DNA of 35,469 nucleotides, taken from assembly GCF_004569295.1 (NCBI RefSeq), contig NZ_SPQC01000029.1:1-35469 (forward strand). The letters are read 5' to 3'. A program made the position numbers and the translations under genes. Shown in pieces: positions 1-35,469 of the stretch (within the stretch, counting starts at the first letter, position 1; each line of letters begins with the position of its first letter). The notes beneath the pieces were generated by a model. It was given only the letters and a program-made list of their open reading frames with translations. It made no database searches and had not been told where the DNA came from. This DNA comes from Rothia nasimurium (lineage in GTDB: Bacteria > Actinomycetota > Actinomycetes > Actinomycetales > Micrococcaceae).

Positions 1-2
1 GT

Positions 3-1214
3 CTTGTCCGCCCCACCACCCCCGAGGTTATCGACCTTCGCCCGGGCAGCCCCGATACCTCCTTGGTGGCAAGTGCTGCCTGGCGGGCCGCCTGGCGGCA
101 GGCGGCAGCTACTCCCGGCGCAGCCTACCCGCCTGCTGGCTCCTATGAGTTACGGGTGCAGCTGGCTGAGCACCTGCGGCTGATGCGGTCAGTGCTGCGC
201 ACCCCGGACGACCTGCTGGTAACTGCCGGTGCCCGCGACGGCTTCCGCCTGATTCTCACCGCCCTGCGGCGCCGGGTGCGCAACCGTCCGCTTCGAATCG
301 CGGTCGAGAACCCTGGCTACCCCTCCCTGCATCGCATCCCCCTCGCCTTTGGGCACGAAATCCTACCGATTGAGGTTGATGAGCAGGGCCTTAACCCTGC
401 CCACCTGCCTACGGGGCCTCACCGGCCCGACCTCGTCCTTATAGCTCCTAGCCACCAGTACCCCCTGGGGGCTTCCATGCCGCTGGTGCGCCGCCTGGAG
501 CTACTGGCCTGGGCACGCACCCACGACGCCCTGCTGGTTGAAGACGACTACGATTCTGAGCTGCGCTATGTGGGCGACCCCCTGCCGGCTCTAGTTTCTC
601 TTGACCGCCCGCCTCTGCCGGGCGGGGCTGAAGCCGACCCGGCCCGTTGGGCCTCCGACCGGGTGGTAACACTGGGGTCTTTTGCGAAAATGCTGGCTCC
701 CGGTTTGAACCTGGGCTATGTGGTGGTGCCCCGGCATTTGCAGGCTGACCTGCTCGAACTGCGTGCCGATTTGGGCAACCCGGTGTCGTCGGTCGTGCAG
801 GACGCCATGGCAGCCTTCCTCGCTGCGGGCGGGGTGCGCCGCCATACGGCTCGCATGCGCCGGGTTTACCGTGGACGCCGGGAGCAGGTACTCACCGCCC
901 TGCAGGGGTTGGTCGGTGCCCGGGTACTACCCATGGATGGCGGCCTGCACGCGGTGCTTCACCTGCCCGGTCTTGATTCTGCCCGGGGGAGGGGCCTTGA
1001 GGGTGAACTGGTTGAGGCCGCCCGCTTAGAAGGCGTGCTTGTGGCCCCGCTGGGGGATTACTGGTCGGCACGGGCTGAGGCAGGGGAGGCCCTATATGGT
1101 TTGGTTCTTGGGTTTGGAGCCGTCAGCGACCGTAAGCTGGCTCTCGGTCTGGAAAGTTTGCGGCAGGTGTTGGAAGGCTACCCTGCTGGTCTAGGCGCCC
1201 ATTCTGGCCAGTAG
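3..1214 (+). CDS. MocR/PdxR-type regulator, C-terminal aminotransferase-like domain (5' partial)
   Basis: The frame is open from the left edge, so the N-terminal GntR helix-turn-helix and linker lie outside the window. What remains is a fold-type I PLP aminotransferase domain. Its first visible residues (IDLRPGSPDTS) match the usual entry into this domain in MocR/PdxR regulators. PLP-site marks are visible: the VEDDYDSELRY segment with the cofactor-contacting Asp, and SFAKMLAPGLNLGY with the Schiff-base Lys. Family members use PLP or amino-compound sensing to control vitamin B6 or amino-acid genes. The gene ends at a TAG with a short gap to the next gene. The domain call is secure; the regulated target is unknown because the N-terminus and its divergent neighbour are not visible. 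Confidence 0.85.
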   Translation, partial: LVRPTTPEVIDLRPGSPDTSLVASAAWRAAWRQAAATPGAAYPPAGSYELRVQLAEHLRLMRSVLRTPDDLLVTAGARDGFRLILTALRRRVRNRPLRIAVENPGYPSLHRIPLAFGHEILPIEVDEQGLNPAHLPTGPHRPDLVLIAPSHQYPLGASMPLVRRLELLAWARTHDALLVEDDYDSELRYVGDPLPALVSLDRPPLPGGAEADPARWASDRVVTLGSFAKMLAPGLNLGYVVVPRHLQADLLELRADLGNPVSSVVQDAMAAFLAAGGVRRHTARMRRVYRGRREQVLTALQGLVGARVLPMDGGLHAVLHLPGLDSARGRGLEGELVEAARLEGVLVAPLGDYWSARAEAGEALYGLVLGFGAVSDRKLALGLESLRQVLEGYPAGLGAHSGQ

Positions 1215-1272
1215 GGCGTAACAGGCTACCTGCGGCTCGGCGGCTTTCAGCTTGGCTGGTTAGACTGGTGGG

Positions 1273-1923
1273 GTGACTTTTGATTCTCAGCACTCCAATT
1301 CCCAGCGCACCGACTCCGAGTTCTCTGACCCCCGCCATGAGTCCGGCGGGCAGCAGGCCGCCCCCAAGCGTCCTGTGGATCCTGCTCTTGCAGCCGCCCT
1401 CACCGGCCCCACCCTGGTACATGCCCTGGTTTTCCTGGCCTTCGGCCTCACCACGGTCTTTTGGCAGCAGCCGACCCTGGGCGTCATTACCGTCATGCTG
1501 GGTCTTTATATGCTGGGCTATGCGGGGGCGTCCTACCTGACGGCCCAAACCCTGCGCCGCGTAGGGGGCGCCAGCTCGGCCCAGGCCTTTACCTCTATCG
1601 CCCTGATGCAGGCTGCCGGTGGCGTACTGGCTTTTGTGGCTCCCCGCGGGGAGTTCTGGCTAACCCTGATTACTGCCTGCGTGCTGGGCTTGACCGGCGT
1701 GCTCAAACTGCTCGCCGGTATGCGTACTAAGGCGAGCAACCCGGCGGCCCGTGACTGGCAGCTTGAGGGCGCTATCGTGACGCTTTCGGCGGCAGCCCTG
1801 CCTGTGGTCTCTGAGATTGGCGATAAGGCCATTATGGGAACTGCCGGTGGCGGGGCCCTAGTAGCCGGTATTTTCTTGGTGGTCGGTGCGCTGTCCTTGC
1901 GCGCGGACGCCCGTCACGGCTAG
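1273..1923 (+). CDS. Hypothetical six-helix integral membrane protein
   Basis: A 216-residue protein with a GTG start. A polar, Ser/Pro-rich N-terminal tail of about 45 residues is followed by about six hydrophobic segments (near residues 48-65, 68-90, 103-121, 127-150, 164-180 and 186-208). The loops are short, so most of the protein is embedded in the cytoplasmic membrane. It resembles the many small actinobacterial acyl-CoA-synthetase-linked or DUF308-type membrane proteins in layout, but I see no motif that fixes a family. It lies 58 bp after the regulator and before another small membrane protein, and may be co-transcribed with it. No function is assigned. Confidence 0.7.
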   Translation: MTFDSQHSNSQRTDSEFSDPRHESGGQQAAPKRPVDPALAAALTGPTLVHALVFLAFGLTTVFWQQPTLGVITVMLGLYMLGYAGASYLTAQTLRRVGGASSAQAFTSIALMQAAGGVLAFVAPRGEFWLTLITACVLGLTGVLKLLAGMRTKASNPAARDWQLEGAIVTLSAAALPVVSEIGDKAIMGTAGGGALVAGIFLVVGALSLRADARHG

Positions 1924-1991
1924 GGGCTGTCGGGCAAAAGTGGTGCTCACCCCGTAGACTGGTGGAGAGTTTGTTTTCAGGAGGAATGGTC

Positions 1992-2387
1992 TTGGCTCAG
2001 AAGAGTGAATCACCCAATCGTGGGTTTAAGGCGCAGGTGCGCGGTCCGCTGATTATCGCGGCGGTCTTGGCCCTGGTGGCTTTCTTGGGCATCGTGGTTT
2101 TTGCAACCGGCGGTACAGATAACACCCCGAATGTGGTGCTGGCTTTGACCGTTGCCGGTGCTGTTTTTGTGGTCACCCTGGTCATGTGTGCAACCCTGAT
2201 TCTGGTGGAGCGCCCCAACGACCCCGAGCTGGGCGAAGGCACCGGTATCAACCGGTCGTCCACCAAGCTGTACGCTGAGGCTCGCGCCCGCCGCGAAGCC
2301 GAGGCCAAGCGCCGCGAGGCTGAAGAAAAGGAACGCCTGGCCAAGCGTATTGACGAGGCCAACGCTGCCCAGGACGGCCAGCAGTAA
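1992..2387 (+). CDS. Small two-helix membrane protein with charged C-terminal coiled coil
   Basis: A 131-residue protein read from a TTG start at 1992. I chose this start because a perfect AGGAGG at 1979-1984 lies 7 nt upstream. The in-frame ATG at 1986 would overlap the spacing region with only 1 nt between it and the Shine-Dalgarno. Two hydrophobic helices (about residues 17-36 and 46-70) are followed by a highly charged Arg/Glu/Ala-rich helix (about 88-125) likely to form a cytoplasmic coiled coil. The sequence reads as a conserved actinobacterial hypothetical protein of unknown function. A strong terminator follows. Confidence 0.75.
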   Translation: MAQKSESPNRGFKAQVRGPLIIAAVLALVAFLGIVVFATGGTDNTPNVVLALTVAGAVFVVTLVMCATLILVERPNDPELGEGTGINRSSTKLYAEARARREAEAKRREAEEKERLAKRIDEANAAQDGQQ

Positions 2388-2406
2388 GTCTGATTCCGTA
2401 AGACAG

Positions 2407-2450
2407 AAGGGCCGGGGCAGGTACCAGTGGTGGTACCTGCCCCGGCCCTT
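2407..2450. terminator. Bidirectional intrinsic terminator
   Basis: A perfect 20-bp stem (2407-2426 with 2431-2450) with a GTGG loop, flanked by A and T tracts so it can act in both directions. It separates the small membrane protein gene from the convergent monooxygenase gene. The stem contains AGGTACCA/TGGTACCT, also found in the nested terminator near 32311. Confidence 0.9.
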
Positions 2451-2481
2451 TTATGGTTAAGGCTCTGAGGCGCCGGGCGCC

Positions 2482-4377
2482 CTAGACCTCGGGGTCGATG
2501 AAGACCCCGTCGAAGTAGGCAGCTAGGGCGGTGTGGTCGGTGAGGGGTAGGGCTGCACCCACGTACTGGTCGGGGCGCACGACTACCACTACACCGTCGC
2601 GGGAGAGTTTGCGCTCTTCGAAGATGTCTTCATCGGGCAGGGCGCAGTAGATGTTCTCCCAGTACTCAATCTGATAAGTGCCCACCAGGGGGCGGAAGGC
2701 CGCGGGGGCATCGGTGGTCTCGAACTCGGTGTAGTTCTGCTGGTAGATCACCACCGGCTCAATCAGGGCGTCGAAGTCAGCTCCCTCAGTTCGGTAGCGG
2801 ACAAAGGGGGAGGCAGGGTCGCTGATAAGGAAGTCGCTGAGCTCTTTGACCTTTGACTCAGCAGCCGCCGGGTGTGCGGCATCGGCGAAGACGTAGAGCC
2901 GGTAGCGGCCGTCCGCTCTTGCTTCGTGCCCCAGGTGGCGGGGGTAGGCGTTCTCGCGGCGGTTCACGCGGGCTGAACGGAACCGCTTGCCCACGGGGAA
3001 CCCCTCAGCCAGGTGCTGGTGCTCGGTTCCGCCGGTGATAAGAGAAGGCTTGTACTCGGTCATGAACCCGGCTGGGAACTCGGCGGTTTTCACGTAGAAC
3101 TCTTCAAGATATTCGGGGCTGGGCAGGTCCTCGGGCTTGGTGGCCATGAGGGTGGACCACTCTTTATCGAAGTCAATCAGGTTCTTGGCGATTTCCTGGC
3201 GTTCCCCGGAGTAGGTATCGAGTAGGGCCTCGGGGGCGCGCCCTGAGAGTACGTGGCCGAGTTTCCAGGCAATGTTGAAGCCGTCCTGCATGGAGACGTT
3301 CATGCCCTGGCCTGCCTTGGCTGAGTGGGTGTGGCAGGCGTCTCCGGTGATGAAGACGCGGGGGGTGCGGGTGCCGCGGTCGCAGGTGTCGACATCGTCG
3401 AAGTGGTCGGTGAGGCGGTGGCCGACTTCGTAGACCGAGTGCCAGGCCACGTTCTTCACATCGATGGAGTAGGGGTGGTAGATGGCATTGGCGCGGTCGA
3501 TGATTTCTTCAATGGGGGTGGAGCGTACGGCATGGTTGTCGTTGAGGGAGACTTCGCCTAGGTCAACGTAAACACGGGCCAGGTGGCCGCCTTCGCGGGG
3601 GATATGCAGGATGGAACCCTTGGTAGAGGTGATAGCGCACTTCATGCGCCAGTCGGGGAAGTCTGTGTTGACCACGACGTCCATGACGCCCCAGGCATGG
3701 TTGGCGGCGTCGCCTGAGAGGGTGCGGCCAATGGACTTGCGGACGCCAGAGCGGGCTCCGTCGCAGCCGATGACGTATTTGGCGCGGACGGTGCGTTCTT
3801 CGCCGTAGTGTTCGCCGGTCGTATGGCGGACGGTGACTTTCACGGGGTAGTCGTGGTCTTCTTCAATGGTGAGCCCGAGAAACTCAATGCCGTAATCGGG
3901 GGTGATTTTGCCGGGGGAGTTGCGGGCGAAGTCGGCGAAGTAGTCGAGAATGCGGGCCTGGTTGATGATCAGGTGGGGGAATTCGCTGATGTTGTGGGGG
4001 TCGTCGGGGGTGCGGGTGATGCGGACGATGTTGTCGGGATTGGCAGGGTCGGGTTTCCAGAAGCTGGTTTCGGTGATGTGGTAGGCCTCGCGGATTATTT
4101 CTTCGGCAAAGCGGAAGGCCTGGAAGGTTTCGACGCTACGGGCCTGGATGCCGTCAGCTTGGCCGAGTTCGAGGCGGCCTGCCCTGCGTTCGATGATGCG
4201 GGTGTTGATTTGGGGGAACTGGGAGAGCTGGGCGGCGGCAATCATACCGGCGGGGCCGGAGCCGACGATGAGAACGTCCATGGTCTCTGGTAGTTCATCT
4301 GCGCGGTTAATGCCGTAGCCTGCTGCGTCTTCAAGGCGGGGGTCGCGGGAAATATAGCCGTTGTGGTGGAAATGCAT
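2482..4377 (-). CDS. FAD-dependent aromatic monooxygenase (phenol 2-monooxygenase / 3-hydroxybenzoate 4-hydroxylase family)
   Basis: A 631-residue single-component flavoprotein hydroxylase. The start at 4377 is chosen over an upstream in-frame Met because AAGGAG lies 4 nt before it. The dinucleotide-binding motif VGSGPAGMIAA lies near residues 36-46, a DG segment (CDGARSGVRK) typical of class A flavin monooxygenases near residue 205, and a GDACHTHSAKAGQGMN FAD-ribityl motif near residue 340. The long C-terminal thioredoxin-like domain is typical of phenol hydroxylase relatives. It is divergent from the homoprotocatechuate operon and shares its control region. I infer that it supplies the pathway by ring-hydroxylating a monohydroxyphenylacetate to 3,4-dihydroxyphenylacetate, replacing the two-component HpaBC, which is absent here. 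The exact substrate could instead be another hydroxyarene. Confidence 0.85.
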   Translation of the reverse strand: MHFHHNGYISRDPRLEDAAGYGINRADELPETMDVLIVGSGPAGMIAAAQLSQFPQINTRIIERRAGRLELGQADGIQARSVETFQAFRFAEEIIREAYHITETSFWKPDPANPDNIVRITRTPDDPHNISEFPHLIINQARILDYFADFARNSPGKITPDYGIEFLGLTIEEDHDYPVKVTVRHTTGEHYGEERTVRAKYVIGCDGARSGVRKSIGRTLSGDAANHAWGVMDVVVNTDFPDWRMKCAITSTKGSILHIPREGGHLARVYVDLGEVSLNDNHAVRSTPIEEIIDRANAIYHPYSIDVKNVAWHSVYEVGHRLTDHFDDVDTCDRGTRTPRVFITGDACHTHSAKAGQGMNVSMQDGFNIAWKLGHVLSGRAPEALLDTYSGERQEIAKNLIDFDKEWSTLMATKPEDLPSPEYLEEFYVKTAEFPAGFMTEYKPSLITGGTEHQHLAEGFPVGKRFRSARVNRRENAYPRHLGHEARADGRYRLYVFADAAHPAAAESKVKELSDFLISDPASPFVRYRTEGADFDALIEPVVIYQQNYTEFETTDAPAAFRPLVGTYQIEYWENIYCALPDEDIFEERKLSRDGVVVVVRPDQYVGAALPLTDHTALAAYFDGVFIDPEV

Positions 4378-4444
4378 GGTGCTCCTTAGGGAGTGGGTGC
4401 GGCGCTGCACCTCAGCAAATATGTGATGTATAACACTTGTTCTG

Positions 4445-4459
4445 AATCATATACGATGT
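4445..4459 (+). promoter_or_regulatory. Putative GntR operator, copy 1
   Basis: AATCATATACGATGT, near-palindromic core ATCATATACGAT. It matches the copy at 4562-4576 in 13 of 15 bases and lies over the monooxygenase promoter. The GntR regulator encoded in the divergent operon is the obvious candidate binder; this is inference. Confidence 0.5.
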
Positions 4460-4475
4460 ACAGCAGGGGTGGCAA
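4446..4475 (-). promoter_or_regulatory. Promoter for the FAD monooxygenase gene
   Basis: On the minus strand, TTGCCA (4470-4475) and TATGAT (4446-4451) are separated by 18 bp and lie about 70 bp before the start codon. The -10 box is inside the first copy of the putative GntR box, so repression by promoter occlusion is plausible. Confidence 0.55.
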
Positions 4476-4505
4476 GGGTTGTCTGAAACTCATCGCGGGG
4501 TGACT

Positions 4506-4531
4506 GCAAGGCTTTTACAAAAAGCTCTTGC
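4506..4531. promoter_or_regulatory. Imperfect palindrome in the divergent promoter region
   Basis: Two arms, GCAAGGCTTTT and AAAAGCTCTTGC, around an ACA centre; one arm carries an extra T. It lies between the two divergent promoters, with no T-tract and no gene end nearby, so a protein-binding site is more likely than a terminator. The binder is unknown. Confidence 0.35.
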
Positions 4532-4546
4532 TGTGATGTGAGTTAC

Positions 4547-4574
4547 TTGCTAGTGTGTGAAAATGATATACGAT
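4547..4574 (+). promoter_or_regulatory. Candidate promoter of the homoprotocatechuate operon
   Basis: TTGCTA (4547-4552), 16-bp spacer, TACGAT (4569-4574), about 40 bp before the first start codon of the operon. The -10 element lies in the second GntR-box copy. Both hexamers are imperfect. Confidence 0.4.
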
Positions 4575-4576
4575 TT
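4562..4576 (+). promoter_or_regulatory. Putative GntR operator, copy 2
   Basis: AATGATATACGATTT, the second copy of the box found at 4445-4459, 117 bp away and over the promoter of the plus-strand operon. One box on each divergent promoter suits joint control of the hydroxylase and the ring-cleavage operon. Confidence 0.5.
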
Positions 4577-4611
4577 CAGACAAGGTTGATAGAGCTCAAC
4601 GAGGAGACTCC

Positions 4612-6132
4612 ATGACTGCTACCCCCTCCAACCGAGATTCCCTTCCCGTCACGCCCGGCAAGATTATCGCCGTGCACGTGGCCTACGAATCGCGTGCAGC
4701 CCAGCGCGGGCGGCGTCCGGCTCAGCCCTCCTACTTCTTCAAGCCCACCAGTTCCTTGGCCGGCTCCGGCGCCCCCGTTGAGCGCCCAGAGGGTACCGAA
4801 CTCCTTGCCTTTGAGGGAGAAATTGCCCTGGTCATCGGCACCCCTGCCCGCCACGTTCCCCTTGAAGACGCCTGGAACCATGTCGCCTACGTGACTGCCG
4901 CCAACGACCTGGGCATCTACGACTACCGCCCCGCCGACAAGGGCTCCAACGTGCGGTCCAAGGGTCGTGACGGCTACACCCCTCTTGGCCCCGGCCTCAT
5001 CGACGCTCGCACGGTGTCAGAAGACCAGCTACGCATCCGCACCTGGGTTAACGGCGAACTCGTACAGCAGGATGACACCGCCGCGGCCAACATGATCTTC
5101 CCCCTCTCCCAGTTCGTCGCCGACCTCTCCCAGCACATGACCCTCGAAACCGGCGACGTCATCCTGACCGGTACCCCCGCAGGCTCCTCCGTCATCGTCC
5201 CCGGTGACGTCGTCGAAGTGGAAGTAGACGCCCCCACCTCCGCCGGAGCCCCCACCTCGGGTCGTCTCGTTACCCCCGTTATCGCAGGTCGAGGCGACTT
5301 CAACGAGTCCATCGGCACTCTACCCGCCGTTGACGAAAAGCAGACCGAAGAAGCCTGGGGCTCCCGCGAAGCTGCCGAGCTCCCCCCGCTGGAAGAACAA
5401 GAAACCTCACAGGCTGCGTCCGCTCTGACTCCCGAACTCCGCCGCCTCCTGCAGTCCGTACCCACTGCTGGTCTATCAGCCCAGCTCCGCGCTCGCGGTC
5501 TCAACAACGTTGTCATTGAGGGCGTCTACCCCCAGACCCCCGGCACCAAAATTGTCGGCACTGCTAAAACCCTGCGCTTTGTGCCCAACCGCGAAGACCT
5601 GTTCAAGGCCCACGGCGGTGGCTACAACGCCCAAAAACGCTGTTTTGACGAGGTGACTGAAGGAGAAATTATCGTCATTGAAGCCCGCGGGGAGTCCGGC
5701 TCCGGCACCCTGGGTGACATCCTGGCCCTGAGGGCGAAAGGACGCGGGGCCGCCGGCGTCATCACCGACGGCGGGGTGCGCGACTACGCGGCTGTCAAAG
5801 AAATCGGCCTGCCCGTCTTTACTCAGGGACCCCACCCGGCCGTCCTGGGCCGCAAGCACGTCCCCTGGGAGGTCGATGTGGCAGTGGCCTGCGGAAACGC
5901 CACCGTGCTCCCCGGCGATATTATCGTCGGCGATGACGACGGAGCCATCGTCATCCCGCCCGCTATCGCAGCCGAAGTCGCCCAGGCCGCTTTCGATAAA
6001 GAACACGAGGACGCCTGGGTCGCCGAACATGTCGCAGCCGGTCACCCTGTGGACGGGCTCTTCCCACCCACCGGCGCCTGGAAAGAAAAGTACAAAGACT
6101 GGCTGGCCCAGAACCCACCCGCTCAGCCCTAA
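4612..6132 (+). CDS. Fused fumarylacetoacetate-hydrolase-family (HpaG-like) and RraA-like enzyme
   Basis: A 506-residue two-domain protein; GAGGAG at 4601-4606 supports the start. Residues about 16-230 are a FAH-family domain with the metal-binding acidic pattern (E68-G-E70 and D99 in AANDLGIYDYR) and the late LTGTPAG signature. An acidic linker (about 235-275) leads to an RraA-like domain (about 278-500) carrying LGD at 367-369 and GGVRD ending at R390-D391, the pair used for Mg/pyruvoyl chemistry in HMG/oxaloacetate aldolase-decarboxylases of that family. In E. coli HpaG is two fused FAH halves performing decarboxylation of OPET and isomerisation of HHDD. Here the second half is replaced by RraA, so the decarboxylation may have moved to that domain. 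This division of labour is inference. It is the first gene of the hpa operon, 16 bp before the regulator. Confidence 0.88.
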   Translation: MTATPSNRDSLPVTPGKIIAVHVAYESRAAQRGRRPAQPSYFFKPTSSLAGSGAPVERPEGTELLAFEGEIALVIGTPARHVPLEDAWNHVAYVTAANDLGIYDYRPADKGSNVRSKGRDGYTPLGPGLIDARTVSEDQLRIRTWVNGELVQQDDTAAANMIFPLSQFVADLSQHMTLETGDVILTGTPAGSSVIVPGDVVEVEVDAPTSAGAPTSGRLVTPVIAGRGDFNESIGTLPAVDEKQTEEAWGSREAAELPPLEEQETSQAASALTPELRRLLQSVPTAGLSAQLRARGLNNVVIEGVYPQTPGTKIVGTAKTLRFVPNREDLFKAHGGGYNAQKRCFDEVTEGEIIVIEARGESGSGTLGDILALRAKGRGAAGVITDGGVRDYAAVKEIGLPVFTQGPHPAVLGRKHVPWEVDVAVACGNATVLPGDIIVGDDDGAIVIPPAIAAEVAQAAFDKEHEDAWVAEHVAAGHPVDGLFPPTGAWKEKYKDWLAQNPPAQP

Positions 6133-6148
6133 CCCGCTAGGAACCACC

Positions 6149-6853
6149 GTGAATATCGATCTCTACCCCGGGACGTCAATACCGGTGACCCTCGACTACA
6201 AGAAGGGTCTATCTAAAGCCGAGACTGCCTACACCTGGGTGCGCGAAAAAATCGTGAACGGCGATTTTGCCGCTGGCCACCGCCTGGTGCTGGCCTCTAT
6301 CGGCCGGGAACTCGATATGTCGGTGGTTCCTGTGCGCGAAGCTATCCGCCAGCTTGAAGCAGAAGGCCTCGTCACTTTCGAGCGGAACGTGGGCGCCAGG
6401 GTCGCCATGGTCGACAGCTCCGCCTACGTAGAGAGCATGCAAACCCTCGGCATTCTAGAAGGTGCAGCCACCGCTCTAGCCCTGCCCCACCTGACCGCTG
6501 AAGACATCGCTGCAGCTCGTGACTACAACCAGCAGCTTGCCACCCTCCTTGAAGACTTTGACCCCAAAGCCTTCACCGACCTCAACCACCGGTTCCACCA
6601 GGTTCTTACCCACCGCTGCCCCAACCAGCACCTCGTAGACCTGGTAGGGAGCGAATGGAACCGCCTCGGCAACCTGCGCGAATCAACCTTCTCTTTCGTG
6701 CCCGGCCGTGCTGCCGAATCAGTGGCAGAACACGACCAAATTATCGACCTCATCGACCGCGGCCAGCCAGCCCACGAGGTCGAACAAGCTGTACGAGACC
6801 ACCGCCAGGCGACCCTCACCAGCTACCTCAGCACTATCCCCGAGCCGGTGTAA
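6149..6853 (+). CDS. GntR-family regulator, FCD (FadR) subfamily
   Basis: A 234-residue protein starting at GTG 6149 with TAGGAA at 6138-6143. The N-terminal winged helix (about residues 25-88) contains IVNGDFAAGHRLVLASIGRELDMS and the recognition-helix segment VPVREAIRQLEAEGLV. The remaining 140 residues form an all-alpha FCD ligand domain with metal-binding His/Asp positions (FTDLNHRFH, VAEHDQIIDLI, VRDHRQATL). Lying between the first enzyme and hpaE in the operon, it most likely senses an aromatic acid or ring-cleavage intermediate and regulates its own operon plus the divergent monooxygenase. The two near-palindromic boxes at 4445 and 4562 are candidate targets. Ligand and sign of control cannot be read from sequence. 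Confidence 0.88.
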   Translation: MNIDLYPGTSIPVTLDYKKGLSKAETAYTWVREKIVNGDFAAGHRLVLASIGRELDMSVVPVREAIRQLEAEGLVTFERNVGARVAMVDSSAYVESMQTLGILEGAATALALPHLTAEDIAAARDYNQQLATLLEDFDPKAFTDLNHRFHQVLTHRCPNQHLVDLVGSEWNRLGNLRESTFSFVPGRAAESVAEHDQIIDLIDRGQPAHEVEQAVRDHRQATLTSYLSTIPEPV

Positions 6854-6899
6854 CCCGCCCACCGGCGTCCGCCCCTCACACCGCACAAAGGAGTTACCT

Positions 6900-8417
6900 G
6901 TGAGCACTACTGAAACCACTACCGCACCCACCAAGCCCGCCGGGCTGCCCGAGCGCATCCAGCACTACATCAACGGTCAGTTCGTTGACTCCATCGACGG
7001 CGAAACCTTCGACGTGCTCGACCCCGTCACCAACCAGCCCTACATCCAGGCTGCCTCGGGCAAGAAAGAAGACATCGAAGCCGCTGTAGCCGCTGCCCGC
7101 ACCGCCTTCACTGAGGGCCCCTGGCCCCGTATGCTCCCGCGCGAACGCGCCCGCGTGCTCATGAAGATCGCCGACATCGTCGAATCCCGTGAGGACGCCC
7201 TCGCCCAGATGGAATCCTTCGACTCCGGCCTACCCATCACCCAGGCCAAGGGCCAGGCCCGACGCGCTGCCGAAAACTTCCGCTTCTTCGCCGACCTCAT
7301 CGTCGCCCAGACCGACGACGCCTTCAAGGTCCCCGGCCGTCAGGTCAACTACGTCAACCGCAAGCCCATCGGCATCGCCGGCCTCATCACCCCCTGGAAC
7401 ACCCCCTTCATGCTGGAATCCTGGAAGCTGGCCCCCGCCCTGGCAACCGGCAACACCGTCGTCCTTAAACCTGCTGAGTTCACTCCCCTTTCGGCTTCCC
7501 TCTGGGCCGGAATCTTCGAAGAAGCAGGCCTACCCGCAGGCGTCTTCAACCTGGTCAACGGCTTCGGTGAAACCGCAGGCGACGCCCTGGTCAAGCACCC
7601 CGAGGTCCCCCTCATCTCCTTCACCGGCGAATCCAAGACCGGCCAAATCATCTTCGCTAACGCGGCCCCCTACCTCAAGGGCCTCTCCATGGAACTTGGC
7701 GGCAAGTCCCCGGCCGTCGTATTCGAAGACGCCGACCTCGAAACCGCCATCAACGCCACCATCTTCGGTGTCTTCTCCCTCAACGGCGAACGCTGCACCG
7801 CAGGCTCCCGCATCCTGGTCCAGCGCAGCATCTACGACGAATTCGTTGAACGCTACGCCGCCCAGGCCAAGCGCGTCAAAGTCGGTCTGCCCTCAGACCC
7901 CGCCACCGAAGTCGGCGCCCTGGTGCACCCCGAGCACTACGAAAAGGTCATGTCCTACGTAGAAATCGGTAAGACCGAAGCCCGCCTCGTCGCAGGCGGC
8001 GAACGCCCCGCCGACTTCCCCGAAGGCAACTTCGTCCTCCCCACCGTCTTCGCCGACGTCGCCCCCGACGCCCGAATCTTCCAGGAAGAAATCTTCGGCC
8101 CCATCGTCGCTATCACCCCCTTCGACACCGACGAAGAAGCCCTAGAACTAGCCAACAACACCAAGTACGGCCTCGCCGCCTACATCTGGACCTCCAACCT
8201 GCAACGCGCCCACAACTTCTCCCAGGCCGTCGAAGCAGGCATGGTCTGGCTCAACTCCAACAACGTCCGCGACCTCCGAACCCCCTTCGGTGGCGTCAAA
8301 GCCTCCGGCCTCGGCCACGAAGGCGGCTACCGCTCCATCGACTTCTACACCGACCAGCAGGCCGTCCACATCAACCTCGGCGAAGTCCATAACTCCGTCT
8401 TCGGCAAGGCCGACTAA
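6900..8417 (+). CDS. hpaE: 5-carboxymethyl-2-hydroxymuconate semialdehyde dehydrogenase
   Basis: A 505-residue NAD-dependent aldehyde dehydrogenase. The GTG start at 6900 follows AAAGGAG at 6887-6893 and sits 46 bp after the regulator. Catalytic residues are all visible: N167 in TPWNTPF, K190, E265 in MELGGKS and the nucleophile C299 in NGERCTAG. Length and motifs fit HpaE/BetB-type enzymes. Its place directly before the extradiol dioxygenase supports oxidation of the ring-fission semialdehyde to 5-carboxymethyl-2-hydroxymuconate. Codons are almost exclusively C-ending, more strongly biased than in hpaH and hpaI, which suggests selection for high expression. Confidence 0.9.
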   Translation: MSTTETTTAPTKPAGLPERIQHYINGQFVDSIDGETFDVLDPVTNQPYIQAASGKKEDIEAAVAAARTAFTEGPWPRMLPRERARVLMKIADIVESREDALAQMESFDSGLPITQAKGQARRAAENFRFFADLIVAQTDDAFKVPGRQVNYVNRKPIGIAGLITPWNTPFMLESWKLAPALATGNTVVLKPAEFTPLSASLWAGIFEEAGLPAGVFNLVNGFGETAGDALVKHPEVPLISFTGESKTGQIIFANAAPYLKGLSMELGGKSPAVVFEDADLETAINATIFGVFSLNGERCTAGSRILVQRSIYDEFVERYAAQAKRVKVGLPSDPATEVGALVHPEHYEKVMSYVEIGKTEARLVAGGERPADFPEGNFVLPTVFADVAPDARIFQEEIFGPIVAITPFDTDEEALELANNTKYGLAAYIWTSNLQRAHNFSQAVEAGMVWLNSNNVRDLRTPFGGVKASGLGHEGGYRSIDFYTDQQAVHINLGEVHNSVFGKAD

Positions 8418-8434
8418 AACCTCACCACACACCC

Positions 8435-8473
8435 GCGGCCGCCGGGTAGGCATCGTAGCCTCCCGGCGACCGC
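8435..8473 (+). other. GC-rich hairpin between hpaE and hpaD
   Basis: Arms 8440-8451 and 8458-8468 pair (7 bp, bulged T, 4 bp) around a 6-nt loop, and four further pairs extend the base. No T-tract follows, so it is not a classical terminator. An mRNA-stability or processing element separating hpaE from hpaD is possible. Confidence 0.45.
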
Positions 8474-8494
8474 CCCACCCAAGAAAGCAAAACC

Positions 8495-9601
8495 ATGTCA
8501 CCTACCTTTGTTGACTACCCCGTCATCGTGCCCGACGAGAATGCACCCGATATCGTCCGCTGCGCCTCCATGGAACTGGTCGTCACCGACCTCGAACGCT
8601 CCCGCAACTTCTACGTCGACGTGCTCGGCCTCGTCGTCACCGAACAAGACGAGAACACCATCTACCTGCGCTCCCTCGAAGAGTTCATCCACCACAACCT
8701 GATCCTGCGCAAGGGCGACGTTCCGGCTGTGGCAGCTTTCTCCTACCGCGTCCGCACCCCCGAAGACCTCGACAAAGCTGAAAAGTTCTACACCGCCCGC
8801 GGCTGCGAGGTACGTCGCAAGAAGGACGGCTTCGTCAAGGGCCTCGGCGACTCCGTGCGCGTACTCGACCCCCTCGGCTTCCCCTACGAATTCTTCTACG
8901 ATGTCGACCACGTCGAACGCCTAGCCTGGCGCTACGAACTCCACACCCCCGGCGCCCTCGTCCGCCTCGACCACTTCAACCAGGTCACCCCCGACGTCCC
9001 CAAGGCCATCGAATACATGGAAGACCTCGGCTTCCGCGTCACAGAAGACATCCAGGACGAAGCTGGCACCTCCTATGCCGCCTGGATGCGCCGTAAGCCC
9101 ACCGTTCACGACACCGCCATGACCGGCGGCGACGGCCCCCGCATGCACCACGTCGCCTTCGCCACCCACGAAAAGCACAACATCATCGCCATCTGCGACA
9201 AGCTCGGCGCCCTGCGTCTTTCTGACCGCATCGAACGCGGCCCCGGCCGCCACGGCGTCTCCAACGCCTACTACCTCTACCTGCGCGACCCCGACGGCCA
9301 CCGCGTCGAAATCTACACCCAGGACTACTACACCGGCGACCCCGACAACCCCCGCGTCACCTGGGACGTCCACGATAACCAGCGCCGCGACTGGTGGGGC
9401 ACCCCCGTCGTCCCCTCCTGGTACACCGACGCCTCCCGCGTGCTCGACCTCGACGGTAATCTCGTGCCCCTGGTCGAACGCACCGACGATTCCGAAATGG
9501 AACAGACCATCGGTGCCGACGGCTTCTCCTACACCCGCGCTGGCGAAGAAGATATGCCCGACTGGAAGAAGGGCGAATACAAGCTGGGGCACCAGCTGTA
9601 G
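8495..9601 (+). CDS. hpaD: 3,4-dihydroxyphenylacetate 2,3-dioxygenase (type I extradiol)
   Basis: A 368-residue two-module vicinal-oxygen-chelate dioxygenase that opens the homoprotocatechuate ring to 5-carboxymethyl-2-hydroxymuconic semialdehyde. The structurally characterised Brevibacterium fuscum enzyme (HPCD) uses H155, H214 and E267 for iron and H200, Y257 and N157 in the active site. All appear here with a constant +5 shift: H160, H219, E272, H205, Y262 and N162. That makes the assignment unusually firm for a sequence-only call and suggests Fe(II) or Mn(II) dependence as in that family. The N-terminal module (about 22-140) lacks the metal ligands, as is normal. The Shine-Dalgarno (AAGAAAG) is modest. 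hpaH follows after 9 bp. Confidence 0.95.
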   Translation: MSPTFVDYPVIVPDENAPDIVRCASMELVVTDLERSRNFYVDVLGLVVTEQDENTIYLRSLEEFIHHNLILRKGDVPAVAAFSYRVRTPEDLDKAEKFYTARGCEVRRKKDGFVKGLGDSVRVLDPLGFPYEFFYDVDHVERLAWRYELHTPGALVRLDHFNQVTPDVPKAIEYMEDLGFRVTEDIQDEAGTSYAAWMRRKPTVHDTAMTGGDGPRMHHVAFATHEKHNIIAICDKLGALRLSDRIERGPGRHGVSNAYYLYLRDPDGHRVEIYTQDYYTGDPDNPRVTWDVHDNQRRDWWGTPVVPSWYTDASRVLDLDGNLVPLVERTDDSEMEQTIGADGFSYTRAGEEDMPDWKKGEYKLGHQL

Positions 9602-9610
9602 GGGTTTTCT

Positions 9611-10396
9611 ATGCTCACTAAAGAACAGCTCACCAAAATTGCCAATGACCTGGCCGAGGCCGAAGCAAATCGCACCATGATTCCGCGCCTGACCGCCACT
9701 TACCCCGACATGACCGTTGAGGACTCCTACGCGGTGCAGAACATGTGGCGGGTCCGGGGCGAGGCCGCTGGCCGCCGCCTCATTGGCCGCAAAATCGGGC
9801 TGACCTCCAAGGTCATGCAAGAAGCCACCGGCATTACCGAGCCCGACTACGGGGCGATCTTCGCTGACCAGGTTTACGAAAACGGCTCGGTCATTGAGCA
9901 CTCCCAGTACTCCAACGTGCGTATTGAGGTTGAGCTGGCTTTCGTGCTCAAGGACGACCTGACCGGGCCCAATGTCACTATTTTTGACGTGTTGCGGGCC
10001 ACCGAATATGTGGTTCCAGCCCTGGAGATTCTGAGCTCCCGCATTGAGATGGAGGGCCGCACCATCGTCGATACCATCAGCGACAATGCTGCCCTGGGCG
10101 CCATGGTCTACGGGGGTAACCCGGTAAATCCGGCCTCCATTGACCTGCGCTGGGTCTCAGCTCTGCTCTACCGCAACGAGCAGATTGAAGACACCGGGGT
10201 GGCAGCTGCCGTCCTCAACCACCCGGCCAACGGCGTTGCCTGGCTGGCCAATAAGCTGGCTGCCCACGGGGATTCCCTCACAGCCGGTGAGATTATTCTG
10301 GCCGGTTCTTTCACCAAGCCCATGTGGGTGCACCCGGGCGATACCGTCTACGCCGACTATGGGGACTTAGGAGCAGTAACGTGTCGCTTCGTCTAG
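9611..10396 (+). CDS. hpaH: 2-oxo-hept-3-ene-1,7-dioate hydratase
   Basis: A 261-residue member of the FAH-fold hydratase/decarboxylase family (MhpD/HpaH/DmpE). Characteristic segments are [13 protein letters not shown] (about 57-69), [11 protein letters not shown] (about 77-87), [11 protein letters not shown] with the acidic metal ligands (about 103-113) and a terminal [14 protein letters not shown]. It adds water to the heptenedioate made by the HpaG step, giving 4-hydroxy-2-oxoheptanedioate for HpaI. The start lies 9 bp after hpaD with a weak AGGGG ribosome site. Its 3' end overlaps hpaI by 16 bp, so translation is probably coupled. Codon use is less C-biased than hpaE/hpaD. Confidence 0.92.
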
Positions 10397-11208
10397 ATAA
10401 GCCCTTCGGCCAGCATCTGCACACCCTCGGACGCCCCGCGGTGGGCATGTGGGTCTGCTCAGGTTCACCGGTGGTCGCCGAAATCTGCGCCGGTTCCGGC
10501 CTGGACTGGCTACTCATTGACGGGGAGCACGGGGTTGCCAGCCTTGAGACGGTGCAGCAGCTATTGCAGGTGACGGCTGCCTACCCGGTGCAGGACATGG
10601 TGCGCCTTCCCTCCCTGGATGTTGTCGCTGTTAAGCAGTTCTTGGACGCCGGTGCCCAGAACCTGCTCATTCCCATGGTCGATACTGCCCAGATGGCTCG
10701 GGACGCGGTCGCTGCTACCCGTTACCCTCCGGCGGGGGTGCGCGGGGTGGGGTCTGCCCTGTCTCGTTCAGCCCGCTGGGGCGGGGTGCCCGGCTACCTG
10801 ACCGAGGCCGAGAAGTATATTTCGCTTTTTGTGCAGATCGAGTCGGCGGCAGCCGTGGCCAATGCTGAGGAGATTTGCGCGGTGGACGGCCTGGCCGGGG
10901 TCTTCATCGGGCCCTCAGACTTGGCTGCCTCCATGGGGTTGCTGGGCCAGCAGAACCACCCGCAGGTGGTGGACGCCGTAAAGCGGGTTATCGAGATAGC
11001 CCGTGCCGCCGGGGTGAAGGTAGGCGTGAATGCCTTCGACCCGGCGCAGGCAGAGGACTATCTGGCTGCCGGCGCTGATTTTATTCTGGTGGCCGCTGAC
11101 GTGCAGCTCCTGGCCTTGGAGTCTAAGAAGCTGGCTGCTCGCTTCGTCCAGGATGCCACCCCCGGCTCCGCCGATGTAGGCTACTTTGGAGGAACCGAAC
11201 GGTCATGA
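10381..11208 (+). CDS. hpaI: 4-hydroxy-2-oxoheptanedioate aldolase (class II)
   Basis: A 275-residue HpcH/HpaI TIM-barrel aldolase that splits 4-hydroxy-2-oxoheptanedioate to pyruvate and succinic semialdehyde. The E. coli HpaI residues H45, R70, E149 and D175 are present with a constant +5 shift: H50 (DGEH), R75 (VRLP), E154 (QIES) and D180 (GPSD). The GTG start at 10381 is inside the end of hpaH and is preceded by TAGGAG at 10368-10373. It is the last pathway gene of the operon. Immediately after its stop the sequence turns into the truncated end of an unrelated hydrolase gene on the other strand. Confidence 0.93.
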   Translation: MSLRLDKPFGQHLHTLGRPAVGMWVCSGSPVVAEICAGSGLDWLLIDGEHGVASLETVQQLLQVTAAYPVQDMVRLPSLDVVAVKQFLDAGAQNLLIPMVDTAQMARDAVAATRYPPAGVRGVGSALSRSARWGGVPGYLTEAEKYISLFVQIESAAAVANAEEICAVDGLAGVFIGPSDLAASMGLLGQQNHPQVVDAVKRVIEIARAAGVKVGVNAFDPAQAEDYLAAGADFILVAADVQLLALESKKLAARFVQDATPGSADVGYFGGTERS

Positions 11209-11856
11209 GCGCCGCAAAATTGTTGAGCGGATCAGCAAGGTGGTCTTCCACCACATCAGCGTCAACTGCTACCCAATCGGTGGGGCCGGCATGGTCGCCA
11301 CATCGTTTTGTCATTCCAGCAAAGACCGGGTCAGCTAGCTCTCCTGCTGGACTCGCTGGGTCAGCCGCAGCTAGCGCAGCTGCTAGCGGGTAGTGTTCTA
11401 CCCCGTACATGCCAGCGGGGACGCCGTCATGGATGAGCCCCAGGAACGCCCATATATGGCATAGGGGACGTCCGGAACGATTTCTTGGGCGCGTTGTTGG
11501 AGGGTGGGTTCGTCCGAGACATAGACCTGCCAACCGCCTTCTCCAGTGCCTTGCCATATGCCGCTGGCTACGCAGGTGGCCCTATGGCCAACGTGATCTG
11601 TGGCAGCTACTGCATATCCGTGGTCAAGGAGGGTACTGATGAGGTGGAGGTAGCGGTGTGAATGCTTGCCCAGTCCGTGAATGACGTGGACGATGCCTCG
11701 GGGTTGACTTGCCGGTACATACACCCCAGGCATGGACGTCGTCGCGTCCGTTTGCGGAGGTAAAGGTGAATTCGTGTAAATCCATAATTGATACTTCTTT
11801 GTATGGGGTGTTGACAGTAGGTATTGTACCCCCCTATGAAAAGTATTCTGGAGCAC
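11205..11856 (-). pseudogene. Alpha/beta-hydrolase (S33 lysophospholipase-like) remnant, frameshifted and C-terminally truncated
   Basis: The 11398-11856 part encodes an N-terminal half with GIVHVIHGLGKHSHRY (oxyanion region), DHVGH and the nucleophile elbow GRSWGS, then runs into a stop. A different frame at about 11205-11440 continues with family-like sequence: FAGMTKRCGD, then WVAVDADVVEDHLADPLNNF. About 40 residues expected between the two halves are missing, and the C-terminal third with the catalytic Asp and His is absent because the homology stops where hpaI ends (about 11205). I conclude the gene is dead. In intact relatives the enzyme hydrolyses monoacylglycerols or similar esters. 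The break at 11205-11208 probably marks a rearrangement endpoint of the hpa module. Confidence 0.7.
11811..11840 (+). promoter_or_regulatory. Candidate promoter at the edge of the AT-rich island
   Basis: A consensus TTGACA (11811-11816), 18-bp spacer and TATGAA (11835-11840). It points into the AT-rich island and could drive the secreted-protein gene with a leader of about 175 nt. It overlaps the 5' end of the hydrolase remnant, which runs the other way. Confidence 0.4.
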
Positions 11857-11929
11857 ATCGTGGCGAAATGTTCCTGGATCCCTCGCGTAGAGTTTTATGT
11901 AATGTCGTAAAATTTTTTTGGGATAACTA

Positions 11930-11958
11930 TTGACTCAATTTTTCATTGTATGTAGTGT
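11930..11958 (+). promoter_or_regulatory. Candidate promoter of the secreted hydrophobic protein gene
   Basis: TTGACT (11930-11935), 17-bp spacer and TAGTGT (11953-11958). Transcription would begin within the 8-bp tandem repeats that start at 11962, placing them at the 5' end of the message. Confidence 0.4.
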
Positions 11959-11961
11959 TGA

Positions 11962-11993
11962 AGCCCACAAGCCCACAAGCCCACAAGCCCACA
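11962..11993 (+). repeat. Four perfect tandem copies of AGCCCACA
   Basis: The 8-bp unit repeats at 11962, 11970, 11978 and 11986 without a mismatch, between a candidate promoter and the ribosome site of the secreted protein gene. Short perfect tandem repeats like this can gain or lose units by slippage. Here a change would alter leader length, not reading frame. Confidence 0.9.
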
Positions 11994-12024
11994 ATTGAAA
12001 ATCTCTTTCGAAGAAGGTGCGATG

Positions 12025-12546
12025 ATGCATTATTTAAAGAATTTTTTTATTGTTATATTGTCAGTTCTAATGCTTTTCTCTTTCTCGCCAGCGCAGGCGA
12101 GCAATAATTTTCTAGATGAAGGTTCTCGATATTCTACAATAAACATTTCTAGCAACCCGGTGTTTGATGCTAATGAAGACCATGGCGAGGCTCTTGGGGA
12201 AAAATTTTCTTCCATTGGAGAAGGTGAAAGCTTTTCTTTCTTTGCTGATGGCAGTATTTTCTCTGTAGAGAAAAAGTCAGGGAATATATTTGTTGAAACC
12301 ACTGCTTTATCTCTATATAAAGGTTCAATGCCATCCGCATCTTTTTGTGCAACTACTGTGGCAACAATAATTTTTGAAATTGGATCGGTTGCTTTGTTCG
12401 CTGCTGCGGCAACCATGGCTCCTGGTTCATTCTTAGTATTGGGAGGGATTGCTTTCAACTCCACACAGGTAGCTTATCTTGCTTCAGCGGCTGGCAGTTT
12501 TGCTGCGCTGCAGGCATATCTAGATTCACATTTTTGTCGGAGGTAG
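12025..12546 (+). CDS. Secreted protein with Cys-flanked hydrophobic C-terminus, unknown function
   Basis: A 173-residue protein. The ATG at 12025 is preferred to that at 12022 because AAGAAGG (12011-12017) is then 7 nt away. Residues 1-25 form a clear Sec signal peptide (a Lys near the start, a long Ile/Leu/Val/Phe core, cleavage after AQA). The mature part begins with a polar, acidic segment (26-105). It ends in a 60-residue Ala/Gly-rich hydrophobic region lying between just two cysteines, C108 and C171, with a CRR terminus. A disulfide could close the hydrophobic region into a loop. I recognise no family. The layout resembles secreted bacteriocin- or pore-former-like precursors, but that is a guess. 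The gene is far more AT-rich than its surroundings, with AT-ending codons, which indicates recent transfer. Two tiny membrane peptides follow directly. Confidence 0.8.
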   Translation: MHYLKNFFIVILSVLMLFSFSPAQASNNFLDEGSRYSTINISSNPVFDANEDHGEALGEKFSSIGEGESFSFFADGSIFSVEKKSGNIFVETTALSLYKGSMPSASFCATTVATIIFEIGSVALFAAAATMAPGSFLVLGGIAFNSTQVAYLASAAGSFAALQAYLDSHFCRR

Positions 12547-12548
12547 TG

Positions 12549-12671
12549 ATGTCTGATTCTGGATACCTGTACCTTGCTGTGTCCTGTTGTGCTATGTCAG
12601 TTATTTCCTTTTGTTTAGGTTATTTCCAACAAAGGAGGAACATTAAATGTGGTCTGTACTCGGAGGAATAG
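12549..12671 (+). CDS. Small membrane peptide (40 aa), unknown
   Basis: ATG at 12549, two bases after the preceding stop. The product has one hydrophobic segment (about residues 7-25, with four Cys) followed by a basic stretch (QQRRNIK). The last part overlaps the next small gene in another frame. Tight spacing suggests translational coupling to the secreted protein gene; without a family match its reality as a coding gene is only moderately supported. Confidence 0.45.
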   Translation: MSDSGYLYLAVSCCAMSVISFCLGYFQQRRNIKCGLYSEE

Positions 12672-12745
12672 CAATTGTTATCTGCCCCGTTTTCTCTTAC
12701 TGGCTGGGGGCTAAATTTGCAATGAAGCGACATCTGAAACCATAA
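12647..12745 (+). CDS. Small single-helix membrane peptide (32 aa), unknown
   Basis: ATG at 12647 preceded by AAAGGAGG at 12631-12638, the best ribosome site in this island, 8 nt upstream. It encodes a single transmembrane helix (about residues 3-25) with a basic tail (MKRHLK). A strong ribosome site on so short a frame, after a secreted hydrophobic protein, suits an immunity or accessory peptide, but this is inference from layout only. Confidence 0.5.
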   Translation: MWSVLGGIAIVICPVFSYWLGAKFAMKRHLKP

Positions 12746-12759
12746 AATCCGAACAGTAG

Positions 12760-12815
12760 GAAAGCAGGGCTATTGATGGAATATCTGTAAGGAAACCACC
12801 GTATACCCTGCTTTC
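12760..12815. repeat. Inverted repeat between the island and the paa operon
   Basis: GAAAGCAGGG (12760-12769) pairs with CCCTGCTTTC (12806-12815), and an adjoining TAT/ATA extends the stem. The enclosed loop is about 30 nt. It lies between the convergent ends of the small-peptide genes and paaG. There is no clear T-tract, so termination is possible but weakly supported; it could also mark an island edge. Confidence 0.45.
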
Positions 12816-12834
12816 TGGTTCTTATCTTAGAAAT

Positions 12835-13605
12835 CTACCTACCCCGAAAAACCGGTCTCCGCTTCTCTGTGAAAGCGGCGAAACCCTCGGCATAGTCCGC
12901 AGAGGAGCACAGGTTGCCCTGAGCTTTGTTCTCAGCTTCAACGGACTCCCAGAGGCCCACCCGGGCGTCGCGCACCTGGGCCACCAGCTGCTTAGACGCC
13001 ATAAAGGCCCCGGTCGCCCCGGCTGCCACTTTGGCCACCTTCTCGCGGGTGAAGTCCAGGAGCTCCTCGGCGGGAACAGCCCGGCTAAAGAGCCCGGCCG
13101 TCACAGCCTCAGCCCCAGACATCAGGTCAGCCGTATAAATCAGGTCCAGAGCCCGGTGGGCGCCCAGCCGCTCCACAAAAAGGGCATGCCCACCAGAATC
13201 CAGGGTGGCGCCCAAGTTAGCAAAGGGGGAGCCAATCTTGGCGTTCTCAGCCACATAAACCACGTCAGTAGCAATGGCCAGACCCAGCCCCACCCCCAGG
13301 CAGGGGCCCTGCACCGCAGCAAAGGTCGGGGCAGGGAAAGCACTCATCTTCTTCAGCAGCGGGGTCACCTGACCGGCCAGGTAACCGTAGGTGTCGTCCT
13401 CAGCAGGCACCAGACCGGCGATATCGCGCCCGGCGCAGAAACCGCGCCCCTCCCCGCGCAGAAGCAGGGCGCGGCCGCCCGCCGCGGCCGCCTCGTCGTA
13501 GGCGGCAGAAAGCTCGGCCAGGGCGGCCTCGTTCACGGCGTTCATCTTTTCGGGGGCGTTCAGCACGACCTCGGCGACAGCGCCCTCAATGGTCAAATCA
13601 ATCAA
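12835..13605 (-). CDS. paaG: 1,2-epoxyphenylacetyl-CoA isomerase (crotonase family)
   Basis: A 256-residue crotonase-fold protein from a TTG start, with AGGAGGGG directly upstream overlapping the paaE stop. The CoA-oxyanion segments are present (FCAGRDI near residue 57 and GPCLGVGLGL near 100). Where hydratases carry the second Glu, this protein has NLGATLDSGGH, i.e. the Asp typical of PaaG, which isomerises the ring epoxide to oxepin-CoA. As the last gene after paaABCDE, it is well placed for that step. A PaaB-type enoyl-CoA hydratase function is the alternative, but the Asp and the context favour PaaG. Confidence 0.8.
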   Translation of the reverse strand: MIDLTIEGAVAEVVLNAPEKMNAVNEAALAELSAAYDEAAAAGGRALLLRGEGRGFCAGRDIAGLVPAEDDTYGYLAGQVTPLLKKMSAFPAPTFAAVQGPCLGVGLGLAIATDVVYVAENAKIGSPFANLGATLDSGGHALFVERLGAHRALDLIYTADLMSGAEAVTAGLFSRAVPAEELLDFTREKVAKVAAGATGAFMASKQLVAQVRDARVGLWESVEAENKAQGNLCSSADYAEGFAAFTEKRRPVFRGR

Positions 13606-13618
13606 GGCTACACCCCTC

Positions 13619-14770
13619 CTAGGCGTTGAAGTCCACGGTCACGGCGTCGGAGCAGGGGCGAGTCTGGCAGGTGAGAATGTAGCCGGCCTCGACCTCGTCC
13701 TTTTCCAGGGCGTAGTTTTCTTCCATCTTCACGTCACCCGAAACAACCTTGGCGCGGCAGGTGCCGCAGACGCCACCGGCGCAGGCGAAGGGCACGTCGG
13801 CGCGTACGCGCAGGGCGGCGTTAAGGATGGTTTCGTTGGCAGAAACGGGGGACTCAACGGAGGATGAGGTGCCGTCCAGGTTGAAGGAGATGGCGTAGTT
13901 AGCGCCGGCCGAGTCAGCCTCCACGGCTCGGCCCTGCTGGCCTGCGGGGGCTTCAGGCTTGCCGGTGGTGAAGAGTTCGAAGCGAACGTCGTCCTCGCGC
14001 ACACCGCGCGCGGCCAGGGTATCGCGGCAGAGCTGCACTAGCTCGAAGGGGCCGCAGAGGAACCACTCGTCGGCCTTGTCCACCTGGATGACGTGGTCCA
14101 AGATGGCGTTGAGCTTCTCATCATCGATGCGGCCGCTCATGAGCGGGTTGATGCGCTGTTCGCGGGAGAGCACGTGGTGCACGGCGAAGCGGGTGGGGTA
14201 GCGGTCCTTGAGGTCGCCGATTTCTTCGGCGAACATGACGTCCATGGCCGACTTGTTGGCATAGACCAGGTCAAAGGTGCTGGTGGGTCTGGTCTTGAGC
14301 ACGGTGCGGGCGATGGCGATGATGGGGGTGATGCCTGAGCCGGCGGCGAAGGCGATCATGTGCTCGCCACCTGCCGCGGCGGCGTCCTCAGCAATTTTTT
14401 CGGGGTTATTCAGACTGGTGATGGTGCTCTTGGAGACGAAGGCACCCTGGGGGTTCATAACGTCGATCTGGTAGCCGGGTTCGAGGGTGTCGTTAGCCCA
14501 GTTGGAGAAGAGGCCGCCGAAGTCGCGCTTGATGGCGACGCGGATTTCGCCGGGGGTGGGTTCGGCGCAGATGGAGTAGGAGCGGCGGACTTCCTGCCCG
14601 TCAATCTGGGCGCGCAAGGCGACGTACTGGCCCGGCAGGTAGTCGTAGTCGGCAGCGAGCTCGTCGGGCACGGTGAAGGTGACTTCGACGGAGTCTTTGG
14701 TGAGTTTGCGGACGCCCGCCACGGTCAGCGTGTTAAAGGTGGCGCGGCGGCGGGTGCTGGTGTCGGTCAT
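13619..14770 (-). CDS. paaE: Phenylacetyl-CoA 1,2-epoxidase reductase subunit
   Basis: A 383-residue electron-transfer protein that passes NADPH electrons to the PaaA diiron centre. An FAD-binding domain has R63-S-Y-S66. An NAD(P)-binding domain follows (GSGITPIIAI near 138-147). The C-terminal plant-type ferredoxin domain has cluster cysteines C330, C335, C338 and C368. This order (FAD, NAD, then 2Fe-2S) and the length are standard for PaaE. GAGGAAG precedes the ATG. It lies 16 bp after paaD in the paaABCDEG operon. Confidence 0.95.
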   Translation of the reverse strand: MTDTSTRRRATFNTLTVAGVRKLTKDSVEVTFTVPDELAADYDYLPGQYVALRAQIDGQEVRRSYSICAEPTPGEIRVAIKRDFGGLFSNWANDTLEPGYQIDVMNPQGAFVSKSTITSLNNPEKIAEDAAAAGGEHMIAFAAGSGITPIIAIARTVLKTRPTSTFDLVYANKSAMDVMFAEEIGDLKDRYPTRFAVHHVLSREQRINPLMSGRIDDEKLNAILDHVIQVDKADEWFLCGPFELVQLCRDTLAARGVREDDVRFELFTTGKPEAPAGQQGRAVEADSAGANYAISFNLDGTSSSVESPVSANETILNAALRVRADVPFACAGGVCGTCRAKVVSGDVKMEENYALEKDEVEAGYILTCQTRPCSDAVTVDFNA

Positions 14771-14786
14771 GGCGTCTTCCTCGGGT

Positions 14787-15425
14787 CTAGTGAATCTTGA
14801 AGTAGTCGAAGGGCTCGGAGCAGGCCTGGCACTGGTAGAGGGCCTTGCAGGAGGTGGAGCCGAAGCGGGTGAGTTCGCGGGTGGACAGGGAGTGGCAGCG
14901 GGGGCATTTGACGGCTAGGCCCAGGCCCACGGGGCCCGCGGCAGCTGTGCCGGTGGGCGGGGCGATGCCGTACTCGGCAAGGCGGGCCTTGCCGGCCTCG
15001 CTCATCCAGTCGGTGCTCCAGGCGGGGGAGAGCACCGTTTCGACGTGCGGGGCTGGGTAGCCGTGGTCGGTGAAGACCTGGCGGACGTTGGTGGTAATGG
15101 CGTCCAGGGCCGGGCAACCGGAGTAGGTGGGGGTAATGACCACAACCGGCTGGTCGCCCTCGTAGCGGGTGGCCCGAAGAATCCCAAGGTCAGCAATGGA
15201 AAGAACGGGAATTTCTGGGTCGGCGACTCGGGCGGCAAGTTCCCACAAGGCGGCGTCTGACCCCTCGGGGGCGGGTACGGAGCTCTCGGTCTCTAGGGCG
15301 GGGGCGGTGTAGCCGGAGTCGGCGTCGAAGCCGAAGCTAAAATCGACTCCGGCGCTGGCCTGCTCGCTGGTCAGAGCACTGCCGTCTGAGCAATGGCGGG
15401 GCGGACGCTCGCTGCGGGTGTTCAC
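14787..15425 (-). CDS. paaD: Phenylacetyl-CoA epoxidase accessory subunit (MIP18/DUF59 family)
   Basis: A 212-residue PaaD with a GTG start; AAGGAGG lies upstream. A non-conserved N-terminal extension of about 55 residues precedes the MIP18 domain, which has DPEIPVLSIADLGI and TYSGCPA (the conserved Cys of the family). The C-terminus has a cysteine set (C174, C177, C193, C199, C202) that fits the zinc-ribbon-like tail of PaaD proteins. The protein probably helps mature or insert the iron-sulfur or diiron centre of the oxygenase. The N-terminal extension is longer than I would expect, so a later start is possible. Confidence 0.9.
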   Translation of the reverse strand: MNTRSERPPRHCSDGSALTSEQASAGVDFSFGFDADSGYTAPALETESSVPAPEGSDAALWELAARVADPEIPVLSIADLGILRATRYEGDQPVVVITPTYSGCPALDAITTNVRQVFTDHGYPAPHVETVLSPAWSTDWMSEAGKARLAEYGIAPPTGTAAAGPVGLGLAVKCPRCHSLSTRELTRFGSTSCKALYQCQACSEPFDYFKIH

Positions 15426-15458
15426 GGGTGCACCTCCTTGTGCTGGGCCGACTGGGAA

Positions 15459-16286
15459 CTACCAGGTGGCGCCGGGGTGGGCGCGGGCGAGGACCTGAAG
15501 TTCGGTGAGGATATGGCCGCGGGCTTCGGAGAACTGGCCGGAGCGGTCGCCGCCGCGGGCCTGGGGCACGTCGGGTACCTTCAGCTGGGCTTCTTCGATG
15601 ATGGCGTGCAGGCGCTTTTCGAAGTTCTCGCGCAGGGTGGAGGGGAGTACGGCCACGCCGGGGAGGGCTGCGGCGTCCTCGAAGTCGTAGAAGAGCTCGT
15701 CGATATAGGGCCACATGTAGTAGAGGCCCTCTTGCATGCGGCGGTTAGATTCTTCGGTGCCGATGCCCAGCCGCAGGGCCCAGGCGGTGGCGTGGTCCTG
15801 GTGGTAGGCGACCTCCTTGAGGGCCTTAGAGGCGATGGCAGCCAGGGTGGGGTCTTCAGACTTCACCAGGGCTGAGTAGAGCTCGTACTGGTAGTAGCTG
15901 AAGATGAGCTGGCGGGCGATGGTCTGCCCAAAGTCACCGTTTTCTTGTTCTGCTAGGCGGGCTGAGCGGAACTCTTCTTCGTCGCGGAAGTAGGCCAGGT
16001 CGTCCTCGGTCTTACCCCAGGCGGTACCCGCGTAGGTGAGGAAGAAGCGGGCGTGACCGATCAGGTCGAGGGCGATGTTGCCCAGGGCGATGTCTTCTTC
16101 GAGTTCGGGGGCGCGGGAAATCCAGTGGGCCAGGCGCTGGCCCAGCATGAGGGCATCGTCGCCCAGGGCCAGGGCGTAGCGGGCTACTTCTTCGCTGGCC
16201 TGCACACCGGAAGCTACGATATCTTCGGCAACGATGGATTCGCCCTCGCTGTGGCGGGTTGCTGATTCGAAGGATGCGTAACTCAT
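15459..16286 (-). CDS. paaC: Phenylacetyl-CoA epoxidase structural subunit
   Basis: A 275-residue ferritin-like helical protein, homologous to PaaA but serving as the non-catalytic partner in the PaaABC oxygenase. Segments typical of PaaC include LGDDALMLGQRLAHWISRAPELEEDIALGNIALDLIGHAR, quoted here by its key parts ALGDDALMLGQRL and LDLIGHAR, then AYFRDEEEFR and KEVAYHQDHA. The start codon overlaps the paaB stop (ATGA), so translation is coupled. A 33-bp gap separates it from paaD. Confidence 0.95.
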   Translation of the reverse strand: MSYASFESATRHSEGESIVAEDIVASGVQASEEVARYALALGDDALMLGQRLAHWISRAPELEEDIALGNIALDLIGHARFFLTYAGTAWGKTEDDLAYFRDEEEFRSARLAEQENGDFGQTIARQLIFSYYQYELYSALVKSEDPTLAAIASKALKEVAYHQDHATAWALRLGIGTEESNRRMQEGLYYMWPYIDELFYDFEDAAALPGVAVLPSTLRENFEKRLHAIIEEAQLKVPDVPQARGGDRSGQFSEARGHILTELQVLARAHPGATW

Positions 16287-16594
16287 AGGTGCTTTACCCC
16301 TTCGCTCTTGGTGTAGTAGGTGGCGTGGCGGTAGCTCTTGCCCTGGGACGATTCAAAGAAGCCGCCCTTGGAGTCGGGGTCGGATGCCAGGATAGCTTCG
16401 GCGGGTACAACCCAGACGCTGGTGCCCTCGTTGCGGCGGGTGTAGAGGTCGCGGGCGTTGCGCAGGGCCATGGTGGCGTCGGGGGCATGCAGGGAGCCTG
16501 CGTGCACGTGGGAGAGACCGCGGGATGAGCGGACGAAGACCTCCCAGAGGGGCCATTCGTTGGATTCGGGCAGGTGGGCGATGTTCTCGGTCAT
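16283..16594 (-). CDS. paaB: Phenylacetyl-CoA epoxidase small subunit
   Basis: A 103-residue PaaB. Typical features are WPLWEVFVRSSRGLSHVHAGSLHAPDA near the start (key part EVFVRSSRGLSH), NARDLYTRR in the middle and VWVVPAEAI toward the end. The subunit bridges PaaA-PaaC units in the oxygenase. It sits 2 bp after paaA and overlaps paaC by 4 bp. Confidence 0.95.
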   Translation of the reverse strand: MTENIAHLPESNEWPLWEVFVRSSRGLSHVHAGSLHAPDATMALRNARDLYTRRNEGTSVWVVPAEAILASDPDSKGGFFESSQGKSYRHATYYTKSEGVKHL

Positions 16595-16596
16595 GG

Positions 16597-17619
16597 TTAG
16601 GCTCCTAGCAGTTCGGAGTGCTGTTCTGCGGTTTTGCGGGCGTATTCGGCGGCGGCTTCGCGCACCCAGGCCCCTTCTTCGTGGGCGGCGCGGCGGCGCT
16701 GCATGCGCTGGACGTTGCAGGGGCCGTTACCCGAGATGACGGAGTTGAACTCGTCCCAGTCCAGCGGCCCGTAGCCGTAGTGGCCGCGTTCTTCGTTCCA
16801 CTTGAGGTCGGGGTCGGGCAGGGTGAGGCCGAGGGCTTCTGCCTGGGGAACTAGCATGTCGATGAAGCGCTGGCGCAGCTCGTCGTTGGAGAAGCGCTTG
16901 ATGTTCCAGGCCATGGACTGCTGGGAGTTGGGGGAGTCGACGTCCGGCGGGCCAAACATCTGTAGGGCAGGGCCGTAGAAGCGATTGACGGCGTCCTGGG
17001 CCATCTTCTTCTGGGCAGGGGTGCCGTGGGAGAGCTCGTAGAGGATTTCCCAGCCCTGGCGCTGGTGGAAGGATTCTTCCTTGCAGATGCGCACCATGGC
17101 TCGGCCGTAGGGGCCGTAGGAGGCGCGGCAGAGGGGCACCTGATTGCAGATGGCGGCCCCGTCGACCAGCCAGCCGATAGCCCCCATGTCTGCCCAGGTG
17201 CGGGCGGGGTAGTTAAAGATGGAGGAGTACTTGGCGCGGCCTTCGAGCAGCTGTTCGTTAAGAATGTGCCGGGGGGTGCCGAGGGTTTCGGCGGCGGAGT
17301 AGAGGTAGAGGCCGTGCCCGGCTTCGTCCTGCACCTTAGCCATGAGAATGGCCTTGCGCTTGAGGGAGGGGGCGCGGGTAATCCAGTTAGCTTCGGGCTG
17401 CATGCCGATGATTTCGGAGTGGGCGTGCTGGGAGACCTGGCGGGTGAGGGTCTTGCGGTACTTTTCGGGCATCCAATCGCGGGGTTCGACGCGGGAGTCG
17501 TCGGCGATGAGCTTGTCGAAGTAGGCCTGCTCGGCTTCTTCGTTGAGGACGTTCTCGCCTGCATGAGCGGGGGCATCGGCGACGGGGGAGAGGTCGGGGT
17601 TCTTCGTCGTTGAAGTCAT
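16597..17619 (-). CDS. paaA: Phenylacetyl-CoA 1,2-epoxidase catalytic subunit
   Basis: A 340-residue ferritin-like diiron oxygenase that epoxidises the ring of phenylacetyl-CoA. Candidate iron ligands are E69, E99 with H102 (QDEAGH) and E182 with H185 (KEESFH), the paired ExxH pattern of bacterial multicomponent monooxygenases. The length is slightly longer than the E. coli protein because of a disordered N-terminal 25 residues. It is the first gene of the minus-strand operon. A good promoter and a TetR-type operator lie about 60-100 bp upstream. Confidence 0.96.
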
Positions 17620-17677
17620 GTCTGGCTCCTTGCGGGTGCGGGCTGCTCGGGGCGAGGCAGCCCCATCTGCACTAATT

Positions 17678-17695
17678 ACTGACCGTTCGTTCAGA
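17678..17695. promoter_or_regulatory. Putative PaaR (TetR) operator, paaA
   Basis: ACTGACCGTTCGTTCAGA, an imperfect palindrome that covers the predicted transcription start of paaA. Similar sites occur at 26403, 31769 and 35266. The corynebacterial PaaR motif (ACTNACCG half-site) is closely similar, as I recall it. It may also influence the divergent mmsA. Confidence 0.65.
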
Positions 17696-17722
17696 ATATA
17701 GTCTTGAGCACATCACGGTCAA
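17695..17722 (-). promoter_or_regulatory. Promoter of the paaABCDEG operon
   Basis: On the minus strand, TTGACC (17717-17722), a 16-bp spacer and TATATT (17695-17700). The operator overlaps the start point just downstream, which suggests repression by blocking RNA polymerase. Confidence 0.6.
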
Positions 17723-17821
17723 GCGTAATCTTGGGGTTGGCCCCTATGCACCCGTCTATTTTTTCTGTATCGTGTGAGATGATGCACAAAAATCTGTGCG
17801 CCCTCACGGAAGGAGGCTTCG

Positions 17822-19321
17822 ATGACGAAGCAGTTAACCCACTACGTCGGCGGCGCCCATCGCCCCGGAACCTCAGGTCGTTTCGCCGATGTCTACAACC
17901 CCAGCACCGGCCAGGTGCAGGCCCAGGTGCCCCTGGCGTCCGCTGATGAGGTGCGCGATGTTATCGCCAACGCCGCAGAAGCCCAGGCCAAGTGGGCTGC
18001 TACCAACCCCCAGAAGCGCGCCCGTATTCTGCACCGCTTCGTGGACCTGGTCAACCAGAACGCCGACGAACTGGCCGAGATGCTTTCGCTCGAACACGGC
18101 AAAACCGTAGCCGACGCCCACGGCGATATCCAGCGCGGCCTTGACGTCGTCGAATTTGCCACCGCCGTCCCCCACCTGCTCAAGGGCGAATACTCCGACT
18201 CCGTAGGCACCGGCATCGACGTCTACTCCATGCGTCAGCCCCTGGGCGTGGTCGCCGGTATTACCCCCTTTAACTTCCCGGCCATGATTCCCCTCTGGAA
18301 GTGCGGCCCCGCAATCGCCTCCGGTAACGCCTTCGTCCTCAAGCCCTCAGAGCGCGACCCCTCCGTGCCCCTGCGCCTGGCTGAACTCTGGACCGAAGCC
18401 GGCCTGCCCGACGGCATCTTCAACGTGGTCAACGGCGACAAGGAGGCCGTTGATACCCTGCTCGATGACCCGCGCATTAAGGCCATCGGCTTCGTGGGCT
18501 CCACCCCCATCGCCCAGAGCATCTACGAGCACGCCGCCCGCACCGGTAAACGCGCCCAGTGCTTCGGCGGTGCCAAGAACCACCTGATCATCATGCCCGA
18601 TGCCGACCTCGACCAGGCGGCCGACGCCCTGATCGGCGCAGCCTTCGGCTCTGCCGGTGAACGCTGCATGGCTATCTCGGTGGCCGTGCCCGTCGGCCAG
18701 GCCACCGCCGACGCCCTGGTCGAAAAGCTGGTCGAGCGCACCAAGACCCTCAAGGTCGGCCACGCCCTTGACCCCAAGGCAGACTTCGGCCCCGTCGTTG
18801 CCGCCAGCGCCCTCGAACGCATCGAAGGCTACATCGCCGCCGGTGAGAAGGAAGGCGCCGAGCTACTGGTGGACGGACGCGGCGTTCAAGTTGAAGGCCA
18901 CGAGGGCGGCTACTACGTCGGCGCTACCCTCTTCGATAAGGTCACCACCGATATGTCCATCTACCGCGAAGAAATCTTCGGCCCCGTCCTTTCCGTGGTG
19001 CGTGTCGATGACTTCGAAGAGGCCCTAGCCCTGCCCACCAACCACGAGTTCGGCAACGGCGTTGCCATCTACACCCGCGACGGCGATACCGCCCGCGAAT
19101 TCGCCCGCCGCGTCGATGTGGGTATGGTAGGTGTGAACGTGCCGATCCCCGTGCCCATTGCCTACTACACCTTCGGCGGCTGGAAGGCCTCCGGCTTCGG
19201 CGACCTCAACCAGCACGGGCCCGACGCTTTCCGCTTCTACACCAAGACCAAGACGGTAACATCCCGCTGGCCCTCCGGCATTAAAGAGGGCGCCAGCTTC
19301 GTCATGCCCACCGGCAACTAA
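17822..19321 (+). CDS. mmsA: CoA-acylating methylmalonate-semialdehyde dehydrogenase
   Basis: A 499-residue aldehyde dehydrogenase. It has N151 (ITPFNFP) and the nucleophile C282 (GSAGERCMAIS) but carries CFGGAKNH in place of the ELGG general-base motif. That substitution is the hallmark of the CoA-dependent MmsA/IolA branch, which releases propionyl-CoA from methylmalonate semialdehyde. The role is the last step of valine catabolism. The stop codon and the ribosome site of the next gene overlap (TAAAGGAGG), so the two are co-transcribed. The gene is divergent from paaA. Confidence 0.93.
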   Translation: MTKQLTHYVGGAHRPGTSGRFADVYNPSTGQVQAQVPLASADEVRDVIANAAEAQAKWAATNPQKRARILHRFVDLVNQNADELAEMLSLEHGKTVADAHGDIQRGLDVVEFATAVPHLLKGEYSDSVGTGIDVYSMRQPLGVVAGITPFNFPAMIPLWKCGPAIASGNAFVLKPSERDPSVPLRLAELWTEAGLPDGIFNVVNGDKEAVDTLLDDPRIKAIGFVGSTPIAQSIYEHAARTGKRAQCFGGAKNHLIIMPDADLDQAADALIGAAFGSAGERCMAISVAVPVGQATADALVEKLVERTKTLKVGHALDPKADFGPVVAASALERIEGYIAAGEKEGAELLVDGRGVQVEGHEGGYYVGATLFDKVTTDMSIYREEIFGPVLSVVRVDDFEEALALPTNHEFGNGVAIYTRDGDTAREFARRVDVGMVGVNVPIPVPIAYYTFGGWKASGFGDLNQHGPDAFRFYTKTKTVTSRWPSGIKEGASFVMPTGN

Positions 19322-19333
19322 AGGAGGCCCACC

Positions 19334-20419
19334 GTGACCGATACGCCCGGTACCCAGCCGACCGAGAGCGTCCTAACCGAAAAACGTGGCAGCCTGGGGG
19401 TTATCACCCTCAACCGCCCGCGCGCGGTCAACGCCCTCAACGCCGAGATGATGGAGCTGATGAACGCAGCCCTGGACGACTTCGAACAGGACGCCGGCAT
19501 CACCGCCGTGCTCCTGCGCGGCGCCGGTGAACGGGGTCTTTGCGCAGGCGGCGACGTGGTAGCCCTCTACAAGGCCACTGGCGAAAACCCAGATCAGGGC
19601 GTGGACTTCTTCCGAGTGGAATACACCCTGGACCTGCGTATTTCCCGCTATCCCAAGCCCTTCATCTCCCTCATGGATGGCCTGGTGCTGGGCGGCGGCG
19701 TGGGCGTCTCAGCCCATAGCTCCCACCGCATCGTCACCGAACGCACCCGCACCGGTATGCCCGAAACCGTCATCGGCTTCTGCCCCGACGTGGGTGGCCT
19801 CAACATCCTGGCCCGCGCCCCGCAGAACCTTGGCACCCTCATGGCCGTCACCGGCCTGCACGTGACCGGGGCGGACGCACTCGCCGTCGGCATGGCTGAT
19901 TATTTCGTGCCGTCTGAGAAGCTCGATGACCTGGTTGCTGCCCTTGAGAAGGTCGAGGGGGCGGACGCCGTCACCCGCGTCATTGAGAGCTTTGCGGCTG
20001 ATGCACCTCCCTCCCAGCTTGTGCTGAACGCCCACTGGATTGAGGGTGCTTTTGCCGCCGATACCGTTGAGGAAATTCTTGAGAAGGTCCAGGCGGTGGC
20101 TGATTCGGGGGCGGACGGCGCCGAGTTCGCCGGTACGGTTCTGGCGGCCCTGCAGAAGAACGGGCCGACCGGCATGAAGGTGGCTCTAGAAGCTGTGCGT
20201 CGAGCCGGTAGCCAGAGCCTGGCAGAAACCCTGAATCAGGACTTTGTGACCTCCTGCAATGCCCTGGCCCATCACGATATGCGCGAGGGCATCCGGGCCC
20301 AGGTGGTCGATAAAGACCGCAACCCGCAGTGGTCCCCTGCCAGTCTGGCAGAGGTCTCGCGCGAGAGCGTCCTGGCCTTCTTCACCCCCACGAAGGCGGG
20401 GGAGCTGGGCTTAGTCTAA
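19334..20419 (+). CDS. 3-hydroxyisobutyryl-CoA hydrolase
   Basis: A 361-residue crotonase-superfamily hydrolase starting at GTG 19334 after AAGGAGG (19321-19327). Family signatures are GLCAGGDVVALY (about 71-82), DGLVLGGGVGVSAH (about 115-128) and MPETVIGFCPDVGG (about 142-155), which holds the catalytic Glu and Asp of HIBCH-type enzymes. The extra C-terminal region of about 100 residues, absent from ordinary hydratases, is also typical. It frees 3-hydroxyisobutyrate in valine catabolism for MmsB and MmsA, both encoded nearby. Confidence 0.9.
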   Translation: MTDTPGTQPTESVLTEKRGSLGVITLNRPRAVNALNAEMMELMNAALDDFEQDAGITAVLLRGAGERGLCAGGDVVALYKATGENPDQGVDFFRVEYTLDLRISRYPKPFISLMDGLVLGGGVGVSAHSSHRIVTERTRTGMPETVIGFCPDVGGLNILARAPQNLGTLMAVTGLHVTGADALAVGMADYFVPSEKLDDLVAALEKVEGADAVTRVIESFAADAPPSQLVLNAHWIEGAFAADTVEEILEKVQAVADSGADGAEFAGTVLAALQKNGPTGMKVALEAVRRAGSQSLAETLNQDFVTSCNALAHHDMREGIRAQVVDKDRNPQWSPASLAEVSRESVLAFFTPTKAGELGLV

Positions 20420-20438
20420 AGACGCAGTCACCCCACTA

Positions 20439-20505
20439 CGAATGTGACTCATATTCCCGAAAGGGTGTTGTTTTAACGCCCGCTTGGGAATATGAGTCAC
20501 ATTCG
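20439..20505. repeat. Long perfect inverted repeat between convergent genes
   Basis: Two 20-bp arms (20439-20458 and 20486-20505) pair without a mismatch. The 27-nt loop can itself pair (GGGTGTT with AACGCCC, one wobble). It sits between the hydrolase and the convergent acyl-CoA synthetase. There is no T-tract. Both arms contain TATGAGTCA, a word repeated near the synthetase and acyl-CoA dehydrogenase promoters. Confidence 0.85.
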
Positions 20506-20526
20506 TTGCAGAGAAAGATAGCTTAC

Positions 20527-22297
20527 CTAGCCCTTGAGGTCCGGGAAGTCCGTGTCGGCGAACTCGTGGCCGTAGCCCTCGGTGGTGGTGCGTGCGGCCA
20601 GAGCTGTGGCGGTATTCTCGCCGTGGCGGCCGTGGAACTCGTTCTCACGGGCACGCAGTTCCACGCGGCGAATCTTGCCCGAAATGGTCTTGGGCAGCTC
20701 GTAGAACTCGATGCGGCGCACCCGCTTGTAGGCAGCCAGGTGGTCGCGGGCGTACTTGAGAATATCCTTCGCGGTCTCAGCCGTTGGCTCGTGCCCAGAG
20801 GCCAACACAATGTAGGCCTTGGGCACAGCCAGGCGGATCTCGTCGGGTGAGGGAACCACCGCAGCCTCAGCCACAGCCGGGTGCTCAATGACTACGGACT
20901 CCAGCTCAAAGGGGGAGAGCTTGTAGTCGGAGGCCTTGAAGACGTCGTCGGCGCGGCCCACATAGGTGAGCACCCCGTTCTCGTCCCACTCGGCAATATC
21001 GCCGGTGTGGTAGAAGCCCCCGCGCATGGTGTCCTCGGTCTTCTCGGGGTTCCCCTTGTACTGGGTCATGAGGCCCAGCGGGCGGGCATCGCCCAGGCGA
21101 ATGCAAATCTCACCCTCGGTTTCAGAAATCTCATCGGTAGCCGGGTCAATCAGCACAATGTCGTAGCCGGGCAGGGGCTTGCCCATAGCGCCAATCTTGA
21201 TGGGCTGGCCGGGCGTAGTTGGCAATCTGCACGGTGGACTCGGTCTGCCCAAAGCCGTCTCGAATATCCACACCCCAGGCGGCTTTCACCTTGGAAATTA
21301 CCTCGGGGTTCAGCGGTTCACCTGCGGCAACGACCTTGGTGGGCGGGGTTGCCAGCTGGCTCAGGTCAGCCTGAATGAGCATGCGCCAGACGGTGGGCGG
21401 GGCGCAGAAGCTGGTGACCCCAAACTTCTCCATGTTCTGCATGAGGGCAGCAGCGTCGAAGCGGGAGTAGTTGTAGATAAAGACGGTTGCCTCAGCAATC
21501 CAGGGGGTAAAAATGTTGGACCAGGCGTGCTTGGCCCAGCCAGGTGAGGCCACATTCAGGTGCATGTCGCCGGGACCCATGCCAATCCAGTACATGGTCG
21601 AAAGGTGGCCCACCGGGTAGGAGGTGTGGGTGTGCTCCACCATCTTGGCCCGCGAGATGGTGCCCGAGGTGAAGTACCAGAGCAGGGGCTCGTCGCCCTG
21701 GGTGGGGGCGTCCGGGGTGAAATCGGTGGGAGCGGACGCCGCATCCAGGTAGTTCAGGTGGGGGTGTTTGGTCAGGGCCCCCTCGGTCTTACCGTCTGTT
21801 TCGATTACGGTGAAGTTGCCCTCAACTCGCTCGAATTTGGGCACGTTCTTGCTATTGGTAATGACCCATTCGACCGTGCCACGGCTGATGCGTTCATCGA
21901 GGTCAACCGGCTCAAGCATCTCGGTGGAGGGCATGAGAATAACGCCCAGCTTGATGCCGGCGAGCATAAGCTCCCAGAGCTCTACCTGGTTGCCCAGCAT
22001 GAGAATCACACGGTCGCCGCGCTTCACGCCTATCGACCGTAGCCAGTTAGCCACCTGCGATGACCGCTGAGACATTTCTGCGTAGCTCACGCTCACGCTG
22101 GAACCGTCCTGCTCCGCGATAATCAGGGCGGGGGCGTCCTTGCGTTCCTCGCTGGCAGCTACCTGATCAAACCAGTCGAGGGCGAAGTTGAAATACTCAA
22201 ACCGGGGCCAAGTGAACTGTTCGCGCGCAGCGGCGTAGTCCTCACGCAGGGCAACAAGCTGATCGCGAATGGTGCGGAACTCTTCGGTAACGTTCAT
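20527..22297 (-). pseudogene. AMP-forming acyl-CoA synthetase (medium-chain/ACSM type), split by a one-base frameshift
   Basis: An N-terminal part (start ATG 22297, after GAAAGAGG) reads with the ACSM-like FNFALDWFD, the P-loop region FTSGTISRAKMVEHTH and GWAKHAWSNIFTPW, down to FGQTESTVQIANY. The continuation is in another frame: PGQPIKIGAMGKPLPGYD, then GFYHTGDIAEWDENG and the A10 lysine motif PKTISGKIRR. Removing the single C at 21214 (G on the coding strand) joins the two parts seamlessly at NY-PGQP. The full protein would be about 590 residues. Either the gene is inactive, the shift is corrected, or this is a sequencing error. The P-loop also departs from the usual TSGTTG-PK. A role in activating short or branched acids is inferred from the valine genes around it. 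Confidence 0.85.
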
Positions 22298-22336
22298 GAG
22301 TAACCTCTTTCGGCAATAAACCACGCAAGAATAGTG

Positions 22337-22351
22337 GTATGAGTCACTATA
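22337..22351. promoter_or_regulatory. Palindromic TATGAGTCA element upstream of the acyl-CoA synthetase
   Basis: GTATGAGTCACTATA is part of a wider imperfect repeat (ATAGTG at 22331-22336 and CACTAT at 22345-22350, spaced by 8 bp), about 40 bp before the synthetase start. The word recurs, inverted, at 22491-22499 before the divergent dehydrogenase and in the repeat at 20439-20505. The binder is unknown. Confidence 0.4.
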
Positions 22352-22490
22352 GAGGAGGGGTGGCGCCCCTGCCAAGACCCTGTGGAAAAATCAACGAAGG
22401 CAAGCCTGTCTGTGCGTAACGAACCAATTAATTCCCCCAAAAGCTACCCGGCGGCCCCAAGGTGGAGTACATTCAGAGCTAAATATGGCT

Positions 22491-22499
22491 TGACTCATA
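22491..22499 (-). promoter_or_regulatory. Copy of the TATGAGTCA element before the acyl-CoA dehydrogenase
   Basis: TGACTCATA (TATGAGTCA on the minus strand) about 70 bp upstream of the dehydrogenase start. With the copy at 22338 it brackets the divergent promoter region; the rest of 22298-22565 shows no gene. Confidence 0.35.
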
Positions 22500-22565
22500 C
22501 AAGAAGTGCGGGTGAACCCCGCCCGTGAGTTGCACACGACGACGTTGCACAGGAGAGCTACCCTT

Positions 22566-23771
22566 ATGAGCACCCACATCCGCGGAATGGTCAAAAACCC
22601 ACCCGAAAAGCCCCTGCCCTTCCCCGACATCGACCCCTTCGGCGTCCTTAACCTGCTACCCGACCACGAAAAAGAGTGGTTCTTGCGCATCCGCACCTAC
22701 CTGCAAGAAGAAGTACGCCCCCAAATCGTTGACTACTGGAACACCGAAGAATTCCCCCTGCACCTGCTCGAAGGCATGGCTGAGGTTGGCCTGGCCCGCC
22801 TTGAAACCAGCGGGACCTCCTGGCTCTTCCGCGGCCTGGTCTACGCAGAAGTGACCCGGGTAGACGTCTCACTCTCAGCCCTGGTCGGTATTCACAACGA
22901 GCTGGTGCTCGGTATGATTAACATTCTCGGCTCTGACGAGCAGAAAGCCGAGATGCTCTCGAAACTCGAAAGCTTTGAACTCACCGGTGCCTTTGCCCTG
23001 ACCGAGCCCGACCACGGCTCCGATATCGCCGGCGGCCTTGAAACCAGCGCCACCTTTGACGGCGAAAACTGGGTCATCAACGGTGAAAAACGCTGGATCG
23101 GCATGGGTACCATCGCCGACTTCGCCCTGGTCTGGGCCCGCGATACCGCCGACCAGCAGATCAAGGCCTTCATCGTACCTACCGATGCCCCCGGCTATGA
23201 GGCCGAGAAGATTCGCAACAAGATTGGCCTGCGCGTCATGCAGAACGCCCACATTACCCTCACCGATGTGAAGGTGCCCGCTAGCGCCCACCTGCCCGGG
23301 GCCGTCAACTTTGACGCCGCCAACGAGATGCTGCGCAACTCCCGCGCCTGGGTGGGCTGGCAGGGCTACGGTATTCAGCTGGGTATCTTCGATATCGCCC
23401 GCGACTACGCCATCACCCGCCAGCAGTTCGGCAAGCCCCTGGCTAAGTTCCAGCTCATCCAAAAGAACATCGCAGAAATTATGAGCAACACACAGGCAGC
23501 CCTGGGGCTCATGATGAACTGCGCCCGCATGCAAGAAAACGGAACCCTCGACATGGTTCACGCCGCCATGGCCAAGGCCACCACTACCAAGCTGGCCCGG
23601 CAGAGCGCCTGGCTGGGCCGGGAAATCCAGGGCGGTAACGGCATGACCACTGACTACGAGATGGCCAAGTTCTTTGGGGACGCCGAAATCCTCTACACCT
23701 ACGAGGGCACCTACGAAATCAACTCCCTTATCGTGGGCCGGGCCCTGACCGGCTACTCAGCTTTCGTCTAA
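22566..23771 (+). CDS. Acyl-CoA dehydrogenase (glutaryl-CoA-dehydrogenase-like branch)
   Basis: A 401-residue FAD enzyme; the ATG at 22566 is chosen because AGGAGAG (22551-22557) lies 8 nt upstream. Features are ALTEPDHGSDIAGG (FAD/substrate contact, about 143-156), the beta-domain ending in the KVPASAHLPGA region and the catalytic E380 in YTYEGTYEINSLIVGR, the C-terminal position used by GCDH, short- and branched-chain dehydrogenases. In this setting it probably desaturates isobutyryl-CoA or a similar branched acyl-CoA. The N-terminus (DIDPFGVLNLLPDHE) looks GCDH-like, so glutaryl-CoA cannot be excluded. It heads the operon through 26354. Confidence 0.88.
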   Translation: MSTHIRGMVKNPPEKPLPFPDIDPFGVLNLLPDHEKEWFLRIRTYLQEEVRPQIVDYWNTEEFPLHLLEGMAEVGLARLETSGTSWLFRGLVYAEVTRVDVSLSALVGIHNELVLGMINILGSDEQKAEMLSKLESFELTGAFALTEPDHGSDIAGGLETSATFDGENWVINGEKRWIGMGTIADFALVWARDTADQQIKAFIVPTDAPGYEAEKIRNKIGLRVMQNAHITLTDVKVPASAHLPGAVNFDAANEMLRNSRAWVGWQGYGIQLGIFDIARDYAITRQQFGKPLAKFQLIQKNIAEIMSNTQAALGLMMNCARMQENGTLDMVHAAMAKATTTKLARQSAWLGREIQGGNGMTTDYEMAKFFGDAEILYTYEGTYEINSLIVGRALTGYSAFV

Positions 23772-23802
23772 ACCCCTCACCTCCTACCTGAAAGAGAACA
23801 CC

Positions 23803-24564
23803 ATGGATCTCACCAACACCACCGCCCTGGTTACGGGCGCAGCCTCGGGTATCGGAGCAGCAACCGCTCGCGCTCTGGCTGCCCGCGGCGTGCACGTCTA
23901 TGGCCTCGACCTTCCCTCCGGTATCGAGAAGGCCGGGGAGGTTGAGGGCGTCACCTTCCTGCCCGGCGATGTCACCGACTACGCCGCCGTTGAAGCTGCC
24001 TTCGAGCGGGTGGGGCAGGGTGAGCGCCCCCTGCGCACCGTGGTCAACTGCGCCGGTATCGCCCCGGGGGCCCGCGTCCTCTCCAAAAGGGGGCCGCATG
24101 ACCCTGCCCTCTTCGCTAAAACCGTCAGCATTAACCTCAATGGCACGTTCAATGTGCTCACGGCCGGGGCAGCCCTGATGGCCACCCAGGGGCCGGTAGA
24201 AGGCACAGCCGGGCGGGGCGTCATTATCAACACCGCCTCTATCGCCGCCTATGAGGGGCAGATTGGTCAGATAGCCTACGCGGCATCAAAGGGCGGGGTT
24301 GTAGCCCTGACCCTGCCCGCGGCCCGAGATCTGGCCAGCTCAGGAATTCGCGTGAACACTATCGCCCCGGGCATCGTGGACACCCCGCTCATGGCTGGCA
24401 TTACCGAAGAGTTCCGCGAAGAACTCGCTCAAAATGTGCCTTTCCCGCAGCGTCTCGCGGCCCCCGCTGAATACGCCGACCTGGCTGTTTTTATCGCCGA
24501 GCACGACTACATCAACGGCGAAACAATCCGCATGGACGGCGCCCTGCGCATGGCCCCCCGCTAG
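23803..24564 (+). CDS. Short-chain dehydrogenase, HSD10-like 3-hydroxyacyl-CoA dehydrogenase
   Basis: A 253-residue classical SDR. It has TGAASGIG for NAD(H) binding (about 11-18), NCAG (about 82-85), a Ser in NTASIAAYEGQ and the YAASK catalytic pair (about 158-162), then APGIVDTP. The sequence style matches 3-hydroxy-2-methylbutyryl-CoA/3-hydroxyacyl-CoA dehydrogenase type II. That enzyme works in isoleucine and branched-chain breakdown, which fits its operon neighbours. It follows the acyl-CoA dehydrogenase by 31 bp. Confidence 0.87.
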   Translation: MDLTNTTALVTGAASGIGAATARALAARGVHVYGLDLPSGIEKAGEVEGVTFLPGDVTDYAAVEAAFERVGQGERPLRTVVNCAGIAPGARVLSKRGPHDPALFAKTVSINLNGTFNVLTAGAALMATQGPVEGTAGRGVIINTASIAAYEGQIGQIAYAASKGGVVALTLPAARDLASSGIRVNTIAPGIVDTPLMAGITEEFREELAQNVPFPQRLAAPAEYADLAVFIAEHDYINGETIRMDGALRMAPR

Positions 24565-24618
24565 GCCGCACCCCGGAACCGACGAGACAGAATAGCCCAC
24601 CTTGTAAGGGAGAAGAAG

Positions 24619-25548
24619 ATGACCACCACACCCACTATCGCTTTTATCGGCCTGGGGCACATGGGCGGCTACATGGCAGCCAACCTGGTTTCTGCAGGCT
24701 ACACCGTGCACGGCTTCGACCTGGTGCCCGCCGCGCTCGATGCTGCCCGCGACCACGGAATCCGGGTTGCCGCCAGCGGTGAAGAAGCCGCTGCCCAGGC
24801 TGATATCGTCATCACTATGCTGCCCGCTGGCCAGCACGTTCTGGGAGCCTACGGCGGATGCGAGGGGCAGGGAGGTCTGCTGGCTGCAGCCAAGCCTGGC
24901 ACCCTCTTCGTGGACTGCTCCACCATCGAGGTGGAGCACGCCCGCCAGGCAGTCGACCTAGCTGTGCAAGCCGGCATGCGGGCCGTCGACGCCCCGGTCT
25001 CCGGCGGTATGGTGGGGGCCGAACAGGGCACCCTCACCTTCATGGTGGGCGGCGCTGAGGCGGATGTAGAGCAGGTGCGCCCCCTGCTTGAGGTGATGGG
25101 CAAGAAGGTGGTTCACTGCGGTACCAATAGCACCGGCCAGGCCGCCAAAATCTGCAACAACATGCTGCTGGGCATCACCATGGTGGGTGCCTCCGAGGCC
25201 TTCGTGCTGGGTGAGCGTCTGGGGCTCGACGCCCAGGTGCTCTACGACGTCATTTCTACTTCGTCCGGCTACTGCTGGGCGGTCAACGTCAATTGCCCGG
25301 TGCCAGGCCCTGTGCCAGGTTCGCCCGCCAACCGCGACTACGAACCGGGTTTCGCTACCGCCCTCATGAGCAAGGATATGGGCCTGGCAGTTGCTGCCCT
25401 CGACACTGCAGGGGGTAACGGCGAACTCGGCAAGCACGCCGCAGATATCTATACTCACCTGGTAGAAGAAGGGCGCGGCACCAAGGACTTCTCAGACGTC
25501 ATTAACGCCATTCGCGAGGCCGACGGCTCACCCGTCCCAGGTATCTAG
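24619..25548 (+). CDS. mmsB: 3-hydroxyisobutyrate dehydrogenase
   Basis: A 309-residue beta-hydroxyacid dehydrogenase. It begins with the Rossmann motif [15 protein letters not shown] (about 9-23). It also has the substrate segment [20 protein letters not shown] (key part DAPVSGG), the catalytic Lys in [13 protein letters not shown] and a C-terminal KDMGLA. It oxidises 3-hydroxyisobutyrate to methylmalonate semialdehyde, the substrate of MmsA encoded at 17822. A GGGAGAAG site precedes the ATG. It sits in the branched-chain operon between the SDR and the enoyl-CoA hydratase. Confidence 0.92.
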
Positions 25549-25574
25549 CCCGCCTACAGCAAGGAGAAACACCC

Positions 25575-26354
25575 GTGACTACCTACGAGAACATTCTGGT
25601 TGAAACCCGCGGCCGGGTAGGGCTGATTACCCTCAACCGCCCCAAGGCCCTCAACGCCCTCAACGATGCCACTATGCGCGAGGTTGTTGCCGTCGCAACC
25701 GACTTTGACCGCTCACCCGAGGTAGGGGCCATCGTCCTGACCGGTAGCGAAAAAGCGTTTGCCGCTGGCGCCGATATCAAGGAGATGTCGTCCCAGACCT
25801 ACGCCAGCATGTACGCGGCCGACTGGTTTGCCCACTGGGACAACCTCACCCGCCTGCGCACCCCCATCGTAGCTGCCGTGAACGGCTACGCCCTGGGCGG
25901 CGGGTGTGAACTGGCCATGATGGCCGATATGCTGGTTGCCGGGCCCTCCACCAAGTTTGGCCAGCCCGAAATCAACCTGGGGGTCATCCCCGGCATGGGT
26001 GGCTCTCAGCGCCTCACCCGCGCTGTGGGCAAGGCTAAGGCCATGGACCTCTGCCTGACCGGGCGCTTTATGGGGGCGGACGAAGCCGAGCGGGCAGGGC
26101 TGGTATCCCGCCTGGTGGAGCAGGACGCGGACGTTCTCCCCACCGCCCTTGAGATGGCAGAAACTATTGCTTCTAAGTCAAAGTTCGTGGCCCAGGTCTG
26201 CAAGGAAGCCGTCAATGCCGCCTTTGAGACCACCCTGGCCCAGGGCGTTGCTTTTGAGCGCCGCACCTTCCACGCTCTTTTTGCAACCGAGGATCAGAAA
26301 GAGGGCATGGCTGCCTTCGTTGAGAAGCGGGAGGCTGATTTTAAGCACCGCTAA
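25575..26354 (+). CDS. Enoyl-CoA hydratase (mitochondrial short-chain type)
   Basis: A 259-residue crotonase with a GTG start after AAGGAG. It has [10 protein letters not shown] (about 62-71), [15 protein letters not shown] (about 100-114) and both catalytic Glu, the second in [13 protein letters not shown]. These are the features of an active hydratase such as ECHS1. It most likely hydrates methacrylyl-CoA and related enoyl-CoAs in the valine/isoleucine route, since it closes the operon with mmsB and the SDR. A role in the phenylacetate pathway (as a PaaF) is possible, as paaI and paaK follow. Confidence 0.9.
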
Positions 26355-26362
26355 AGTGTTGC

Positions 26363-26384
26363 GTGTCTCACTAAAATGTGACAC
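26363..26384. repeat. Short inverted repeat after the branched-chain operon
   Basis: GTGTCTCA (26363-26370) pairs with TGTGACAC (26377-26384) with one central mismatch and a 6-nt loop. It lies between the end of the hydratase and the paaI operator. No T-tract follows, so a weak terminator or protein site are both open. Confidence 0.4.
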
Positions 26385-26402
26385 AGTTGGGTTGAGTGAA
26401 TA

Positions 26403-26420
26403 ACTGACTAAATGGTCACT
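26403..26420. promoter_or_regulatory. Putative PaaR (TetR) operator, paaI-paaK
   Basis: ACTGACTAAATGGTCACT, an 18-bp near-palindrome highly similar to the site before paaJ (ACTGACCAATCGTTCACT). It overlaps an in-frame ATG at 26412, which argues that paaI translation starts at GTG 26439. Confidence 0.6.
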
Positions 26421-26438
26421 AAATACTTTGGAGGCACA

Positions 26439-26870
26439 GTGAGCGCAACCCACCCCATGCTTGAACGCGATCACGCCAGCGACTGGATGGGCATTCGCGT
26501 ACTCACCGCCCAGCTGGGCCACGCCATCATTGAAATGGACATCAAGCATGAGATGGTTAACGGCTTCGGCATCATCCACGGTGGTATGACCTTCGCCTTT
26601 GCAGACACCGCCTTCGCCCTCGCCTGCAACCACAGTGACCCCGAGCTCTACGCCCAGAGCATCACTGTGGGGGCAGGCGTCGACGTTAACTACATCGCCT
26701 CAGCCTACGAAGGGCAAACCCTACGAGCAGAAGCGAACCTCACAGCACAGTACGGGCGCAACAGCATCGTTGATGTGACCGTCGCCTGCGGAGACAAACT
26801 CATCGCCGAGTTCCGCGGTCGTGGCCGCTCCATCAAGCCCCCAACAGCCACGGAAGGACACCAGGCATGA
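26439..26870 (+). CDS. paaI: Hotdog-fold phenylacetyl-CoA-type thioesterase
   Basis: A 143-residue hotdog protein. The GTG at 26439 is chosen because GGAGG (26430-26434) lies 4 nt upstream and the alternative ATG at 26412 is inside an operator. Typical PaaI features are MLERDHASDWMGI, GFGIIHGGMTFAFADTAFALA with the HGG motif and catalytic Asp, and VDVNYIASA. PaaI hydrolyses ring-hydroxylated or otherwise blocked phenylacetyl-CoA derivatives to release CoA. Its stop overlaps the paaK start (ATGA), so the two are translationally coupled. Confidence 0.92.
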   Translation: MSATHPMLERDHASDWMGIRVLTAQLGHAIIEMDIKHEMVNGFGIIHGGMTFAFADTAFALACNHSDPELYAQSITVGAGVDVNYIASAYEGQTLRAEANLTAQYGRNSIVDVTVACGDKLIAEFRGRGRSIKPPTATEGHQA

Positions 26871-28240
26871 GCACCGACAAGGCCCCCTCTTGCAGCGTAG
26901 AAAACCCCTACACCCCAGCCCCCCGAGCCGCAGACCCCGGCGCCCCGGACCCCGAGGAGCTGATGAGCCGCGACCAGATTGAGGCCCTCCAGTTCGAGCG
27001 CCTGCGCTGGACCCTGCACTACGCCTACGAAAACGTACCCGCCTACAAGGAACTCTACGACGAGCAAGGCGTACACCCCGGTGACTTCAAAGAGCTCGAC
27101 GACCTCAAACTCTTCCCCTACACCGACAAAGAATTTCTGCGGAAGGCCTACCCCTTCAAGGCCTTTGCCGTACCCATGAGCCATGTGCGCCGTATCCACG
27201 CGTCCTCGGGTACCACCGGCCAGCCCACCGTCGTGGGCTACACCGAAAACGATATCGCCACCTGGAGCGCCCTGGTAGCCCGCTGCTTCCGCTTCTCAGG
27301 CGTCAAGCCCGGCTACAAGGTGCACAACGCCTACGGCTACGGCCTCTTCACCGGCGGCCTGGGTGCCCACTACGGTGCTGAACGTCTGGGCGCAGCCGTC
27401 ATTCCTATGTCTGGCGGCCAGACCGAAAAGCAGGTGCAGCTCATTCACGACTTTGAGCCCGACGCGATTCTCTCCACCCCCACCTACCTGCTGACCATCG
27501 CCGATGCCTTCCGCAAGCTGGGTATCGACCCCAAGGAAACTTCCCTCAAAACCGCTGTTCTGGGTGCTGAGCCCTGGACCGAAGAAATGCGCCGCGAAAT
27601 CGAGGTCACCTTCGGCACCCTCAAGGCCTGCGATATCTACGGCCTGTCTGAGGTCATGGGCCCCGGTGTGGCCGGTGAGTCCTTTGAATCGCAGGACGGC
27701 TCCCACATCTGGGAAGACCACTTCTGCCCCGAAATTATCGACCCCTTCGACGACACCGTGCTCGATCTGGGCCGCCCCGGCGAACTGGTTTTTACCTCCC
27801 TGACCAAGGAAGCCCTGCCCATTATCCGCTACCGCACCCACGACCTGACCCGCCTACTTCCCGGCACCGCCTGCCCCGGACACCGCCGTCTGGGCCGTAT
27901 CACAGGCCGAAGCGACGACATGATTATCCTGCGCGGCGTCAACCTCTTCCCCTCCCAGGTCGAAGAGCTGGCCCTACAGCAGCCCGAGCTGTCACCCCAC
28001 TTCGCCCTGGAACTGACCCGCCCCGGCCGCATGGACGAAATGACCGTGCGCATCGAACGTCGCGAAGAGTTTACCCTAGAAGCCGCCGAAGAAGCCGGTA
28101 AGCGTCTGCTGCACGATATCAAGACCAAGATTGGTTCTACCTGCCGTATCGAGGTGCTGGACCCGGACGTCCTGCCCCGCTCTGTCGGCAAGATTCGCCG
28201 TATCTACGACTACCGCAACAAGCCCAAGGGCAACGAATAA
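26867..28240 (+). CDS. paaK: Phenylacetate-CoA ligase
   Basis: A 457-residue AMP-forming ligase of the PaaK family, the entry enzyme of the phenylacetate pathway. It has the P-loop ASSGTTGQPTVVGYT (about 105-119), the family-specific segment IHDFEPDAILSTPTYLL, ACDIYGLSEVMGPG and the C-terminal hinge GRITGRSDDMIILRG with the conserved Asp. It overlaps paaI by 4 bp and ends at a terminator. C-ending codons dominate, suggesting strong expression. The N-terminus is about 20 residues longer than usual. Confidence 0.95.
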   Translation: MSTDKAPSCSVENPYTPAPRAADPGAPDPEELMSRDQIEALQFERLRWTLHYAYENVPAYKELYDEQGVHPGDFKELDDLKLFPYTDKEFLRKAYPFKAFAVPMSHVRRIHASSGTTGQPTVVGYTENDIATWSALVARCFRFSGVKPGYKVHNAYGYGLFTGGLGAHYGAERLGAAVIPMSGGQTEKQVQLIHDFEPDAILSTPTYLLTIADAFRKLGIDPKETSLKTAVLGAEPWTEEMRREIEVTFGTLKACDIYGLSEVMGPGVAGESFESQDGSHIWEDHFCPEIIDPFDDTVLDLGRPGELVFTSLTKEALPIIRYRTHDLTRLLPGTACPGHRRLGRITGRSDDMIILRGVNLFPSQVEELALQQPELSPHFALELTRPGRMDEMTVRIERREEFTLEAAEEAGKRLLHDIKTKIGSTCRIEVLDPDVLPRSVGKIRRIYDYRNKPKGNE

Positions 28241-28267
28241 ACCTACTCGCCTGCGGGCAGGTTTGTT
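28239..28267 (+). terminator. Intrinsic terminator after paaK
   Basis: AAACCT (28239-28244) pairs with AGGTTT (28259-28264), and after one mismatch five more pairs (CTCGC/GCGGG, one wobble) close a 2-nt loop. The stem is followed by TTGTT, which overlaps the next promoter. Confidence 0.6.
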
Positions 28268-28302
28268 AGCATGTAGGGAGCTCCCGTAAGGGGGCTCCCT
28301 AC
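28264..28302 (+). promoter_or_regulatory. Extended -10 promoter and start-point hairpin of the TetR-MOSC gene
   Basis: TGTTAGCAT (28264-28272) is an extended -10. It runs directly into a 13-bp inverted repeat (28273-28285 with 28290-28302, one wobble) with a GTAA loop, i.e. GTAGGGAGCTCCC and its partner. Covering the start point, it could be an auto-operator in DNA or a stabilising hairpin in the leader RNA. It does not resemble the paa operators. Confidence 0.45.
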
Positions 28303-28324
28303 CCGTGTGTGAGAGGAAGATGCC

Positions 28325-29656
28325 GTGAGCACTCGCCAGTCCCAGCCCGCCAAGCGCGGCCGCCCCGGCTATGACCGCCAAGAGGTACTGCGCCTGGCCG
28401 TAGAGGTCTTCAACGAGCACGGCTACGACGCCACCAGCATGGACATGCTCGCCAAGCGCCTAGGGCTGACCAAGAGCGCTATCTACCACCACGTGGCCAG
28501 TAAGGAAGAGATTTTACGCATCGCCCTCGACCGCGCCCTCGACGCCCTTGACGAGGTGTTTGAGGCTGGCGAGAGTTTAGAGGCGGACGCCCGCGAGCGG
28601 CTTGAATTCGTAGTGCGCCAGACCGTGTTCGTGCTGGCTGAGCACCTACCCTATGTGACCCTGCTGCTGCGTTTGCGCGGTAATTCCCCGGCCCAGCAGG
28701 CTGCTCTCGATAAGCGCCGGGCCCTGACCGGCCGCCTGGCGGCCTTGGTGGATGCTGCCCAGCAGGCTGGGCAGGTGCGGCAGAGCGCGGACGCCCGCAC
28801 CCTGGCCCGCCTGATTTTCGGCATGATTAACTCCCTGGCGGTCTGGTACGACCCGGCCCGCGGCGGCGACGTTGAGGCTCTGGCCGATACGGTCGTCGAT
28901 ATGGCCTTTCAGGGGATTGCGGCGGGCCCCGCCCCTAGAGGTGATGCAGGGTATCGTAGACCTATGACTGAAACCCACTCCGCCCCCACCTTTTCTGGCC
29001 TAAGCTCGGCGGGGGCGCGCGTCCGCTCCACCAATCGCGGGGCAGAAATGCCCAGTCCGACCGGTAAGGGCACTACCGGCATCAATAAGCAGCCGGTAGA
29101 TTCGCTGGAGGTTTTTGCCCCGGCGCCCGGCTATGGGAACGGCTCCGGCGTGAGCGGGGATTTCGTGGGGGACGCCAAGCATCACGGCGGTGCTGACAAG
29201 GCGGTCTATGCCTTTGCCCGGGAAGAATTGGATTACTGGGCCGAGCGCTTAGGTGCTCCCTTGGCTGACGGGCAGTTCGGTGAGAATCTGACCACCGAGG
29301 GCATTACTTGGAGCCGGGTTCTCATCAACCAGCGCCTGGCGGTGGGCACGGCCGTGCTTGAGGTGTCGGTGCCGCGCCAGCCCTGCCGCACCTTTGCCGA
29401 CTGGCTGGGCCAAAAAGGCTGGGTAAAAACCTTTACCGAGCGTCAGGACGCCGGTGCCTACTTGCGCGTTATCCAGCCCGGCACCATCACAGCCGGGGAT
29501 ACTATTACTTTTCTGCCTGCCCCCGACCACGGGGTGACTATGGGGCAGGCCTTTGCGGCCGCTATGGGGGATCGTGCCGCCATGCAGGCCGTGGTAGAAG
29601 CAGGCTGCTACCCGCCTTTCTACCACGACCGGCTACTGGCTAAGCTGGGGCGCTAG
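28325..29656 (+). CDS. TetR-family regulator (PaaR-like) fused in frame to a MOSC (YiiM-type) protein
   Basis: A 443-residue frame with GTG start and AGGA 8 nt upstream. Residues about 14-62 form a TetR helix-turn-helix (EVFNEHGYDATSMDMLAKRL, then LTKSAIYHHVASKEEIL); the helical ligand domain runs to about 200. A 14-residue linker leads to a Met at 214 (ATG 28964), where a complete MOSC protein begins: KHHGGADKAVYAFAREELD and the sulfur/Mo-binding PRQPCRTFADW. MOSC/YiiM proteins normally stand alone and handle molybdenum-cofactor sulfur or N-hydroxylated substrates. The TetR half is the only TetR in the paa region and is the candidate PaaR for the four 18-bp operators. The ATG at 28964 has a poorly placed GCAGGG, so internal initiation is possible. 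The 3' end overlaps paaZ by 4 bp, tail to tail. Confidence 0.85.
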   Translation: MSTRQSQPAKRGRPGYDRQEVLRLAVEVFNEHGYDATSMDMLAKRLGLTKSAIYHHVASKEEILRIALDRALDALDEVFEAGESLEADARERLEFVVRQTVFVLAEHLPYVTLLLRLRGNSPAQQAALDKRRALTGRLAALVDAAQQAGQVRQSADARTLARLIFGMINSLAVWYDPARGGDVEALADTVVDMAFQGIAAGPAPRGDAGYRRPMTETHSAPTFSGLSSAGARVRSTNRGAEMPSPTGKGTTGINKQPVDSLEVFAPAPGYGNGSGVSGDFVGDAKHHGGADKAVYAFAREELDYWAERLGAPLADGQFGENLTTEGITWSRVLINQRLAVGTAVLEVSVPRQPCRTFADWLGQKGWVKTFTERQDAGAYLRVIQPGTITAGDTITFLPAPDHGVTMGQAFAAAMGDRAAMQAVVEAGCYPPFYHDRLLAKLGR

Positions 29657-31734
29657 CTGGTGTCAGCCTCAGCCATAGGCCAGGTCTTGGCCACCAGTGT
29701 CAGCACATCGTAGGTGGCCACGATTTCGTCCTTCTGGTTGTGCAGCACCGCGTCCCAGGTGACCTCACCGTACTCGTCGGTCACGCGCGGGGTAATCTTC
29801 TTGGCGGTGAGGGTCACGCGAATCGAATCATCGTAGGTAACCGGGGTGATAAAGCGCAGGTTCTCCAGGCCGTAGTTGGCCAGCACCGGGCCCGGGGCCG
29901 GGTCAACGAAGAGCCCCGCCGCCCACGAGACCAGCAGGTAGCCGTGAGCCACGCGACGGGGAAAGAAGGGGTTAGCCGCCGCAGCCTCCTCGTCGGTGTG
30001 GGCGTAGAACTGATCCCCGGTCTCGTTGGCGAAATCGGTGATGTCTTGTAGCGTAACTTCGCGCAGGTCAGAAGCGAACTGGTCGCCGATGACCAGCTCG
30101 GCCAGGGATTTGCGGAAGGGATGTACGCCTTCGCCCGACTCTACCTGGGCGCGGGTGACGGTTGCGGCGTCCGCCCCGGGGTGCCACACCCCGGTCAGGG
30201 CAGTGAGCTTATTGGGGGAGCCCTGAATGGCGGTGCGCTGCATGTAGTGCTTCACGGCGCGCACACCACCGAGCTCCTCACCGCCACCGGCACGGCCGGG
30301 GCCGCCATGCACCAGGTGAGGCACGGGGGAGCCGTGGCCGGTTGAGGTCTTGGCATCTTCGCGGTCCAGTACCAGGACGCGGCCGTGGTGGGCGGCAATG
30401 CCAAGGGCCAGTTGGGTGGCGGTGGCGTCATCGTGGGTGCAGACCGTAGCTACCAGGGAGCCCTCGCCCAGGGCGGCCAGCTCAACGGCTTCGGCCAGGT
30501 CGGTGTACTCCAGGATGGAGGTTACCGGGCCGAAAGCCTCAACGGAATGAACCTCGGGGGTGCGGGCGTCCTCAAAGGTCAGCACGGTGACCGGGTAGAA
30601 GGAGGGGCCCTCGGGGGCCTCGCCGCGGAAGACAATCGTGCCGCCAGCCTCCACCAGGCGGGTTACAGCTTTTTCAACCTCGGCCTTCTGCTCGGGGGAG
30701 GCCAGCGAACCCATGGTCACGCCCTCCTCGCGTGGGTCCCCGACCACCACGCGTCCGGAAATCTTTTCTTCCAAGGCAGCAGCAACCTCAGCGGAGCGCC
30801 CGGCAGGAACCAGGACGCGGCGGATAGCGGTACACTTCTGACCTGCCTTAGCGGTAATCTCCACCATGACTGACTTGATAAAGGCCTCAAACTCGGGGGT
30901 GTCGGCGGTGGCATCCGGGCCCAGAATAGCGGCGTTCAGTGAGTCAGTTTCGGCGGTAAAGTGCAGGCCCTTGGTTTGCACGCTGGGGTGCTGACGCAGG
31001 GCGCGGGCGGTGGCGGCCGAACCGGTAAAGGCCACGTGGTCGCGGTAGTCCAGGTAGTCCAGCAGATCGCGGGCCGAACCAGAAATTAGCTGCAGGGAAC
31101 CCTCGGGCAGCAGGCCAGAATCCAGCATGAGGCGCACGGTTGCCTCGGTGACGTAGCCGGTGGGGGTGGCGGGCTTGACGATGGTGGGCATACCGGCGAT
31201 AAAGGCCGGGGCGAACTTCTCAAGCATGCCCCAGGTGGGGAAGTTGAAGGCGTTAATCTCAACGGCCACCCCGGGCAGGGTGGTGCAGATGTGCTCACCG
31301 ATGAAGGAGCCATCGCGGGAGAGCTGCTCGACGTTGCCGTCGATAATGACGCGGGAGTTGGGCAGCTCGCGGCGGCCCTTGGAGGAGAAGGTGAAGAGGG
31401 TGCCGATGCCGCCGTCCACGTCGATGTAGTGGTCGTGCTGGGTGGCGCCGGTGGCGAAGGAAAGCTCGTAGAGTTCGGTCTTGTGCTCGGTTAGGTACTG
31501 GGCCAGCTGCTTGATGATGAGGGCGCGGTCGTGGAAGGTGAGCTTGCCCAGGTTGGCCTGACCGGTGGTGCGGGCATAGTCAATGGCCCCTGCGGTGTCG
31601 ATTCCCTTGGTGGATACCCGGTAGATGGGCTCGCCGGTGATGGCGTTGAGAACGTCCTGGGAAGAGGTGGGGTTTTCCGGGGCCCACCAGGAGCCCTTGA
31701 TGAAGCTGGGGACCAGTGTGGGGGTACTCGTCAT
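29653..31734 (-). CDS. paaZ: Bifunctional oxepin-CoA hydrolase / 3-oxo-5,6-dehydrosuberyl-CoA semialdehyde dehydrogenase
   Basis: A 693-residue fusion. The N-terminal aldehyde dehydrogenase (about 1-520) has AFNFPTWG, E262 (FTAETDSLN) and the nucleophile C301 (AGQKCTAIRR). The C-terminal MaoC-type hydratase (about 540-690) carries TGDQFYAH with the catalytic Asp and His and RVAHGYLLVS. Together they open the seven-membered oxepin ring and oxidise the resulting aldehyde. Both active sites look intact. The gene is divergent from a hotdog thioesterase, with a PaaR-like operator between. Its stop shares a CTAG with the stop of the TetR-MOSC gene. Confidence 0.95.
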   Translation of the reverse strand: MTSTPTLVPSFIKGSWWAPENPTSSQDVLNAITGEPIYRVSTKGIDTAGAIDYARTTGQANLGKLTFHDRALIIKQLAQYLTEHKTELYELSFATGATQHDHYIDVDGGIGTLFTFSSKGRRELPNSRVIIDGNVEQLSRDGSFIGEHICTTLPGVAVEINAFNFPTWGMLEKFAPAFIAGMPTIVKPATPTGYVTEATVRLMLDSGLLPEGSLQLISGSARDLLDYLDYRDHVAFTGSAATARALRQHPSVQTKGLHFTAETDSLNAAILGPDATADTPEFEAFIKSVMVEITAKAGQKCTAIRRVLVPAGRSAEVAAALEEKISGRVVVGDPREEGVTMGSLASPEQKAEVEKAVTRLVEAGGTIVFRGEAPEGPSFYPVTVLTFEDARTPEVHSVEAFGPVTSILEYTDLAEAVELAALGEGSLVATVCTHDDATATQLALGIAAHHGRVLVLDREDAKTSTGHGSPVPHLVHGGPGRAGGGEELGGVRAVKHYMQRTAIQGSPNKLTALTGVWHPGADAATVTRAQVESGEGVHPFRKSLAELVIGDQFASDLREVTLQDITDFANETGDQFYAHTDEEAAAANPFFPRRVAHGYLLVSWAAGLFVDPAPGPVLANYGLENLRFITPVTYDDSIRVTLTAKKITPRVTDEYGEVTWDAVLHNQKDEIVATYDVLTLVAKTWPMAEADTS

Positions 31735-31768
31735 TGGGAAATCCTTACTGTTGGGAAGCCCGGAAATA

Positions 31769-31786
31769 AATGACCGAGCGTTCAGT
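31769..31786. promoter_or_regulatory. Putative PaaR (TetR) operator, paaZ/thioesterase
   Basis: AATGACCGAGCGTTCAGT, read on the other strand as ACTGAACGCTCGGTCATT, fits the palindrome of the other three sites. It lies between the divergent paaZ and thioesterase genes and could control both. Confidence 0.65.
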
Positions 31787-31865
31787 TATTGGTATAAACT
31801 ATAGTTCACATCACAGGTGAAGAAAAGCCTTGCACCCCTTGAGGAACAGGGCGGAAAGGACGCTC

Positions 31866-32294
31866 ATGGGCGAGCAAGTAGGCCCCGGCCAGGAGGCTGA
31901 CGGGCAGGTAGAACTCTGGAAAATCACCCTGGGTGAGCTAGACGAAAAGATGGGCGTGCAGGTGCTCGAAGAGTCCGCCGAGCGGGTCGTGGCCACCATG
32001 CCGGTGGAGGGCAACCGCCAGTCCCTGGGCCTGCTGCACGGGGGTGCCATGCTGGCCCTGGGGGAGGCCGTAGGCTCCTGGGCTGCGGTCATTCATGCCT
32101 CGTCCATGGGCAAGGTTGCGGTGGGCGTGGATGTGAATGCCACCCACCACAAATCCTCAAAAGCCGGCGCCGTGCGGGCGACGGCGTCCGCCATTCACCT
32201 GGGCCGTTCCCTGACCACCCATGAAGTGATTATCACCCACGAAGATACGGGAGCGCGCTTGTGCACCCTGCGTATCACCAACTTCATCAAGTAG
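31866..32294 (+). CDS. Hotdog-fold thioesterase (YdiI/MenI-like branch)
   Basis: A 142-residue hotdog protein, ATG at 31866 after an AAAGGA site. It shows GNRQSLGLLHGGAMLALGE with the catalytic Glu in place of PaaI's Asp, and VDVNATHHKSSKAG and HLGRSLTTHEV. These place it with the 1,4-dihydroxy-2-naphthoyl-CoA/YdiI branch, so it is a second and different thioesterase from PaaI. Divergence from paaZ and a shared operator point to a task in phenylacetate catabolism, perhaps clearing stalled CoA esters; menaquinone synthesis is the alternative, but no men genes are here. Confidence 0.8.
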   Translation: MGEQVGPGQEADGQVELWKITLGELDEKMGVQVLEESAERVVATMPVEGNRQSLGLLHGGAMLALGEAVGSWAAVIHASSMGKVAVGVDVNATHHKSSKAGAVRATASAIHLGRSLTTHEVIITHEDTGARLCTLRITNFIK

Positions 32295-32321
32295 GTACCA
32301 CCTCAGCCAGGTAGGTACCAC
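32291..32321 (+). repeat. Direct repeat of GTAGGTACCAC
   Basis: GTAGGTACCAC at 32291-32301 recurs exactly at 32311-32321, a 20-bp period. The first copy contains the thioesterase stop codon; the second forms the outer arm of the nested terminator. Confidence 0.8.
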
Positions 32322-32377
32322 TTAAATCAGAAAAACCCACCAACTAGGTGGGTTTTTCTGACTCAGATGGTACCTAC
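32311..32377. terminator. Nested bidirectional terminator
   Basis: A perfect 15-bp inner stem (32327-32341 with 32347-32361) with A/T-rich tracts inside is enclosed by an outer 10-bp stem (GTAGGTACCA 32311-32320 with TGGTACCTAC 32368-32377). It separates the convergent thioesterase and paaH. Confidence 0.85.
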
Positions 32378-32391
32378 TGGGGCAGGCGGGC

Positions 32392-33258
32392 CTAACTGTA
32401 GTCGTAGAAGCCCTTGCCGCTCTTACGGCCCAGCTTCCCGCGGGCCACCATGTCGCGCATGAGCTGCGGCGGGGCAAACCGCTCACCCAGCTGCGACTCA
32501 AGATACTCGGCAATGCCGAGGCGGACGTCCAGCCCCACCACATCGGTCAGGGCCAGCGGTCCAATCGGGAACTTGTAGCCCAGCACCATGGCGTTATCGA
32601 TATCCTCCGGGCTGGCCACCCCCTCCTCGACCATGCGGATAGCTTCCAGTGCGATTGCCACGCCCAGTCGCGAGGATGCAAAACCGGGGGCGTCATTGAC
32701 CACCACCGGGGTCTTGCCCAGGCCCTCAACCCAGAGGCGGGCGGCCTCCTTCAGCTCGGCAGAAGAGTGCTTTGACTGTACCACCTCCACCAGCTTGGAC
32801 GCCGGCACCGGGTTAAAGAAATGCAGGCCAATAAAATTACCGGGGCGCTGCAAAGACTCTGCGAGTCCATCAATCGACAGGGAAGACGTATTCGACGCCA
32901 ACCAGGCACCCTCACCCAGCTGCTCCTCCACAGCCCGCAGGGCGCCCACCTTCAAGTCCCAGTTCTCGGGCACGGCCTCAACCACCAGCTGGCAGTCTGC
33001 AAAATCACCGTAATCAACCGACACCGCAAACCGCTCGGTCAGTTCATCAAAATTACCGTCAAAAGCCCCGCGCTCCAGCGACTTAGCCAGGTCGCGCTCC
33101 ACGCGCTCGCGGGCAGCTTCGGCCGCCTGGGCATCCCGCTCAACCACCACAACCTGGGCCCCGGCCAGCAGGAAGGCATGGGCAATACCCGCGCCCATGC
33201 GTCCGCCGCCCAGCACGCCCACGCGGGCGGGAACCTTCAACTCGTGAACTTCAGTCAT
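32392..33258 (-). CDS. paaH: 3-hydroxyadipyl-CoA dehydrogenase
   Basis: A 288-residue 3-hydroxyacyl-CoA dehydrogenase. It has the NAD motif GVLGGGRMGAGIA (about 13-25), SNTSSLSI (about 115-122), the catalytic His in GLHFFNPVP and the downstream Glu/Asn (VNDAPGFASSR). The single-domain length matches PaaH/HbdH. It oxidises 3-hydroxyadipyl-CoA to 3-oxoadipyl-CoA for PaaJ. ATG 33258 is used; a GTG one codon earlier is also possible. It lies 9 bp after paaF as the last gene of the paaJ-paaF-paaH operon. Confidence 0.92.
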   Translation of the reverse strand: MTEVHELKVPARVGVLGGGRMGAGIAHAFLLAGAQVVVVERDAQAAEAARERVERDLAKSLERGAFDGNFDELTERFAVSVDYGDFADCQLVVEAVPENWDLKVGALRAVEEQLGEGAWLASNTSSLSIDGLAESLQRPGNFIGLHFFNPVPASKLVEVVQSKHSSAELKEAARLWVEGLGKTPVVVNDAPGFASSRLGVAIALEAIRMVEEGVASPEDIDNAMVLGYKFPIGPLALTDVVGLDVRLGIAEYLESQLGERFAPPQLMRDMVARGKLGRKSGKGFYDYS

Positions 33259-33267
33259 CACTTACCT

Positions 33268-34026
33268 CTACTTCTTTTTGCGGTCAAGAAAAGCCTGCAT
33301 GCGGTCAAACTTGGCCTGGGACTCAAACAGAATCGCCTGGGCCAGCTCGTCAATGTGGGGATGGGCCTCGCGCGGGGCTGCAAAGACTCGCTTGGCCACG
33401 CGCACCGCCAGCGGGTCCTGGGCCCCGATGCGGTCTGCCAGGGCGTGGGCCGCGGGGAGCAGGGCGGACGGCTCATGCAGCTCGGTCACCAGGTGCAGCT
33501 CAAGCGCCTCGTCGGCAGAGAGAATACGGCCGGCCATCAGAATCTCCAGAGCCACCGGCTCACCCACCAGCTCCTTGAGGCGCCAGAGGGCTCCGGCCGC
33601 GGCGATAATACCCAGGTTGGTTTCGGGCTGACCTATCTTGATATAGGGGGTGCCCAGGCGGAAATCAGCCGCGTAGGCCAGCTCCGCACCGCCGCCCAGG
33701 GCGTAGCCGTCAATAGCGGCAATCACCGGCATGGGGAGCTTATGGATGCGGTCAAATATTTGCGAATTGACCCCGTCTAGGGCGTCCTCCCGGCGGCGCT
33801 CGCGCAGCTGGGCGATGTCGGCACCCGAGGCGAAAATCCCACGCCCGTCTACCTCGCAGCCGGTCAGGATCAGAATCTTGGGAGTGACTTCGAGGTAGGC
33901 GCAGACCCCGTGCAGCTCGGAGACCATGGTGGCGTCAATAGCGTTGCGCACATCGGGGCGGTTCATGCGGACGACCAGGCGGTCCTCGCCCTCTTCAACA
34001 GCTAGGGTGGTGAAGTGCTCAAACAT
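33268..34026 (-). CDS. paaF: 2,3-dehydroadipyl-CoA hydratase (enoyl-CoA hydratase)
   Basis: A 252-residue crotonase. The start at 34026 forms TAATG with the paaJ stop, so translation is coupled; a longer in-frame upstream stretch is antisense-like low-complexity and is not counted. It has FASGADIAQL (about 62-71), GYALGGGAELAYAAD and a Glu in QPETNLGIIAAAG, consistent with an active hydratase. Placed between the thiolase and the hydroxyacyl-CoA dehydrogenase it completes the beta-oxidation-like end of the phenylacetate pathway. Confidence 0.88.
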   Translation of the reverse strand: MFEHFTTLAVEEGEDRLVVRMNRPDVRNAIDATMVSELHGVCAYLEVTPKILILTGCEVDGRGIFASGADIAQLRERRREDALDGVNSQIFDRIHKLPMPVIAAIDGYALGGGAELAYAADFRLGTPYIKIGQPETNLGIIAAAGALWRLKELVGEPVALEILMAGRILSADEALELHLVTELHEPSALLPAAHALADRIGAQDPLAVRVAKRVFAAPREAHPHIDELAQAILFESQAKFDRMQAFLDRKKK

Positions 34027-35234
34027 TAGACGGCCTCCACCAGCAGGGTAGCGCCCTGGCCCACGCCAATGCACATGGTGGCTAGGCCCTTGGTGGCTCC
34101 CTCGCGTTCCATGCGGCCCAGCAGGGTAATGACGATGCGGGAGCCGGACGAGCCCAGCGGGTGGCCCAGGGCAATCGCCCCGCCGTCGCGGTTGACGATA
34201 TCTTCGCTCAGGCCCAGGCGGCGCATGGACGCCAGGGACTGGGAGGCAAAAGCCTCGTTGAGTTCCACAGCCCCCAGGTCTGCCACCGTCCACCCGGCCC
34301 TGGCTAGGGCTTTTTCGGTGGCGGGTACGGGGCCCAGACCCATGATTTCGGGGGCTAGGCCGGCGGACGTGCCGGTGACGACGCGGGCGCGCGGGGTTAG
34401 CCCGTACTTCTTCACAGCTTCTTCGGAGGCCACAATAATGGCTGATGCCCCGTCGTTGAGGGAGGAGGAATTACCTGCCGTCACCACAGAACCACCGGCG
34501 ACGACCGGGCGCAGCTTGGCCAGCACCTCGGGGGTGGTGCCGGGGCGGGGGCCCTCGTCCGTATCAACCACGGTTTCCCGGCCCTTGCGGTCCCGTACCA
34601 CCACGGGCACGATTTCGTCTTTAAAGTGCCCGGCCTCAATGGCCGCGATGGCCCGCTCGTGGGAGCGGACGGCAAAGACGTCACAGTCTTCACGGGAAAT
34701 AGAATCGACGCGGGCTACCTCTTCTGCGGTTTCTGGCATGGAGTAGGTGAATTTGTCGCGCTCAGCAAACACGGGGTTGACGAAGCGCCAGCCGATAGAG
34801 GTATCGAAGCTCTGGCCGGGCTTAGCAAAAGCGGTGGTGGGCTTTTCCATGACCCAGGGGGCGCGGGACATAGACTCCACGCCGCCAGCAATCACGATAT
34901 CGGCCTCACCCGCCTTAATCATCTGCGCGGCGAGGGTAATAGCGCTCATGCCCGATGCGCACAGGCGGTTGACGGTGATGCCGGGGACGGTGTCGGGGTA
35001 ATCGTTGAGCAGCCAGGCCAGGCGGGCCACGTTGCGGTTCTCTTCACCGGCACCGTTGGCGTTGCCCAAGATAACCTCGTCGACAGCCGCCGGGTCAAGC
35101 CCGGCCTTCTCGACGACGTCCTTAATCACCAGGGCCGCGAGATCATCGGGGCGGACGGACGACAGTGCCCCGCCGTAACGCCCCACGGGGGTGCGGGAGC
35201 CGCCTACGAGATAAGCCTGGGGTGTCTGCGGCAT
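34026..35234 (-). CDS. paaJ: 3-oxoadipyl-CoA/3-oxo-5,6-dehydrosuberyl-CoA thiolase
   Basis: A 402-residue thiolase that releases acetyl-CoA and, in the second round, succinyl-CoA. The acylated nucleophile is C92 (NRLCASGMSA), and the catalytic pair H358 (ALGHPLGSSG) and C388 (MCIGVGQG) are intact. PcaF/PaaJ-type length and sequence style are clear. It heads the minus-strand operon paaJ-paaF-paaH. A PaaR-like operator lies about 30-50 bp upstream, and an IS element begins about 110 bp upstream. Confidence 0.94.
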   Translation of the reverse strand: MPQTPQAYLVGGSRTPVGRYGGALSSVRPDDLAALVIKDVVEKAGLDPAAVDEVILGNANGAGEENRNVARLAWLLNDYPDTVPGITVNRLCASGMSAITLAAQMIKAGEADIVIAGGVESMSRAPWVMEKPTTAFAKPGQSFDTSIGWRFVNPVFAERDKFTYSMPETAEEVARVDSISREDCDVFAVRSHERAIAAIEAGHFKDEIVPVVVRDRKGRETVVDTDEGPRPGTTPEVLAKLRPVVAGGSVVTAGNSSSLNDGASAIIVASEEAVKKYGLTPRARVVTGTSAGLAPEIMGLGPVPATEKALARAGWTVADLGAVELNEAFASQSLASMRRLGLSEDIVNRDGGAIALGHPLGSSGSRIVITLLGRMEREGATKGLATMCIGVGQGATLLVEAV

Positions 35235-35265
35235 TCAAACTCCTTTGTCAGAAAGCCAAGTAATA

Positions 35266-35283
35266 ACTGACCAATCGTTCACT
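35266..35283. promoter_or_regulatory. Putative PaaR (TetR) operator, paaJ
   Basis: ACTGACCAATCGTTCACT, about 32 bp before the paaJ start codon, near-palindromic and matching the other three sites. A TTGACC on the minus strand (35310-35315) may be its -35 box. Confidence 0.65.
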
Positions 35284-35342
35284 AAATCTTTTCACTTTAA
35301 GTGATGTAGGTCAAGGGCAAGAGAAAGACCCCCGCCACCGGT

Positions 35343-35469
35343 TGAACTGCTCCCCATAAGTTGGACTACTAAAAAACAGTCACCAACTAATGGGGAGCAT
35401 CTCCTATGCGAGCACGAAGCTCACTCACCCAACACCAACGAGAACAACTCATCCACCTCTTCCAACAAG
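35343..35469 (+). mobile_element. Left end of an IS3-type insertion sequence (truncated by the window)
   Basis: TGAACTGCTCCCC from 35343 looks like a terminal inverted repeat beginning with TG, followed by a short leader and the start of a transposase gene. An inverted repeat (35349-35364 with 35383-35398, one mismatch) lies in the leader and covers GGGGAG, the transposase ribosome site. The right end is outside the window, so family and length cannot be confirmed. Confidence 0.65.
35406..35469 (+). CDS. IS transposase OrfA-like N-terminus (3' partial)
   Basis: The frame from ATG 35406 (GGGGAG 8 nt upstream) encodes MRARSSLTQHQREQLIHLFQ, which looks like the start of a helix-turn-helix OrfA transposase. 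Only 21 residues are visible. Confidence 0.6.
   Translation, partial: MRARSSLTQHQREQLIHLFQQ

Follow-up and report, generated by a model that had tools for sequence, protein, structure and literature searches.

A candidate membrane toxin-immunity cassette of Rothia nasimurium and its relatives on a plasmid and behind an RHS core

Organization of the cassette and its surroundings

The stretch of DNA analyzed here (the window) is a single contig of 35,469 b from the 2.69-Mb genome of Rothia nasimurium. Analysis of its base composition bears out the AT-rich island of the original prediction (about 40% GC versus 63%, sd 2.3, in the rest of the window): within the window, GC content reaches its minimum of 0.400 in the 800-b segment starting at position 11901, whereas the 645 segments of 800 b outside positions 11186–12827 have a mean of 0.630 (sd 0.023) and a minimum of 0.559. 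Three open reading frames lie here, a gene for a 173-residue precursor followed by two small ORFs (Table 1), in a variable slot between two convergent genes. The names of the latter, hpaI-like and paaG-like, were read from the sequence; the paaG-like gene matches PF00378.

Table 1. Features of the cassette and of the slot that contains it (window positions)
Feature	Position	Strand	Evidence or remark
Variable slot, 1,642 b, between convergent hpaI-like and paaG-like genes	11186..12827	.	blastn vs relatives
Alpha/beta hydrolase gene remnant, outside the cassette, same slot	11398..11856	-	PF12146, E 9.9e-16, model positions 2–91 of 239 only
Four tandem copies of octamer AAGCCCAC, leader region	11961..11992	+	
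Precursor gene, 173 aa; ATG 12025 (alternative ATG 12022), stop 12546	12025..12546	+	homologues found
Signal peptide, residues 1–25; cut expected after AQA	12025..12099	+	hydrophobic segment 1–19; AxA-type site by eye
N-terminal pro-region, residues 26–104, variable between relatives	12100..12336	+	structure prediction; comparison with plasmid copy
Toxin-type C-domain, residues 105–173, ASFC...FCRR	12337..12543	+	homologues, HMM/hhalign, predicted structure
Small ORF 1, 40 aa; one TM-like segment, then QQRRN; candidate immunity or accessory protein	12549..12671	+	
Shine-Dalgarno-like AAAGGAGG for small ORF 2, within small ORF 1	12631..12638	+	
Small ORF 2, 32 aa; one TM-like segment, basic tail (net +4); candidate immunity protein	12647..12745	+	
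Inverted repeat GAAAGCAGGG / CCCTGCTTTC 3' of the cassette, possible terminator	12760..12815	.	

The N-terminal hydrophobic segment of the precursor ends in AQA, and both its hydrophobicity and the AxA site, seen by eye, point to the signal peptide that had been claimed, here taken to be of the Sec type. The claim of a hydrophobic C-terminus enclosed by cysteines holds as well: the sole cysteines, C108 and C171, bracket a domain of 64 residues. The C-domain is rich in Ala and Gly, hydrophobic and of a net charge close to 0; most membrane-active bacteriocins differ from such neutrality. The two small membrane peptides that had been proposed correspond to overlapping ORFs, each with a TM-like segment, and the Shine-Dalgarno site attributed to the second of them is found 8 b before its start.

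None of the three proteins had been recognized from the sequence, and the precursor indeed matches no model in Pfam and NCBIfam (E≤1), PHROG or PADLOC; the PADLOC anti-phage defence models yielded 0 families for all three proteins of the cassette (E≤1). Neither a processing protease nor a transporter is found among the three ORFs and their two immediate neighbours.

AlphaFold2, run on the single sequence, gives a weak model for residues 26–173 (pLDDT 59.8), where one helix and three strands are predicted at low confidence in the pro-region before the C-domain. For the C-domain alone the single-sequence prediction reaches a pLDDT of 81.2 and places helices at its residues 2–16, 19–27, 43–52 and 56–68 with a hairpin between. 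Comparison of the predicted structures with solved structures gave no significant fold match, and this includes the saposin fold, against which the four helices and hairpin of the single-sequence model (mean pLDDT 81) were considered.

The slot was compared with other genomes of the genus. A 3.3-kb query matches 20 of 35 of them, including the own genome and one that matches in the cassette only (G028); the other 18 match at least one flank, and nine of them supplied the 10 segments that were compared. None of the 10 segments gives a blastn alignment within the 1,642 b; where they cover the flanks, the alignments are at 78–93%. In four of the nine relatives the slot measures merely 98–179 b and looks hairpin-like by eye; one relative carries an AbiEi/AbiEii pair, two carry different AAA_14/DUF4143 proteins and one an SLH protein, and in the ninth (G004) the slot is split between two contigs, one of which has a piece of a transposase. 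The slot is not toxin-specific, since it holds unrelated cargo in relatives. In the window it also holds the hydrolase remnant, beside which two frames (11126–11557 and 11627–11785) show no Pfam match and look by eye like further hydrolase pieces.

Scans for regulatory signals stayed at chance level: sigma-70-type promoters numbered 2 versus 2.2 expected, with zero on the + strand, and the terminator scan did not report the inverted repeat listed in Table 1. No Rfam element reached the gathering threshold. The octamers AAGCCCAC stand head-to-tail, preceded by the AT-rich upstream region and followed by the start of the precursor, and their copy number could vary by slippage.

Relatives of the cassette within the family

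A tblastn search of plasmids matched a single record, pSD9660c of Rothia sp. SD9660Na (Micrococcaceae), to which a 3,449-b contig of G028 (same genus) is identical base for base. The plasmid encodes a precursor of 170 aa and then ORFs of 35 and 31 aa, in the same order and with the last two overlapping alike; these are 50% and 63% identical to small ORFs 1 and 2 of the window, respectively. Searching with small ORF 2 by tblastn independently recovers the 31-aa relative (E 1e-3), which is unannotated there. The plasmid copy has no comparably strong Shine-Dalgarno site before its second small ORF. Identity between the two precursors is 28% through residue 103 (88 aligned codons) and 78% from residue 103 onward (68 codons): the C-domain is constrained and the remainder of the precursor diverges. 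Nucleotide differences at codon positions 1/2/3 amount to 16/6/44 in the C-domain, 14/10/24 in small ORF 1 (12/9/21 with the overlap excluded) and 9/3/16 in small ORF 2. Because the three frames recur in order on pSD9660c and differ mainly at codon position 3, the triad is more than a chance arrangement.

A profile built from five sequences (A4) was used to screen 395 genomes of the family (E≤0.001). Eight match and seven were accepted, namely the own genome, G028 (plasmid), G083, G214, G249, G277 and G144; a second genus of the family (g23) accounts for matches in 4 of its 18 genomes. The match in G036 (E 4e-4) was rejected as it covers just part of the pro-region, in a protein that on reading we take to be of the GreA type; a GreA match obtained for two A4 members (E 0.08) was ascribed to chance. 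Also left out as non-members were G019 and G022 (17 bits each) and G051, G168, G206 and G357 (E 0.002–0.005, sequences uninspected). Outside the family, matches at E≤0.01 occur in 6 of 396 genomes of the order and 3 of 394 of the class, and each time the own genome is the accepted one, five of the six and two of the three (E 0.002–0.009) being left out uninspected. Searching the order with the C-domain profile returned 1 of 297 genomes at E≤0.001, again the own genome. No homologue was gained from phages (tblastn), from plasmids with the protein of the g23 locus L008 as query, or through the genome-contig and viral-contig routes.

The three complete g23 loci (G249, G277 and G214) encode precursors of 166–167 aa followed by two small ORFs; those of G249 and G277 are 97% alike over 4 kb. 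In the five complete Sec-type precursors the two bracket cysteines are the sole cysteines outside the signal peptide, the span from Cys to Cys, both counted, is 64, 64, 63, 63 and 66 residues, and the second Cys lies 0–2 residues from the C-terminus. Whether homologues carry the small frames had been posed as a check of the original prediction, and they do: the closest relative, on pSD9660c, has both, and two small hydrophobic ORFs are present in all five complete Sec-type loci. Their sizes differ, 31–40 aa in the Rothia group vs 63–77 aa in the second-genus group (75–77 aa, then 63–67 aa), and the correspondence between the small ORFs of the two groups is one of layout. Three of the four distinct second-genus small ORFs measured have two TM-like segments; the first small ORF of L008 has no segment above the TM threshold. 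Upstream of the g23 precursors we noticed a conserved element, approximately CCTAC(A/G)AAAG(T/C)A(T/C)GAT(T/G)TACA (loci L006, L007 and L008; L028, 1795–1975, - strand), perhaps an operator.

The cassettes sit at different places. Besides the 3.4-kb plasmid and the hpaI-paaG slot, there is an insert of about 1.5 kb in G249 and G277, whose flanks lie 20–45 b apart in G214, G169 and G240, and another site in G214, different from that insert; the contigs that carry the four second-genus copies range from 178 kb to 3.6 Mb. Given these differing sites and the absence from relatives, the cassette is sporadic and tied to no single site, which is the occurrence expected of weapon genes, and it was presumably acquired horizontally. 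The gene of G083 (contig C20) is split into two parts that lie about 38 kb from each other, beside ORFs that look transposase-like by eye. The first small ORF is still open there while the precursor gene is broken, possibly a case of toxin lost and immunity kept.

The C-domain behind an RHS core

In a genome of a third genus (G144), the C-domain forms the entire post-core tip of an RHS-repeat protein, a 944-aa ORF in an open frame of 1,028 codons. This protein contains RHS repeats (E 2.2e-43) and a full match to RHS_assc_core at residues 802–877. Its core ends in DPSG-X17-DPSGL, a motif of the RHS cleavage type, and the tip of 67 residues follows directly, running from A-S-A-C to N-I-C; its cysteines are residues 4 and 67 (span 64). 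An A-S-x-C start is shared by all four Sec-type C-domains compared. Aligning A4 with the tip by hhalign covers S104 to C171 (E 4.9e-11), and the HMM match to the tip has an E of 6.2e-9; with an HMM built solely on the four Sec-type C-domains, the tip obtains 37.4 bits, the best of 20,000 tip shuffles reaching 13.8. The window precursor itself lacks RHS/YD repeats or core (Pfam, NCBIfam, E≤1), which occur only in its RHS relative. An ORF of 54 aa, whose product has one TM-like segment and a net charge of +9, starts 13 b after the RHS stop. Small hydrophobic ORFs adjoin the toxin-type domain in all five complete Sec-type loci and likewise after the intact RHS gene.

The arrangement that defines a polymorphic toxin, with the domain as a tip straight after the RHS core and a cleavage-type motif, was found in one intact protein, from a genome listed at 4% contamination and in one of the five genomes of its genus. 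A second RHS-derived copy of the domain on another contig of this genome (C37) is a fragment without the final Cys. Elsewhere in the same genome (L069, 12755–13114, - strand), a 119-aa ORF has at its end a hydrophobic stretch that is likewise bracketed by Cys but shorter (CAIALVGATIVVL...FARACTA).

Proposed function and competing explanations

The original prediction had read a bacteriocin/immunity or toxin system from gene layout. The relatives lend support to this reading: the sole one with a recognizable architecture is a protein of the RHS polymorphic-toxin type, and none with a known unrelated function was found. The homology to the RHS tip puts the toxin reading on much firmer ground than layout did, and we consider it likely that the cassette is a horizontally acquired toxin-immunity system made of a Sec-exported membrane toxin and small immunity proteins. 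The precursor would be exported by the Sec pathway and cut by a protease near A105; this position is proposed because in the RHS protein a cut is expected by motif right after DPSGL and the two proteins are alike exactly from there. A neutral peptide of 66–69 residues with four predicted helices, and with C108 and C171 probably joined by a disulfide, would thereby be released, insert into the membranes of related bacteria and, acting as an ionophore or pore, collapse the membrane potential. Until then the variable N-terminal region may keep the peptide inactive or guide its delivery, and one or both of the small membrane proteins could bind the toxin in the membrane of the producer and so confer immunity. 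As only one small ORF was noticed after the RHS gene, one of the two may suffice for immunity and the other may go together with the Sec form.

Several known systems resemble parts of this scheme. The Rhs tip of Tse5 from Pseudomonas aeruginosa is pore-forming and depolarizes membranes, and it is freed by a cleavage just after the second DPXG motif that is essential for toxicity (PMC10684867). As in toxins of this type, the domain of the window also occurs as a tip behind an RHS core with two DPXG motifs (PMC10684867), a small membrane-type ORF is adjacent, and membrane depolarization is proposed. Unlike RHS toxins, the window protein has no RHS shell and carries a Sec signal and a pro-region of about 80 aa instead; set beside Tse5 by description, the tip is distinct in its 66–69 aa with cysteines near both ends, and the motif spacing in the RHS relative is X17 instead of X18/X19. 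With the CDI ionophore toxins (PMC11630599) the cassette shares a small helical C-terminal membrane domain, a variable N-terminal part and small hydrophobic immunity candidates; the CdiI immunity proteins are small and very hydrophobic, of 72–100 aa vs 63–77 aa for the second-genus candidates. It differs from CDI in having no CdiA, four predicted helices and a hairpin versus five helices, and two small ORFs, which in Rothia are of 31–40 aa (PMC11630599).

Circular and leaderless bacteriocins are likewise small hydrophobic multi-helix peptides with small hydrophobic immunity proteins (PMC6131525), and the closed ends of the circular ones would find a parallel here if the disulfide forms. They are, however, without a disulfide, whereas the present precursor has a Sec signal (a hydrophobic segment and AxA site where leaderless bacteriocins have no leader or signal) and a neutral domain, and no family match to the DUF95 membrane protein or ABC transporter of circular-bacteriocin clusters was obtained among the three ORFs of the cassette. 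Toxin domains are in general exchanged through standalone cassettes (PMC3482391). The candidate appears to work like known toxin-immunity pairs, yet to fall, by the features tested, outside the SdpC, circular and leaderless bacteriocin families; in the absence of a model in Pfam, NCBIfam, PHROG and PADLOC, its toxin domain appears to define a new family.

One competing scheme is a cannibalism or signalling toxin like SdpC, in which a hydrophobic C-terminal part is cut out of a Sec precursor and acts on siblings. SdpC of Bacillus subtilis has a secretion signal and a C-terminal hydrophobic domain, from which a 42-aa product (C141–S182) arises that collapses the proton motive force (PMC6818787); the general plan, a Sec precursor with a C-terminal hydrophobic toxin segment, is indeed shared. 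The present domain is about 1.6 times as long as SDP, though, and conservation runs the opposite way: SdpC and YitM are alike over their N-terminal three quarters and vary in the toxin part (PMC6818787), while the window and plasmid precursors diverge in the former and keep the C-terminus. SdpA (PF17418), needed for SDP processing, is found in 0 of 1 own genome, the control search of 14 genomes detecting it in one, Bacillus subtilis. The precursor is also without any family match in Pfam and NCBIfam, libraries that may not hold an SdpC model, and we regard the scheme as improbable. Just as improbable, in our judgement, is a role in a mobile element, for instance in plasmid maintenance or exclusion, in which the 64-residue domain would serve as a membrane anchor or remodel membranes and the small ORFs would be its subunits. 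The hydrophobicity of the cassette parts and the copy on the 3.4-kb plasmid would suit such a role, but the long contigs that carry the four second-genus copies do not, nor do the signal peptide and the recurrence of a discrete C-domain at the tip of an RHS protein.

An intracellular toxin-antitoxin system, with the small peptides as antitoxins or type I-like toxins, would explain why a membrane-active candidate has small hydrophobic peptides next to it and recalls the AbiEi/AbiEii pair in the same slot of one relative. It is still less probable, as the toxin candidate has a signal of the cleavable type, a related tip sits on an RHS core and PADLOC gives no match. Least probable of all is that the cassette is functionless acquired DNA which has drifted since its insertion beside a decayed hydrolase gene: the neighbouring hydrolase remnant, the promoter scan that found none and the homologous gene in two pieces in G083 would agree with it, but all three frames are intact and differ from the plasmid copy with a codon-position bias.

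For the toxin-immunity reading, a broader generalization within one actinobacterial family can be offered tentatively, and we hold it to be somewhat doubtful. It is that one membrane toxin module, its ends joined by a disulfide rather than a peptide bond, moves between two weapons: a tiny, freely diffusing Sec bacteriocin, encoded on small plasmids or in variable slots of the chromosome, and a large RHS delivery protein that carries the module as its tip. Both would share the cleavage point (A-S-x-C), and immunity would come, in Rothia as in the RHS form, from one-TM proteins of 31–54 aa. If true, this toxin domain family, for which the libraries searched have no model, would link small secreted bacteriocins to RHS polymorphic toxins by one module and a shared processing point, and would predict an antibacterial peptide of 66–69 residues in Rothia and in a related genus. 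The family would also offer natural tests of whether a terminal disulfide can replace head-to-tail circularization and of how one-helix proteins of 31–54 residues give immunity. Among the open-licence papers listed, the titles and abstract openings yielded no description of such a system under Rothia bacteriocin plasmids, SD9660Na or Sec-dependent disulfide bacteriocins, nor under polymorphic RHS pore-forming toxins, Glutamicibacter bacteriocins or actinobacterial Rhs/ionophores; on SdpC- or streptococcin A-M57-type precursors they gave nothing pertinent besides the Sdp/Yit paper (PMC6818787).

A further locus came to our attention in another genome of the same genus, on a 4,974-b contig (L004) of which 28% is like the Rothia plasmid pSD9660a and for whose cassette no plasmid relative was found. 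Its positions 1453–2135 (also retrieved as L056) encode a protein of 171 aa, which starts like a signal peptide and has CSNNSLTC ahead of its hydrophobic end, together with an overlapping hydrophobic ORF of 80 aa, possibly a second, unrelated cassette of like layout.
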